DNA from: Candidatus Peribacteria bacterium
GTDB taxonomy: Bacteria; Patescibacteriota; Gracilibacteria; UBA1369; UBA12463
Length of the DNA stretch: 64,000 nucleotides
Assembly: GCA_943354965.1 (NCBI GenBank)
Contig: CALRDN010000007.1
Span: 1-64,000 of the forward strand
Direction of reading: 5' to 3'
The notes under the pieces are model-generated. The model was not told where the DNA came from and made no database searches. It worked only from the letters and a program-made list of their open reading frames with translations. How positions within the stretch are numbered: the stretch's first letter is position 1; each line of letters opens with the position of its first letter. The translations under genes and the position numbers were made by a program. This document shows positions 1 through 64,000 of this stretch, one piece after another.

Positions 1-97
1 AAGACTATGTCGATCTTTCTTCGGAAAACGAGCTATACAGGCGTACAAAACCACGTACAATTGGTACGTTTTATGAATAATCGAACGGTCAAGATAG

Positions 98-1129
98 TTG
101 AGGGGGGGGGTCTTTATCAGGCATAATTTGTATGATTGGTTATGTTCACGGCCGAGTTTACTTGATGGTTGGAATGAGTTCAAATCAGGAAAAGGTGGAA
201 AAATTGATGTGCAGCATTTTTCCCTGAACTTGGAAAATGAACTCTTCGCCCTTCATGACGATTTAGTGCAAGAAAGATATTGTCACGGCTCTTACGCCGG
301 ATTTTATCTCCATGATCCTAAGCTACGCCACATTCACAAGGCTTCCGTGCGTGATCGCATCGTGCATCACGTCGTTATGCGCGCGATTGAGGATAGGTTC
401 GAGCCGGGATTTATCCATGATTCCTATTCCAGCCGCATCGGAAAAGGAACTCATCGAGCCGTAGAACGCTTCCGTACGTTCGCCTGGAAATTATCACGGA
501 ATGATACAAAAAAGGTTTGGATTTTGAAGTGTGATATTCGGAGATTTTTCGACTCGGTAAATCATGAAATTCTCAAAAAGCTCATCCATCGTCGTGTGAA
601 ATGTCCCAAAACGCTCCAGCTTCTCGATATAATCATCGATAGTTTTTCTGTAGACTCAGGTAAAGGCATTCCTCTTGGAAATGTGACGAGTCAGCTATTT
701 TCTAATATCTACCTCAACGAACTCGACCAGTTTATAAAACGCCGATTGCGCATAAAATACTACGTCCGCTATGCCGACGATTTTGTGCTACTGAGCCGTG
801 ATAAAGCAAAGCTAGAAACCGCGCTGGTATCTATCAGGCGATTTCTCACAGTGATGCTCGATATGGAGCTTCATCCAAAAAAGGTGTCATTCCAGAAATG
901 GCATCAGGGAGTCGATTTCCTCGGCTACATCAGCTTCCCGCATCACACGCTCGTACGTACGAAGACCAAAAAGAGGATGTATCGAAAGATGAAGATGAGA
1001 GCGGAGATGGCCAAGAATAAGATCATCTCTACCGAGAGCTTGAACCAAAGTCTCCAATCATATCTGGGCATCACGAAACATGCGAGAGGTAAAAATATTG
1101 AGAAGAAATTAATGAGCGTTATTCAATAG
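98..1129 (+). CDS. Reverse transcriptase, diversity-generating-retroelement (DGR) type; TTG start in the given frame
   Basis: YVRYADDFVLL catalytic box; motif 4 is IPLGNVTSQ (IGxxxSQ, typical of DGR RTs, instead of QGxxxSP); downstream GVDFLGYISFPHHTLVRTKTKKRM block; about 340 aa with no maturase or endonuclease domain. Confidence 0.85.
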   Translation: MRGGVFIRHNLYDWLCSRPSLLDGWNEFKSGKGGKIDVQHFSLNLENELFALHDDLVQERYCHGSYAGFYLHDPKLRHIHKASVRDRIVHHVVMRAIEDRFEPGFIHDSYSSRIGKGTHRAVERFRTFAWKLSRNDTKKVWILKCDIRRFFDSVNHEILKKLIHRRVKCPKTLQLLDIIIDSFSVDSGKGIPLGNVTSQLFSNIYLNELDQFIKRRLRIKYYVRYADDFVLLSRDKAKLETALVSIRRFLTVMLDMELHPKKVSFQKWHQGVDFLGYISFPHHTLVRTKTKKRMYRKMKMRAEMAKNKIISTESLNQSLQSYLGITKHARGKNIEKKLMSVIQ

Positions 1130-1409
1130 TAAATTTTGCATATCCGATACTTTCGAGAAAGGAAAGTGTCGCGTCTACAGATGGATTTTCGGTATGGAGA
1201 AGGATGACTCTTTTACCATATCGATCAATTAAACCTCGTAAAAATTCATCTGCCCAGGACGGAGAAAAGGTGTTGACGCCACGAAAATCCACCTCGATTT
1301 TTTCATCTTCACGTACCTCTCCGAGCACCGGCGTAAAAGCCGCAAGAGCTTCTTTTCCAGCCTGCCTGGAAATAAGTGTGGTTCCGAATTTTTCCATCAT
1401 AATTTTCAT
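1119..1409 (-). CDS. STAS-like domain protein (DUF4325-like)
   Basis: Small alpha/beta protein with VDFRGVNTFSPSWADEFLRGL; 12 bp downstream of a GHKL ATPase gene on the same strand. Confidence 0.65.
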   Translation of the reverse strand: MKIMMEKFGTTLISRQAGKEALAAFTPVLGEVREDEKIEVDFRGVNTFSPSWADEFLRGLIDRYGKRVILLHTENPSVDATLSFLESIGYAKFTIE

Positions 1410-1421
1410 AATACCTTGAGG

Positions 1422-2147
1422 TTAGAAGCGAATAAGGGCGAGGCATCCATGGAATGAGTCCTTTGTTTTTTCTATGTTCAGGCTTGTATCGCCCTGCTGA
1501 AGGGTCAATTTGGCGTCTCCGGTCTGGAATACTAGATTCATTGGATTGCTGGTAATGATTTTTCGAACATATTTCAGACCATTGCCTCTATGCTCAGGAG
1601 CTCTTCCGGTCAGTACTTCGGTAAAAGAAACTTTGAGTGCCTCTGTATCATCCGGAATATTGGGTCTCACGCGCCTGAGTGTATGCAAGATTCCCTGACC
1701 ACGGTCGGCGATAATGACCATTCTTTTGCCTAAATCATACCCAAAAAAATTTCCAGGAATATCCGGCCAAGAGCCCAAATTGTGATCAAACGAGTTGTTG
1801 CCAATTTCTCCGGCGGTTGAACTGATAAAAGAAAAAATATGTTCAAAGGCTGGTAATTTCAGGAGTTCACTTTCCATGGCGTGTACTCTGAATTGAAAAA
1901 TACCACTGTTCGAACAGTAATAACGCGAATCGGGTTCTTTGGGCGCATCACTGAAAATCCACATCTTCGCAAGAGAAAATAAATCGGTAGTCAATAGGGT
2001 GATATCCTCGGTGCGATACAATCGATGAGTACCTTTCCCAGGGCGAATAGCTATCAGCTTTCCACTCTCATCCCATCTCCTCAGGGTTTGCATACTCACC
2101 CCTAGCATCTCTGCCGCCTCCTTAATAGTAATAACATCTTTAGCCAT
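1422..2147 (-). CDS. MerR-like HTH fused to a GHKL/HATPase_c-like ATPase domain
   Basis: N-terminal ITIKEAAEMLGVSMQTLRRWDESGKL (MerR/excisionase HTH); N-box-like EIGNNSFDHN, G1-like IADRGQGI, G2-like RGNGLKYVR. Confidence 0.75.
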   Translation of the reverse strand: MAKDVITIKEAAEMLGVSMQTLRRWDESGKLIAIRPGKGTHRLYRTEDITLLTTDLFSLAKMWIFSDAPKEPDSRYYCSNSGIFQFRVHAMESELLKLPAFEHIFSFISSTAGEIGNNSFDHNLGSWPDIPGNFFGYDLGKRMVIIADRGQGILHTLRRVRPNIPDDTEALKVSFTEVLTGRAPEHRGNGLKYVRKIITSNPMNLVFQTGDAKLTLQQGDTSLNIEKTKDSFHGCLALIRF

Positions 2148-2162
2148 GACACATAGTATTAA

Positions 2163-2223
2163 AACTATTCATAAGTATACCAAACTATACAAAACTATAC
2201 AAGAAATAGGCTAAACTATACAA
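2163..2223 (-). repeat. Array of 10-bp iterated sites (AACTATACAA on +; TTGTATAGTT on -) upstream of the HTH-ATPase gene
   Basis: Units at 2163 (AACTATTCAT), 2173 (AAGTATACCA), 2183 and 2193 (AACTATACAA), and 2214 (AACTATACAA). Confidence 0.8.
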
Positions 2224-2272
2224 AAGGGCGTACTCGTCAAAGCTAAGTACAATATTCCCGTATTCACTACCA

Positions 2273-3658
2273 CTAATCATCCATCGCATAATTCTGACTC
2301 TGCTTCGACTTCTCAATCGAAATGAATCGCATCTGTTCTTTCTTGAACATTAATTCAATACGGCCGGTTGGACCGTTACGATGTTTTTTGACATAGACAT
2401 CCAGAATGCCCTTTCGCTGAGAATCTTCTTCGTAATAATCTTCGCGATACAACATCATCACGACATCGGCATCTTGCTCGATAGCACCGGACTCACGAAG
2501 GTCGGAGAGCTGTGGGATTTTGACGGGTCGTGACTCAACAGCACGCGAGAGCTGGGACAAGACGAGAATCGGGATATGCAACTCACGGGCGAGATGTTTC
2601 AACGCGCGAGAAATTTCAGAAATTTCCTGCACGCGATTCACGCCCATACCGCTTCCCATCGACATCAACTGCATATAATCGATAATGAGCATGTCGAGGC
2701 CATTTTCCATTTGGAGGCGACGCGCCTTGGCGCGGAGCTCGGCAATCGAGCTTCCCGAAGTATCATCGATAAAAATCTTCATACCATTCAACTCATCCAT
2801 GACACCACCAATACGGGCGAAGTCTTCGTCGGTAAGTTTTCCCGTACGCAGCTTCCAGGAGTCGACCTGCAGCAGCGAGCAGAACATACGTTCTACGAGC
2901 TGCTCCTTCGACATTTCCAATGAAACCACACCTACGCCGAACCCACGTTTCGCGGCATTCTGAGCCAAATTCAACGCCAATGCCGTCTTTCCCATCGAAG
3001 GACGAGCCGCCATAACAATCAGATCTGATGGCTGTAAGCCCGACAGGAGATCATCCATGTCCGCAAAGCCCGTTGGAACACCACGATATTTCTGCTTCGC
3101 CTCCGGATCATGCAGGTTAGAGATTTTCTCAAATGTTTGCGCCAAAACATCTCGTACATGGACGAACTTATCTTTCAAAAATGTCTGTGAAACATTGAAC
3201 AACGCTTTTTCAGATTTTTCGAGCAAGTCCTCTAACGGCTCCGTCTCGCTATATCCCATGGACATAACGGTATCTCCCGCTCGGATTAATTTTCGCAAAG
3301 TAGACTTCTCCTTCACGATCAGCGCGTACTGCACTACGTGAGAGGAGGTAAAATTTTCCGTAGAAAGCTCGGCAATAAATGATACACCGCCAACTAAATC
3401 GAGCTGTTTGCGATCCTCGAGGTAGCTCGTCAGGGTAACGACATCAATCGGCATACGTCGGTCGTAGAGCTCCATTACACTCCGATAAAGAATCCCATGA
3501 ATATCATGGTAAAAATCATCAGCATTGAGGATATCAGAAACCTTGATAATGGCTTCTTTATCGACAAAAAGCGATCCGAGAATCGATCTCTCGGCATCTA
3601 AACTATGCGGTGGTATTTTTCCAAAATGTTCTGCCATACGATGTTTTTTATCACCCAA
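2273..3658 (-). CDS. dnaB: Replicative DNA helicase DnaB
   Basis: PPHSLDAERSILGSLF N-domain; Walker A AARPSMGKTALALN; LIIDYMQLM; LSQLSRAVESR; SDLRESGAIEQDADVVMMLYR. Confidence 0.97.
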   Translation of the reverse strand: MGDKKHRMAEHFGKIPPHSLDAERSILGSLFVDKEAIIKVSDILNADDFYHDIHGILYRSVMELYDRRMPIDVVTLTSYLEDRKQLDLVGGVSFIAELSTENFTSSHVVQYALIVKEKSTLRKLIRAGDTVMSMGYSETEPLEDLLEKSEKALFNVSQTFLKDKFVHVRDVLAQTFEKISNLHDPEAKQKYRGVPTGFADMDDLLSGLQPSDLIVMAARPSMGKTALALNLAQNAAKRGFGVGVVSLEMSKEQLVERMFCSLLQVDSWKLRTGKLTDEDFARIGGVMDELNGMKIFIDDTSGSSIAELRAKARRLQMENGLDMLIIDYMQLMSMGSGMGVNRVQEISEISRALKHLARELHIPILVLSQLSRAVESRPVKIPQLSDLRESGAIEQDADVVMMLYREDYYEEDSQRKGILDVYVKKHRNGPTGRIELMFKKEQMRFISIEKSKQSQNYAMDD

Positions 3659-3743
3659 TTGGGAACAGAGTTTGACACAGTGTCATCTTTTTTTAAAGTT
3701 TTTGTCATTGCCTTGTCAGAACACTCATGTACAGTAATCAATT

Positions 3744-4115
3744 ATGAAGAATCACATGACTACCCAAACAGCGAAAGATATTGGAGACAAGGGCGAAAAC
3801 CTCGCTTGCAGCCTACTGGAAAAGCGAGGGTACACCATACGAGACCGTAACGTTCGCGGAAGATTCGGAGAGATAGATATTGTGGCAAAAAAGGACGAAA
3901 AATATCACTTTATCGAGGTCCGGCTTCGTTCAAACTCAACTTTCGGCACGCCCGTCGAAACTGTCAACGCGAAAAAGCGCCTCCGACTCAAAAAAACGAT
4001 AGAATACTACTGCTTCACAGAAGGAGTAACGAATTGGCAACTTGATATAATCGCCATCCAACCTCTCGGAAATGCGAATAAAATAATGTTCTACAAAAAT
4101 ATCCCTCTCGAATAA
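3744..4115 (+). CDS. YraN family (UPF0102) endonuclease-like protein
   Basis: GDKGENLACSLLEKRGYTIRDRNVRGRFGEIDIVAKKDEKYHFIEVRLRS. Confidence 0.9.
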   Translation: MKNHMTTQTAKDIGDKGENLACSLLEKRGYTIRDRNVRGRFGEIDIVAKKDEKYHFIEVRLRSNSTFGTPVETVNAKKRLRLKKTIEYYCFTEGVTNWQLDIIAIQPLGNANKIMFYKNIPLE

Positions 4116-5077
4116 TGTCAAAACGTTTCATTTCACTCTGTATTATTGCCGTAATCATTGTAGGATTTGCGGGGAATATCGTTTGGAAAAAAATCAACAT
4201 GGGTTCGGTGACAATCAATGTGCCGGTACCTTATACGTTTATGCTTGATACATCGGATATGATCACCTGCACCACAGGTACCTGTATGCTTACACTTCCT
4301 TCCGGTAGTCACGATGTATTGATTACAAAATTTGGATTTGTAAATTATCTAGCGCAAGTAAATATTGAGCGAGGAAAAAACGTCGAACTCAAGCCGTTAT
4401 TGCAAAAGGTTCTCACCGTCGAAACCAAACCTCTTATCACATTTTCTCTGCCAAAAATAAGTAATCCATTTGTATTGAAAACGGATGCAGATGGAAGAAC
4501 AGCACTTGCAAAGAAAGCGGGAAAATCAGGAAAGGATGAGATTATTGCTTACTTCGCACGACCGTTTACCTCACCAAAGATAGCATCCGACAGTGCGGGA
4601 CAATTTGTGTGGATAGCTGACGGAAAAAAATCAGATAGTGATACCTCGGAAAAATCCATCTATAGAATTGATACGAAAGAAAAAAGCAGGAAGGCCGTAT
4701 TCTCAACAACGAAATCCATACTGGCGGCTGTGCCGTCTCCAGCCGGATCTTCGGCATTTATTATTCTACCGGATGAGGTGAATATTGCGAAGAGCGATGG
4801 AAACGTAGCGGCAAAAATTCAAATAGCGGGACTCACGGAAAAGCACATGGCTTGGGATGGAGAATCAACAGTCTATCTGGTTCAGCACACATCAACGGAC
4901 GACATTCTTCGTCGAGCAGAACTCGATAATCATAACGGATTTGTGCAAATGAAAAAAATGGAAGAAATCTCTAGGTGGAGCGCAGACATCGACGTGATTC
5001 AGTTTATATTTGTCGATGAAAAATTGCATGAACTTCATATCCAAGGAAAGAACAAGGCATACATAATACAATTGTAA
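4115..5077 (+). CDS. Membrane-anchored PEGA-domain-like protein
   Basis: N-terminal TM helix; MLTLPSGSHDVLITKFGFVNYLAQVNIERGKNVEL resembles PEGA repeats. Confidence 0.6.
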   Translation: MSKRFISLCIIAVIIVGFAGNIVWKKINMGSVTINVPVPYTFMLDTSDMITCTTGTCMLTLPSGSHDVLITKFGFVNYLAQVNIERGKNVELKPLLQKVLTVETKPLITFSLPKISNPFVLKTDADGRTALAKKAGKSGKDEIIAYFARPFTSPKIASDSAGQFVWIADGKKSDSDTSEKSIYRIDTKEKSRKAVFSTTKSILAAVPSPAGSSAFIILPDEVNIAKSDGNVAAKIQIAGLTEKHMAWDGESTVYLVQHTSTDDILRRAELDNHNGFVQMKKMEEISRWSADIDVIQFIFVDEKLHELHIQGKNKAYIIQL

Positions 5078-5084
5078 AAAGCGT

Positions 5085-5134
5085 GTCAGAAAAATAGCAA
5101 CAATTATTCAAGATTTTTTCAGGGTTTTGTTAGA
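5085..5134 (+). repeat. Dispersed element copy A
   Basis: GTCAGAAAAATAGCAACAATTATTCAA-N7-TCAGGGTTTTGTTAGA; first 27 nt identical to copy B at 9542. Confidence 0.75.
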
Positions 5135-5155
5135 CCGCGGTGGTAAGGTTGGTGC

Positions 5156-6709
5156 ATGCCGGTCAGTATTACTACAGCATCTACGGTTGGACTAGAAGGC
5201 AGGATCATTCAGGTCGAGGTTGATATTAGCGCCGGACTACCGGCCTTCAACATCGTCGGCCTGGCCGATACGGCTGTTCTGGAGGCGCGCGAACGGGTAC
5301 GCTCCGCAATCAAAAACAGCGGATACAGCTTCCCTGCGCACCGGAAAACAGTCAACCTCGCCCCATCGGGACTGCGGAAACACGGACCGGCATTCGATTT
5401 GCCCATAGCGGTTGGGATCCTCGCCGCGTCGAAACAAATGGCGCCGGTGGCGCCCGATGTCTGGCTCCTCGGCGAGCTCACCCTCACCGGCGAACTTCGT
5501 CCCATCCCCGGAATTATTCCACTGATGATATTCGCGAAAAAATCCGGCATAAAAGAAATTATTATGCCCCTCGAAAACGCGCATGACGCCGCAATTATCA
5601 AAGGCGTGAAAATTATAGGAGTCACATCATTGAAACAAACAGTAGAACATCTCTCCGGCATCGACCATATAGAGCCATATGAAAAAGTAGATGAAATATA
5701 TTCAGAAGAATGTTCTTCAGATCCTTTCGACGGAGTGATAGGGCAAGATGCAGCAAAGCACGCACTTGCCATTGCCGCCGCCGGCCATCACAACATTCTG
5801 CTCAGCGGACCTCCCGGCGTTGGAAAGACGCTGCTTGCGCACGCAATGGCTGCGATTCTCCCGCCATTATCCTATGAGGAATTTATCGAAGTAGCCGCCA
5901 TTCACTCACTCAAAAATGCGAGCGGAATTATGACCAACGGCCTTCTCGCTCGCAGACATCGCCCCGTGCGTGAACTTCACCATACAGCCTCTGTGGCAGC
6001 GATGATCGGTGGAACCGCCAACCTCACGGTGGGGGAAATTTCGCTTGCACATCATGGAGTGTTGGTTTTGGATGAACTTCCGGAGTTCTCACGGGATGTT
6101 CTCGAGGCACTCAGGCAGCCACTAGAAGAGAAAAGTATTACAATAACCCGCGCGAAAGGTTCTGTTACCTACCCAGCAAACGCCATTCTGCTGGCAACCG
6201 CCAATCCATGCCCATGTGGTTTATTGAAAGGAGGACGATGTACCTGTCTCCCTCATCAGATTAAACAGTATCAGTCACGCATATCCGGACCGATTTTGGA
6301 TCGCATTGATATTCGTATACAAATGGAGCCAATACATGCAGCGGAGATGATTCGGAAATCCTCCACGAAAAATACGATCGAGCATGACGCACAGAGAAAG
6401 ATAGAAGTAGGGGAGATAATGGAGTCAATCTCACGTGCACGCACTCTTCAGCATATACGCTTATTGCCGTATCATCTTCACACGAACAGTGATATTCCTT
6501 CGAAGCTCATGAGCACGCTCTGCCCCCTCGATATCGAGACACAAGCGCAACTCACAGATGCTATTCAGAAAGTGCACCTCTCCCCTCGTGCCATTCACCG
6601 TCTGATTAAAATTGCGCGGACAATCGCCGATATGGAAGTGGGCGCAACGGTAGACTCCTCGATCACATATAGTCACCTCTTTCAGGCGTTACAGTTTCGG
6701 GTCGACTAA
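5156..6709 (+). CDS. YifB/ComM family Mg-chelatase-like AAA+ ATPase
   Basis: ITTASTVGLEGRIIQVEVDISAGLPAFNIVGLADTAVLEARERVRSAIKNSG; GPPGVGKTLLAHAMAAILPPL; LDELPEFSRDVLEALRQPLE. Confidence 0.95.
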   Translation: MPVSITTASTVGLEGRIIQVEVDISAGLPAFNIVGLADTAVLEARERVRSAIKNSGYSFPAHRKTVNLAPSGLRKHGPAFDLPIAVGILAASKQMAPVAPDVWLLGELTLTGELRPIPGIIPLMIFAKKSGIKEIIMPLENAHDAAIIKGVKIIGVTSLKQTVEHLSGIDHIEPYEKVDEIYSEECSSDPFDGVIGQDAAKHALAIAAAGHHNILLSGPPGVGKTLLAHAMAAILPPLSYEEFIEVAAIHSLKNASGIMTNGLLARRHRPVRELHHTASVAAMIGGTANLTVGEISLAHHGVLVLDELPEFSRDVLEALRQPLEEKSITITRAKGSVTYPANAILLATANPCPCGLLKGGRCTCLPHQIKQYQSRISGPILDRIDIRIQMEPIHAAEMIRKSSTKNTIEHDAQRKIEVGEIMESISRARTLQHIRLLPYHLHTNSDIPSKLMSTLCPLDIETQAQLTDAIQKVHLSPRAIHRLIKIARTIADMEVGATVDSSITYSHLFQALQFRVD

Positions 6710-6726
6710 CCAGTGAGGTGAAAAAT

Positions 6727-7047
6727 CTAATCCTTCATCTCACGAATCAACTGTCGGATCTCTTCGTCAAAAATATGAGGATCATTAAGGAGCTTCTGTT
6801 TTTTGAGAGAAAGATGGGAATCGTCCACATGGCTCACGCGGTTTGATTGATGGTCGATAAGCGCTTCATGGTCATTGGTGACCGGGGAAAGAGGAGCTGA
6901 TTGATGGGGCGATGCCGGCTGATGGTACTCATAAAATTTCATCAGAAAGCGAAAAAACTCAGATTTATTAGTAAAACCTTCTTTTTTCATAAACTGATGC
7001 AGTATGGTTTCTTGCGCTTCATTGAGATGAAAATGAATGATTGACAT
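6727..7047 (-). CDS. Small ribbon-helix-helix-like DNA-binding protein (start re-assigned to Met at 7047)
   Basis: MSIIHFHLNEAQETILHQFMKKEGFTNKSEFFRFLMKFYEYH looks RHH-like; the longer ORF start would translate through the GTACAA array. Confidence 0.6.
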   Translation of the reverse strand: MSIIHFHLNEAQETILHQFMKKEGFTNKSEFFRFLMKFYEYHQPASPHQSAPLSPVTNDHEALIDHQSNRVSHVDDSHLSLKKQKLLNDPHIFDEEIRQLIREMKD

Positions 7048-7074
7048 GTAAGTTTCATAAAATATGAGAACCAT

Positions 7075-7124
7075 GTACAAGATCGGTACAAAATACGTAC
7101 AAAAAAAGTACAAGATGAATACAA
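7075..7124. repeat. Five GTACAA sites at exact 11-bp period, probable operator array
   Basis: GTACAA at 7075, 7086, 7097 and 7108; aTACAA at 7119. Confidence 0.85.
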
Positions 7125-7210
7125 GAAATCTACCATATTTGAACAATAATAAACAGTATTTTCTCATCTCATCAAAGCTTGGCTAATGATAAAAGCCAGC
7201 TTCAGCCAAC

Positions 7211-7239
7211 TTGACATTAAGTGTAACTAGAGGTATAAT
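7211..7239 (+). promoter_or_regulatory. Consensus sigma70 promoter for the TraG/VirD4-like gene
   Basis: TTGACA (7211-7216), 17 bp, TATAAT (7234-7239). Confidence 0.85.
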
Positions 7240-7289
7240 TAAAAGAGAGAATTATTTCAAAAAAGAAGAACCTCCCAAAGTACAAACGC

Positions 7290-9536
7290 ATGGCAAAACT
7301 CAGATTTCTGCACATTATCGTACCGCAAGGTTCCGTCGAAGAGGGACAGAAGTGGGAGAGCAAGTTCCAGGGACTTCTTTTGAATCTCAGAAATACGATC
7401 GTGAGTAGACGATTTTCCTTTGAGTATTATGGGCACGCGCAGTATGCGTATTTTTATATTGCCGTCGAAGAGACACTCAAGGAGACGATAGAGTCGCTCA
7501 TTTACTCAACCTATCCTGATGCAGAAATTCAAGAGACGGAAGATTATACCAAGAGATTCGTTCCGGAAAAAATGGCTATCGCTGGAGCAGAAATTGGCGT
7601 TCACCACAGTGATGTCTACCCGATCAAAACGTATGAGGATTTCGGAGAGGACAGTATGTCTAGACTTTTTTCGGTGATTTCAAAAATTTCCGCCAACGAT
7701 CAAGTATGGATTCAGATCATCACAGAGCCACTTCCGGACACGGCATCATTTTTTTATATGAGAAACTGGCGCTATAGGTTTGCGGCGCTCCATCATTTTT
7801 TCTCAATCAAGGATCGTTTCCGCACGGGGGGAAGAAAAGCTATTAACGAAATGCGACATCACAAAGCCCATGAAAAGGACGCAGAGAAGCCATTTAGAAT
7901 CAGTATTCGTTGCGCCTATATCGCACCAACGCACGAGGAGGCCGATAGAAAGATTGAGGCGGTTATTAACTCATTTTATCAATTCAACGATAGTGACGTT
8001 AATGAGTTTCATGCGCATCACACCCATGATATCAAAAGATTCTTACGCGATTATAAGTTGAGACTCCACGGCACACCGTTCGTCGCGAGTACGAAAGAAA
8101 TTGCCACACTCTATCACCTTCCAAATGCAGATTTCGTTCCGCACATTGTGCACGTTCAAGCTCGTAAGGCCGATCCACCGCAGGACCTTCCTAGGCTTGG
8201 GGACGCAGATGTTTCTGGATTTGGCGTGACGAACTATCATAATAATTTCGTACCATTTGGTATTAAGCGTGACGACAGACGTCGTCATCTCTATACCGTC
8301 GGTAAGTCCGGTTCCGGTAAATCAAAACTTCTCGAACTTCTCATTATCGATGATATAAAAAATGGAAAAGGTTTCGGAGTTTTGGATCCACACGGCGATC
8401 TCATCGACAATATCATGCGATATATTCCAAAAGAACGTATCAACGATGTGATCCTTTTTGATCCCGCTGATACGGAATTTCCGATCGCCTTTAATCCAAT
8501 GGAAAGCGTAGACGACGCCTACAAAATGCAGGTAACAACCGGCTTTCTCAATATTTTCAAGAAAGTATTCGGCGACAACTGGACCTACCGTCTCGAGCAT
8601 GTGCTTCGTTATACAACACTTGCGCTTTTGGACAGTCCGAACACGACAGTGGTCTCTATTCAGAAAATGCTTACGGATAAGAATTACCGACAAAAAATTG
8701 TCTCACGCATTCAGGATACGACGGTAAAAAGTTTCTGGGTTTCTGAGTTTGCCGCATGGTCGGAGAAGTTCGATTCCGAGGCTATTACTCCCCTCCTGAA
8801 CAAAGTTGGTCAGTTGATTTCTACGAACATGATTCGTAATATTATTGGTCAGCCAAAGACGAAGTTTAATCTTCGTGACGTGATGGATAATAAAAAAATT
8901 CTCCTGATGAAGGTTTCGAAAGGTCTTCTGGGTGAGGAAAACTCAGGATTGATCGGATCAATGGTTATTACAAAATTATTTCAAGCGGCCATGAGCCGTG
9001 CAGATATGCTAGAAGAAAAACGTGAAGATTTTTATTTCTACGTTGATGAGTTTCAGAATTTCGCCACCGATACCTTCGCAGAAATTCTCTCTGAGGCACG
9101 TAAATATCGCCTCAATCTCACGATCGCCCACCAGTACATGGGGCAGCTCAATGATGTCGTCCGCAAGACAGTATTCGGTAACGTGGGTTCCATGGTGAGC
9201 TTCCGTGTAGGTGCTGAGGACGCGGCCGTTCTCGAAGGTGAGTACACGCCAGTCTTCAAGGTTCGCGATATTATTAATCTTGGAGTGCGAGAATTTTACA
9301 CAAAAATGTCCGTTAATGGTGAGCTGCGCGAGGCGTTCTCAGGCCGCACACTGAGCGTGCCACCCGTCACTGACGATCTCACGCAGGAAATCATCGCCGC
9401 CTCGCGCGCCAAATACTGCCTCCCCCGCAAAGAAGTCGACGAAGTCCTCGCCAAATGGGACGAGTCCGCCTCCGCCCCTCCAGCCCCCGAAGAAATCGCC
9501 GCCTCCGAAGAAAAATTCGAGGAGCCGATGATCTGA
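7290..9536 (+). CDS. Type IV secretion/conjugation-type ATPase (TraG/VirD4/TraM-like) common in Patescibacteria
   Basis: Walker A TVGKSGSGKSKLLELLIIDD; GFGVLDPHGDLIDNIMRYIP; YVDEFQNFATDTFAEILSEARKYRLNLTIAHQYMGQL. Confidence 0.85.
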   Translation: MAKLRFLHIIVPQGSVEEGQKWESKFQGLLLNLRNTIVSRRFSFEYYGHAQYAYFYIAVEETLKETIESLIYSTYPDAEIQETEDYTKRFVPEKMAIAGAEIGVHHSDVYPIKTYEDFGEDSMSRLFSVISKISANDQVWIQIITEPLPDTASFFYMRNWRYRFAALHHFFSIKDRFRTGGRKAINEMRHHKAHEKDAEKPFRISIRCAYIAPTHEEADRKIEAVINSFYQFNDSDVNEFHAHHTHDIKRFLRDYKLRLHGTPFVASTKEIATLYHLPNADFVPHIVHVQARKADPPQDLPRLGDADVSGFGVTNYHNNFVPFGIKRDDRRRHLYTVGKSGSGKSKLLELLIIDDIKNGKGFGVLDPHGDLIDNIMRYIPKERINDVILFDPADTEFPIAFNPMESVDDAYKMQVTTGFLNIFKKVFGDNWTYRLEHVLRYTTLALLDSPNTTVVSIQKMLTDKNYRQKIVSRIQDTTVKSFWVSEFAAWSEKFDSEAITPLLNKVGQLISTNMIRNIIGQPKTKFNLRDVMDNKKILLMKVSKGLLGEENSGLIGSMVITKLFQAAMSRADMLEEKREDFYFYVDEFQNFATDTFAEILSEARKYRLNLTIAHQYMGQLNDVVRKTVFGNVGSMVSFRVGAEDAAVLEGEYTPVFKVRDIINLGVREFYTKMSVNGELREAFSGRTLSVPPVTDDLTQEIIAASRAKYCLPRKEVDEVLAKWDESASAPPAPEEIAASEEKFEEPMI

Positions 9537-9541
9537 TGCGA

Positions 9542-9591
9542 GTCAGAAAAATAGCAACAATTATTCAACCAAATGTCAGGGAAAGTTTAGA
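9542..9591 (+). repeat. Dispersed element copy B
   Basis: GTCAGAAAAATAGCAACAATTATTCAAccaaatgTCAGGGAAAGTTTAGA. Confidence 0.75.
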
Positions 9592-9795
9592 ACGGTTTGC
9601 TACGCTTGAAGTGCCAAAAATGAATCCGGGACTTCCTCATGGTGAGGCCGACGATCTTGAGAGTCAAAACAATTATACCATATTTCGCGTGTAATCCTCA
9701 AGTACTAAGACAGCTTTAAGAACATAAATCCAGCTTCAACTAGTCATCCCGTAAACTCTCCGCTATACTATCCCCACATTCAAACGAAAATATTT

Positions 9796-11055
9796 ATGCA
9801 AAAATTTCTTGTTCGAGGAGGGCGTGCGCTCAAAGGTGAGGTGACAGTAAGCGGGTCAAAGAATGCGGCGTTACCGATTATCGGTGCGGCACTGCTTACA
9901 GATGAAACGACGGTACTTACCAATGTTCCCGAAATTAATGATGTTTATTCTCTTCTTACGATTCTCAAGGAATTTAATATTAAGTTCACATTCGAGAATC
10001 ACACACTGACGATTGAGCCAAAGGGTTTTAAATACAAGACTCCGCCAGAAGAGCTTGTGGCAAAAATGCGCGCATCGGTATTGATCGCACCGGCACTTCT
10101 TCATCGTAATGGAAGTTTTGATATGGCCTACCCGGGCGGTTGTGTATTGGGAAAAAGACCTCTCGATACGCATTCATTTGTGTTTAGAAAAATGGGAGCG
10201 ACGGTTTTGGAGGATGAAAAAAATCTCAAAGTTTCATGGAAAAAACGTGAACCGACGATCATGGTACTTCCGGAAATGAGCGTTACCGCAACAGAAAACG
10301 CCATTATGATGGCTGCTATCACACCAGGAGAGACGCAAATTAGATTGGCTGCTGCTGAGCCACACGTCCAGGATCTCTGCCATTTCATGAAAAAAATGGG
10401 ATGCAAAATTGATGGCATTGGTACGCACAACCTCACGGTACATGGTGTAAAAAAACTCAACGGAACCAAGTATGCTATTTGTGGTGACTATCTCGAGGCG
10501 GGAACATTTGCGCTCGCAGCCGTTATGACAAAAGGTGATGTAAAAATTCACGGCCTGCAGATGGACTATCTCGATAGTTTCTGGCAGAAGTTCGACGAGG
10601 CTGGTGTTCCATACGTATTAGAGAAAGATTCCATCCACATCAAACCAGCTAAAACAATTCATCAGGTAAAAGTTTTGCGAACCGCTGTATATCCAAGCTT
10701 CCCAACAGATCTCCAGGCTCCATTTGGAGCGCTTCTCACACAATCGAAAGGTGTAAGCAAAGTATTTGAAACACTTTTTGAGGGTCGCCTCAGTTATCTC
10801 TTTGAGTTAGAAAAAATGGGGGCGCATGTTGAGTTATTAAATCCTCATCAGGCACTCATCATCGGTCCAACCAAGCTTGTCGGCAAACCTGTATCCAGTT
10901 GTGATATTCGTGCCGGCGCCACCATGGTCCTCGCCGCCCTCGCCGCGAAAGGAGAGACCATCATCTCCGATATCAAATACATCGATCGCGGCTACGAACG
11001 ACTCGATGAAAAACTCCGACTACTCGGCGCCGATATTGAAAAAGTCGACATCTAG
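9796..11055 (+). CDS. murA: UDP-N-acetylglucosamine 1-carboxyvinyltransferase
   Basis: FLVRGGRALKGEVTVSGSKNAALPIIGAALL; YPGGCVLGKRPLDTH; FPTDLQAPF. Confidence 0.96.
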   Translation: MQKFLVRGGRALKGEVTVSGSKNAALPIIGAALLTDETTVLTNVPEINDVYSLLTILKEFNIKFTFENHTLTIEPKGFKYKTPPEELVAKMRASVLIAPALLHRNGSFDMAYPGGCVLGKRPLDTHSFVFRKMGATVLEDEKNLKVSWKKREPTIMVLPEMSVTATENAIMMAAITPGETQIRLAAAEPHVQDLCHFMKKMGCKIDGIGTHNLTVHGVKKLNGTKYAICGDYLEAGTFALAAVMTKGDVKIHGLQMDYLDSFWQKFDEAGVPYVLEKDSIHIKPAKTIHQVKVLRTAVYPSFPTDLQAPFGALLTQSKGVSKVFETLFEGRLSYLFELEKMGAHVELLNPHQALIIGPTKLVGKPVSSCDIRAGATMVLAALAAKGETIISDIKYIDRGYERLDEKLRLLGADIEKVDI

Positions 11056-11215
11056 GCATCAAAGGGAAAAAAAGAGGGAGGACAGCCCATCTCAGATACC
11101 TCATATTTGATTTGCTAAGAAATTGCTAGCACCACGAGGTACACCACGCTAAGGATTTGCTAAGTATTCAAATATTGATAAAAAGAACAAAGGTTTCAGA
11201 ACAGAAAAAAGATGG

Positions 11216-12085
11216 CTATCTTTGACGTATTATGCGCTCCACCCTCCCGTTCACCGGATCCACCACCATCTCCACCGTTCCCATCTGATCCGTCCGAAAA
11301 ATCTTCGTACCGACCCTCGCCAGCCTTTCCAGAGTTTCCGCCGTTGGGTGCCCATAGCGATTTTTCGACCCCACAGAAATTGAGGAAAACTGTGGACGAA
11401 CTGCACGCAAGAAGTCATCTCCCGAGCTAAAACGGCTCCCGTGGTGACCGACCTTGAGAATATCAGCATGTAAATCGATACCCGACATCAGCAACTTCTC
11501 CTCGCTCGGAATTCCGATATCCGCCGTGCCAAGCAACACGGCTCGACCCCCAACAACGATCCTGGAAACCAGCGAAGACTCATTCACCTTCGGCACATAC
11601 TTCCCCGCCAACGAAACCTCCGGCCAAATCACATCCATCTCAACACCCCGATCCAACCAGAAATCCGTCGCACTATATCCAATCCAGACAGGCACACCGC
11701 GCTCCCTCATTTTCTTACCAATCGCCTCCTGCATCGCCGTTCCCTGTTGCACCCCAATCACCATCGCCTGCCGCACATCGAACTGATCCATCAGCGCCAA
11801 CGCGCCACCGGCATGATCTTGATCGTACTGCGTCAACACCATCAGGTCGATACGATCATCAATCCATCCAATAGCATGCCTCAGAGGCTCAGGAATCACG
11901 CCAGGCGGCCCCACATCGATCAATATGCGATTTCCCCCGGGCGTAACAATCAACGTCGCGTCCCCCTGTCCAATATCCAGAAAATAAATATGCAACTTCC
12001 CATCGGGCAGCTGTCCCAAACTGCTTATGCAAAAATATCCAATCAACCCTAAGCTCGCTAACCATATGAAAAAAAATCGTGCCAT
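11216..12085 (-). CDS. ComEC C-terminal-like metallo-beta-lactamase-fold hydrolase, secreted or membrane-anchored
   Basis: LHIYFLDIGQGDATLIVTPGGNRILIDVG; VLTQYDQDHAGG; ILKVGHHGSRFSS; PQFSSISVGSKNRYGHP. Confidence 0.85.
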   Translation of the reverse strand: MARFFFIWLASLGLIGYFCISSLGQLPDGKLHIYFLDIGQGDATLIVTPGGNRILIDVGPPGVIPEPLRHAIGWIDDRIDLMVLTQYDQDHAGGALALMDQFDVRQAMVIGVQQGTAMQEAIGKKMRERGVPVWIGYSATDFWLDRGVEMDVIWPEVSLAGKYVPKVNESSLVSRIVVGGRAVLLGTADIGIPSEEKLLMSGIDLHADILKVGHHGSRFSSGDDFLRAVRPQFSSISVGSKNRYGHPTAETLERLARVGTKIFRTDQMGTVEMVVDPVNGRVERIIRQR

Positions 12086-12135
12086 ACCTTACAGTAGAGC
12101 ACGACTTCTTAACATTTTCATGACACGCCTACGAT

Positions 12136-13818
12136 TTAGGCCTTCGACTTCTTCTGCTTTTTGCGACCGAATACACGTCCGAACCCGATTGACATTAATG
12201 CAAGAAGTCCAATCTCAGGACCGGTCTCAGTGAGACGAATCTTTACGGTTTTGCCCTTGCTCTCATTGCCATTTGCATCCTTGGCTGTGATTTTGTAATA
12301 GTGATATCCAGGTTCAAGTTCCGGTGATTCAAAAGCGATATTCTCCTTGGTGAGCGAAGTGAGTTGTCCATATTTTTTACCATCCAAACTTCGGTAAATA
12401 ATATATTCCAACAAATCTCCGGCAGAGTTTTTACTCTTCGTCCAAGATAATTTTGCCGTCATAGTTTTCACCGTCTTTGCGACAAAGTTCGTAACTTCTT
12501 CAGGAGGGGTAATATCTTTTTTTACGATAGTAGCTATCTCGCTTACGAAATCAAAAGTAGAATTTTTTGGTGTCATCTCTGCGCCCTTATCATCCAAAAT
12601 ACCGGTCATCACGAGAGTGTAATTCACCTTCGGTTCCATGGTAGCCGTAAGAGTAGCAACCATCTTGGTCTCATCAATTTCAAAAGAGGAAAGAGAGAAT
12701 TTTGCCTTCTTATCATCTTTTTTTGTAATAGAGAAATTTTGAGTAGGATCGGTATTCAACACAACCGGTTTCGAGAAAGTAACTTTTAGCGTTGTATCGT
12801 TGAGAACCTCAAGCTTGCTGATTTTGACGGTATCGGTACTGGCGGCTTCAGTAGAAGCAATCAATGAATTTTTTGTAACTACCTCGGCGGCAGGAGCTGC
12901 AGGATGAGCCTTGAGATAGGCCTCAAGAGTAACAGCGCTTCCCTTGAACTGACCAACATCGGATGTCCCGCTGCTAATTGGATTGCCAGCGAGGTCTTCT
13001 ACATCGCTACTTACCGTAATAATATAATCGCTATCCGGATTCTGATCAGCCGTATCTACAAGAACGACAGTACCCGTCTTATCGCTTGGATCCATGAAGG
13101 CATCATTGACGACAAGTTTTTCATAGACGAGATTATCCTGAACGGTGAATGCCTTATCAGGTTTTACAGATGGAAGTGTAACCGGCTCGGAGAATGTTAC
13201 CTTTACCTGTCCCTTGTAGACAGCAGTTGCACTCTTCACCGTTGGAGCTGTTGTGTCGGCTGCGCTAGGGGTTGTGGCAGCAACGAGATCTGTGGCTTTT
13301 GCTTCTGGAGCTACGGATGTTGTTGTCTTGCTCGTATCAACACCATTCACCGCGGCGACGACCTTGCTAAACGGTTTTACCGTGACATACGGACTATAAC
13401 TCTCACTCTCATTACCCGCTGCATCCAGCGCCGTAACAGCCATGTAATATGTTTTTCCATTTTCAAGTTTCTTCACCTCATAGGTCGTCACATTTTCAAT
13501 CTTCTTACTCTCGGCATACTTCGCCGTATTCAGCTCGGTCACCTCATCGGGACCAACATATACTTTGTATCCGGTTACAGCGGTGTCATCTTTGGCTGCG
13601 TCCCAGCTCAGAGAAACCATCCCATCGCCGATAACAGCAGTGAGTTTTTCGACATCAGTCGGAGGAGTGGTATCTTTTTTTGGAGTGGCAGCAAGTACGA
13701 CACTACCCATACTGAGTAACAAAGCCGTGCCAACAAATGAACCAATAAGAGCCTGGAGAGAACGTCGTGTCATAGGATGTTTGTTTATATGTGTATTTAT
13801 TTCTGTACATTGTACCAA
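12136..13818 (-). CDS. Surface protein with fibronectin type III and Ig-like repeats and an LTETG-type C-terminal anchor
   Basis: Two FN3-like segments (PPTDVEKLTAVIGDGMVSLSWDAAKDDTAVTGYKVY and PPEEVTNFVAKTVKTMTAKLSWTKSKN..LEYIIYRS); signal peptide; C-terminal RLTETGPEIGLLALMSIGFGRVFGRKKQKKSKA. Confidence 0.75.
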   Translation of the reverse strand: MVQCTEINTHINKHPMTRRSLQALIGSFVGTALLLSMGSVVLAATPKKDTTPPTDVEKLTAVIGDGMVSLSWDAAKDDTAVTGYKVYVGPDEVTELNTAKYAESKKIENVTTYEVKKLENGKTYYMAVTALDAAGNESESYSPYVTVKPFSKVVAAVNGVDTSKTTTSVAPEAKATDLVAATTPSAADTTAPTVKSATAVYKGQVKVTFSEPVTLPSVKPDKAFTVQDNLVYEKLVVNDAFMDPSDKTGTVVLVDTADQNPDSDYIITVSSDVEDLAGNPISSGTSDVGQFKGSAVTLEAYLKAHPAAPAAEVVTKNSLIASTEAASTDTVKISKLEVLNDTTLKVTFSKPVVLNTDPTQNFSITKKDDKKAKFSLSSFEIDETKMVATLTATMEPKVNYTLVMTGILDDKGAEMTPKNSTFDFVSEIATIVKKDITPPEEVTNFVAKTVKTMTAKLSWTKSKNSAGDLLEYIIYRSLDGKKYGQLTSLTKENIAFESPELEPGYHYYKITAKDANGNESKGKTVKIRLTETGPEIGLLALMSIGFGRVFGRKKQKKSKA

Positions 13819-13945
13819 ATATAAGTAGAAATGTCAAGTGGCCTAGCGCATGGTATTGAATGTATACCAAGCCACAACAATGCTGTTTGTACAAAGGCTT
13901 TTCTTCTGATAAATTACGGTAAAAGAGCTTACAAACCTTAGGAAC

Positions 13946-16894
13946 ATGAAGTTACGAATTGCATCAGAAATATCACTTGGAGTACCGCGACTACTTCTCG
14001 GCATCATTACGGTAAAAAACGCGAATAATTCACGGACAAATTCAGTAATTCCGCAGCTTTTGCGTGGGACGATAGCTTCAAAGCAGAAAGAGCTTCAAAA
14101 GGTGGTAATAGAGAGCCGAGAGAGTGTGGAGCTTTGGAAATTAATTGATAAAAAACCGCATATTCTCGACGTGCTCGAGACGGTTGAGCAAAATGATTAT
14201 CTCACCTTTGGAAACTCACTGGAGGATTTGGCATTTTACTTTTCTGTACGATACGAAGTGCCAATAGCCGCCCTCGACCTCGACGAGGTCTCGGGCGACA
14301 TCGAACTCTGCCGAGCCGGTGGCAACGAGCCATTCCGACCACGTGCCTCCATCAAACTCGAACACGCAGAAGTGAATGAGGTCGTATATCGTGATCGCGC
14401 GGGAGTAGTGAGTCGCGACTGGAGCAAGTCTATTTCTCAGCGAACCGCTCTGACGAATGACACTCGAAATGCCGCATGGATTATTGAAACAATTGGAGAG
14501 GTACCTCTCGAAAAATTAAAAACCATACTCAAGGATATGGAAAAAACTATTCGCACCTACTGTGGGGGTACGGTTGATATGGCTATTATCGGAGAGACCG
14601 TTACGGAAATTGATCTCGGCGTTACAGGAACATCAGGCGTGAATGATAGCGAGTACAAGCCAGATCCACGACGTCTCGCCTTCCACCAGAAACTACTTGA
14701 AAATTTTGAAAAGATGCGCAGAGATAGTAAATCAGGGAAAAAAAGTGGAGGCATTTCACTTTTTGCGAAGGCCACCCCCGCACCAATTCTTCCCGAGCCA
14801 ATTGCCGAAAAAACATTGCCAGCCCGGGCTGAAGAAAAACAGCTGCCGGCACCGGATGAGGAGAAGGAATTACCACCACCCGATGAAGAAAAGAAGCTAC
14901 CTCCACCAGCTGAGGAGAAAGAATTACCATCCCCTGCAGAGGAAAAATTATTACCCCAAGGGAAAGTCTTGCTAGACCTCCCCGCACCTACAAAAAATGA
15001 AGCATCTCTTATCGAAATGCTTACGAAAAAATTCATCAAACCAGCATCAGCACCGGCCAATACCTCCCCAGTTCTTCTTGGCGCTCTCATTCAATCTAAC
15101 CTGAAAAAGGCTGTAGCTGCGGCATTTCCGGACGTTGCAGAGATTGCAGATTTTGAGCCGTTTGTAGAATTAGCAAAAGACGCCGCCCATGGTGATTACG
15201 CTACGAACGCTGCAATGGCCCTCAGCAAGACACTCAAAAAAGCGCCACAGCAGGTCGCAAACGCCATTATGGAGAACTTTGAAAAACCAGAATTTCTCTC
15301 AAAACTTGAGTTCGCTCAACCGGGATTTATTAATTTTACACTTTCTGCAGATTGGGTAGAGGCACAACTTCCGGAAATCATTTCAAAGAAATCGGTCTAC
15401 ATCAAGCCGGATATCGGACAGAAGCAGACGGTGCTCGTAGAGTATTCTTCTCCAAATATTGCCAAACCTCTTGGTGTACATCATCTCCTTTCGACAATTA
15501 TCGGACAGGCGCTCTATAACATTTATGACTACCTCGGTTACAAAACAGTCGCTATCAACCACATCGGCGATTGGGGCACACAGTTCGGAAAATTAACGGT
15601 CGCCTACAAACTCTGGGGCGATAAGAAAAAAGTGGAAAAAGATCCAATTGAAGAGCTTCTTCGATTGTATGTAGAGTTCCATAATGAAGTAGAAAAAGAC
15701 AAAACTCACGGCGAAGAGCTCGAGCAGCAGGCACGAGATGAGTTCAAAAAATTAGAAAATGGAGATAAGGAAAATACAAAATTGTGGCAGTGGTTTGTGG
15801 CAATGAGCCTCAAGGACGCACAGAAAACCTATGATGCCCTTGGTGGTATTCATTTTGACAAAATTCAAGGAGAGAGCTTCTACAGCGACAAAATGGATGA
15901 CATCGTCGTCGAGGGAAAAGAGAAAAAAGTTTTTGAGACCGGAGAAGAAGGCGCACTCATCGTGAAATTCGAAGATGATAAGTACACTCCATTCCTCGTA
16001 CAGAAATCTGATGGTGCTACACTCTACGGAACACGCGATCTCGCCGCTGCAAAATATCGTCTCAAAACATGGGAACCATTAAAGGTTTTGTATGTGGTCG
16101 ATGTCGCGCAATCACTGCACTTCCAGCAGTTATTTGAAACCGCCAAAATGCTTGGATGGTATGAAGATAAATCTCCTCTCGTGCATGTTTCTTTCGGACG
16201 TATGCGTTTCGAGGATGAAAAAATGAGTACGCGTAAGGGAAATATTGTGAGATTGAATGAAGTACTCCTCGAGGCGGTAGAGCGCGCGAAGAAGATCGTG
16301 GCTCAGAAGTCTCCCGACGTTCCCGAAAAAAAGCACGCCGACCTCGCGCGCATCATCGGTATCGGCTCCGTAAAATACAACATTCTCTGCCAAAATCGCT
16401 CCACCGACATCGTCTTCCAGTGGGACAAGATTCTCTCTCTCGATGGCAACAGCGCGCCGTATCTTCAGTACACTCACGCCCGCGCAAACAGCATCCTCAA
16501 AAAAGCGAACACAGAGAAACGCGCTGACCGCAAAAAATCCGAAAATCAATTCACGCTCTTCGATGCAATTGCCAATAACGAATCTCAGGAAAATGCCGCA
16601 TCAGGATCGGAAGTAAACACCGACAAGAAACCTTGTGAACTCATCCTCGCCGCTCACCTCCTCAAATTTGCCGAGGCGGTTGTCCGTGCAGCCGAGGAGT
16701 ATCGCCCAAACCTCATTACCAACTATCTCTACGAAACGGCAAAGCTCTTCAATACCTTCTACCATGAGGTACCGGTCCTCCAGGCCGAATCAGAGCACCT
16801 TCGTAACTTCCGTCTCTCGTTAACCCGTGCCACCAAGCTCATCATCAAGGAAGGCCTAGAGCTCATCGGCGTTGAGGTTCCAGAGGAGATGTAA
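13946..16894 (+). CDS. argS: Arginyl-tRNA synthetase with N-terminal B3/B4-like tRNA-editing domain and EEKxLPxP repeat linker
   Basis: C-terminal ArgRS: VEYSSPNIAKPLGVHHLLSTIIG, NHIGDWGTQFGKL, FGRMRFEDEKMSTRKGNIV, LQYTHARANSIL. N-terminal ca. 60-225 aa resembles PheT B3/B4 (COG3382-like). Confidence 0.93.
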   Translation: MKLRIASEISLGVPRLLLGIITVKNANNSRTNSVIPQLLRGTIASKQKELQKVVIESRESVELWKLIDKKPHILDVLETVEQNDYLTFGNSLEDLAFYFSVRYEVPIAALDLDEVSGDIELCRAGGNEPFRPRASIKLEHAEVNEVVYRDRAGVVSRDWSKSISQRTALTNDTRNAAWIIETIGEVPLEKLKTILKDMEKTIRTYCGGTVDMAIIGETVTEIDLGVTGTSGVNDSEYKPDPRRLAFHQKLLENFEKMRRDSKSGKKSGGISLFAKATPAPILPEPIAEKTLPARAEEKQLPAPDEEKELPPPDEEKKLPPPAEEKELPSPAEEKLLPQGKVLLDLPAPTKNEASLIEMLTKKFIKPASAPANTSPVLLGALIQSNLKKAVAAAFPDVAEIADFEPFVELAKDAAHGDYATNAAMALSKTLKKAPQQVANAIMENFEKPEFLSKLEFAQPGFINFTLSADWVEAQLPEIISKKSVYIKPDIGQKQTVLVEYSSPNIAKPLGVHHLLSTIIGQALYNIYDYLGYKTVAINHIGDWGTQFGKLTVAYKLWGDKKKVEKDPIEELLRLYVEFHNEVEKDKTHGEELEQQARDEFKKLENGDKENTKLWQWFVAMSLKDAQKTYDALGGIHFDKIQGESFYSDKMDDIVVEGKEKKVFETGEEGALIVKFEDDKYTPFLVQKSDGATLYGTRDLAAAKYRLKTWEPLKVLYVVDVAQSLHFQQLFETAKMLGWYEDKSPLVHVSFGRMRFEDEKMSTRKGNIVRLNEVLLEAVERAKKIVAQKSPDVPEKKHADLARIIGIGSVKYNILCQNRSTDIVFQWDKILSLDGNSAPYLQYTHARANSILKKANTEKRADRKKSENQFTLFDAIANNESQENAASGSEVNTDKKPCELILAAHLLKFAEAVVRAAEEYRPNLITNYLYETAKLFNTFYHEVPVLQAESEHLRNFRLSLTRATKLIIKEGLELIGVEVPEEM

Positions 16895-17074
16895 TATATG
16901 TAAATATATATTATCGCTTATTCATGCAGGCTTCACCCGATTCGACGAAATTGGAGCCGCTACGGCATCAGCCGCATCACCGCAAAGCTAAAAACCCCCT
17001 TCCAAAAATTATTTTCCTAGGTATAATTTCCCCGCAACCACACCGAAGGTGGGATTTCGTTCCCAGGTGTACGT

Positions 17075-17164
17075 GGAGAGATGGCCGAGCGGTTGAAGGC
17101 GATAGTCTTGAAAACTATTAGGCGCGCAAGCGTCTCGTGAGTTCGAATCTCACTCTCTCCGCCA
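17075..17164 (+). tRNA. tRNA-Ser (anticodon UGA), CCA encoded
   Basis: GGAGAGA acceptor pairs with TCTCTCC-G-CCA; anticodon loop CTTGAAA; long variable arm; GTTCGAATC T-loop. Confidence 0.95.
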
Positions 17165-17183
17165 TTTTGAATTTTCGGAATAA

Positions 17184-18062
17184 TCACCCCAATTCTCCCC
17201 TAGGGAAAGCGATTCTCCTCTCGTCAAAACTAAATGATGTTCCGATCGCCGGTTCGCCGAACTGTTTGTAGGCGGAGTTTTCGAGCCGTTGTTGGGGCGT
17301 CCAGGACTCATCCCATTTGGAGAGAATCTCGATACTTCCATCGTTCTCATAGATGACGAGCGAGCCTGGTTTAGCATCGCCAAGTGATTTACCGATGATG
17401 ACACTTTGCGATATCTCACCGATCTTTATCTGAACACGTTGCCCGGGAAGTCCATTGATTCTTTGAAGAATGCTTGCGTCGACACTGTTTTCAGAAAGTA
17501 CGAGATTACCAAATCTATCGACATAGCCGAGTGTGCGTCCATCTGACAACTCGGGAATCTGAGATAGGTCAATATTCTCTAATGCGAGCCCATGATTATC
17601 GGCAAGTAGTCGCGGCGTGAAGCTCGATCGATGTTGTTCATGATCACTATACAATCCATTATTTTTATTGGGGAGTATTTCTAATTTTTGTACATGCGCT
17701 CGTACGCCGGCAATGACATCGAGAGGCGTGCCGGCAATACGAAGACCTCCACCAAATTCCGCGCGAAAGAATGGCTGACCATTGTTATTTTCCTTCGTTC
17801 TCGCCGCGCTATTGATAAATAATCCCGTCGTTCCAGCGCCAGGATTATCTCGGCATAGCCGTACGGCTTCTTGCACGACAAACTGATAATATTCTTGGGG
17901 CGCACCAAACGTGTCAAAATGTTGAATACCTGGAAATTGTGATCGTACAGCCTCGGAAAGGCGCGCTACCACATCAGGAGATTTGAGAGGACTATGTAAT
18001 TCTTGCCCTCCGTGACAATCACTAAGAGAGAAAAGACGATCTGGATAGGATAAAGAGGCCAT
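17184..18062 (-). CDS. Putative SAM-hydroxide adenosyltransferase (DUF62)-like protein
   Basis: GYVDRFGNLVLSENS resembles the DRFGNLxTN signature at the inter-domain region; C-terminal beta-rich segment SLVIYENDGSIEI. Remote similarity by eye only. Confidence 0.4.
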   Translation of the reverse strand: MASLSYPDRLFSLSDCHGGQELHSPLKSPDVVARLSEAVRSQFPGIQHFDTFGAPQEYYQFVVQEAVRLCRDNPGAGTTGLFINSAARTKENNNGQPFFRAEFGGGLRIAGTPLDVIAGVRAHVQKLEILPNKNNGLYSDHEQHRSSFTPRLLADNHGLALENIDLSQIPELSDGRTLGYVDRFGNLVLSENSVDASILQRINGLPGQRVQIKIGEISQSVIIGKSLGDAKPGSLVIYENDGSIEILSKWDESWTPQQRLENSAYKQFGEPAIGTSFSFDERRIAFPRGELG

Positions 18063-18091
18063 AGTGATTAAAAATTAAAAAATAAATAAAT

Positions 18092-18127
18092 AAAAAAAAT
18101 CCACGGAATTCTTTTGAACTTCGTGGA
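18092..18127 (-). terminator. Hairpin plus T-tract in the 5' leader of the 18062(-) gene (candidate attenuator terminator)
   Basis: Minus strand TCCACGAAGTTC-aaaa-GAATTCCGTGGA followed by TTTTTTTTA, about 30 nt before the ATG. Confidence 0.75.
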
Positions 18128-18151
18128 GGTGATTGTATGCGTTTCTTCAGT

Positions 18152-18205
18152 TTAACGTCGCATCAAGAAATGCTCACCACGAAGTATGTGGAGTCGCATC
18201 ATCAT
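18152..18205 (-). CDS. Candidate leader peptide MMMRLHILRGEHFLMRR*
   Basis: 17-codon ORF between promoter TTGACA-N16-TATACT (18299..18272, minus) and the terminator at 18092-18127; overlaps the candidate antiterminator segment. Confidence 0.4.
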   Translation of the reverse strand: MMMRLHILRGEHFLMRR

Positions 18206-18397
18206 TGACGAACGAGCTTGGCCGAAGGAGATTTGGTTCATATCAGAACAAAAATATACATGAGCGTCCTAAGTATATCGTTAGTTTGATGCCTGTCAAC
18301 AATGCCGTACGCACATAGAGCGTGAAGTGAGGCGGCAAAAATGAGAGAGAAATATTTTCTATAGATAATAAAAGTAATATTTGCAATACTCTTCATT

Positions 18398-19246
18398 ATG
18401 AAGAAAAATAATATCATTTTTGCTATTGGACTATGCTTACTTATCCCCGGAATTGTCTCGGCGCATCAGCCAAGAATGCCTGAGGGGAGCCAGATTACCG
18501 TCACGGATCCTGAGATTTCAAAAGCATATTACAGTAAACTCGAGGGAAAAACTCATACATATAGCATATCGTCAGATAAGGCATTTTCATTATATGTAAA
18601 CATTTTAGTACCCGATATTGAAGGTCAAAAAAAAGATGTATCAGCGGTAATCATAAGAAACAGAGATGTTGAATCCCCGACCGCCCTCAATGGAAATGAT
18701 TTCGAGTGGAAGAAATTTTTTGAACCCTTTGGAAATGATACGTACTGGAAGGGTCCGGAATATAGGGAAAAAGTAGGTCCTGGTATATATGAAATTATTG
18801 TTTCAAGTCCAAATAAGGACAGTAAGTATTCACTTGCTATAGGTGAAATTGAATCATTTTCTCTGGGAGAAACAATCAATGCCTTAACGCTTATTCCAAA
18901 AATCAAAAGTGATTTTTTCAACGAATCGCCTGTCGGATTTATATTCTCGCCATTTGGATTTGGACTACTGCTCATTATGTTTGTTCTCGCTTTCGCATTT
19001 GGATTTATCTATCAATTGATATTGAGAAAGATGGCCCAAAGCACGGCAAGAAAGGTACACAAGAATATTGGAACTTCAGACCGTTTGTTGCGACTTGCGA
19101 TAGCGATCGGACTCCTCGCATGGGCAATCACAACCTCATGGAGCCCAATACTATTATTCTTCTCTGGCTTCGTATTTTTTGAAGCTATTTTCAGCTGGTG
19201 CGGACTCTATGCTGCGCTTGGGAAAAGCACCTGTCCTCTCGAGTAG
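18398..19246 (+). CDS. Membrane protein with C-terminal DUF2892-like domain
   Basis: Signal peptide; TM near 190-210; C-terminal NIGTSDRLLRLAIAIGLLAWAI..GLYAALGKSTCPLE. Confidence 0.6.
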   Translation: MKKNNIIFAIGLCLLIPGIVSAHQPRMPEGSQITVTDPEISKAYYSKLEGKTHTYSISSDKAFSLYVNILVPDIEGQKKDVSAVIIRNRDVESPTALNGNDFEWKKFFEPFGNDTYWKGPEYREKVGPGIYEIIVSSPNKDSKYSLAIGEIESFSLGETINALTLIPKIKSDFFNESPVGFIFSPFGFGLLLIMFVLAFAFGFIYQLILRKMAQSTARKVHKNIGTSDRLLRLAIAIGLLAWAITTSWSPILLFFSGFVFFEAIFSWCGLYAALGKSTCPLE

Positions 19247-19276
19247 ATCGCCACGAGAGCTATTCTATGCTATGGT

Positions 19277-19852
19277 GTGCCCATGAAGATTACATCAGCA
19301 ACATTCGTAAAGAGCGTTACGGGCCTCGACCATACATTATCCGACGGCAAGCCTCAGGTGGCTTTCATCGGACGATCCAACGTTGGGAAGTCCAGTACTA
19401 TCAACTCATTAGCCAAGCAAAAGGGCCTCGCCAGGGCTAGCTCATCCCCCGGACGCACGAAAGAAATTAATATATTTTTGATCAATAAGGCTTTTTATTT
19501 GGTTGACCTTCCCGGGTATGGATTTGCGAGAGGCTCACGCGAAGGCATCGACAAGTTCCAAGACCTCGCCTATTGGTATCTCTTAGAATCTCCCTATAAG
19601 CAGAAAAAAGTAGTATTGATTATTGACGCCAATGTCGGCCCGACCGGCGATGATTTGGAGATGCTCTACGGATTAGAAATGCAAAAAAAGAGTATCGTGA
19701 TCGTAGCGAACAAGGTAGATAAGCTAAAAAAATCAGAATATGTGAAGCAGTTTAGGAAAATCACAGAGATGGTTAGAGGCCACAAAGTTATCCCCTATTC
19801 CACCACAAAAGGCACCGGAGTGAGCGAGTTAGCGAGAGAGATTACAGAGTAA
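19277..19852 (+). CDS. engB: Ribosome biogenesis GTP-binding protein YsxC/EngB
   Basis: VAFIGRSNVGKSSTINSLAKQKGLARASSSPGRTKEINIFLIN; LVDLPGYGFA; VANKVDKLKKSE. Confidence 0.95.
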   Translation: MPMKITSATFVKSVTGLDHTLSDGKPQVAFIGRSNVGKSSTINSLAKQKGLARASSSPGRTKEINIFLINKAFYLVDLPGYGFARGSREGIDKFQDLAYWYLLESPYKQKKVVLIIDANVGPTGDDLEMLYGLEMQKKSIVIVANKVDKLKKSEYVKQFRKITEMVRGHKVIPYSTTKGTGVSELAREITE

Positions 19853-19906
19853 TATGACAACTGTACCTGTCTTTACTCAAGACATACTTCCATGTACAAT
19901 TTTGAC

Positions 19907-20317
19907 ATGATTAAAAAAATTATAAAACATCCTCTGACGAAAAAAATCACCATCGGTTTTGCTGGAGTCCTCCTGATTGCTGGTGTGACAATTCTTGCTA
20001 TATTCGTGATAGGCTCAATAAATAAACCGGGTCCATACGATCAGTTTACCCAATGTCTCAGCGACAAGGGTACGAAATTTTATGGTGCATTCTGGTGTCC
20101 GCATTGCGTTAGGCAGAAAGCCCTTTTTGGGAAATCCGCACCACTTCTTCCGTATATAGAATGTTCCACTCCGGATAGTAAGGGAGTGCTACCTATTTGT
20201 CAGGAAAAGAAAATTGAAGGCTATCCTACATGGACATTTGCTGATGGCTCTCGCTTAGCCGGCGAAGTTGATCTCAAGAAGCTTTCTGAAAAGACCAGTT
20301 GCGCACTGCCACAATAA
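19907..20317 (+). CDS. Membrane-tethered thioredoxin-fold protein with CPHC active site
   Basis: N-terminal TM; KFYGAFWCPHCVRQKALFG; YPTWTFADG. Confidence 0.8.
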   Translation: MIKKIIKHPLTKKITIGFAGVLLIAGVTILAIFVIGSINKPGPYDQFTQCLSDKGTKFYGAFWCPHCVRQKALFGKSAPLLPYIECSTPDSKGVLPICQEKKIEGYPTWTFADGSRLAGEVDLKKLSEKTSCALPQ

Positions 20318-20326
20318 TCCAAAACT

Positions 20327-20863
20327 ATGTTCACACCACTCACGAATCAGATTCTCTCTCTCCTCACTATAGGAGGACAAATATTTGTTGCTCTCGGTAT
20401 TCTGTATGCCATCTACCAACGGAAGAACAAGGAGAATAAACTCATCCAATTCTTCGCCCGTAATGCTATTTTTTTCTCATTTATTATTCTCCTCGTCGCG
20501 ATGGTGGGGAGTTTGATTTACTCAGGAGTTATCGGCTATGCGCCCTGTGATCTTTGCTGGTATCAGAGAATATTTAGCTACCCAAGCGTATTCATGCTCG
20601 GCATGGCAATGGTTCGTCGCGAGCACAAGGCTGTCGATTATGTCATTATGCTCTCCATCATTGGCGGTATTATCTCAATCTATCACAACTATATATCCCT
20701 GGGGGGAACGAGCGTACTTCCATGTCCTGTCGGCGGCGTATCGTGCACGAAGCTCTACGTATTTGAATTTGGCTACATCACTATTCCGATGATGATGCTG
20801 ACGGCGTTCGCCCTCGTTATTTTCCTTCTCGCAATACAGAAGAAGTTTACGCTCGCGAAGTAA
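20327..20863 (+). CDS. DsbB/BdbC-family disulfide bond formation protein
   Basis: Four TM segments; CDLCWYQRIFSYP; second Cys pair in LPCPVGGVSC. Confidence 0.85.
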   Translation: MFTPLTNQILSLLTIGGQIFVALGILYAIYQRKNKENKLIQFFARNAIFFSFIILLVAMVGSLIYSGVIGYAPCDLCWYQRIFSYPSVFMLGMAMVRREHKAVDYVIMLSIIGGIISIYHNYISLGGTSVLPCPVGGVSCTKLYVFEFGYITIPMMMLTAFALVIFLLAIQKKFTLAK

Positions 20864-21428
20864 TTTTTTTCAGCATCTTTTCTAATAGAAACATCGGCAG
20901 TCCGATGACATTGTTATAATCCCCGGAAATTTTCGTAATCATCTTTCCTCCCTCCCCCTCAATAGAAAAAGCTCCGGAGATATGAAGCGCATCTTTTTGA
21001 TGAGCCAATAGATTCACCTCCTCCGCACTCATTTTTTTAATCGTCAGATCCGTAACCGCATAGTCCACAACCTTCTTCACCACACTCCCCTTCGCATCAG
21101 TTTGCACCACTGCAACGCCGGTATAGACCTTGATAATATGCCCACTCATATACCGAATGAGCCGCTTTGCATCGGCAATCGATACGGGTTTGCCTATATT
21201 TTTCCCACGACAAGTAATAAACGTATCCGCCCCGACAATCGTCGCGCTCGGGAACCTTCCGGCCACATGCATAGCCTTCCCAAGGGCCAGAAACTGCGCC
21301 AGACGCCACTGCGCCCTGTAGGCCTTCATATCTTCGTGATAATCGCTGGTAACGCACTCAAATGGCCTTCCAAGCTCGTCCATGAGCTTCCTACGTGCCG
21401 GTGACCGAGATGCGAGGATGAGTTTCAT
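20847..21428 (-). CDS. Maf-like nucleotide pyrophosphatase
   Basis: MKLILASRSPARRKLMDELG; ADTFITCRGKNIGKP; DYNNVIGLPMFLL. Confidence 0.93.
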   Translation of the reverse strand: MKLILASRSPARRKLMDELGRPFECVTSDYHEDMKAYRAQWRLAQFLALGKAMHVAGRFPSATIVGADTFITCRGKNIGKPVSIADAKRLIRYMSGHIIKVYTGVAVVQTDAKGSVVKKVVDYAVTDLTIKKMSAEEVNLLAHQKDALHISGAFSIEGEGGKMITKISGDYNNVIGLPMFLLEKMLKKITSRA

Positions 21429-21463
21429 GCGATGAGTATACCTGATACGAAATCATATTTCAC

Positions 21464-21496
21464 AAAAAAACGACTCCCCCTTTCGAGAGAGCCGCT
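21464..21496 (-). terminator. Rho-independent terminator of the RRM gene
   Basis: Minus strand CGGCTCTCTC-GAAA-GGGGGAGTCG followed by TTTTTTT. Confidence 0.85.
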
Positions 21497-21540
21497 TTTA
21501 ATAATTTCTGTAAAGAAATCAGTTTCTCATTACGAGAAGA

Positions 21541-21849
21541 TTACCAAGATGGTCTGTCTTCACGTGGTGAGAATGAACGTCGTGGACGGTCAGTTCGTGG
21601 TTCCATAGGACGAGCCTCATTAACAACGAGCTTACGACCCTGTTGGTCGTTACCATTGAACATAGAGATAGCGGCCTGAGCCTCTTCTTCTGTAGCCATT
21701 TCAACGAAGCCGAAGCCCTTTGAACGACCACTCATTCTGTCCATGATGATTGCTGCTGTTTCTACTGCTCCTGCCTGTGAGAAGAGCTCTCGGAGAGAGT
21801 CTTCAGTTGCTGAAAACGGAAGGTTTCCAACGTATAGTTTTTTTGCCAT
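21541..21849 (-). CDS. RRM-domain RNA-binding protein
   Basis: KLYVGNLPFSATEDSLRELFSQ (RNP2) and KGFGFVEM (RNP1). Confidence 0.95.
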   Translation of the reverse strand: MAKKLYVGNLPFSATEDSLRELFSQAGAVETAAIIMDRMSGRSKGFGFVEMATEEEAQAAISMFNGNDQQGRKLVVNEARPMEPRTDRPRRSFSPREDRPSW

Positions 21850-22138
21850 ATATAATTTGAATTATTCTTCTTTAAGTAAAATGCTTATTTGTAAGACGAC
21901 CTCTTTTCCCTAGCGCCTTTGGACTTCTTGATCCTTTATTGGACCCTACCCACTTGCGCGAGAGAAGAGAAGCTTATACGTGCTGACCTATGAGAAAACT
22001 TACGAACCCAGGCTACGCTTCCAGGCCTCTAAAGTCAAACAAAACAGAGATTACAGCTTTGGATATTTTACCCTGTAGCTTCAGTATTTTTGGGGTCCTT
22101 ATAGGGATTTTTACAGCTTCATGGTAGGCTAGAGCGGT

Positions 22139-22639
22139 ATGCACCAGAAAATTGCCAAAAAAGTATTGAGAATAATCGAGTCATGGCTTGGGGTGCGATC
22201 ACTTCCGAGACAGAGGTACAGGATTACCGTACGGTCACAACCTCGAGTTCACAGAAAAATAAAATTCACACAGGAGAAAAAACAGGCAAAAGCGCACTTC
22301 GTGAAGCGCCTCACGGAGATTTCAACCGCATATGACATCTCGTATAACATGATGCGAATTTCCAGTGCCAAAACTCGCTGGGGATCGTGTAGTAGAAAGC
22401 GTAATATTAATCTTAATTGGAGGTTGGTGTTTGCCCCGCCCGCAATATTGGATTATGTGATTATGCACGAGCTCTCCCATCTCACGCATATGAATCACTC
22501 AAAAGCATTTTGGAAGCATGTGGAGGAGATGATGCCGGATTACAAGACGCACCGAACGTGGTTGAAGAAAAATGGAAGAACGCTTTCGCGGGCAACAGGC
22601 TCTCTCTCGCAGGCAGTCGATACACTGATGATCAATTAA
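22139..22639 (+). CDS. YgjP/SprT-like metallopeptidase (DUF45/M48-like)
   Basis: TRWGSCSRKRNINLNWRLVFAPPAILDYVIMHELSHLTHMNHSKAFW. Confidence 0.9.
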   Translation: MHQKIAKKVLRIIESWLGVRSLPRQRYRITVRSQPRVHRKIKFTQEKKQAKAHFVKRLTEISTAYDISYNMMRISSAKTRWGSCSRKRNINLNWRLVFAPPAILDYVIMHELSHLTHMNHSKAFWKHVEEMMPDYKTHRTWLKKNGRTLSRATGSLSQAVDTLMIN

Positions 22640-22648
22640 TCACTTTTC

Positions 22649-23281
22649 ATGCCGCATTTTCTCTCCGCTCTCAATTATTTCAATCAGATGTTGATACCGT
22701 ATATTTCATCATTTGAGCATGTAGGATTGGTATTTTCAGTGACGGTATTGGTTGTCGCGCTACTTGAGTGTTTCCCGATTATCGGATATTTGACGCCGGG
22801 GATGGTGATGTTATATGGGGCGGCCGCCTTCGCGTTGCGGCAGGATTTAATAGCGAATTACATCATCTTTATGGCCGTGGGAAGTTTTTTGTCAGATATA
22901 ATGAGTTTTTATCTGGGGAAGAGAGGAGATAGGATCATGATGAAGCATGTAGAGAAGAGGAGGGAGATAGTTGAAAAAGTGCATGGTTTTCTGAGAACAT
23001 ACGGAGTAGTCGGAATCGTTATCGGCAAAAATATCGGAATTATTCGTCCCATGATTTCACTGATAGTAGGTACATCCGAGATGAGTCCGCGAAAGTTCAT
23101 GATGACTTCATGGATAGCCTCGGTGGTTTGGCCTTTTCAATATCTCATTTCCGTATACTATCTCAAAAAATACGGTGAATCGATAGGAATATTCATACAG
23201 CATTTTTGGATTTTGATGTTGGTGATAGTTATAGCATATTTCGCAGGAAGCTGGTTGAAGAAAAGGCTTCTACGAAAGTGA
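22649..23281 (+). CDS. DedA-family membrane protein
   Basis: Multi-TM; ECFPIIGYLTPGMVML; FYLGKRGDR; GKNIGIIRPMISLIVGTSEMSPRKFM. Confidence 0.85.
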   Translation: MPHFLSALNYFNQMLIPYISSFEHVGLVFSVTVLVVALLECFPIIGYLTPGMVMLYGAAAFALRQDLIANYIIFMAVGSFLSDIMSFYLGKRGDRIMMKHVEKRREIVEKVHGFLRTYGVVGIVIGKNIGIIRPMISLIVGTSEMSPRKFMMTSWIASVVWPFQYLISVYYLKKYGESIGIFIQHFWILMLVIVIAYFAGSWLKKRLLRK

Positions 23282-24097
23282 TAAAATCAATACGCCGAAA
23301 ACGATACGGTACCATGCAAATCCGCGAAATGAATGCGTGCCAATAAACCGAATAAATGTTTTTATCGCAACAAGAGCAGAGAAAAAAGCGACAATAAATC
23401 CAACCGCAAAAACAGGAACATCGCTCGAGCTAACACTTCCCGCGCTTTTGAGTAAGTCATATCCCGTTGCTGCGAGCATCGTAGGAATAGCCAAGAAGAA
23501 GGAATATTCTGTCGCCGTCTTGCGATCAAGTTTCGTAAGCATACCTCCGATAATCGTCGAACCTGATCTGGAAACGCCAGGTATAAGCGCTAAAACTTGC
23601 GCTACTCCAATCCATAGAGCCTGAGAATATTTCACGTGCTGCACAGCATTTTCTACAGGAGCACTTACGAGTTTTCTGCGGAGAAAAGCCTCCACTCCCA
23701 AGATAACAATACCTCCACCGATAAGCGATAAGGCGACAATTGAGGGAGTAAATAAATGTGCCTTGATATATGTGTGCGCCGCAAGTCCCACTACAGCCGC
23801 CGGCAAAAAACTCACCAATACTTTCATCCAGAACTGCATCCAGCCAGAGGAAAAATCGAAGATCTTCTTTTTATACAACCACACCACCGACAAAATCGCC
23901 CCTAGTTGAATGAATATCTCAAAAGTAGATGCAAAGGCGGCAGCCGAAGCATTTGTACCCGCTTCCTTTCCAAATCCAATCCAATCCCCTACCACAATCA
24001 AATGCCCTGTCGACGATATCGGCAGAAACTCCGTCACACCCTCCACGACACCCAGTATTATCGCCTTTCCTATCGCAACAAGTGAAAAATCAATCAT
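23270..24097 (-). CDS. uppP: Undecaprenyl-diphosphatase UppP/BacA
   Basis: GVVEGVTEFLPISSTGHLIV; LALIPGVSRSGSTIIGGM. Confidence 0.96.
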   Translation of the reverse strand: MIDFSLVAIGKAIILGVVEGVTEFLPISSTGHLIVVGDWIGFGKEAGTNASAAAFASTFEIFIQLGAILSVVWLYKKKIFDFSSGWMQFWMKVLVSFLPAAVVGLAAHTYIKAHLFTPSIVALSLIGGGIVILGVEAFLRRKLVSAPVENAVQHVKYSQALWIGVAQVLALIPGVSRSGSTIIGGMLTKLDRKTATEYSFFLAIPTMLAATGYDLLKSAGSVSSSDVPVFAVGFIVAFFSALVAIKTFIRFIGTHSFRGFAWYRIVFGVLILSLS

Positions 24098-24412
24098 GGA
24101 TTGAACATAAAAATGGTATATAGGCCACTAAAGTGAAGCTATAATACCATATTCCCAGAAAATAGGCAGTGACGTCAGAGAACCACAATACAATAATATG
24201 TGATGTATGTCAAGTATTGAAGCTGAGCAAAGCTGAAGATTCGTCACGAGGTGAGGTGCCTTTGAGGAAGTATATATAGATTCCTTATATATTTACTCTA
24301 TAAAATATATACCACCATAAAAAGTATCCCCGCCCGGGCTCCTCTCCAGTAAGTATTTTTCCTAGTCAGTCTCAAGGAAATGCGATACAATCCGGCCTGC
24401 AAGCCAGCGCGC

Positions 24413-24505
24413 GGAGAGATACCCAAGTGGCTGAAGGGGCGGGATTGCTAATCCTGTAGTAGGGTTTCGACCCTAGCGAGAGTTCGAATCTCTCTCTCTC
24501 CGCCA
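24413..24505 (+). tRNA. tRNA-Ser (anticodon GCU), CCA encoded
   Basis: GGAGAGA acceptor; anticodon loop TTGCTAA; long variable arm; GTTCGAATC; TCTCTCC-GCCA. Confidence 0.95.
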
Positions 24506-24557
24506 GTAGATTTGCATCGCAAATCGGATTTGTTCTCGTATGTAATTTCAACGCTCT

Positions 24558-24950
24558 ATGGGCAGTATGAATAGAAACGATCCAGTTGCATTCTTCCGAA
24601 CCGCCAAAAAGGCGATAGGAGTTATGCGTGAGGCAGTTCAGCAGAATAGTCCCTTGGGGGCGGCGAAAAAAGATCCGGAAAAAGTAAAGGCCCAGCAGGG
24701 TTTCCCCTCGGGGGAAATGTGGAGTGATACGATGTACAAAGATCGTTGGAGCAATTTTATTTGGTCAACAATTTTAAGTACCGTACTCTGCACGGCGCTG
24801 TATTTCGAATTAAAATTTCGTCTCGCTCTTGGGCTGCTCGGAGGAGGAATACTTATTCTCGTGACAGGAGCCCTCGCACTTCTCGGTCTGTATACGATGT
24901 ATACCTACGTCAAAGTTATCATCACGGGAAAAAGTGATATAAAATTATAA
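24558..24950 (+). CDS. Hypothetical membrane protein
   Basis: Two C-terminal hydrophobic segments; small ORF between a tRNA and eno. Confidence 0.6.
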   Translation: MGSMNRNDPVAFFRTAKKAIGVMREAVQQNSPLGAAKKDPEKVKAQQGFPSGEMWSDTMYKDRWSNFIWSTILSTVLCTALYFELKFRLALGLLGGGILILVTGALALLGLYTMYTYVKVIITGKSDIKL

Positions 24951-26189
24951 GAGCTCTTCGATCTTCAAGAGTCTGTTATATTTTGCCACGCGCTCACTTC
25001 TACAGAGTGATCCTGTTTTGATCGTTGGGCAGTTCATACCCACACACAGATCAGCCAAAGTTGTGTCCTCGGTCTCGCCGCTACGATGGGAAACGATTGG
25101 CTTCCAGCCTACGCTTTGCGTCAACGCGATCGCATCAATCGATTCAGAAATAGTTCCAATTTGATTCATCTTAATGAGAACGCTATTCGCAGATTTTCGC
25201 TCGATACCGGTTTTGATTCTCTCAACATTCGTCACAAATAAATCATCACCGACAATCGTGACCTTGTCTCCATACTGTGTCGTCATCTTATCGAAACCAT
25301 CCCAGTCATCTTCAGAAAGTGGATCCTCGATAGATATGAGTGGATATTTCGAAATTAACGCCCCATACCACGCAATCATCTCATCTGTAGTCGCAACGCC
25401 GGATGGATTTACCTTGCAGAGATATGTTCCATTTTCATAGAAGCTACTTGCCGCCACGTCTACGGCAATCTGTACCTGCTGAGTCGTATAGCCGGATTCA
25501 GATATGGCCTTCAGCAAGAGCTCAAATGCTTCTTCATTCGATGGTAAATGTGGGGCAAAACCGCCCTCATCGCCTACGCTGGTTACCATTCCTTGCTTAG
25601 ATAAAATACCTTTCAATGTGTGAAAAATTTCAGCACCGGCACGTAGTCGTTCGGCAAATGTTGGAAAACCTGATGGAACAAGCATGAACTCTTGAATATC
25701 CAGTCCGCTATCGGCATGCTTGCCGCCATTGATGACATTCATAATTGGAATTGGCAGACCGAAGGTCGTATTGTTCCCGATTTTCCCAAAGTATTGATAG
25801 AGCTCGATTCCGTCTCGCTTGGCGCATGCACGCGCAAAAGCAATCGATACGCCGAGTAGAGCATTCGCACCGAGTCGTGATTTATTTGGAGTTCCATCGA
25901 GCGCGATAAGCATATCATCAAGAGCGCGCTGATCGGCAATTTCTTTGCCCTGTAGCGCATTGAAAATCTCAACGTTCGCATTTGCAACAGCGTTTAGGAC
26001 GCCCTTGCCGCCATATCGCTTCTTATCACCATCTCGTAACTCTACTGCCTCGTGGATGCCCGTAGAGGCACCACTCGGCACCATCGCACGCCCATAAGAT
26101 CCATCATTCAACGTGAGCTCAACCTCTACGGTTGGATTTCCGCGTGAGTCGAGAATTTCTCGTGCATGAATGGATGTAATGGTAGACAT
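24945..26189 (-). CDS. eno: Enolase
   Basis: IHAREILDSRGNPTVEVEL; SGASTGIHEAVELRDGD; VLIKMNQIGTISESIDAI; SHRSGETEDTTLADL. Confidence 0.98.
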   Translation of the reverse strand: MSTITSIHAREILDSRGNPTVEVELTLNDGSYGRAMVPSGASTGIHEAVELRDGDKKRYGGKGVLNAVANANVEIFNALQGKEIADQRALDDMLIALDGTPNKSRLGANALLGVSIAFARACAKRDGIELYQYFGKIGNNTTFGLPIPIMNVINGGKHADSGLDIQEFMLVPSGFPTFAERLRAGAEIFHTLKGILSKQGMVTSVGDEGGFAPHLPSNEEAFELLLKAISESGYTTQQVQIAVDVAASSFYENGTYLCKVNPSGVATTDEMIAWYGALISKYPLISIEDPLSEDDWDGFDKMTTQYGDKVTIVGDDLFVTNVERIKTGIERKSANSVLIKMNQIGTISESIDAIALTQSVGWKPIVSHRSGETEDTTLADLCVGMNCPTIKTGSLCRSERVAKYNRLLKIEELL

Positions 26190-26310
26190 GTGCCCGCATC
26201 ATAGCAAAAAATTCCCAGAGTGCAAAAAATATATATTGATTTACGCAAGATATTGCGCAAAAGCATTAATTATCCTACAATATATCTAATATTCTCTTAC
26301 TCACTTCTCT

Positions 26311-26541
26311 ATGAAGATGCTCTCTCATCTCGCGTTGCTCTTGCTCGTCGTTGGTGGTCTCAATTGGGGACTCGTTGGCGTAGCAAATTATAACCTCGTT
26401 GAGGTTCTTTTTGGTAGCTGGCCGGTTGTCGTCTCAGTCGTCTACGATCTCGTAGGTCTCGCCGCACTCTTCATGGGATACCAGATGGTAATGTGTGCCG
26501 CAGGAAAAGGTGGCTGCTGTTCAGCAGACTGCCAGAAGTAA
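26311..26541 (+). CDS. DUF378-family small membrane protein
   Basis: LLLVVGGLNWGLVGVANYNLVEVLFG..VYDLVGLAALF. Confidence 0.85.
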   Translation: MKMLSHLALLLLVVGGLNWGLVGVANYNLVEVLFGSWPVVVSVVYDLVGLAALFMGYQMVMCAAGKGGCCSADCQK

Positions 26542-26561
26542 GTTCAGGGGCAAAACAAAAG

Positions 26562-26595
26562 GAGGGTGCGCCAATCACGGGCATCCTCTTTTTTA
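26562..26595 (+). terminator. Rho-independent terminator after the DUF378 gene
   Basis: GAGGGTGC..GCATCCTC followed by TTTTTT. Confidence 0.8.
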
Positions 26596-26599
26596 AATA

Positions 26600-27814
26600 T
26601 TATTTCAGCGCCTTCAGTGCCGCATCCATCTGCGGATCAACGCCCTTCTTCAAATCAGCCTCGGTATATTTCACCGTCTGGTCCGGCTCAATGCCTACTT
26701 TATTAATCGATCGTCCGAGTGGAGTGAGCCACTTAGCAATCGTCATGCGCAGACTCGCATTATTTTTCAACCGCTCATCAATCTCCTGAACACTTCCCTT
26801 TCCATAGGTTTTTTCTCCAATAACCGTACCTCGTTTGTAATCTTGCACCGCGCCTGCGACAATCTCTGATGCCGAAGCGGAGCCATTATTCACTAAAACT
26901 ACCAACGGAATAGTAGTCATTCTACCGCTACCGCTTGTAAACTTTTTCTCATCATATTTTGGATCACGTTTGCGGATAGTGACCACTTCTTTTTTACCAA
27001 TCAGAAGCTCGGACAGTACATCCACCGCCACCTCCAGATATCCTCCACCATTATCACGAAGATCGAGAATAATGCCCTTTGGTTTCTTCGCAAGTATCTT
27101 CGGAATAACCTCCGTCAGCTCAGTCATCGTGCTGTCCGTAAACTGATGAAGAGCAATGACGGAAATATTATTTGGCTTTTCCGTGAGCTCAATACTGTTC
27201 AGTCGAATCTCATCACGAACGATAGTCAGCTCAAAAGGATCTCCATTATTTTTACGATAAATCAGGAGTTTTACAGAAGTTCCTCTCGCACCGCGAATCT
27301 TGGTAATGGCCTCATAGATGGTCATATCGCCAGCCACGGCATCATCAATTTTCAAAATAATATCGGTACCCTTGAGTCCGCTTTTTTCAGCAGGAGAGTC
27401 CTTGAGCACACTCATGACGGTGAGATTTTTTTCCTTCACGCTGAGCTGTGCGCCGATACCATCCAACTTTCCCGTAAGATTATTTTTGAACTCTTTTGAC
27501 TCCTGCGGATCCATAAAAACACTATAAGGATCATCCAGGGCGGACACCATCCCCTTGATAGCACCATAGACCATTTTGTCGGTATTGATTGCCGTAGGGT
27601 CAACATATTGAGCGCTGAGGCGATCCCAGACGTCCCAGAAGAGCGAGAGATCGGCACGATCTCGAGCGATGTTTGCCCCAACAAAAGATTGAAGTCCCGC
27701 ATGTTCCTTTACTGTAGCGGTCTCTAATCCAGCATGTCCCGCTTGCCATCCAATGAGGAAAAAAAACACGGCCACCACGGGAATAACAATCCAAACTGTT
27801 CGCTGCTGCATCAT
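26600..27814 (-). CDS. C-terminal processing peptidase (S41)
   Basis: PDZ region DIILKIDDAVAGDMTIYEAITKIRG; DLRDNGGGYLEVAVDVLSE; VLVNNGSASASEIVAGAVQDYKRGTVIGEKTYGKGSVQ. Confidence 0.95.
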   Translation of the reverse strand: MMQQRTVWIVIPVVAVFFFLIGWQAGHAGLETATVKEHAGLQSFVGANIARDRADLSLFWDVWDRLSAQYVDPTAINTDKMVYGAIKGMVSALDDPYSVFMDPQESKEFKNNLTGKLDGIGAQLSVKEKNLTVMSVLKDSPAEKSGLKGTDIILKIDDAVAGDMTIYEAITKIRGARGTSVKLLIYRKNNGDPFELTIVRDEIRLNSIELTEKPNNISVIALHQFTDSTMTELTEVIPKILAKKPKGIILDLRDNGGGYLEVAVDVLSELLIGKKEVVTIRKRDPKYDEKKFTSGSGRMTTIPLVVLVNNGSASASEIVAGAVQDYKRGTVIGEKTYGKGSVQEIDERLKNNASLRMTIAKWLTPLGRSINKVGIEPDQTVKYTEADLKKGVDPQMDAALKALK

Positions 27815-27848
27815 GGGTGTAGTATATACTTTTGTGATATTTTTTCTA

Positions 27849-28078
27849 CTATTTCAGCAGTTTTTTAAAAATTCTAGCAAGGAGACTTTTTTGAATATTT
27901 CCGATAGATTTATCTGAATTGCTATCAGGAGAAGAGTACTCCAACTGTTTAAATAGCTGAAGTACAAACAATTTTGCAAAATCAGAATCAAGCTCAATAA
28001 AGACGGGGTGATTTGGCAGGTACCCATTATATTGTACAGGATATTCAAGAAAGAACTTGGATAACGGTGAGTACCAGA
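27849..28078 (-). pseudogene. Possible 3' remnant of an unidentified minus-strand gene
   Basis: Open frame without a recognisable start: ..NHPVFIELDSDFAKLFVLQLFKQLEYSSPDSNSDKSIGNIQKSLLARIFKKLLK*. Confidence 0.35.
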
Positions 28079-28660
28079 GCTATTCCGCGAACATTAGGAT
28101 ACAGAGAAAATATAAAAGATGGTTTTATAGTATTAGTCGATAAGAAGGGGGCAAGAATAGTAGCTGATCAGCTTGGATTTGCGAATGAAGTAGCAATACA
28201 CCCGAGTGGAAAATGGATCTACGTGAATGAAACATTCGCAAAACAATTAAGTCGATTTGCTATTAACGACAATAGTAGTCTTAATGGAAAAGAAGTAGTT
28301 ACTACCTTTGGCGAAGGAACATTTCCTGACGGCATAGCATTTGATTCAGAAGGTTTTGCGTGGATAACGAGTATAATATCGAATCGCATAATAAGAGTTG
28401 CCTTCAGCGGAGAACAGGAGCTGGTACTAGAAGATGTGAATGATGATCATGTAAAAGAAATCGAAATAGCGTTCAGGGAAGGTAGGATGGGAAAAGCTGA
28501 AATTAGTAAAGTAATGAGTAAGAAGCTGAGGAATATATCGAGTTTAGCTTTTGGTGGTTTAGATTTAAAAACTTGCTATGTCGGGTCTCTACTAGGCGAA
28601 AGCGTTCAAAGTTTCCCGAGTTCCATAGCAGGGCATCCTCCAGTTCATTGGAACTATTAA
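28013..28660 (+). pseudogene. N-terminally truncated SMP-30/gluconolactonase-like protein
   Basis: GTHYIVQDIQERTWITVSTRAIPR..DGFIVLVDKKGARIVADQLGFANEVAIHPSGKWIYVNETFAKQLSRF; an in-frame TAA (27998) lies just upstream, and the first part of the propeller is missing. Confidence 0.6.
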
Positions 28661-28663
28661 CAT

Positions 28664-29410
28664 TTAGAGAAAAAATAAAATCTGAATAATACTCGCTAAT
28701 AGAACCAAAGAAAGAATGAATTTAATATATTTTCCCTCTCGTTTTATGCCGAATGAAATGCCAAACCAACTTCCAAGAATGACGCCGATCACCATTGGCA
28801 ACGCATAGGAATAATCAATTATATGCTGAGTTACGAAAACGTATGTAGAGGTAAGAGACATCATGACCCCAGCGACTCGCGCCATACCCGCAGCTTGAAC
28901 AAAATTATATCCAAAAAGTGCGGGAACTAATACAATCAAGGTGCCAAACGCTATGCCAATAATACCTCCATACAGACCTAGTAGCAGCAGAGCAATGATT
29001 CCGAGAATTATATGTTTTTTACTATTTAAGACATAAATTTGTGTAGTAATTTTTTGAGAATATATATTGAAAATAAATGCCAATACAAGCACGGCAACAG
29101 TGAAGTATCTTAATTCTTGTTGGGAAAAGAAGATTATTAATTGTGCTCCAAAAAAAGAACCAATACAGACAACAGTACCGATTAACAGCGAAATTTTCAA
29201 AAAAAGTTGACCATGTAAATAGAATTTCACCGAAGCAGCTGTATCCATCATCAAAGAAACAAGACGGTTGGTTCCAATTGCTATTGGCAGAGGCAAGCCA
29301 AAAAAAATCAGCAAAGGTAGAGTTACGAAACCCATACCACCAACCATAGAGGCATAAAAAGCAGCAAAAAATCCACCAAAAAGTAAAATAAAAAATGTAA
29401 TAATCTCCAT
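28664..29410 (-). CDS. TauE/SafE-family membrane permease
   Basis: Multi-TM; GGFFAAFYASMVGGMGFVTLPLLIFFGLPLPIAIGTNRLVSL. Confidence 0.85.
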   Translation of the reverse strand: MEIITFFILLFGGFFAAFYASMVGGMGFVTLPLLIFFGLPLPIAIGTNRLVSLMMDTAASVKFYLHGQLFLKISLLIGTVVCIGSFFGAQLIIFFSQQELRYFTVAVLVLAFIFNIYSQKITTQIYVLNSKKHIILGIIALLLLGLYGGIIGIAFGTLIVLVPALFGYNFVQAAGMARVAGVMMSLTSTYVFVTQHIIDYSYALPMVIGVILGSWFGISFGIKREGKYIKFILSLVLLASIIQILFFL

Positions 29411-29414
29411 AAAA

Positions 29415-29996
29415 TTAGTTCGTTAATTTCCTTGAAAAATGATGAAGTTTTGCCCACCATGCAGCGTAGGAGCGCGTCAATTTCACCCATATAGGTTCAG
29501 TGCCAGGAATTGGCTTAACATAAATAAAATGCATACCAACGCTATTCGCACCAGCATCCGTATTAAAATTATCACCGACCATAGCGCATTGGCTTGGGTC
29601 ATCTATTCCAATTTTTTTCATAGCACATAGAAAAGATTCAGGATGAGGTTTAAGTGGTGTGGCCTGTAAAAGATCCATATTAACAGAGGAAGTAATAGAA
29701 TAGGATCTTGAACTTACATTATTAGACAAGATACACATTCGTATTGCACGAGCCTGTATCTCTTGTATTTTTGATATTGTTTGCGATGATAGATTATCTC
29801 TGCCATGCTCAACAAGAGTTCCATCAAGATCGAGAATCAAAGCCTTAATGCCGCGAGAAGTCAAAAATGAGACATCTAGATCTGAAAAACTGTCTACCTC
29901 TGCGAATGTCCTTGTGAGATTTGGATTAAAAGGCAAAGATAAAAAATTAGATATGCGGGGAATATTTATTAAAGAATGATTTGATTTTATTTCCAT
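29415..29996 (-). CDS. YqeG-family HAD phosphatase
   Basis: ALILDLDGTLVEHGRD; CILSNNVSSRS; KPHPESFLCAMKKIG; AMVGDNFNTDAGANSVGM. Confidence 0.88.
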   Translation of the reverse strand: MEIKSNHSLINIPRISNFLSLPFNPNLTRTFAEVDSFSDLDVSFLTSRGIKALILDLDGTLVEHGRDNLSSQTISKIQEIQARAIRMCILSNNVSSRSYSITSSVNMDLLQATPLKPHPESFLCAMKKIGIDDPSQCAMVGDNFNTDAGANSVGMHFIYVKPIPGTEPIWVKLTRSYAAWWAKLHHFSRKLTN

Positions 29997-30009
29997 ATGC
30001 CGATAGTAG

Positions 30010-31107
30010 TTAGAGCTCCTTCTCCATCTGCGGTGGATAGCTCGGTACCTCTACAAAAAGTCCCGGCGTCACGGTTGTCTGCACGGTAAGCGGCGGATAG
30101 CTCGTCCCACCTTTCACGTTAGAAACTGGTTCCAGTGTCAAAACAATCGTTACCTTCGGCTGATGGACGTTCGTAATCATTCCCTCGTTTTCATTCGCCT
30201 CGGCAAAGGCCTTGTGAGGATCTTCCGTCGGAGATATAAAAAACGCAATATTCTTAATATTCACACGCGATGGCGTGAATGGAATAAAATCTTTGCCGCC
30301 ATTGTAGGCTTTTTCAACAACACTACCGGCCAATCCCATAGTGCCAAGATCCGGATATTTGAGTGCGGCAATACTGGCAGGAGAAGCTATATTTTGAGTG
30401 GTAATATTATCGACCGTCCCCGAACAGGCGTTATCATCTTCACAACGAAATACATGGGGAACACTATTATTCCCCAAACTATCCGCATAGGAAATCATCG
30501 ATGCACGGCTCAGTACATAGGATGATTTATCTGTTGCAACATCCCAAACGAGTTTCTCTGGTGCAATAAATGTTTTCTTCGTCCCGTCGGGATTAAGTAA
30601 ATAGAGCTCCTTCACGCACGCATGACCTTTTGAGGTAGTAAAAATAGGCTCAAATCCACTGCAAAAAATAGTGGAAGTAACTCCTGAAGAATAAAAAGCA
30701 TTCGACTTATCCGGGAAGTTCCCTATGGACGGATTCATACCGGTATTGACACATGACGAACTGGTAAGAGCACAACTATCTTTTCCATTTAAGAGATGAT
30801 AATAAAACTGCGCCGCATAATATCCATGATTCATTCCTGGCTTACCTCCAATAACAATTCTATTGTAATACTCCTCATAATCAATAGAACCGGAGTTAAT
30901 TTCTTTCGTCAGCTGATCGAGAATAAATTGCGCGTCATCATAAAGCGTATTGCGTGAACTCACCTGTTGCTGTCCACGACTGAGATTGAGAAACACACTC
31001 GTCGCCATCATTCCCACTACGGAAAACAGGCTTGCCGCGATTAATACTTCCAGTAAGGTAAAACCAGCAGAATGCAATCGTGATTTCATGTCGCAAGTAT
31101 ACGACAC
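30010..31107 (-). CDS. Prepilin-like protein (PilW/GspJ-type)
   Basis: SAGFTLLEVLIAASLFSVVGMMATSVFLNLSRGQQQ prepilin cleavage/methylation motif. Confidence 0.85.
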   Translation of the reverse strand: MSYTCDMKSRLHSAGFTLLEVLIAASLFSVVGMMATSVFLNLSRGQQQVSSRNTLYDDAQFILDQLTKEINSGSIDYEEYYNRIVIGGKPGMNHGYYAAQFYYHLLNGKDSCALTSSSCVNTGMNPSIGNFPDKSNAFYSSGVTSTIFCSGFEPIFTTSKGHACVKELYLLNPDGTKKTFIAPEKLVWDVATDKSSYVLSRASMISYADSLGNNSVPHVFRCEDDNACSGTVDNITTQNIASPASIAALKYPDLGTMGLAGSVVEKAYNGGKDFIPFTPSRVNIKNIAFFISPTEDPHKAFAEANENEGMITNVHQPKVTIVLTLEPVSNVKGGTSYPPLTVQTTVTPGLFVEVPSYPPQMEKEL

Positions 31108-31133
31108 AGCTCGCTACGACACCATAGGCAAGA

Positions 31134-33134
31134 TTACGAAACTTCGGACTCTACCGTCTCCTCTTCTTTTCTTCGTGCCAAAAGCATTCTGATGGCAAGG
31201 AGGGTCGCCGCAGCAGCGGCGGCTGGTGTGGCACTACCGCCATTTGCACCCGCATTACATCCCGTATCTTTTGGTGGTGGAGTATTCGTAATAGTTGGAG
31301 ATGTATCGGATGATCCCCCATCGACTCCAGGTTTTGTTTCTGATCCACCGATGGTATCTGCTCCACTGTCTGTTCCTACTGCACCATCTGTTCCTACCGG
31401 ATTACCTACGTCTGGTGGAGCAATGACGACATCAACTTCCTGCTTGGTTTCGTTAGTATCGTTCGATGTAGTATCCGCTGTCTCTACCGCATCATTTTGC
31501 TTTACATCCTCAGGTGCATCTTTTTCCGTGAACCCGTCTGCTTCTTGTACAGATTGATCAGGAGTAACATCAGGTGCATCTGGGGCTGCGGTATCAGTGG
31601 TATCTGGTGCGTCAGGTGTAGGAGGCACATCTGCAAATATGTCCTGCATATCTCCCTTGCCATCTACCCATGAATCTACGGCATCTGTACTACCAGCATC
31701 AGCATCATTACCTCCATCTGTTGAACCAGCATCTACTTCTGCTGTCACATCAGGACTACCACCAGCATCAACCTCTGCTCCCCCTGCATCTTTCTCTACA
31801 ACACTCGCATCACCTGCATCAGCCGGCGTACCGGTCTTCGTAATCGTTGGTACTTGTCCCGGGATGGTGACGCACGCCTGTGATCCTCCTCCATAGTTTT
31901 TGTAAAATGTATCAAACGGAACCTCCGTAATTTTGAAGTTCATGGTCGCCGCATCAATGAGCTCGATGAGATATGCCTTACCATTAGAACCAAACAGCAC
32001 CCATGCAGGCGTAGGATAACCTTCGGCATAGGCGAGATTGCCCTGTAGGGCCCCTACATTTTTAGATAAAATTTTCTTGCTCGTACTAGGATTTGCCCAC
32101 AAGTCAGTGATGTAAATATTTATTTCTAAATTACCTCCAATTCCATCGTCAATGGCCTTGAACATAAATCGTCCTGCGGGATCCTCAACGGCTATGTCGT
32201 AATCGGCATCAGTTGTTTTGTAGTCATTTATATTGTCAGTATTTACGAGAATGAGTTTTTTCCCATCAACAACGAGATGAGTTGTAGAAGTCCCGTTGGC
32301 ATCCTTTGTTGTCATGAAGCCATTGTTATCCAGACTCCAACCATTTGCATCTATTCCTTTTAGTGTTACGATTTTATCTTCTGTAATAGCATCTTGTCCG
32401 ACTATTAATTTGTGTACGTTTGAATTTACTCCATCATTCCCAAGTACAAAAATAGAATTTCCATTTGCCCTAAAGCCATCTGGTGAAAAGTTTATTTTAT
32501 AGGTAAAATCTGGCGCTACTGGTCCAGTTTTGCATTCAGGTTTTACTTTTCCATTCGCGTCGAATGGGGATTTGTATACATAAAAATTATTTCCAGGAAA
32601 TACCATCTGGTCCTGGTCCGGAGTGGCTCCTTTAATGAAGTGTACCCTGACTCCATCAATGTAGTTAGGATAATTCTTACTATTAATTACCAATGCTTGT
32701 TGTACATTATTTAAATCTTTAATATTATAAAGGTAGTATCCCTCAACGATGTCATTATTGGCAGGGTATTGTGTATAGGCATAGTCTCTATGGATGCCTA
32801 TTTGCTGTGTGATTGGATTATACATCTTATCCACAAAAGCTGTTTTTTCTGTGGTGGTAAGTCCGGTAGAGACTCCATCAGTTACGGTTCCTTTCCATCC
32901 TAATTCTTGACCGGAGATACTCCCTCCCATATCTGCACCTATACAAAATTTTGCCGCAGCCTGCGTAATCTTTGTTATTTCTGCTGTCTCCGCACTATTC
33001 GCGATAGCATTTCCTGCTCCGAGAGCTAATGCTCCAGTAAGTAATTTTCCTGATACCGATGAGGCAAGTCCTTTGAGTGAGAGTGCCATATACAATCGAA
33101 TTACAAGGTAAGGTGTTATTTTACGATGTATCAA
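31134..33134 (-). CDS. Large surface protein: propeller-like N-terminal half, Asp/Ala/Pro-rich low-complexity region, Cys-TM-Arg C-terminal anchor
   Basis: DAPDTTDTAAPDAPDVTPDQ..; C-terminal DTGCNAGANGGSATPAAAAAATLLAIRMLLARRKEEE. Confidence 0.65.
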   Translation of the reverse strand: MIHRKITPYLVIRLYMALSLKGLASSVSGKLLTGALALGAGNAIANSAETAEITKITQAAAKFCIGADMGGSISGQELGWKGTVTDGVSTGLTTTEKTAFVDKMYNPITQQIGIHRDYAYTQYPANNDIVEGYYLYNIKDLNNVQQALVINSKNYPNYIDGVRVHFIKGATPDQDQMVFPGNNFYVYKSPFDANGKVKPECKTGPVAPDFTYKINFSPDGFRANGNSIFVLGNDGVNSNVHKLIVGQDAITEDKIVTLKGIDANGWSLDNNGFMTTKDANGTSTTHLVVDGKKLILVNTDNINDYKTTDADYDIAVEDPAGRFMFKAIDDGIGGNLEINIYITDLWANPSTSKKILSKNVGALQGNLAYAEGYPTPAWVLFGSNGKAYLIELIDAATMNFKITEVPFDTFYKNYGGGSQACVTIPGQVPTITKTGTPADAGDASVVEKDAGGAEVDAGGSPDVTAEVDAGSTDGGNDADAGSTDAVDSWVDGKGDMQDIFADVPPTPDAPDTTDTAAPDAPDVTPDQSVQEADGFTEKDAPEDVKQNDAVETADTTSNDTNETKQEVDVVIAPPDVGNPVGTDGAVGTDSGADTIGGSETKPGVDGGSSDTSPTITNTPPPKDTGCNAGANGGSATPAAAAAATLLAIRMLLARRKEEETVESEVS

Positions 33135-33149
33135 TTATTATGGCAAGTT

Positions 33150-34496
33150 TTATTTCCCCACTAAGCTGAAGTTGAACGAACCGGTCTGCTTTGTTAAGCT
33201 GGATTGTAAACTCGTGGTGTATCCACCACTTGAGCCTTGAGAGATAACCGTTGGATTCGTAACGAGAGGAGTGGTCTGATCAGGTTTTTGCTTATAGATG
33301 ATTTGGTATTCTATGGTATCTACGGTTTGATTTGGAATAGTACTATCAACAACAAGAGGAGCAGCAATAGATAAATGGAAGTAGGGTTTGCTGATGCCGG
33401 CGTCAACCCATGGTGCTCCTTTGTTGAGGAAGTTTTTGATATTGCCGATAGATTCGTCTTTTGTGCCATCTTTGCCTTTGACTAAAGCATCATTTTTTCC
33501 TTGATAGCCCAATATCCAGTTATTTATTTTTGAGTAATAATTTTTTTTCCCAAAAATGCCATATGTTATCATTGATTTTTGTTCTGTTGGTATTTGTGGT
33601 GCTGGTAGTATTACCTTGTCTGCTTCCGACAAATAACACAACCCATCCATCTTGCAATCAGCTACTATATTCCATATAAGAGATCTAGTATTGATATTCC
33701 CAGGATCTGTTACTAACAACTTCCACCTATCCTTCTCCAAACACGTCCCTCCATTCTTACATTGTAGTCTTGCTCGTACATAGAATTCAGTGATGTGGTT
33801 GGCGCCGATTTCTTTGCCGTCAGGACCGATGCGGAAGAGGGGGATTTCGGCGGAGGAGCCGGATTTGAGGGTGTTCCAGAGGCAGGGATGGTCGAGAGCG
33901 TAGAGGTCGCTTACGCTGTTAACAAAATCACTTTCTTCAGAGATGCTTGAGCCGGCGTACTTTTTTCCACTAATCAAATAATACATATCTTCTAGCCACG
34001 GATTATTTTTGCGGAGTTGTTGGGTTTTGATGTTACAGTTTTTGCCGCCAGCGGTGCCGGTTCCGGGGTAGGGATAGACGAAGTATTTATTGGCATCGCA
34101 GCCGGTCATATCATTGCCGGTTCCCTTGGTTGGGACTTTTTCATAGCAGGCTTCGCCGCCTGTTTTCTGTTCGGTGGTTTTCCAGGAGATGGTTCCGTAG
34201 GCGTTGGTGAGGGTGTTGTTTACTTCGTCAACCGTGAGGTCCGGGTCAGATTCTTTCATGTCTTGTAGTAACTTCTGGAATTTTTCCGGTTTGTTTTGCG
34301 CATACAATCCCAACTCCAATCCTAGCTGGGCGTTGAGTTCGGCTTGATAAGAAAATTTGGCACCCTTGGCAATGTTCTGGGTGCGAGTCATAACTTGCAT
34401 AACATCAGCCGCCATCAACATGAAGGCCAGTACCATTACCATCGCGATGACGAGGGAGACGGCGGGGCGTTTGGTGAATGATTTTTTGAACGGCAT
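33150..34496 (-). CDS. PilX-like minor pilin or assembly protein
   Basis: RPAVSLVIAMVMVLAFMLMAADVMQVMTRTQNIAKGAKFSYQAE near the N-terminus; located inside the prepilin operon. Confidence 0.6.
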   Translation of the reverse strand: MPFKKSFTKRPAVSLVIAMVMVLAFMLMAADVMQVMTRTQNIAKGAKFSYQAELNAQLGLELGLYAQNKPEKFQKLLQDMKESDPDLTVDEVNNTLTNAYGTISWKTTEQKTGGEACYEKVPTKGTGNDMTGCDANKYFVYPYPGTGTAGGKNCNIKTQQLRKNNPWLEDMYYLISGKKYAGSSISEESDFVNSVSDLYALDHPCLWNTLKSGSSAEIPLFRIGPDGKEIGANHITEFYVRARLQCKNGGTCLEKDRWKLLVTDPGNINTRSLIWNIVADCKMDGLCYLSEADKVILPAPQIPTEQKSMITYGIFGKKNYYSKINNWILGYQGKNDALVKGKDGTKDESIGNIKNFLNKGAPWVDAGISKPYFHLSIAAPLVVDSTIPNQTVDTIEYQIIYKQKPDQTTPLVTNPTVISQGSSGGYTTSLQSSLTKQTGSFNFSLVGK

Positions 34497-34514
34497 AAAT
34501 ATATAAGTGGCGAA

Positions 34515-35183
34515 TTAATAATTCATGAGATGCGAACTAAATGTCTCCTCGCGATCTTGGCTGCCGACTTTCCATGCTACAGTGATATCTACATTCATGG
34601 AGTCATCGCTCGCTTTTTTCAACACTATTTTTCGACAAAATGCAGGAATACTATCAGCAGGAGGATTCTGGTCAGTGCCGAACATCACGCCATTGTAGGC
34701 ATTATCTGGATTATCAGTTTTATTTTCATAAATAGGATATGGATTTTGATTGAGGTTTTTATTATTCTTACAATCACCGAAACTATCTACGCCTTGTGCA
34801 TCTACAACCTCCGCAAGTCGCATATACAGATCCTGTGCCGTGCTCGTAACTAAGCCATAATCACCGTCCTGAATAGTATTCGGATTTTGCTGTGAGCACG
34901 TCTTCGTTTCGAACTGTATATTCCAACAATTATCCTCGGAGAAGCGAATCCAATTCGTATCACGAATCATTTTTAAGACATCAAATGCCTCTCGAGCCAG
35001 ATAGCGCGCCTGAAATGTTCGGCGTATATCATAGCTTGTTCGGTTTGAACCTATGATGAGCGAAGTCGTCGCTGTCGCCGTGATTGCCAAAGCGAACACA
35101 GCCACAAGAATCTCTACGAGCGTTTCTCCGCTGCGTTTTTTATGGATATTTTTTGTGAAAAAATTACTCAAGAACGCCAACAT
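34515..35183 (-). CDS. Prepilin-like protein (PilV/GspI-type)
   Basis: RSGETLVEILVAVFALAITATATTSLIIGSNRTSYDIRRTFQARYLAREAFDVLKMIRD. Confidence 0.8.
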   Translation of the reverse strand: MLAFLSNFFTKNIHKKRSGETLVEILVAVFALAITATATTSLIIGSNRTSYDIRRTFQARYLAREAFDVLKMIRDTNWIRFSEDNCWNIQFETKTCSQQNPNTIQDGDYGLVTSTAQDLYMRLAEVVDAQGVDSFGDCKNNKNLNQNPYPIYENKTDNPDNAYNGVMFGTDQNPPADSIPAFCRKIVLKKASDDSMNVDITVAWKVGSQDREETFSSHLMNY

Positions 35184-35778
35184 TCGTATAGAGGGTTATG
35201 ACTTTGTTATAGTTTTTAGAATCGCATGATTTTGAATTAGCCACGAGCTCGCAGAAGGTAAGAGTAGCAGGTTTAGGGGTGGTGCTTTGATCTTTCACGG
35301 AAAAAGTTCCAAAAGGAGGAGCATAGGAAAAAGTAACATCTTTAGCATATTGCGCGATATTGCCATTGTCTAGCGCATACCATAGATCAACCTTCGGATT
35401 AATACAGAAGGAGTCCATAAAAACGATATCATTAGTGCCGAAGCCCTGAGCGCTAATTTTTTGAAAGAATAATTTAGCAGAAAAGAAAGGAGCGGTGACA
35501 CACGCCTTGGGATCTGACTGCACGGTAACGCCAAAACTTTTTGGAACACAGGGTTGACCGCCCTCGCAACTGATGTCTGTAATTAATTTCCCATTAAGGG
35601 AGTAACTTCGTGCCAGTTCGAAGAAATTAGAGAACTGACGGTGTACGGCATTAATGCGCGATGTTCGCTGGAGGTTGAGCATACCGCTAAAAGCGCCGGT
35701 CGTAATAATCGCCATGATAATCACTACCAGGAGAACTTCTACAAGTGTAAAACCAGTTTGCTTTCTATCGAATTTCAT
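35164..35778 (-). CDS. Prepilin-like protein (GspH/FimU-type)
   Basis: KQTGFTLVEVLLVVIIMAIITTGAFSGMLNLQRTSRINAVHRQFSNFFELARSYSLNG. Confidence 0.88.
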   Translation of the reverse strand: MKFDRKQTGFTLVEVLLVVIIMAIITTGAFSGMLNLQRTSRINAVHRQFSNFFELARSYSLNGKLITDISCEGGQPCVPKSFGVTVQSDPKACVTAPFFSAKLFFQKISAQGFGTNDIVFMDSFCINPKVDLWYALDNGNIAQYAKDVTFSYAPPFGTFSVKDQSTTPKPATLTFCELVANSKSCDSKNYNKVITLYTNVGVLE

Positions 35779-35792
35779 GGTGAAAGTGTAAC

Positions 35793-35837
35793 AAATTATT
35801 CAACATAATGTAATACATATGTCAGGGTTTTGTTAGA
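35793..35837 (+). repeat. Dispersed element copy C
   Basis: AAATTATTCAA-N18-TCAGGGTTTTGTTAGA; spacer is 11 bp longer than in copies A, B and D. Confidence 0.6.
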
Positions 35838-35978
35838 TTCAGGTGTTATGATTGGAACGTTCTTTTCAGTATCGTTCCTTGAAACCAGCGGAAGAAACAT
35901 TACTAGCAGAAAAAAGTTTCGAAAGGTAAGGCAACTTCAACTGGTCATAAGGATCACACTTCAATAACCCCAAGTCAC

Positions 35979-37091
35979 ATGGAGCAACAAGCAATGGCTA
36001 CTACAATCGGTACGCGGATCGGAAAGATCCTCTTCATCATCTTCGCCATCGTCACGTCGGCGGTTCTGACGGGATGCACGAGCGACGAAATCATGGTGGG
36101 TTCGCCCACGCAGGAGGCATACGCAGTCAGCAACCAGCAGGACGCCAAGCTCAGCAGTGAGATCGGAGAGATCCAGGCGAACGTCATCGGCAGCGACAGC
36201 GTGAATGGCAGCGAGAGTGGTAGCGACAGCGGCAACGGCAAAGACGCGATCATCACGATCGGAAGTTCGGACAGTGCTAGCGCCGTGGGTGATGCGAACA
36301 GTGAGAGCGGAGAAACTTCATCGCCGTACGTGACTGACACCGTTGTCGGCACGGACACGAGCATCAATCAGCAACCTGACATCGTCACCATCACTACAGA
36401 CATCATCAGTGCAATCGAAGAGGTTGTCACTGACATCATCGCGGACACGAGTGCGGAAATTCTGATCGACATGTTCACCGAGACTTCATCGCAGAAAGAG
36501 GAAGTTAAGGAGGAGGTGAAGGAAAAGGCAGATGCAGGAGCAGATGTAGAGATGGACAATCAGTCCACGGTGGACGTCCAAATTTCGCCTGCAGACATCC
36601 AAGTCTCACCCGAAGACATCATTCAACTCAATGATGGAACCACCTGGTATACGAGCAAGGAGTATCAGTACAAGGTGCAGTTTCCATCGTGGGTCGAGGC
36701 GGGACAGCTGAAGACGACTGATCTTTTGTTGAGTGGAAATTCGGCAAACAAGATCGGCCTGACGAAGCAGCAACTGGGACTGGTCGCGCACTTCACGTTG
36801 CGTACGGAATTTGAATACTACCCGGAGTACATGAAGTACGATGCGTGGTGGAAGAATCTGTATGGCAAGCCGGATGAAGTGGAAACCTACAAGGGACAGA
36901 CGTTCCAGTATCACTCGGCTGACAGCGACGGCGGATTCAATCGGTACACCTACGTGAAGATTGGAAATACCGGCGCGCTGCGCATCGAGATGAAGTTCAG
37001 TATGCCCGAGCAGCTCTATGTCGATGGTTTCGAACAGAAGGCGCTCGAGGTTCTGCACATGGTTACCAACTCCGCCAAGGCGGCAAACTAG
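35979..37091 (+). CDS. Lipoprotein with Ser/Asp/Gly-rich low-complexity region
   Basis: Lipobox AVLTGC after a TM; GSDSVNGSESGSDSGNGKD. Confidence 0.7.
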   Translation: MEQQAMATTIGTRIGKILFIIFAIVTSAVLTGCTSDEIMVGSPTQEAYAVSNQQDAKLSSEIGEIQANVIGSDSVNGSESGSDSGNGKDAIITIGSSDSASAVGDANSESGETSSPYVTDTVVGTDTSINQQPDIVTITTDIISAIEEVVTDIIADTSAEILIDMFTETSSQKEEVKEEVKEKADAGADVEMDNQSTVDVQISPADIQVSPEDIIQLNDGTTWYTSKEYQYKVQFPSWVEAGQLKTTDLLLSGNSANKIGLTKQQLGLVAHFTLRTEFEYYPEYMKYDAWWKNLYGKPDEVETYKGQTFQYHSADSDGGFNRYTYVKIGNTGALRIEMKFSMPEQLYVDGFEQKALEVLHMVTNSAKAAN

Positions 37092-37121
37092 CGCGCGAAA
37101 AAAGCGCGAGAGGAGTCAGTC

Positions 37122-40025
37122 ATGTTTCACAAGCATCCAAAGGAAAATGTTCCCTTCATCGTCAAGATCATCCTCTTCATCGCCATCACGTTGATGTGGG
37201 TGAACAGCGTTCACGCGATCGCCCCCGAGTTCACGAACTACAAGATCGAAATCACCGACCCGCTCTTCGAGGACTGGACGGACGAGTACAGTCAGGTGGG
37301 GAGCACGGCGATCTACGATACCGAAGTCAAAATCGGCGAGATCGAGGACATCTGTGGAACGATCGAAGACCCTCCCTACGGTCGGGCCTACGATCAACAT
37401 CATGGTTGGGATCGCAATCTCCCCAACGACATCGGCGGGCAGTACACGGTGTTCGCCGTGGCTCCCGGCACGATCGAGAAAGTGTTCGACGGTTGCGAAA
37501 AAGGCGACAAGAAGTGCAACGGCGGAATGGGAAACGTTGTCTTCATTCGTCACAACGACAAGGTCGTCTCCAAGTATTTTCACCTGAAGAATAATACGAT
37601 GTTTGTCAAAGAAGGTCAGTGGGTGGATCGATTCCATCCGCTCGCCTACGGCGGCGGCACCGGTTACAGCTTCGGTGAACATCTTCATTTCCAGATTGAG
37701 GTCGACGGAAAGCCCGTCGATCCATTCAGTTTGGCGAGTGACTGGAAACCACAGCTCACCTTCAACATGAGCAAGTGCACGCTCGATCCGCAGCACAATC
37801 TGACCAACTACATCTCGCTCCTCGACTACACAAAAAGTCTCACCACCAGTTACCACGACAACTACATCAGTCAGGGGTACACGGTGAAGGGAAAACTCGC
37901 CTGGCTTCTGGCTACCGGCGGTGCGGCGGAAAAAGAGCTGCTCATTGAGACGTATGAAAAGGATGGCAAAAGTGCCGCCCTGATCTATGACCTCGCTGGA
38001 CATGCTCCTATTCCAATCACGCTCGCAGAGCCGATCTACTCGTGGTGGCAAAAAGGTGGCAGTGTGAATGTCATCGGGAAACCCATTGCGAGTACCTTTG
38101 ATCCGGTGAAAATGACGACGGAAATTCTCTTCGAAAAGAAAATCCTCGTCTACACCGGATTCGGAGGTGGCAACATCAAGACGGACCAACCCTACCCCGA
38201 AGGTGCCTGTCCGGGAATGTTCTCGTACGGCTGGATGGGTGGGAAGTCATACGCGGTAGCAACCGCGTACAAGAAAAACGGAGGCGTCCTCAAAATCGGC
38301 AACGCGACAGGGAAAGATGCACAGACGCCCTACGTCCACGAGTGGACTCCGGGCTACTTCCTCCAAGACTACTACGGAGGTAGCTACGGAAGTTGCGGCA
38401 TCATGCTGCAAAACACGAGTGATGATTTCAAGGCCTACTTGATTCGCGGCACGATGTGGAACGTCTACCGGGCAGCCGGAAACGGTCCATCGAAGTTTGG
38501 CCATCCATTGGGTGACCAGTACCTCGATCCGGCATTTGGTGTCGCGCGTCAGGACTTCGAAAAAGGCCTCTCCATTCTGGACACGGGAGAAATCATCGCA
38601 TCGACAACGACCTGTCCTCAGGCCGACGCCGGTTCAACCGGCGTCGGCTGCAAGTGTGCAGGCAATACCAAAACGCTCCCCTGCGGAAACTGCGGCAACC
38701 AGCAATGGAAGTGCCAAAACAACCTCTGGGTAGTCGACGGTATCTGCACCGGACAGGGCTGCGCGGCCGGCAAAACAGAAGAAGCACTCTGTGGCGGCTG
38801 CGGCGGGAAGATGAGTCGCACGTGTAGCAATCAGTGCACGTGGGGCGCGTTCAGCGCCTGCAGTAAACTCGCATCGCCGGAGATCTGTGACAAGATCGAC
38901 AACGACTGCGACGGACAGACCGACGAAGACAACATTTGCTGCAAGCCAACAGCAGAAATCTGCAACGGGAAGGATGACAACTGCAACGGCAAAACGGACG
39001 AAGGCGTCCTCAATGAGTGCGGCGGTTGTGCAATCTTCAAACAAAAGGTAAACGCTTCATGCGGCACATGCAGTACCTACCAGTGCGACACCACAAAAGA
39101 AAGTCTCACCTGCAAATCCACGGGAACCTGCGAACTGGGAAAAACGAAAACGCAATCCTGTGGTGCATGCGGTGGTCAGCAATCCGCTACGTGCGATGGA
39201 TGTCAGTGGAGTGCATGGTCAACATGCGACAAAACTCCCCTGTCGGAAGTCTGCAACGGAAAGGATGACAACTGTGATGGACAGGTTGACGAGGGTGTCA
39301 AAAACGCCTGCGGCGGCTGCTCCGGACTCAGTAATCAACCTGGAAGTGGCTGTCCCAACTCGGGAACGTGGCAATGCAATGGCGTAGATTCGGTGACGTG
39401 TAGTGGACAAGCTCCACCTCCCGTCAAGAACGAGTGCGGAGGTGAATCATCTCTCGCCAACAAGCCGAACACATCTTGCGAATACTGCGGAACCTACCAG
39501 TGCAGTGGTGCCAATGCCACGACATGTACTGGACAGGGATCTTGTTCGCCGGGAACGACAGCGCAGCAAAGTTGCGTCGCCAATGGTATCTGCGGTAACG
39601 GTGGTGGCACGCAAACCAACACCTGCACCTCACAGTGTCAGTGGCAAATCGGAAGTTGTATAGCATCAGGTGGTGGGCAGACCTACAAGTTCGACACGAA
39701 CAAAGTCTGCGGCACCAAGTACTGCTTCCGAATCGAGAGCATCAACGGCAACACCGGCTATGGCAAGATCAGCAAGATCAACAACCAAGCCTTCGGTAAC
39801 GGTTCCCTGGAATGGTTTGTCATGAACGCGACGACGAATCAAGTCATGGGAAAACCGATCGGCTCCGGCTGTCAGTCAACCTTCACGGGTCAGTACGAAG
39901 GCACCCTCACCTTCAGTCTGAATACGGTTCAGAGTTCAAGCGCCGTTTACTTGGAGACCTTCTCCAACACTGGCTGCGTCGACTACGAAAAAACCGGAAC
40001 CGTGAACATCACAAAATGCTACTAA
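37122..40025 (+). CDS. Secreted M23-like peptidase-domain protein with Cys-rich MopE-like repeats
   Basis: HHGWDRNLP..GNVVFIRHNDKVVSKYFHLKNN..GEHLHFQIEVDGKPVDPF (M23-like); CDKIDNDCDGQTDED, CNGKDDNCNGKTDEG, CNGKDDNCDGQVDEG. Confidence 0.8.
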   Translation: MFHKHPKENVPFIVKIILFIAITLMWVNSVHAIAPEFTNYKIEITDPLFEDWTDEYSQVGSTAIYDTEVKIGEIEDICGTIEDPPYGRAYDQHHGWDRNLPNDIGGQYTVFAVAPGTIEKVFDGCEKGDKKCNGGMGNVVFIRHNDKVVSKYFHLKNNTMFVKEGQWVDRFHPLAYGGGTGYSFGEHLHFQIEVDGKPVDPFSLASDWKPQLTFNMSKCTLDPQHNLTNYISLLDYTKSLTTSYHDNYISQGYTVKGKLAWLLATGGAAEKELLIETYEKDGKSAALIYDLAGHAPIPITLAEPIYSWWQKGGSVNVIGKPIASTFDPVKMTTEILFEKKILVYTGFGGGNIKTDQPYPEGACPGMFSYGWMGGKSYAVATAYKKNGGVLKIGNATGKDAQTPYVHEWTPGYFLQDYYGGSYGSCGIMLQNTSDDFKAYLIRGTMWNVYRAAGNGPSKFGHPLGDQYLDPAFGVARQDFEKGLSILDTGEIIASTTTCPQADAGSTGVGCKCAGNTKTLPCGNCGNQQWKCQNNLWVVDGICTGQGCAAGKTEEALCGGCGGKMSRTCSNQCTWGAFSACSKLASPEICDKIDNDCDGQTDEDNICCKPTAEICNGKDDNCNGKTDEGVLNECGGCAIFKQKVNASCGTCSTYQCDTTKESLTCKSTGTCELGKTKTQSCGACGGQQSATCDGCQWSAWSTCDKTPLSEVCNGKDDNCDGQVDEGVKNACGGCSGLSNQPGSGCPNSGTWQCNGVDSVTCSGQAPPPVKNECGGESSLANKPNTSCEYCGTYQCSGANATTCTGQGSCSPGTTAQQSCVANGICGNGGGTQTNTCTSQCQWQIGSCIASGGGQTYKFDTNKVCGTKYCFRIESINGNTGYGKISKINNQAFGNGSLEWFVMNATTNQVMGKPIGSGCQSTFTGQYEGTLTFSLNTVQSSSAVYLETFSNTGCVDYEKTGTVNITKCY

Positions 40026-40191
40026 TGTTTCTCCCGCCCCTCAACGGCACATCTCTGAAAAGATGATTTCCCGTCAGTGGTAAAAGCATGGAGCGCACAT
40101 TCTCTCCATCGTGAATACCCGGCGAGTCATCTCGACGAGAAGGGTGAAGTATCTTCCCAAAGAAAGCTTCATCGTACCGTAATCCCTAAGT

Positions 40192-40224
40192 CCTCGTGCA
40201 GTAGCCAAAAACTACTGTACGAGG
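40192..40224 (+). terminator. Strong hairpin after the M23/MopE-like gene (no clear T-tract)
   Basis: CCTCGTGCAGTAG-ccaaaaa-CTACTGTACGAGG. Confidence 0.55.
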
Positions 40225-40298
40225 CAACTCCCCAGACAACGTAGTTGTCCTGTTCCCGCTTCCGTTTTTATAACCTGAACCCCATGAACAGCAGCACC

Positions 40299-40337
40299 TT
40301 GACCAAACCACCTTATGTACGTTATAATGTACATATG
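40299..40337 (+). promoter_or_regulatory. Promoter/operator of TA module; operator flanks the -10
   Basis: TTGACC-N18-TATAAT; TATGTAC (40314-40320) - N8 - GTACATA (40329-40335); ATG at 40335. Confidence 0.7.
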
Positions 40338-40622
40338 AAAAAACAAACTACAAAACCCATACTCTCGGCAACCAACGCACGTCGCGAATTTTTCAAGCTC
40401 ATCGAAACAGTTCAACATCCAGGCCAAGAAGTTACTATCACGGTAGATGGAGAGCCAAAGGTCGTCATGCTCTCATATGAAGATTACGAAGGCCTCATGG
40501 AAACACTTGAAATTATGTCTGATCCGGAATTAGTAAAAGGGATGAAGCAAGGAATGAAAGAATCGAAACAAGGACTAGGAAGGCCGTGGGAGGAGGTGAA
40601 AAAAGAACTAAACCTTCCGTAA
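40335..40622 (+). CDS. Type II antitoxin, Phd/YefM family
   Basis: ILSATNARREFFKLIETVQHPGQEVTITVDGEPKVVMLSYEDYEGLMETLEI. Confidence 0.9.
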   Translation: MKKQTTKPILSATNARREFFKLIETVQHPGQEVTITVDGEPKVVMLSYEDYEGLMETLEIMSDPELVKGMKQGMKESKQGLGRPWEEVKKELNLP

Positions 40623-40623
40623 C

Positions 40624-40875
40624 ATGTACAAAATTATCATCCAGCCAAACGCGGAAAAGAAGTTTCTGAAACTTCCCAAATCTTGGCAATTAAAAATCGG
40701 CCGCGCCATAAATCTTCTCGCGACAAATCCCTTCATCGGCAAAAAACTCCACGGCGATTATAAAGGCGCCTACTCGCTTCGCGCCTGGCCATTTAGAATT
40801 ATATATTCCATCGATTCTCATCGTATTATCGTGGAAGTTCTAGATCTGGGCCATCGCAAGGATATTTATAAGTAA
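40624..40875 (+). CDS. RelE/ParE-superfamily toxin
   Basis: YKIIIQPNAEKKFLKLPKSWQLKIGRAINLL..LHGDYKGAYSLRAWPFRIIYSIDSHRIIVEVLDLGHRKDIYK. Confidence 0.92.
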   Translation: MYKIIIQPNAEKKFLKLPKSWQLKIGRAINLLATNPFIGKKLHGDYKGAYSLRAWPFRIIYSIDSHRIIVEVLDLGHRKDIYK

Positions 40876-40961
40876 ACTATAGAGATTTGATTATATGTAC
40901 AAAGCTGAACCATCAGGCTCAGGTACTTTTTAAAAACACCAAAATATGATACAATATACAG

Positions 40962-42398
40962 ATGCCAAATACACACATTCAATCCAGTATAGTCCAGTCT
41001 AAGGCCGATGAGGAACATCAGGTTACTGAAAACCCTGGTGCGTCAAAAGAAGGTCTAGAAGGTGAAGGAACCTCAGGCCTGATATCCCGACTTAGCGGTT
41101 TGATTGGTGGTGCACTACGAAGTGCTATGGGGAGAGAGGATCCATTGAAAACCCCGGAGAATTATGACCCTATGGAAGATCTTTATCCGGGTCGTGAACG
41201 TGATTTGGATATGGTGCAGTCATCTGATATCGGGGACTGCTATATGGTTGCAGCTATATATGCCCTAAAGCATAATGATGTATTCGAAGGGGCGTTACGT
41301 AAAACGATTAAGCGCAAGGATAACAAAGACGGAATTGCAGGTTGGGAGGTGAAATTTCTTGGAGATGAGGAAAAGAATAGTGTCGTAATAACGCCAAAAG
41401 AATTGGATGGGCAAAAAGTGTGGAATAAGAAAAAAAATAGATCAGAATACAGATTTCCAATACAGGGAGGAAAGGGCGATATTATTCTGGAGCGTGCATT
41501 TGGTCGTCGTAGAAAAGAAATAAACAGAAAGAAGGGTATGATAGCCGACGAAAAAGGAGATGAAACGTTGGTGGTAGTAGTCGGTGGGCATGGCGATGAC
41601 TTTTTGCTATTTATGCTCGGGAATAAACTTTGCCGAGAGATTAATATCGGAAGAGAAGAGTATAATTCTACCCTAGATTCAAAGACGCGCGATGGAAGAA
41701 GTGCGGAAGAGCTTTTGCAGGAAGCAGCGCTGAATCCGGATCATTTTATTATTACCGCGAATACGCCACGGCATCTCGTAACTCCCTTTAAAAAAGCGGG
41801 AAAACATCGAGAGTTTGGAGAAGGAGAAAGGTATTTCATGGATGCTGAGAATTTTTTCTATCAGAGACATGCTTATGCTGTTACAAATATCGATAGTGAG
41901 AAAAAAGAGGTAACGGTTGTAAATCCACACGACACAGGCAATTTGAAGAAAACAATAAGTTGGAAAAGATTTATGCAAATATTTTCCGATATATCTGCTG
42001 TAAAATTAGATGCGAAGAGAGTGAAAACAGAGCTACAGGTGCAGCTGTCAGAGTGGAGAAAACCATACCCTAGTGGTGAGGAAAGGGTAGCTCTTCGTTT
42101 TGATCATGATGAGGAAGGAGATAGGAGAGTTTTTATAAAAATGGATTGGAAGGGTGATGTTATGAGAGCTATTGAAAATGATGGAAACATAAGCGAAGGA
42201 ACTCGAAATGTTATTGTGCATTTATCAAAGGAGGACCTCAGGGAGCTCAAGAGATACTACAGTGAAAAGAGACTTACGGTGAAATTCGCCGGAGGAGGTG
42301 GCGAACCGGCAAGTTTAAGAGATAGGAGAATTAAGCTCTATGAAGACGTAATTGCCCTTCTCGATGATACGGAGGAGAAGAAAGGATGGAAAGAATAA
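40962..42398 (+). CDS. Calpain-like (C2) cysteine protease
   Basis: SSDIGDCYMVAAIYAL (Cys), QRHAYAVTNIDSEKKEVTVVNPHD (His/Asn). Confidence 0.75.
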   Translation: MPNTHIQSSIVQSKADEEHQVTENPGASKEGLEGEGTSGLISRLSGLIGGALRSAMGREDPLKTPENYDPMEDLYPGRERDLDMVQSSDIGDCYMVAAIYALKHNDVFEGALRKTIKRKDNKDGIAGWEVKFLGDEEKNSVVITPKELDGQKVWNKKKNRSEYRFPIQGGKGDIILERAFGRRRKEINRKKGMIADEKGDETLVVVVGGHGDDFLLFMLGNKLCREINIGREEYNSTLDSKTRDGRSAEELLQEAALNPDHFIITANTPRHLVTPFKKAGKHREFGEGERYFMDAENFFYQRHAYAVTNIDSEKKEVTVVNPHDTGNLKKTISWKRFMQIFSDISAVKLDAKRVKTELQVQLSEWRKPYPSGEERVALRFDHDEEGDRRVFIKMDWKGDVMRAIENDGNISEGTRNVIVHLSKEDLRELKRYYSEKRLTVKFAGGGGEPASLRDRRIKLYEDVIALLDDTEEKKGWKE

Positions 42399-42403
42399 AT
42401 TAC

Positions 42404-44719
42404 CTACACCTTCTCCAGCGGCGCAATACTCAACGCCAATTTTTTCGTACCCACCGAAGGATTTTCGAACACAACCGTAATAATTCCTCCAACGATATTT
42501 AAAACAATGCCATCGCCGAACACGGGATGACGAACACGGTCTCGTTCAGTGAAGGGACTTTCGACATCTTCCATCGGAACCATACGTACGACACGCCCCT
42601 GATCACCGCCAGCTTGCTTCGTAGGTCCAAGTCCACCATGGCCACCAAAACTTCTGCCGCGGCCCTGATACATGTCTTCCAGCCTTCCCATTTCATCGCT
42701 GATACCACCGGCCTTTCGCAATGCGCCCGTATTAAGCGAAGCGGTTGAAAGATAATTTCTCTCAATAAGTGTATCGGATATATCTTCCACGAACTGTGAT
42801 GCGGAGTTTGATTTATATTCACCATAGAGAAGTCGTTCTTGTGCATGCAACAGATACAATCGCTCTCGGGCACGCGTGACAGCCACATACATGAGGCGTC
42901 GTTCTTCCTCGAGTTGATCTGGTTCTAGTAAGCTGCGAGCGCTTGGGAAGATCCCCTCTTCTAATCCGACCACAAATACATGCGTAAATTCCAATCCCTT
43001 CGCCGCATGAATCGTCATGAACGTTACGGAATTATCTTTTTCTTCTACCTGATCGGCATCGGAAATCAACGCAACCTCCTCGAGGAAAACCCGCAAAGAC
43101 ATACCCGCATCGAGGCCATCATATTTCTTCGCCACAGAGACAAGTTCACGTACGTTCTCTAATCGCTCCTCGCCCTCGGCAGTTCCATCCGCAAGAAAGT
43201 CACGATATTTTGCATCTTCCAAGACGTGTTTAATCACACCGGAAGCACTACACTCGCTCGCTACTTTTTGCAGCTCGCGAATCAGTTTTACAAAATCTTG
43301 CACCACCATAACCTTCGATCCGAGATCGGGAATATGGTGCGCCTGCTCCATCGCCGCAAACAACGTCATATCATACGCGGCGGCAAATGACTGAATAATC
43401 TCGAGCGTTTTAGTTCCGATTTTTCTGGTAGGAACATTGATAATACGCATCAAGCTCACGGAATCGCGAGGATTTACAATGAGTTTCAAATACGACATAA
43501 CGTCTTTAATTTCCTTACGATCATAAAAGCGTGTGCCGCCAATAATTTTATAAGGAATTCCATAACGCAAAAACATTTCTTCCATGACGCGAGATTGAGC
43601 ATTGGTTCGATACAGGACGACGAATTCTTTGTACGAAGGATTTTCATAAGCGCGCAACCGCTGAAGAACTTCCTCGGCGACCATCTCGCCCTCATGTCGC
43701 TCGTTGCGCGCCATCCACACCTTGATTGTTTCCCCGCCGTCTTTCTCAGTCCATAGCTTTTTGTCCTTTCTCTTGCGGTTTTTTGAGATCACTCCGTACG
43801 CCGCATCCAAGATATTTTGCGTCGAACGATAGTTCTGATCCAGCGCCACCACGCGCGCCTGCGGATAATCTTTTTCAAAATCCAAGATATTTTTAATCGT
43901 CGCTCCGCGCCAAGAATAAATACTCTGATCATCATCACCAATCGCGCAAATATTTTTATACTTCGCCGCCAGCAAGCTCATCAGAATATACTGCGTATGA
44001 TTCGTATCCTGATACTCATCTACCATGATGTATCGAAACTTCTCCTGTAACTCCGCAAGCACATCCGGAAATCCACGGAGCAGCTCAACCATATTCACGA
44101 GCAAATCATCGAAATCCATGGCTCCGTTTTTTCGCAAATGTTTCTGGTACGGTCCGTACAACTCCGCCACTTTTTCCGTGAAAAACGAATCGGTATATTT
44201 GGAATACTGATCCGGTCCAATCATCTGACTCTTCGCACCCGAGATCGCCCCCAGCACCGCCTTCGGATTCATCTTTTTGTCATCAATCTGATGCTCCGTC
44301 ATTAACTGCTTCATCAAAATCTGCTGATCATTCGCATCATAAATCGTGAACTGATTTTCATAATCCAACAAGTGCGCATACTTTCGTAACAATCTCACGC
44401 AGACCGAGTGGAACGTTCCCATGATAGGCAGTGCAGCGCGCGCAGACTCGGATCCTGCTCCCTGATCCCACTCTTTTGGAACCTGCACACCCAGCAATCT
44501 CGCCACCCTCTCCTTCATCTCCTTCGCAGCTTTATTGGTAAACGTCACCGCCAAAATATTCCAGGCTGGCACGCCCATTTCTTGAATCAAATACGCAATC
44601 CTATGGGTCAACGCTTTCGTCTTTCCCGAACCCGCTCCAGCAATGACCAAAAGCGGCCCCTCTGTGCAAGTAACGGCTTCCCTCTGCCGATCATTCAATA
44701 CATCCAATAAAGTACTCAT
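42404..44719 (-). CDS. UvrD/PcrA-family DNA helicase
   Basis: LNDRQREAVTCTEGPLLVIAGAGSGKTKALTHRIAYLI; MVDEYQDTNHTQYIL; GDDDQSIYSWRGA; VTRARERLYLLHA. Confidence 0.97.
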   Translation of the reverse strand: MSTLLDVLNDRQREAVTCTEGPLLVIAGAGSGKTKALTHRIAYLIQEMGVPAWNILAVTFTNKAAKEMKERVARLLGVQVPKEWDQGAGSESARAALPIMGTFHSVCVRLLRKYAHLLDYENQFTIYDANDQQILMKQLMTEHQIDDKKMNPKAVLGAISGAKSQMIGPDQYSKYTDSFFTEKVAELYGPYQKHLRKNGAMDFDDLLVNMVELLRGFPDVLAELQEKFRYIMVDEYQDTNHTQYILMSLLAAKYKNICAIGDDDQSIYSWRGATIKNILDFEKDYPQARVVALDQNYRSTQNILDAAYGVISKNRKRKDKKLWTEKDGGETIKVWMARNERHEGEMVAEEVLQRLRAYENPSYKEFVVLYRTNAQSRVMEEMFLRYGIPYKIIGGTRFYDRKEIKDVMSYLKLIVNPRDSVSLMRIINVPTRKIGTKTLEIIQSFAAAYDMTLFAAMEQAHHIPDLGSKVMVVQDFVKLIRELQKVASECSASGVIKHVLEDAKYRDFLADGTAEGEERLENVRELVSVAKKYDGLDAGMSLRVFLEEVALISDADQVEEKDNSVTFMTIHAAKGLEFTHVFVVGLEEGIFPSARSLLEPDQLEEERRLMYVAVTRARERLYLLHAQERLLYGEYKSNSASQFVEDISDTLIERNYLSTASLNTGALRKAGGISDEMGRLEDMYQGRGRSFGGHGGLGPTKQAGGDQGRVVRMVPMEDVESPFTERDRVRHPVFGDGIVLNIVGGIITVVFENPSVGTKKLALSIAPLEKV

Positions 44720-44862
44720 AGTGGGAGCAGTATACCAGAAAAATGTAGATGTACCAGATATTTTACAGGCTCGGGACTGAGGGTTTTTACTTTTACCACT
44801 ATCGCTTTTACTAGTGTGGTGCTATACAATCGGATAGTGATATATTCCTTTACATACCTGAC

Positions 44863-45162
44863 ATGAAAGAACAGAGACAATTGAATATTCGTGTTGATGC
44901 TCAACTGTACGATATGGCACAGAGAAAATGTGACGATAAATTCGGCATTGGATTGAGCTCCCTGATCAAGGTATTCCTAAAGTCCTTTGTAACACAAAAG
45001 GGGGTTGGATTTTATATTGGAGATGATGACCTTTGTGATCTTTTCGCCAAATGGCTGATGAAAAAGCGCTTTGAAAAAGGGAAAAAGGGAGGTAGTCATG
45101 ACTATGGACCGTATCTCAAAGATCTTTATGATTTAGGAAGTGCAAAGAGATTGCCTCGATAG
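44863..45162 (+). CDS. Small RHH-like hypothetical protein
   Basis: RQLNIRVDAQLYDMAQRKCDDKFGIGLSSLIKVFLKSFV resembles RelB/RHH N-terminal regions. Confidence 0.5.
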   Translation: MKEQRQLNIRVDAQLYDMAQRKCDDKFGIGLSSLIKVFLKSFVTQKGVGFYIGDDDLCDLFAKWLMKKRFEKGKKGGSHDYGPYLKDLYDLGSAKRLPR

Positions 45163-45172
45163 GAGTCAAATT

Positions 45173-45247
45173 TGGAGGCGGCAGTCGGAATCGGACCGAC
45201 GAATGGAAGTTTTGCAAACTTCTGCCTTACCACTTGGCTATGCCGCC
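45173..45247 (-). tRNA. tRNA-Cys (anticodon GCA), CCA encoded
   Basis: Minus strand GGCGGCATAGCCAAGTGGTAAGGCAGAAGTTTGCAAAACTTCCATTCGTCGGTCCGATTCCGACTGCCGCCTCCA. Confidence 0.96.
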
Positions 45248-45310
45248 ATGCATTCCAATGCTAAAAGCCAGCAAATCCTAGCACACTCTTTTCGGTGAGG
45301 CAAATGAGGC

Positions 45311-46627
45311 TCAATCGTGGATTACTACTGGTGTTCCGATATCCGTAAAGGCGAACATGAAGTCGGCATCAGAAGGGAGGAAGCGGACGCATCCGTGGCT
45401 TCGAGGTGTACCGATATGATCAAGGGCCTCACTCCACAAGGAATCTCCGTTAAACCATTGTGTAGGAACCTGTTCTCCCTTTGCGAGAGCGGCTCTAATT
45501 CTATTACGCAGAGAAGCACTACCCAAGCTTGGCAACGCGTGGAAGCCATAGCCTACAAACGAGCGTCCGTCACGCACAAGCCCCTGAAACACCGGCATAA
45601 TGTAGTACGGAGATGCTCCTCCAATTCGAACCTGTTCCTTGAATCCAATATGATAATTACCAGGAGGTGTAGGTGTTTTGCGAGCACCTGAACTTATACT
45701 AAATTCGCGAATGACATAATCCCCCAGTTTCAACTGAGATTTCTGTTCGCTCAGATCAATTTCAACACTCTTAGTACCCAAGAGATCGACAACGCTTGCA
45801 CCAACCGAACTATTTAAATAATTCATTTTCTGGAGCAACGTCGTACGGTCATATGGTGAGCCAACCTCGACGTCTACATAGGATTCACTAGCATCTATCC
45901 ACTTTACGCCAGGGACGAGAACGGAAAAATATTCACGGAATAAATCCTCCTCCATAGGTGTCTGCATATCAAAACTGAATACACCTTCCTCTCCAGGATT
46001 TACACGAAGCGTAGTGAGTTGCACTCGATTGTTAGCAGCCCATCCACTGTCATTCGCGCCGTTAAAAAACTGGCTTACGCGATCGAGTGCACGAGTAGTT
46101 CCGAGCTGTACGACAGAATTCTTGCATCCCGAGGCATCAGAGAACCATGGTGTATTGCCTTCGTTTTTATACACCATCGAGACGCGAATCAGATCGCCAA
46201 GTCCGGCAGAAAAAGCCTGACTCTGCGTTACAGATGTTGCCTTGTATGCTACCTTGCTAGGTTTCTCATAGGTACAATCTATAACAACCGTTGGCTGAGA
46301 ATTTTCAACAAGATTAGTTTCAACCCCAGGAATCGGAAGTATTTTTGGTTCGACAGGTCGCAAATCATCCGGAGTGAGGTCGGTGGAATTCCCCGCTAGA
46401 TCCGGAATAATTTCTCCTTCACTCACGTCGTAAGCAAGTGTCTTGCCTACGTTCTGTAGCGTGGCCTTTTTGCCAAGAGAGCGAACAAAAGCGGAATTTT
46501 GAATAACCGAAGTCTGAAACTGGTTACCCTTCAAGCTATCACTAATACTGCCGATTCCTACTCCCGCAACAAAAGCGACCGCGAGAAGAATGGAGGTGTG
46601 CTTATAGAGGGGTGTTTTTGGATTCAT
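45311..46627 (-). CDS. L,D-transpeptidase (YkuD)
   Basis: TPTPPGNYHIGFKEQ; GYGFHALP; IGTPRSHGCVRFLPSDADFMF. Confidence 0.88.
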   Translation of the reverse strand: MNPKTPLYKHTSILLAVAFVAGVGIGSISDSLKGNQFQTSVIQNSAFVRSLGKKATLQNVGKTLAYDVSEGEIIPDLAGNSTDLTPDDLRPVEPKILPIPGVETNLVENSQPTVVIDCTYEKPSKVAYKATSVTQSQAFSAGLGDLIRVSMVYKNEGNTPWFSDASGCKNSVVQLGTTRALDRVSQFFNGANDSGWAANNRVQLTTLRVNPGEEGVFSFDMQTPMEEDLFREYFSVLVPGVKWIDASESYVDVEVGSPYDRTTLLQKMNYLNSSVGASVVDLLGTKSVEIDLSEQKSQLKLGDYVIREFSISSGARKTPTPPGNYHIGFKEQVRIGGASPYYIMPVFQGLVRDGRSFVGYGFHALPSLGSASLRNRIRAALAKGEQVPTQWFNGDSLWSEALDHIGTPRSHGCVRFLPSDADFMFAFTDIGTPVVIHD

Positions 46628-46752
46628 AACAGATATTTGGTTTGGTATTTATTTTAGTTCATTATAATACATTTCAGACATAAAGTCAAACACAGATTTG
46701 ACAGATTAATTAATGATGCTAAAATTACGCCTTAAACCTAAACAGCGCCTTT

Positions 46753-47151
46753 ATGGGAATAAATTTGAAAGAAACAGTAGCGCTTACTGGCGCACTTATG
46801 GCCCTATCATTCGCTGGGATGAAAATGGCAGAGAGAAATGGCCCTGAACCAAGACCGGAGTATACGCTGGGAACAGAAGAGGTAAACAGAAAGGTAAATA
46901 ACGTACTCATCGGAGGGGCAGAGAGAGAGTGCCTCACGACAGGTCGTCTCAATGAAATTAAATTCAAACAGAACCGAAAGGATCTTCTTGGTAATCAAGA
47001 GGGGGATGTACGTGTTTGGTGTAAGCAAGTAAAAGACCAGAGCGACCGAGTGTTTACGCTTCAGATAGGAGACGAAACCAAATACACACGTGGCGGAAAT
47101 ATATACAAGAAAACAGGGAATATTGTACAAGCCTCAGGCGCAGAAAAATAA
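46753..47151 (+). CDS. Hypothetical protein with N-terminal TM
   Basis: ORF with promoter-like TTGACA-N16-TAAAAT upstream (around 46700). Confidence 0.5.
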   Translation: MGINLKETVALTGALMALSFAGMKMAERNGPEPRPEYTLGTEEVNRKVNNVLIGGAERECLTTGRLNEIKFKQNRKDLLGNQEGDVRVWCKQVKDQSDRVFTLQIGDETKYTRGGNIYKKTGNIVQASGAEK

Positions 47152-47152
47152 A

Positions 47153-48439
47153 CTATAGGCCGAGCATTTTTTCATATGCCATTATTCCCAAGTTTCCCGG
47201 TGCACCCGGGCTTACCTTGGATTGAATATTTTTTTGGTAGTCGATCACGAGCCCGTCCAGTCGCTCCATGGCCACACGATAAGCATCTCGAAACGGCATG
47301 CCCTCGTCCTTTACGAGGTCATTTGCCACATCCGCCGCAAAGATATCTTTGGAGATTTTCGATGCAATCACATCCTCATTTGGCGTCACGGCATCGAGCA
47401 TTTTTCCGACAATCACGATACTGCTCGTAGCAATATCAAAAGCATCCAACATCGCCTTTTTCACAAATTTCAAATCTTTATTATATCCGGAAAGTTGATT
47501 TTTCGTCACGTCCTGAATTTGATGCTGAAGCGAAATAACCACGCTCACCTGCCCACGCAAAACTTCCATATAATCCAAATTTTTCTTCTGAGGCATAATC
47601 GATGATCCCGTCGTCATTGAGTCATTCACAGAAAAATATCCAAACTCTCTCGTCGTGAAAAGAATCATATCCTGCGCGAATCTTCCCAGTGTAAGCATGA
47701 GTTGAACAATCGCCTCCAGCGTCATACTCTCAAACTTTCCCCTACTGGTTTGGCAGTAAAGTGAGTTCGTTTGCACCTGAGCAAAGCCCAATTCTCGAGT
47801 AGTCAATTCACGGTCCAGCGGCATAGCTACGCCAAATCCGGCGGCCGACCCCAGTGGATTTTTATCAATAGCACTCGTTACCAATCCCGTAAAAGTTTTA
47901 TCATCAACAAGACTCTCTACAAATGAGCAGAAATAATGACCCAGAGAAGAAAGCATCGCTTGTTGAGAGTGTGTATAGCCAGGAAAAGGAACGTTCTGAT
48001 ACTTCTTCGCCATCTGCAAGAAGTGTTTCGCCAGCTCACCAATGTCATCGCCCAGGCCCAAAAGCGCGTCCTTCATATACAATCTGGTAGCCACTAACAC
48101 CTGATCATTTCGGCTTCTTCCCGTATGAATTTTCTTCCCCGCATCGCCACACTTTTCCGTGAGGAATCGCTCGATCGCGCTATGGCAATCTTCATCTGTT
48201 ACGGTCACGGTGAACACACCCTTCATATATAAATCTAAAATCTCATCCAGTCCTTTCTGGAGACTTTCATTTTCTTCGGTAGTCAAAATCCCAATGCTCT
48301 GAAGCATGTTCGCATGCGCCTTCGAGGCGGCGATATCATAGGGAATAAGCGCATTATCGGGCACACCCTTGCTCACGAGATACTGCTCATTGAACGTATC
48401 GGTCACCATACCCTCTTTTTTTTGCCAGATTTTTTTCAT
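47153..48439 (-). CDS. argH: Argininosuccinate lyase
   Basis: TGRSRNDQVLVATRLYMKD; PGYTHSQQAMLSSLGHYF; TGSSIMPQKKNLDYMEVLRG. Confidence 0.95.
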   Translation of the reverse strand: MKKIWQKKEGMVTDTFNEQYLVSKGVPDNALIPYDIAASKAHANMLQSIGILTTEENESLQKGLDEILDLYMKGVFTVTVTDEDCHSAIERFLTEKCGDAGKKIHTGRSRNDQVLVATRLYMKDALLGLGDDIGELAKHFLQMAKKYQNVPFPGYTHSQQAMLSSLGHYFCSFVESLVDDKTFTGLVTSAIDKNPLGSAAGFGVAMPLDRELTTRELGFAQVQTNSLYCQTSRGKFESMTLEAIVQLMLTLGRFAQDMILFTTREFGYFSVNDSMTTGSSIMPQKKNLDYMEVLRGQVSVVISLQHQIQDVTKNQLSGYNKDLKFVKKAMLDAFDIATSSIVIVGKMLDAVTPNEDVIASKISKDIFAADVANDLVKDEGMPFRDAYRVAMERLDGLVIDYQKNIQSKVSPGAPGNLGIMAYEKMLGL

Positions 48440-48448
48440 GAAAATAAA

Positions 48449-49321
48449 TTAAGAAACGTGTGCTACATAACATGCAATCTTCCCCTGCTCTATTTTTGTT
48501 TTCGGAAAGATAATAAAGGAATCCTCCTCGGCGCGCACCTCTTTGTCGCCATCATTACCTATTAACTCCCCCGCCTTCACCATATCGAAACTTTTAAAAT
48601 CCCGAGCAAAAATAAATGAATTTGACTGAGGAACGACGTGATTATAGATCGTAAGTCGCTTGCTTTCCTGTACATTTTCCGGCTCAGGTAGTCCAAAATC
48701 ACAAGCTCCCGTCCTCTGAAGAAAAAGTTTTGTTCGCATGAGTACATCCTCAACGGCAAGTTCGCTCTTGTGCCAACCCGACTCAAAGGTAATGCCGAGT
48801 CCTCCGTGCCTATCGACGAAATTATCAGCGGATGTTACAAGATCCGCGGGTCTGAAGTCAGGTGGGGGAGAGACGATATACTCGACGCCCATGAGGGTAG
48901 CAAGCGCTATATGCGCAGCATCCGGCTCGCAGTAAACGAACGGAACCGACTGCTTGATGGTTGAGTGTATATCTAAGAGATAGTGACTCTCGGAGAGTAC
49001 AGGGGCAATTTCGGCGACACGTTTTTCCTCAACAGTATCACCGGGAGATACGACATCACGATTCACCCCAAAAAGCCGATTCATGTCAGTGTCAATATAG
49101 CGTTTATTTTCCCTATAAGCCTCAGGATTTCCTAATACGAGATAGACATCGCTTCGCAGGTCAGTAGTAGTAAGTATTTTCCTGAGCTCCTCCAGCACTG
49201 CCGCGCCGATCCGCTCATCTCCGTGAATACTTCCCATAATGCAAACAGGTTTGTCAGACTGGCCGTTTCCAGGGAAGTAGGTGATACCTTCAACATTTCC
49301 GAAAGATTGATCTGGCTTCAT
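48449..49321 (-). CDS. Succinylglutamate desuccinylase/aspartoacylase (AstE/AspA)-family deacylase
   Basis: IMGSIHGDERIGAAVLEEL; NPEAYRENKRYIDTDMNRLFG; LLDIHSTIKQSVPFVY; GITFESG. Confidence 0.88.
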   Translation of the reverse strand: MKPDQSFGNVEGITYFPGNGQSDKPVCIMGSIHGDERIGAAVLEELRKILTTTDLRSDVYLVLGNPEAYRENKRYIDTDMNRLFGVNRDVVSPGDTVEEKRVAEIAPVLSESHYLLDIHSTIKQSVPFVYCEPDAAHIALATLMGVEYIVSPPPDFRPADLVTSADNFVDRHGGLGITFESGWHKSELAVEDVLMRTKLFLQRTGACDFGLPEPENVQESKRLTIYNHVVPQSNSFIFARDFKSFDMVKAGELIGNDGDKEVRAEEDSFIIFPKTKIEQGKIACYVAHVS

Positions 49322-49344
49322 GGCGGCAAAATAAAAATATAATA

Positions 49345-50199
49345 CTACTCATTGCTATAAATCTTCTTCTCTTCATCCATGATGATCATCGTTCCGGCAC
49401 CTCGCTTGGTATAAATTTCACCCAAGAGGCTATGCGGAGAGAGACCGTTGAGGATATGCACACGCACCACCCCACGCTTCACGGCAGTCATACAATTCTC
49501 CAACTTTACCTTCATGCCGCCCACGGCAACGCCCCTCTTGATGACATCTTGAGCCTCCGTGCAGGTAAGAGTGCGTAGCAACTTTCCATTTTCCATTACG
49601 CCATCGGTATTGGTGAAGAGAACCATTTTTTCGGCCTTCACTACACTCGCAATTTCCGTGGCGATAGTATCGGCATTGATATTTACGATAACCCCATCAT
49701 CGGTTACGCCTAGCGGAGAAACAACAGGGAGGTATCCGAATTTCATGAGATCAAACAAGACCTGAGGATTAACTTTTTTTACATCCCCCACGAATCCATA
49801 ATCGAACTCTTTTTTCGAGCGCAAATTCACATCGAGAAGATTTCCATCAAGCCCGCTCACGCGCAGACCCTTCATCTTGAGCTGTTTCATAAGACTCAAA
49901 ATTTCCAAGTTCAAACTTCCACCATAGAGCATTTTTGCAACCTCCAGATCTTTTTTCCCGGTAATGCGTCTGCCGTCTTTCTTTACAGGAGTATGGCCAA
50001 GCTGCTTGGAAAGGTCATCTGCCTGCGGTCCACCGCCATGCACCAGCACGACCATAATGCCATGTTCATGGAGATTTTTAATATCCAGAAGGATACTTTT
50101 TAAAATGCTGGATGAGGCGACTACCTCTCCGCCAATCTTCAAGACGAAGACTTTTCCGGCGAATTTATGAAGGTAAAAATGTTTTTTATTCTGAGTCAT
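49345..50199 (-). CDS. argB: Acetylglutamate kinase
   Basis: KFAGKVFVLKIGGEVVAS; VLVHGGGPQADDLSKQLG; NINADTIATEIASVVKAEKMVLFTNTDGVM. Confidence 0.94.
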   Translation of the reverse strand: MTQNKKHFYLHKFAGKVFVLKIGGEVVASSSILKSILLDIKNLHEHGIMVVLVHGGGPQADDLSKQLGHTPVKKDGRRITGKKDLEVAKMLYGGSLNLEILSLMKQLKMKGLRVSGLDGNLLDVNLRSKKEFDYGFVGDVKKVNPQVLFDLMKFGYLPVVSPLGVTDDGVIVNINADTIATEIASVVKAEKMVLFTNTDGVMENGKLLRTLTCTEAQDVIKRGVAVGGMKVKLENCMTAVKRGVVRVHILNGLSPHSLLGEIYTKRGAGTMIIMDEEKKIYSNE

Positions 50200-51358
50200 G
50201 TTGGGATAGTACAGAGGTGAAAATTTCTAAAAATGCATCAATATCTTTGTCGGTGATAACAAGGGGTGGTGTTATTCGGATTACGGTTTTTCGGCTAGAG
50301 GAGCCAATAATTAAGCCACGATCCAGACACGCCTTCACGAGCCACGCTACATCACTATCGAACTCCACGCCGAGCAGTAGCCCCATTCCCAAGACATTTT
50401 TCACGCCGGGAATATCACGCACGCCATCAATAATTTTTTTCGATTTTCTATCAACCTCTTTCATGAACCCATCAGAGGTAAGGGTATTAAACACAGCCAA
50501 AGACGCGATACACGGAATAGGTCCGCCACCAAACGTCGTCGCATGATCGTACACCTCTACTTTTTCAGCCACGTGACTGGCGATCATAACGGCAGAAAGA
50601 GGAAGTCCTGCAGCAATACCCTTCGCAGTAGTGATGATATCCGGATGAAGACCGATAGCACGAGAAAACCATATATCAGTGCCATTACGACCGCATCCCG
50701 TCTGTACTTCATCAATAATGAGCAATATTCCCTTGTCTCGGCAAAACGCCTGCAGATCATGATAAAAAGGCGTATCGGCCATATACATTCCACCGATACT
50801 TTGAATTGGTTCGCAGATTACCGCCGCGGTATCTTCGTCGTACAAACTCTTCACGCTATCCATATCACCAAGCGTAGCAAAAGAAGTATACGAAGTAATA
50901 TTTGGCTCAAATTTATGGTAGGACATCACGCCGGTGATACCGATATTCGCAATTGATCGGCCATGAAAAGCATTTGTAAACGAAATAATTTTTTTCTTCC
51001 CGGTTAACTTTCTCGCAATCTTCACGGCTGCCTCATTCGCCTCCGAGCCGGAATTAGTGAGGTAAATTTTGTAAGGATGAGGAAGAAGTGTACTTGCGAT
51101 TTTCTCGGCCAGATCCGCGGCAGGCTTGGAATAAAAAACATTCGAATAAAAAGTCATCTCATCTGCCTGCTTTTTTATAGCTTCAGTCACGGCAGGATGG
51201 CACTGTCCCATCGAGCAGACCGCATGCCCTGCATAGAAGTCGATATATTCTTTTCCGGCCTCGTCCCACAAGCGCGCGCCTTTTCCTTTTACGAGAGTGA
51301 TAGGATATCGTTTATATACATTGAGACTAAACTCATTATCTTTTTCAACGGTGTTCAT
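50186..51358 (-). CDS. argD: Acetylornithine (acylornithine) aminotransferase
   Basis: GARLWDEAGKEYIDFYAGHAVCSMGQCHPAV; LLIIDEVQTGCGRNG; TTAKGIAAGLPLSAVM. Confidence 0.95.
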   Translation of the reverse strand: MNTVEKDNEFSLNVYKRYPITLVKGKGARLWDEAGKEYIDFYAGHAVCSMGQCHPAVTEAIKKQADEMTFYSNVFYSKPAADLAEKIASTLLPHPYKIYLTNSGSEANEAAVKIARKLTGKKKIISFTNAFHGRSIANIGITGVMSYHKFEPNITSYTSFATLGDMDSVKSLYDEDTAAVICEPIQSIGGMYMADTPFYHDLQAFCRDKGILLIIDEVQTGCGRNGTDIWFSRAIGLHPDIITTAKGIAAGLPLSAVMIASHVAEKVEVYDHATTFGGGPIPCIASLAVFNTLTSDGFMKEVDRKSKKIIDGVRDIPGVKNVLGMGLLLGVEFDSDVAWLVKACLDRGLIIGSSSRKTVIRITPPLVITDKDIDAFLEIFTSVLSQHDSE

Positions 51359-51369
51359 AGGAAGAAGAT

Positions 51370-52395
51370 TTAAGGATAGAGAGGTAATAGTAAATCGAGT
51401 CCACGTGATTCGGGGAGGCCCATCATGAGATTCATATTCTGAACCGCCTGTCCCGCCGCACCTTTGACGAGATTATCGATAACGGATTGTACGACGATTG
51501 AATCCCCCACTTTTGTCACGGAAATGTCGCAATAATTCGAACCAACGACATCCGCAAGTGCCACAACGGGCTTGATTCTAATGAAATCGTGACCTGCATA
51601 ATATTTCACAAAATGATCCTGTAGCTGCTTTTCATCAAGACCCTGGAGCTCGCCAACCAAACCGCAAATAAATACCGTAGCAAAAATTCCCCTCGTAAAA
51701 GGTCCACTCGTTGGCACGAAAATAATCTTATCACTCGAAATTCCAAGCGTCTGTGCTATCTCCGGAAGATGCTGATGCGAGCCGACTTTGTAGCTCTTCA
51801 TATTATGAGCACGGATTGGATGGTGGGTACTTTCGGATGGAGCCTTTCCCGAGCCACTGGATCCCGTAACAGCCATAACTTTTGCCTTTTTGTATGTGCC
51901 TCCAAACGGCAGCAGGGCGAGCGAAACAGCCGTAGCGAAACATCCCGGATTGGTAACGCAGTTCGCAGCAGTAATTTCTTTTTGATTCAATTCACTGAGC
52001 CCATATACAAAATTTTCAACCCCCTGTGGATACTGATGCTGCACCCCATAATATTTCTGAAAATCTTCCATATTTTTCAATCGGAAGTCTCCCGACAAGT
52101 CGATAATTTTTGTCTTGCCGATAATAGTTGGAACAATAGTTTGAGAAATAAAATGCGGTAATGCGAGGAAGACGATATCACTCTCCGTTGCCGCCTGTTC
52201 GTAACTCACTCCGGAAAGTGGATACGATCCACTACCCGCAAGATGCGGATACAGATCAGCTAAATCACCTTCTTTTGTACTGGCAGAAATGAGATGTTTT
52301 ACCTCAACATCAGGATGCGCCTTGAGTATTCTCAAGAGTTCAAGTCCGGTATATCCGGTTATGCCAATGATAGATACGGTAATTTTTTGAGACAT
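51370..52395 (-). CDS. argC: N-acetyl-gamma-glutamyl-phosphate reductase
   Basis: SIIGITGYTGLELLRILKAHPDVEV; NPGCFATAVSLALLPF; SGSGKAPSESTHHP. Confidence 0.95.
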   Translation of the reverse strand: MSQKITVSIIGITGYTGLELLRILKAHPDVEVKHLISASTKEGDLADLYPHLAGSGSYPLSGVSYEQAATESDIVFLALPHFISQTIVPTIIGKTKIIDLSGDFRLKNMEDFQKYYGVQHQYPQGVENFVYGLSELNQKEITAANCVTNPGCFATAVSLALLPFGGTYKKAKVMAVTGSSGSGKAPSESTHHPIRAHNMKSYKVGSHQHLPEIAQTLGISSDKIIFVPTSGPFTRGIFATVFICGLVGELQGLDEKQLQDHFVKYYAGHDFIRIKPVVALADVVGSNYCDISVTKVGDSIVVQSVIDNLVKGAAGQAVQNMNLMMGLPESRGLDLLLPLYP

Positions 52396-52398
52396 AGA

Positions 52399-53427
52399 TT
52401 ATTTGTTCAAACAGTTGGTAGAAAGATATTCAAAAAGTTCTTCACTTCGCTGGAATGCATTGAAGCCCGGGAGGTGTAATGTTTCTTTTACGAAATTTAC
52501 TCCGACGATATTATCAGTGACCGGCCCGGAAAGCACATCGAGAGGCGCACCAATTTCTGCGCACACCTCAGCCAATTTAACAGCACCTGCAGGATCATAA
52601 GCACATCCGATATGAGCAACAATATTTTTTTGTATCTCAGGATCTTTTAAGCATGACATCACGCCATACTCTCCGAAAATTCCATCACCAAATTCGATAA
52701 CAATGAAGTCCGGAGAACCTTTCGTGAGATAATCAATCGCACCTTTCGCCACTTGCACCGCATCCTTCTGATGAACCGTTGATGGGAATCCTGCATCCAA
52801 GAAAGAAACCACGGTACCAGCCCCATAATCTCGCATACTTTCAGTATCCCTCATAGCAGCTACTCCTGCGAGTTTCGCGCCAAAAACCTTGAGTCGTGCA
52901 CGTTTGGCATGTTTGATAATCTCGCCAGCAACAGACGTTTTTCCAACATTCATACACGTTCCACTGACCACAATGAGCGGTGCGCGAGCGCCTAAATGAT
53001 CCATCGGAGAAAAGAGAGTGTAGTCTTTGATATTCACGGCTTTTCCATTTTTCATAACAGCACCAAGAACTTTTACCTTCAACGCATCGCCAACCTCCTT
53101 GATATTCGCACTCATGCAGAGCCCCGAAACTCCACCCAAATTCAGCACGTTAATGGTATCACCCACGGCAAGACTTTCAGGCACTTGACCCACGAATCCA
53201 CGGAGAGCCTGCCTATTTCCCAATGCTACAGCCAAAACATCACCCTTGTGCATAGTAGATAATCTTCCGGAAACAAGTTCGAGTTGGTTGTACACTTTTT
53301 TGTCCTCCATAACTTCAACAGCCAAAACAGCCCCTTCACGACAGTCAATTTGAGAAGATATTTCTACATCAAAACCAATATCGGCGTTTTTAACGACAGA
53401 AGCTATTTTATCAAGAATAATATTCAT
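52399..53427 (-). CDS. P-loop protein (DUF1611/dethiobiotin-synthetase-like class) inside the arginine operon
   Basis: VVSGTCMNVGKTSVAGEI Walker A; KLAGVAAMRDTESMRDYGAGTVVSFLDAGFPST; DFIVIEFGDGIFGEYGV. Confidence 0.55.
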   Translation of the reverse strand: MNIILDKIASVVKNADIGFDVEISSQIDCREGAVLAVEVMEDKKVYNQLELVSGRLSTMHKGDVLAVALGNRQALRGFVGQVPESLAVGDTINVLNLGGVSGLCMSANIKEVGDALKVKVLGAVMKNGKAVNIKDYTLFSPMDHLGARAPLIVVSGTCMNVGKTSVAGEIIKHAKRARLKVFGAKLAGVAAMRDTESMRDYGAGTVVSFLDAGFPSTVHQKDAVQVAKGAIDYLTKGSPDFIVIEFGDGIFGEYGVMSCLKDPEIQKNIVAHIGCAYDPAGAVKLAEVCAEIGAPLDVLSGPVTDNIVGVNFVKETLHLPGFNAFQRSEELFEYLSTNCLNK

Positions 53428-53469
53428 AAGAGGGTGTGTAAAATAATAACGAAAAATAAATAAAATAAA

Positions 53470-54501
53470 TTATGATAAAATATGCCGCAATAGAGCCATT
53501 TGTGCCCACATGCGATTTTCAGCTTCTTGAATAATAAGCGAATTCGTAGAGTCCAAAACATTGTCACTTACCTCAACATTTCTTCTGACAGGAAGGCAGT
53601 GCATGAATTTTCCATTATTCGTTACCGCCATTCTTTCGCTCGTTACCTGCCAATCGGCATATTGATTTCGTATTTCCTTTTCTGTATTCCAATCACCAAA
53701 ATGCTCTAAAGAAAGCCAACTCTTCTCGCATACAATATCCGCTCCAGAGAGAGCCTCCGTCTGATTATGCATTATCTGAAATGATCCACCGCCATCTTGT
53801 GCTAATTTTTCAGCCTGTTTCATTACATTTGCATCTAATTCGAATTCTTTTGGACAAGCCAATATAACGTCCATGCCGAACAGCGCAGGCATAATCATCT
53901 GTGAATGAGGGGTAGCAAGTGGTAATGGTTTTGGATGTGGTGCCCACGTCAAAACATATTTTTTCTTCGTAACATTTCCCAGAACCTCTTTCATCGTCAT
54001 CGCATCAGCAAGCCCTTGGCAAGGATGGAACATATTCGATTCCATATTAATAATCGGCTTGTTAGCATATCGCAGCACCTGCTCAAAGAAGCTATCGCTG
54101 AGCATTTCTTCCTTGCTCATACCAAGAGTCTGCGAGTTATCGCTCGCTGGTATGAAGTCACTCTTCCTGATCGCGACGACATCACTATAACTGCACACCA
54201 CCCTGATGAACTCGCTGATATGTTCGCTCGCGCTCCCGTCCATCACCGCTCCCTCTGTATACTCGAGCTTCCTACTTTGGCTCATATCCAACACATTCGC
54301 GATCCCCGACAACTTCTGCATTCCCGTCTGGAATGACAATAACGTCCTCAGCGAGGGATTATAAAATATCGTCGTCAGAACTTTTCCTCTCAGCGCATCC
54401 GACCCACCAGCGGCCTTTAGCTGTATGCCGCTCTCCAAAATGCTTTCCATCGTCTCCTTGGAAAACTCCATGCCGGTAATAAAGTTTTTTAATTGGTTCA
54501 T
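53470..54501 (-). CDS. N-acylornithine (acetyl/succinyl) carbamoyltransferase-type enzyme
   Basis: EGAVMDGSASEHISE; VLTWAPHPKPLPLATPHS; FGDWNTEKEIRNQY; NNGKFMHCLPVRRNVEVSDNVLDSTNSLIIQEAENRMWAQ. Matches the AOTCase/SOTCase subfamily rather than OTCase. Confidence 0.85.
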   Translation of the reverse strand: MNQLKNFITGMEFSKETMESILESGIQLKAAGGSDALRGKVLTTIFYNPSLRTLLSFQTGMQKLSGIANVLDMSQSRKLEYTEGAVMDGSASEHISEFIRVVCSYSDVVAIRKSDFIPASDNSQTLGMSKEEMLSDSFFEQVLRYANKPIINMESNMFHPCQGLADAMTMKEVLGNVTKKKYVLTWAPHPKPLPLATPHSQMIMPALFGMDVILACPKEFELDANVMKQAEKLAQDGGGSFQIMHNQTEALSGADIVCEKSWLSLEHFGDWNTEKEIRNQYADWQVTSERMAVTNNGKFMHCLPVRRNVEVSDNVLDSTNSLIIQEAENRMWAQMALLRHILS

Positions 54502-55733
54502 AATTGATGTTTTTTATGAGCGATTATTCCTTCTAGTCCATAAATTTTGGAAAAGCCCTGCGCATCTCTTCCATTCCAAAAACTATTTTCTTCTCCATAG
54601 CTCGCGAACGCGCTATCCATCAGTGAATACGCACTCTTCGAGCCAACGACAATAATATTCCCCTTCTGCAATCGAACGATCACCTCTCCCGTCACCGTCT
54701 TCTGGCTTGATAATATCATCGCCTCAATATCGGCAACCACCGGATCAAAATACAATCCCTCATGCACACTATCGCCCCACACCACACCCAAATGATCTTT
54801 CCAGAAAATCTGCTTCGAAGTTAATACGGATTTTTCTAACTCTTTATGTGCCTCAATCAACACCCTCAATGCTGCCGCCTCGAAAACAATTCTTCCTTTA
54901 ATGCCCAAAATAGTCGTTCCCAAATGTGCCCCTCTGCCAACGCCATGCTTCTGCGCCACTATTTTTACCGCATCAATAAGCTCCAAATCATCCATAGCCA
55001 CACCGTTAACAGAAACCGCTATGCCTTTTTCAAATCCAATAACAATCTCTTCCCCAACTTCCGGTGCACTCGCAATCGTCGCTACGTTTGGATAAATCTC
55101 ATCCGGCACCAATCCCAGCGGCGTCTTCGTCTCCTTCCCTCCGATGGTCGTTCCAAGCACGCCAACATTAATCGAATAATCCAAATTTTTCTGCGGAATC
55201 GTAACTCCCTTCGTCTTCAAATATTCCACTTCTTGCGCTCTGGTAAAACCTTCATCACGAATCGGTGCCAAAATCTCAACGGACTCCATCGTAGCCCTTA
55301 ACGCCAAATCAAATCTCACCTGATCATTTCCCGCACCAGTCGAACCGTGCGCCACCACAGAAATTCCCATCTGCAGTGCTAACTCCGCGATCTTCTTCGC
55401 CGCAATAATTCTCTCAGGTCCGACACACGCCGGATACACCCCACCCCTCAAGTAATTTGCCTGAATAATTTTCACGACAAAGTCGTTATACAGCTCACTC
55501 ACTGCATCAATCGCGGTGTGACCATATGCGCCAAGATCCTTGCTCTTCTGCGCAATTGTCGCCATTTCATCAGCAGAAAACCCACCGGTATTCACCGTGG
55601 CGGTATACACGCTATATCCTTTTTCCATTAGATACGGAACGAGGAAGCTGGTATCGAGTCCACCGGAGAAGGCAAGAATAACTTTTTTTCCGGGCGTAAC
55701 GGAATTGGTAGTATCGGTAGAAATTTCAGACAT
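54498..55733 (-). CDS. argG: Argininosuccinate synthase (start set at MSEIS; the ORF-track upstream extension lies in the leader)
   Basis: KKVILAFSGGLDTSFLVPYLMEKGY; AHGSTGAGNDQVRFDLAL; VGRGAHLGTTILGIKGR. Confidence 0.94.
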   Translation of the reverse strand: MSEISTDTTNSVTPGKKVILAFSGGLDTSFLVPYLMEKGYSVYTATVNTGGFSADEMATIAQKSKDLGAYGHTAIDAVSELYNDFVVKIIQANYLRGGVYPACVGPERIIAAKKIAELALQMGISVVAHGSTGAGNDQVRFDLALRATMESVEILAPIRDEGFTRAQEVEYLKTKGVTIPQKNLDYSINVGVLGTTIGGKETKTPLGLVPDEIYPNVATIASAPEVGEEIVIGFEKGIAVSVNGVAMDDLELIDAVKIVAQKHGVGRGAHLGTTILGIKGRIVFEAAALRVLIEAHKELEKSVLTSKQIFWKDHLGVVWGDSVHEGLYFDPVVADIEAMILSSQKTVTGEVIVRLQKGNIIVVGSKSAYSLMDSAFASYGEENSFWNGRDAQGFSKIYGLEGIIAHKKHQL

Positions 55734-55740
55734 AGGGGAT

Positions 55741-56085
55741 AAAAAAAGAATACAAAAAAACTCATCACTAAACCCATCATGCGACGGATCCAGGGACGAG
55801 AGCTTAAAAATGCTTCGTGGTACCACCCTAGTTTATCTCTAAGAAAATCTCAGAGACCTTTGATTCAGTTCTCCACCCTTTCGGACGACAAACTGTGAGC
55901 GTTTACGTGCTCTTACGGCCTATACCTACTTGTCTTAGGCGGAAACATTTCCACAAAAAACTTTCTTCGGTCGGCTCCCTATTATTCAAGGCGCGTTCTG
56001 TCTGATCCTAAACTACCCGGCTTCCACCGTCCCGAGCTCTCTCTAAGTCGGAAAAGACATACTATTCCCTGAGGGATTTCTTCAA
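55741..56085 (-). ncRNA. T-box leader upstream of argG, apparent Arg (CGC) specifier
   Basis: Minus strand T-box AGGGTGGTACCACG (55829..55816) followed by ..CTCGTCCCT; upstream AGAGAG..GGTGGAAGCC Stem I-like sequence; GAA-CGC-G at 55995..55993. Confidence 0.88.
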
Positions 56086-56124
56086 ACTATAAAATAACAG
56101 ACTGACAGCGCTAATACTACGCAT

Positions 56125-57372
56125 ATGTCCATAAAAGTCAAGAAATATAGAATATCAAAGCAGGATACGTCAACGCACACTATTTGCTGTAAAAAAATAC
56201 CTGTGCGTAAGATTACCCCTTACAAATATAACTCACCATATATGGCACATCATTCTTCACTCAGAGTGCATGAAGCTACAGATTACGTGGCGCAAGAGCC
56301 AAAAAAACTACAATCAACAGCAAAGAAGGACAACAAAGACCCCCAGGCTACATCAACCGTCGTCATGGTGGAGCCAGCCTTTTTTCATATGAATTTTCAA
56401 ACCGCAGGAGACAATAATTATCAACTGAAGCCTGATGATATGTCAGTCGAGGAGTTTCAGGCGCTGGTACATAGTCCATCTGATGTTGCCTACGCGCAGC
56501 ATCCTGGTTTGCAAGAGAGAAGAGAGGCTTTTGATCAAGAAACCCATGCCAAGGCCAGCCAAGAATTTGCGGCCATGGTGGCATTACTGAGGAGTAAGAT
56601 GATTGATGTAATTTCCATTCCTGATGTATTAGCACACGACACCCCTGATTCTATTTTTCCAAATAATCCTCTATCGACTCACAACGAGGGTGAAGGAATT
56701 ATGATTAAGTATCCAATGAGAAATGATAATCGTCGCCCGGAGAAGAAGCTTCCTATTGCGCAAACATTAGCGAGTCTTGGATTTAAGGTTGGGCAGGTGA
56801 TTGATTTCTCAGGACTAGAGGATAGTGAGCATTTCAATGAAGGAACCGGAAGTATGGTACTCGATCGTACGAACAGAATAACCTATGCATCTCTCTCCCA
56901 GAGAACCACGAAGCAAGGCGTAGCTGCGTTTGCGGAGACGATGGAGTACAAGGCGATCACATTCTCCAGTGTGGATAGAACGCACGACAATGGAAGTGTA
57001 TATCATGCGAATGTCGTCATGTCTGTTGGTGAAAAGTTCGCTGTTATTTGCTCAGAGGCGATCACGGACGAAACGGAAAGAAATACCGTATTGGCATCTC
57101 TTCGCGAGACAGGAAAAGACATTATTGAAATTACGGCTGAACAGATGAATGGTTTTGCGGGAAATATCTTACAGGTTCGTAGTACCGAGGGAAATCCGGT
57201 AATCGTCATGTCCGAGACCGCGCATAATATCTTCACACAGGATCAGCTCGCAAAATTAGGGCAGTATGGAGAAGTCATTTCCGTATCAATTCCAACCATC
57301 GAAAAATTCGGCGGTGGAAGCGCGCGATGCATGATACTCGAGGTGCACAATCCGAAGGAGACGCAGCACTAA
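56125..57372 (+). CDS. Citrulline-utilisation hydrolase CtlX-like / amidinotransferase-superfamily protein
   Basis: MVEPAFFHMNFQTAGDNNYQ; SIFPNNPLSTHNEGEGIMIKYPM; NEGTGSMVLDRTNRITYASLSQRT; GGGSARCM catalytic Cys. Confidence 0.85.
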   Translation: MSIKVKKYRISKQDTSTHTICCKKIPVRKITPYKYNSPYMAHHSSLRVHEATDYVAQEPKKLQSTAKKDNKDPQATSTVVMVEPAFFHMNFQTAGDNNYQLKPDDMSVEEFQALVHSPSDVAYAQHPGLQERREAFDQETHAKASQEFAAMVALLRSKMIDVISIPDVLAHDTPDSIFPNNPLSTHNEGEGIMIKYPMRNDNRRPEKKLPIAQTLASLGFKVGQVIDFSGLEDSEHFNEGTGSMVLDRTNRITYASLSQRTTKQGVAAFAETMEYKAITFSSVDRTHDNGSVYHANVVMSVGEKFAVICSEAITDETERNTVLASLRETGKDIIEITAEQMNGFAGNILQVRSTEGNPVIVMSETAHNIFTQDQLAKLGQYGEVISVSIPTIEKFGGGSARCMILEVHNPKETQH

Positions 57373-57377
57373 GCCCC

Positions 57378-57824
57378 TCACGGTAATAACTTCAATACTT
57401 CTCTCTTGAAGCTCTCCAGGTCTTTGAACTGCTTATAAACAGAGGCAAATCGGATGTAGGCAACTTCATCAAGTTTCTTGAGCTTTTCCATAACTCCTTC
57501 CCCGATCATTTTACTTGGAACTTCGCGGCCATAGGCTGTCCATTCTTCTTCTAATTCGTTGAGGATATGGTCAACCTGTGCCTGAGTAATATTGCGCTTT
57601 TCACAAGCTCTCCATATGCCTTTTTCAATTTTTTCCCGTCCATATGGCTCTCTCGAAGAGTCCCGTTTTACCACGACGAAACTACTCATCTCTACTTTTT
57701 CAAAAGTCGTGAATCGATATTTACAAGCATCACACTCTCGTCTTCGTCGAACAGACTTCCCTTCCTGGGTAAGTCTCGAATCCAGAACGCTCGTATCGCT
57801 TTTTTTACATTTTGGACAGTGCAT
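57378..57824 (-). CDS. nrdR: Transcriptional repressor NrdR
   Basis: MHCPKCKKSDTSVLDSRLTQEGKSVRRRRECDACKYRFTTFEKVE. Confidence 0.96.
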   Translation of the reverse strand: MHCPKCKKSDTSVLDSRLTQEGKSVRRRRECDACKYRFTTFEKVEMSSFVVVKRDSSREPYGREKIEKGIWRACEKRNITQAQVDHILNELEEEWTAYGREVPSKMIGEGVMEKLKKLDEVAYIRFASVYKQFKDLESFKREVLKLLP

Positions 57825-58011
57825 GTTGATCCTATTATGCCCGAAAATAGAAATGTACCATAGTTATTTGCTATTTTTGTATTGCGTGATGTGGTTATCT
57901 TATTTCCCAAAAATTGGCACTTTTAAAGCTAAAAATTTCGGCGCCGAGCTCCGCAAGAGTTTCCTTGGGAAAATTACAGACCAAAACAGAGAAAATATAA
58001 AAGTCAAAACA

Positions 58012-59145
58012 TTAAAGATTTTTCGATTCCCTCTCCGCAAACGAATCGGTCATACCGGCAACATAATCTTTTATCACTACTTCAACTTTCGCACCATCGG
58101 CAAGCATTTTCTGAAAATGTTCAGGAAGTTTTTCAGGATGTTTTACATATGCATGAAACAATTTAGTAATAACTTCCTGACCATACTTACTCTGGGCCAA
58201 AACCTTTTCACTAAAGTAATAATGTGTGCTTAAAAACTCCCGCAGCACATCGAGGTCGCGTCGCATATCATCAGAAAACTGCACTAATATGCCATCGTAC
58301 GCCCTCACATCCGCAAGACTCTTGATAGAATATTGCACTAAATTTTTCTCTGTCTGCATCAAAACATCTTCGACCATCGCATGCATCAGTGCGCTCGAAA
58401 GTCGCACGCGAACAATATCACCACGAATATCATCTCCATATTTTGCTCGCATCCGCTCGCTCGCTCTCGCCACCAACGGAATTTTTATCACCTCTTCATA
58501 CGTAAACATTTCCGCCCTCAGTCCATCATCCAAATCATGGCTCATATACGCGATTTCATCACCGAGATCCACTACCTGTGCCTCCAGATGTGCCGACTGT
58601 TTGAAAACCATCTTCGGTCGATCAAATGGAGAACGGTGCTTCAGCAGGCCATCCAAAACTTCCTTTGTTAAATTTAATCCATCAAATTTCGGATACATGC
58701 GCTCCAAAGATTCTACGATTCGTAGGCTCTGCTCATTGTGCTCAAAGTATGATCCAAACTCTTTCATGCACTCGCTCAGCGCCGCCTCCCCGGCGTGCCC
58801 AAACGGCGTATGACCCAAATCATGTGCCAACGCAATGGCCTCGCACAGGTCTTCATTCAGGCCCAAGCCACGCGCAATCCCCTTGCTCACCTGGCTGCAC
58901 TCCACCGAGTGCGACATGCGATTCCTATAATGATCACCCTCATACGCCACAAAAACCTGTGTCTTCTCCATCAGTCTTCGAAACGCCTTGCTATGAATAA
59001 TCCTATCTCGATCCCTCTGAAAACACGTCCGAAAATCATTCTCGCTATCTTCAAACACGCGCCCGGCCGTCTCCCCACTCTTCACCGCATACGGCGCAAG
59101 CGTCTCCGTTTCCCTCTTCTGAATCATGGCACGAGTGAATAACAT
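58012..59145 (-). CDS. dgt: Deoxyguanosinetriphosphate triphosphohydrolase (HD domain)
   Basis: RDRIIHSKAFRRLMEKTQVFV; NRMSHSVECSQVSKGIARGLGLNEDLCEAIALAHDLGHTPFGHAGE. Confidence 0.94.
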   Translation of the reverse strand: MLFTRAMIQKRETETLAPYAVKSGETAGRVFEDSENDFRTCFQRDRDRIIHSKAFRRLMEKTQVFVAYEGDHYRNRMSHSVECSQVSKGIARGLGLNEDLCEAIALAHDLGHTPFGHAGEAALSECMKEFGSYFEHNEQSLRIVESLERMYPKFDGLNLTKEVLDGLLKHRSPFDRPKMVFKQSAHLEAQVVDLGDEIAYMSHDLDDGLRAEMFTYEEVIKIPLVARASERMRAKYGDDIRGDIVRVRLSSALMHAMVEDVLMQTEKNLVQYSIKSLADVRAYDGILVQFSDDMRRDLDVLREFLSTHYYFSEKVLAQSKYGQEVITKLFHAYVKHPEKLPEHFQKMLADGAKVEVVIKDYVAGMTDSFAERESKNL

Positions 59146-59171
59146 GGCTGCAGTGTACCATATTTACAAAT

Positions 59172-59447
59172 TTATGATAGATCATTGTAAATGGCATGGG
59201 TTCCTACGCCAATAAAAAGAATGGTATCCTTTTCAACATATCTGAAAATAATTCTAAATTTTCTATCGACAGAGATGCTCCAAAAATCGCTAAGACGACC
59301 ATGTAGTTTATGAAGGCGGAGCGAAGGATGAAGCATATTATTTCGAAATAGTTTTTCAGCTTTGACTGCCCTACGTTGAATTGCCTTGGATAAGCCAGAG
59401 AAGTCTTCCATGAACACGCCACCATATCGAATAATTATTTGTTGCAT
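59172..59447 (-). CDS. RelE/HigB-type toxin
   Basis: HPSLRLHKLHGRLSDFWSISVDRKFRIIFRYVEKDTILFIGVGTHAIY. Confidence 0.85.
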   Translation of the reverse strand: MQQIIIRYGGVFMEDFSGLSKAIQRRAVKAEKLFRNNMLHPSLRLHKLHGRLSDFWSISVDRKFRIIFRYVEKDTILFIGVGTHAIYNDLS

Positions 59448-59453
59448 AAGGTA

Positions 59454-59681
59454 TTACATTAAATCTTCGAGGCTTCTAAGTACCTTTGTTTTGCCTGCTC
59501 TATAATCTTTCATCGCTCGCTTGGCCCTCTTTAATAACTCTTCTTCCGAAATTAAACTTTTTTCCAGCTCCACCGCGCGCAAAATATACCCACTCAATGT
59601 GGTCTTGGATTTTTTCGCCCGTCGAACAATATCTTTTTTTACCGCTTCCGGAACGGAAATATTGAGAATAGCTCTACCCAT
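59454..59681 (-). CDS. RHH-type antitoxin
   Basis: MGRAILNISVPEAVKKDIVRRAKKSKTTLSGYILRAVELEKSL; 6 bp upstream of the toxin. Confidence 0.8.
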   Translation of the reverse strand: MGRAILNISVPEAVKKDIVRRAKKSKTTLSGYILRAVELEKSLISEEELLKRAKRAMKDYRAGKTKVLRSLEDLM

Positions 59682-59704
59682 AGTGATAATCATAAAATAT
59701 ATTG

Positions 59705-59716
59705 TTACAATTGTAA
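59705..59716. promoter_or_regulatory. Palindromic operator candidate for the RHH/RelE module
   Basis: TTACAATTGTAA perfect palindrome, 24 bp before the antitoxin ATG. Confidence 0.6.
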
Positions 59717-59776
59717 TACAAAATTCATATAAATACAAACATATCCAACATGAACACACCTACGCTACCATGCCGT

Positions 59777-59854
59777 TCTAACAAAAACCTGAATTAATCT
59801 TGAATAATTCTTAGCGAAGTTGAAGCATCACTTGGGGGGTGAATTTTTTCTGAC
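59777..59854 (-). repeat. Dispersed element copy D
   Basis: Minus strand GTCAGAAAAAATTC..GAATTATTCAAGATTAATTCAGGTTTTTGTTAGA, with extra sequence between boxes. Confidence 0.6.
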
Positions 59855-59973
59855 ACCGTTCCATCGAATATCAAAGCTAAGAAAGAAAAGTTTAGCTTCA
59901 CCAGCGAAAAAGGTTTTCGCTTCCTAAAAGCCAAAAAATATGATATAATAAAAAAATATATTTTTATGTCAAA

Positions 59974-62784
59974 ATGCCACAAAAAATAAACATACCAAAA
60001 CAACAGCCAGATGCACGGCATGACCAAGTGCTATCTGTGGACGCAGCTACATCTCAGGCTGAACCCCTTGGAACTGACGCTACGCACAGCGCTATCACCA
60101 GCGCACTTCAGCCACGAGAAAACCTGGAATCGATTAATATCTTCGGTGTTCAAGTTGTTTTTACCCATGATGGTCCAAAAAAATCGCTCAAAGAGAAAAA
60201 TGGAATTTCGGAAATTCACATCAATCAGGAGCGCTTCGCGAATGAAGGCCAAGCTCGACGAGCAGGGATTCTTGCCGCGACGCACTTGCATACTGTTCGA
60301 GAATCGCTCGCCTCAGATACTCAGAATACCCTCAGGCTTCTTGGCGAATCAAAAAGTGTGAATACCGTGTTGCTCCTCAGAGGGCTTAGATCGCTCAAAG
60401 ATAGCGAGCCACTTACGGCCGAGACCCTCAATCAAAATAATCCTGCGCCGCTCGGTCTTACGCGGCAGTTTGATTATGCATGCGAGACGTATGTGCTCAC
60501 CGGAAAAATTCCTGAGGGAATTTCCGATGAAGTGGTCGAGGTTTTGAAAAAGCTCGAGGTGCGAGGAAGAAATGCGCTTAATTTCATCGTTCAGGAAAAT
60601 CGGACGCTCGAAAGCAGCGTAGTGCTCTATGGAAAATATGTCTCAGAGGTGCGCAAACTTCTCAAAAAGCAAGAAGGTGATCTCAGAAAAACAGAGCAAG
60701 ATGAATACACTCCGCCACCATTTTCTGGTGAGATGGAGCCACTCGATCCAGAATCGGTACGATTCAAAATTGAACCATTCAAGGGTGGATACTGCCGCGG
60801 GCAGGTATTTCGATATGATCCAGTCCAGTGCAAATTAGTCGCAACGCCGTGCGATAGTACTATTTTTCAATCTCAAAATATCGCCGAAGATGAGGAAAAT
60901 AAAACTTTCTACACCTTCCGAGGAAGTTATATTCCAGGTGGCGATAATATTCTTCCGTTCCCAGAGAGTACACTCCCACTTTCTCATACGATAGCGCCAA
61001 ACACGCTACAGCTACGTCGAGACGCGAGAGGGACATTTTTCATCGAACCAAAAGATGGAGAGCATCCAATAGTCTCCATCGATTTTTCTTTTACCTTCAT
61101 CGTGGCGCAAACCGATGATAATCGTATTGATGATGAGCCAGCGGAAGAAGATCTCAATACGTTGCCTGGTCAACTTTCTGAGGAAACAGAATTATTTCTC
61201 GGAAAACTTCGAGCAAATACATTCCTCAGTGTGCAAGATAAAGCTCGGGCGATCGTCTCATATGTAAAACAAAAACTACGGTATCCAGAAGAGGAAGAGG
61301 TGTCAGGAATGAACGCAGAATATGCCTCAGCGGGACAAAATCTGCTCCAAGCTATCGAACAGAAAAAAGTTACCGATTGTCACTGGTCAAATATTTATGC
61401 GTCGGAACTTGGGAAACGACTCGGTATTCCATGGCGCATGCCTACTGGTTACTTCGTGAAAAAAATGCCTGATGTAGACTATGCGGCTATCGGTGGTATC
61501 GGTCACGCATGGAGTGAGGCTTGGCTTGAGTCAGAGAAAATCTGGATGCGTCTCGATGCGACGCCATGCAAGGAAAATCAGGAACAGGAAGAAGATGAAG
61601 AGCCATCAGAAGATCAGGAAGTCACCGAAGATAGCGTACTCTTACTCACCGATGAAGAAATTGAATCATTACTCAAGGAAATCGAACAAGAAATTCCATC
61701 GGCCGAGGGCATCGCCGATCAGCTTTTTTTCAACCGTACGAACGTGGATCCGGCAGCATGGAAAAGAGTAAAAGACATCATTGATCGCGTGAACAAAACA
61801 AAAATCGCTCCTGAAGCCCAAATTCCAGAAACTCAAGTCGCACAATTCCGAGATCGGATTACGGCAGAGCCTGGGACGCTTGAACGCGAATGGCAAAAAT
61901 TATTTTGTATGATTTATAAAAATCGCCGTATTCCGGTGACGAAATTCCGCGGACCCGTGCGACAGAGCGAAGGTACGCGCATGCGTGACGTTGTGGACAC
62001 ATATATTGACGTTATGGCAAACGATCCTGATCCGTCAGGATATGAAATGGAAGCCACGAAAACCCGCACAAAAATTGATATCACTGAGTTTGAGGAGGAT
62101 AGTATTATCGATCTTACCTCGTCAATGGACACTACGGATGATGCTGGAAATATCATGCGTATCGAGCAGAAAAATCTCATCCTCTCGATGATGTACCAGA
62201 TTATGAAGCTTAATGAACAGCTCAATGATTCTCGCATCAAAAATGATATGCGTGAACCGGTAGAAATTCGCACAGAGTTGTATTCCATTCACGGAGGTGG
62301 TAATGCAAATCAGGGTCGTTTTGCAAAACTGAAAGATCGTACGGAAACGCTCACAGAAAAAGCCCTCGTCGATTTTTCGGCTATCATGGACAAGACATCG
62401 CCCGGCGCGGGTGATATTGTTACGGCACTCAAAAAATACCGTGAAGGCATTTCCGAAGCGCTCAAGGCAAAAATTAAAAAAGGGAAATTCATCAAGATGT
62501 TGACGATCTACTCCGATGGAAATATGTGGTGTAGCGCCTGTGGCCAGGAATCGTGCAATGTGGCTATGCATCAGACGAGTGTTAAGGCTGCTCAAGATGA
62601 GGTGAAAAAGCTCCGCGAGATGGGAATCATCGTTCAGGGTATCGGTTTTACGAGTAGTGCCAATGCTATCAAGCTTATCGCCCGAGACCCTCAGGATCCT
62701 GATGCGGCTGTGGTAATCTCTGACACTTCCGAAGCTGTGGCGGCCCGTCAGAAGATGCTTCAAAAACACCTCCTCAAATTGTAA
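59974..62784 (+). CDS. Large protein with transglutaminase-like and VWA-like domains
   Basis: TGase: KVTDCHWSNIYASELGKRLGIPWRMPTGYF..GHAWSEAWLESEKIWMRLDATP; VWA: IDLTSSMDTTDD..MLTIYSDGNMW..MGIIVQGIGFTSSA. Confidence 0.75.
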   Translation: MPQKINIPKQQPDARHDQVLSVDAATSQAEPLGTDATHSAITSALQPRENLESINIFGVQVVFTHDGPKKSLKEKNGISEIHINQERFANEGQARRAGILAATHLHTVRESLASDTQNTLRLLGESKSVNTVLLLRGLRSLKDSEPLTAETLNQNNPAPLGLTRQFDYACETYVLTGKIPEGISDEVVEVLKKLEVRGRNALNFIVQENRTLESSVVLYGKYVSEVRKLLKKQEGDLRKTEQDEYTPPPFSGEMEPLDPESVRFKIEPFKGGYCRGQVFRYDPVQCKLVATPCDSTIFQSQNIAEDEENKTFYTFRGSYIPGGDNILPFPESTLPLSHTIAPNTLQLRRDARGTFFIEPKDGEHPIVSIDFSFTFIVAQTDDNRIDDEPAEEDLNTLPGQLSEETELFLGKLRANTFLSVQDKARAIVSYVKQKLRYPEEEEVSGMNAEYASAGQNLLQAIEQKKVTDCHWSNIYASELGKRLGIPWRMPTGYFVKKMPDVDYAAIGGIGHAWSEAWLESEKIWMRLDATPCKENQEQEEDEEPSEDQEVTEDSVLLLTDEEIESLLKEIEQEIPSAEGIADQLFFNRTNVDPAAWKRVKDIIDRVNKTKIAPEAQIPETQVAQFRDRITAEPGTLEREWQKLFCMIYKNRRIPVTKFRGPVRQSEGTRMRDVVDTYIDVMANDPDPSGYEMEATKTRTKIDITEFEEDSIIDLTSSMDTTDDAGNIMRIEQKNLILSMMYQIMKLNEQLNDSRIKNDMREPVEIRTELYSIHGGGNANQGRFAKLKDRTETLTEKALVDFSAIMDKTSPGAGDIVTALKKYREGISEALKAKIKKGKFIKMLTIYSDGNMWCSACGQESCNVAMHQTSVKAAQDEVKKLREMGIIVQGIGFTSSANAIKLIARDPQDPDAAVVISDTSEAVAARQKMLQKHLLKL

Positions 62785-62807
62785 ATATTATGGTATAATG
62801 CTAAGAT

Positions 62808-64000
62808 ATGAAAACACCAGACCCACAAAGTCCAAAACCGGACAAAAAAGATCTCATCTTTGCGCCACGTCGTGTCCTCGATGATGCAACCCTTCGCATA
62901 GACCCAAATGCTGAAAAATCTGAGCCTAAACTCGGGAGTAGAGATATTCATGAAAAAGCTTTTGCCGTTCTCGGATTTCTCGAAGAATCCGTACGGGCGA
63001 AACAGGGTACGAACAAAAGCGAACGAGTTCAAGATCTGGCCGTGAGTAAGATCGACACGATCGATGCGTATCTCGCCCAACTCAATAATCCAATCGCCGA
63101 CGAGCAGGAAACACTCACTCCAGCCGATGGACAGTCCTACGAACAGCTCCTCGAATCAGAAATCCGTGAACTTCTTTCTCATGCACAAGTACGCACATTG
63201 CTTGAATCAGAAATTCGCAATGAGCTCGCTCGTTATGAAAAAGTAGAAGATAAGCTCATCCGTCTCCGCTCCCTCCGATACGCCATAAAAATGGCAACCC
63301 TCGACATGCATGCCACCTACCTCCGAAGTAAACGAGAAAATAAAGGTACGCTCATCGAATCTGCCGGGAAAAAGATTCAGGCCTTGAGTGGCATCGTTCA
63401 ACAAGCTGAGGCGGCTCGGGCTACGATTGACCAAAAGGCTTCGAGTATAGAAAAAGGCTTCATAGTCACCCAAGAGCTCCTCCGATACAAACGCCAGATC
63501 CAGGAAAAAGGATTTGCGCTCACGCCAAGTCGTGAAAAACTTCTCCGGAGTATCGTCGAACAGACGATGGCCGGCCGAAAAGTCTTCCTCGTTGGTTCAA
63601 CCGGAACCGGTAAAACAGAGCTCGCCTTCTACGCGGTGAATGAAGTCACCGGAAGTTATGAAATTATTCCATGGCATGAGGGAACGGTCCCAAAAGATAT
63701 TTTTGGACAGATGCACATCGCACAAGGCGAAGATGGTAAAGTGGAAAGTCAGTTCAAGCCGGGTCCACTCACTCGAGGTATGATCAAGGGAAGGGGCGTG
63801 ATTCATGAAGAAATTACCGCAGGTTCCACGCGAACCATGATGGGTATGAAGCCGTATATGAATTTGAAACCCGGGCAAGAGTTCAAAATTCCGGAAATGA
63901 ACGGAACGGTGCTCCGAGTCGATGAAAAATTTCTCGAAATCTTCACGGGAAATCCAAAAAGCGAGCAGACCAAAGATCGTGAAGATCTTGATCCCGCTAT
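62808..64000 (+). CDS. MoxR-like AAA+ ATPase, truncated at window edge
   Basis: MKTPDPQSPKPDKKDLIFAPRR..; Walker A VFLVGSTGTGKTELAF; VIHEEITAGSTRTMMGMKPYMN; LEIFTGNPKSEQTKDREDLDPA.. open to the end of the window. Confidence 0.8.
   Translation, partial: MKTPDPQSPKPDKKDLIFAPRRVLDDATLRIDPNAEKSEPKLGSRDIHEKAFAVLGFLEESVRAKQGTNKSERVQDLAVSKIDTIDAYLAQLNNPIADEQETLTPADGQSYEQLLESEIRELLSHAQVRTLLESEIRNELARYEKVEDKLIRLRSLRYAIKMATLDMHATYLRSKRENKGTLIESAGKKIQALSGIVQQAEAARATIDQKASSIEKGFIVTQELLRYKRQIQEKGFALTPSREKLLRSIVEQTMAGRKVFLVGSTGTGKTELAFYAVNEVTGSYEIIPWHEGTVPKDIFGQMHIAQGEDGKVESQFKPGPLTRGMIKGRGVIHEEITAGSTRTMMGMKPYMNLKPGQEFKIPEMNGTVLRVDEKFLEIFTGNPKSEQTKDREDLDPA

Follow-up and report, generated by a model that had tools for sequence, protein, structure and literature searches.

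The open reading frame at 13946..16894 (+) of the window, the whole 64,000-nucleotide stretch of Candidatus Peribacteria DNA that was analysed, probably encodes a housekeeping-type arginyl-tRNA synthetase (ArgRS) with a built-in CtdA-like deacylase, which would perform post-transfer editing in cis. The window lies on contig C7 of a genome of 1.16 Mb (G000). The fusion of a B3/4 editing-like domain with ArgRS proposed in the initial annotation is real: a single frame of 982 amino acids runs without interruption from the ATG at 13946 to the stop at 16892-16894, it contains the Pfam B3_4 domain and all the ArgRS domains, and orthologous fusions exist in related genomes.

Domain architecture

The B3/4 (COG3382, CtdA-like) domain occupies residues 1 to about 250 (13946..14695, + strand), as delimited with PF03483, the PDB structure 9f7e and a family profile, and its Pfam B3_4 core extends over residues 78-178 (14177-14479; E 1.4e-8). 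It is followed by a low-complexity linker rich in Pro, Glu and Lys (residues 261-378, 14726..15079), containing repeated EEKxLPxP units; its length varies among relatives, and its dN is 0.27 versus 0.05-0.06 in the flanking domains (window versus G003). A complete ArgRS covers residues 382-982, and Pfam finds in it the N-terminal Add1 domain (Arg_tRNA_synt_N, PF03485; residues 382-466, 15089..15343, E 4.6e-23), the class I(R) catalytic domain (tRNA-synt_1d, PF00750; residues 475-826, 15368..16423, E 8e-90) and the DALR anticodon-binding domain (DALR_1, PF05746; residues 840-982, 16463..16891, E 3.6e-28); the match to the NCBIfam argS model (TIGR00456) lies well beyond its cut-off. Canonical bacterial ArgRS (TIGR00456) has these same three domains, whereas the window protein bears in addition an N-terminal extension of about 380 amino acids with the editing-type domain. 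As for the extent given to this domain in the initial annotation (13946-15070), the peptides quoted there are found where they were placed, although 15070 marks the end of the linker and the B3/4 region stops near residue 250 (14695). The start of the open reading frame is supported by the initial methionine common to the orthologues (M-K-L-R-I or M-N-F-R-I). No convincing internal promoter was found in the region, which holds two promoter-like sites versus 4.3 in shuffled sequences.

Relationship to CtdA and PheT

The assignment to the B3/4 / COG3382 family was correct, since the PF03483 match reaches 35.0 bits (E 1.4e-8) against a curated cut-off of 29.3. In a sequence comparison with the PDB, the nearest solved structures are CtdA (9f7e, E 6.2e-9) and the B3/4 protein 9mkl, well before PheT; with a profile built from 20 relatives of the window domain, 9f7e (E 1.2e-32) and 9mkl (about 1e-32) are matched over most of the domain, and the best PheT merely reaches E 1.3e-4. 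As judged by sequence, the closest characterised relative is CtdA, a tRNAArg deacylase that the initial annotation did not name. CtdA takes canavanine, a toxic mimic of arginine, off tRNAArg in vitro, acts without ArgRS and shields cells from canavanine (Hauth et al., 2023; PMC10018355). A canavanyl-tRNAArg deacylase as nearest relative makes biochemical sense of an ArgRS partner. CtdA and the window domain have in common the B3/4 family, the tRNA, the synthetase partner and the RxW and RT positions; on the other hand, CtdA is a standalone protein, whereas the window domain is covalently joined to ArgRS through the linker and lacks part of the WNWRQ motif; its deacylase activity is a prediction. 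The motif CRRWNWRQ..RT, present in both solved proteins, is replaced by SRDWSKSISQRT in the window but persists in standalone relatives, and the window's genus has WSK...QRT in place of the CtdA motif WNWR[EQ]..RT; for this reason the domain is filed as CtdA-like and not as CtdA itself. Residues W159, R166, T167 and E181 are retained.

The B3/B4 module of phenylalanyl-tRNA synthetase (PheRS) edits Tyr-tRNAPhe post-transfer and in cis. This module, carried by the beta subunit (PheT), belongs to the same Pfam family as the window domain and is likewise an editing module joined to a synthetase, although the synthetase class and the amino acid are different, the similarity is weak and restricted to the first half, and the conserved His of the PheT sequence PMHAFD is absent from the window, which reads PIAALD at that place. 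The only other B3/4 domain of the same genome sits in a normal, separate PheT (G000:C2), and HHalign aligns the two over the first half only. An origin of the N-terminal domain as a copy of PheT was rejected, CtdA being far closer. Residue E181 of the window presumably matches Glu334 of PheRS, a weak correspondence taken from motif reading and one short HMMER alignment; in PheRS, Glu334 recognises the hydroxyl group of tyrosine. An AlphaFold model of the N-terminal domain, for which the input was the window sequence and one relative 91% identical to it, gave a pLDDT of 33 and was discarded.

Conservation and history of the fusion

Among 89 genomes of the order, the B3/4 domain and ArgRS are found in one frame in 32, that of the window included (families f1, f5, f8 and f14), so that a survey of related ArgRS, suggested in the initial annotation, returns the same architecture in 31 further genomes. 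One relative, also from Candidatus Peribacteria, is 91% identical over the N-terminal domain. The dN/dS ratio between the window and G003 is 0.047 for the B3/4 part and 0.046 for the ArgRS part, low values which indicate that both parts are kept by selection. The recurrence of the frame in 31 further genomes, together with the dN/dS of 0.047, argues that the fusion is due neither to chance nor to mis-assembly. In seven further genomes (f14) a separate B3/4 gene directly precedes argS: the argS ATG is 2-4 nt past the B3/4 stop in five of the seven and overlaps in one, and in the remaining pair (G077) the first argS start lies further on. Such adjacent genes are what would be expected if the window frame were two genes joined through a sequencing or assembly error, but this explanation is highly improbable given the single frame in 32 genomes of four families, the low dN/dS of either half, and an ArgRS tree in which the split pairs nest within the fused group.

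That tree, built by a quick method, unites the order's fused, split and core-deleted ArgRS in a single group (support 100 by this method), within which the unfused ArgRS of f4, f11, f12 and f15 also fall; this suggests that the ArgRS fusion is old and was later lost in some families. The ArgRS fusions of f51 and f52 sit in another ArgRS lineage and look independent. In many genomes (e.g., G014, G020 and G054) the fused protein is the sole ArgRS found, from which we infer that it aminoacylates tRNAArg. The genome of the window has a second ArgRS, unfused, of 662 amino acids and from another ArgRS lineage (G000:C2:45185-47038; L004, L195); of two genomes related to it, G001, from the same genus, has only unfused-type ArgRS of that lineage, and G003 has the fused enzyme plus unfused ones. 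This looks like a replacement under way. In one further genome, G043 (L111:3386-6145), an ArgRS that is otherwise fused has one in-frame TAA within its B3/4 part, which may reflect a sequencing error, pseudogenisation or a split.

Related domains on other synthetases

The finding is broader than first noted, since surveys spanning the order, the class and the phylum, with classification by Pfam or HMMER, have revealed the same kind of domain on four other synthetases of the relatives. It lies C-terminally in LysRS-I (L114, L115, L117, L118, L152 and L175-L177), LysRS-II (L089, L167, L168, L170, L174 and L179) and MetRS (L154, L158, L160, L162-L164, L166 and L183), and N-terminally in TyrRS (L109, L116, L119, L120, L169, L172 and L180-L182). 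Some of these proteins carry further domains: a TyrRS has tandem editing-type domains, tRNA_edit (PF04073) and B3/4 (L181:2666-4924); a LysRS-II of 1119 amino acids has an HD domain, B3/4 and DUF2000 (L170:2091-5447); and in another LysRS-II a tRNA_bind domain (PF01588) precedes B3/4 (L168:3802-6543).

In a tree of 87 B3/4 domains, from which L168 and L186 (family f145) were left out, the ArgRS domains of the Peribacterales form one group (100/100); so do eight of the nine TyrRS domains (93/82), which represent six families from the order and the wider phylum; the MetRS domains cluster with four standalone ones (100/99); and the ArgRS domains of f51 and f52 cluster with CtdA (98/87). The domains of LysRS-I and LysRS-II stand together, with the exception of L089 (larger group 91/86, exact group 58/69). 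A single clade of all the fusions of the order was rejected (AU p 9e-75), and with it plain vertical inheritance within the order with swapping of partners. Given the grouping and this rejection, the domain mostly tracks the synthetase partner and not the species. A clade of all Lys fusions was rejected when two contig-cut copies were left out; with both copies included, the Lys fusions form one side of a branch with poor support (58/69), and their unity is only suggestive. Each partner has motif residues of its own: GGE[DN] ... WNWR[EQ]..RT ... E in CtdA and most standalone copies, G.FD ... D[FL]NY.D ... D in Lys-partner domains, G[AG][YH]D ... NW[VT].[KR]Q in Tyr-partner domains and GAHD ... 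CR.D..Q ... YFQ in Met-partner domains.

These groupings bear on whether the deacylase might work chiefly in trans, with free tRNAArg or other tRNAs as substrates and ArgRS as a mere carrier. CtdA functions without ArgRS (PMC10018355), the domain is a separate protein in seven relatives, and the LysRS-II fusion L089 bears an Arg/CtdA-type domain by both tree and motifs. Such a carrier role is nevertheless improbable, because the domains mostly cluster by fused synthetase and because, wherever a genome has two fused copies, each sits on a different synthetase (LysRS-II and TyrRS in G353 and G573, TyrRS and MetRS in G511). A wider proposal, tentative and with slightly less than an even chance of holding, is that one deacylase fold serves in Patescibacteria as an exchangeable proofreading module, with B3/4 domains, each adapted to Arg, Lys, Tyr or Met, fused in cis to ArgRS, both LysRS classes, TyrRS and MetRS.

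Proposed function and significance

Editing of mischarged tRNAArg in cis, one of the two roles considered in the initial annotation, is the best-supported reading. The ArgRS part would charge tRNAArg, at times with an arginine analogue such as canavanine or a chemically similar compound; the flexible linker would then bring the charged 3' end to the N-terminal B3/4 domain, which would hydrolyse the ester. Relatives have placed sister domains, each with its own motif residues, on TyrRS, MetRS and the two unrelated classes of LysRS, which would give editing domains specialised by partner and descended from CtdA-like deacylases.

The other role, in which the domain would bind tRNA or serve ArgRS structurally as an appendix devoid of hydrolysis, like other additions to aminoacyl-tRNA synthetases, bears on families in which the domain is eroded. 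In 11 genomes of f2 the fusion is kept and about 45 amino acids of the B3/4 core are missing (in the series L121-L123, L126-L131, L133 and L134, the stretch from GxEPF to RxW..RT), the fusions of f8 have no GxEPF loop, and the motif of the window is itself partly eroded. The partial loss of the CtdA motif in the window and of the core in f2 makes a tRNA-binding or structural role possible there. As an account of the domain in general it is unlikely, since its nearest relative, CtdA, is a deacylase acting alone (PMC10018355), since W159, R166, T167 and E181 persist in the window, and since an appendix does not predict partner-specific motifs or the extra tRNA_edit domain of L181. Even under editing in cis, deacylation cannot be the sole role in every family, because the domains without GxEPF loop (f8) or without core (f2) are still fused. 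An ancestral editing domain whose activity was kept, changed or lost according to the family is a reading that fits the evidence for as well as against editing.

No editing domain was known in ArgRS according to the CtdA paper (PMC10018355), and ArgRS and TyrRS are not among the synthetases with proofreading in a 2024 review (PMC11415595). In the open-access literature searched, no paper was found that describes a fusion of B3/4 with ArgRS, TyrRS, LysRS or MetRS, an absence that is no proof of novelty. The ArgRS and TyrRS fusions thus suggest built-in proofreading where reviews list none; if the proposal is true, they would be the first cases of an editing domain in ArgRS and in TyrRS, and specificity switching of the editing pocket could be read from sequence. 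Such proofreading could explain accurate translation in genome-reduced bacteria that probably rely on scavenged amino acids. Moreover, the fused, split, core-deleted and other-partner forms offer matched natural variants for studying the evolution of editing specificity, and the fusions predict substrates for uncharacterised B3/4 proteins.

Neighbouring gene

Upstream of the fused gene, and unrelated to the fusion, a divergent open reading frame of 560 amino acids (12136-13818, - strand) looks by eye like that of a secreted protein with fibronectin-type repeats.
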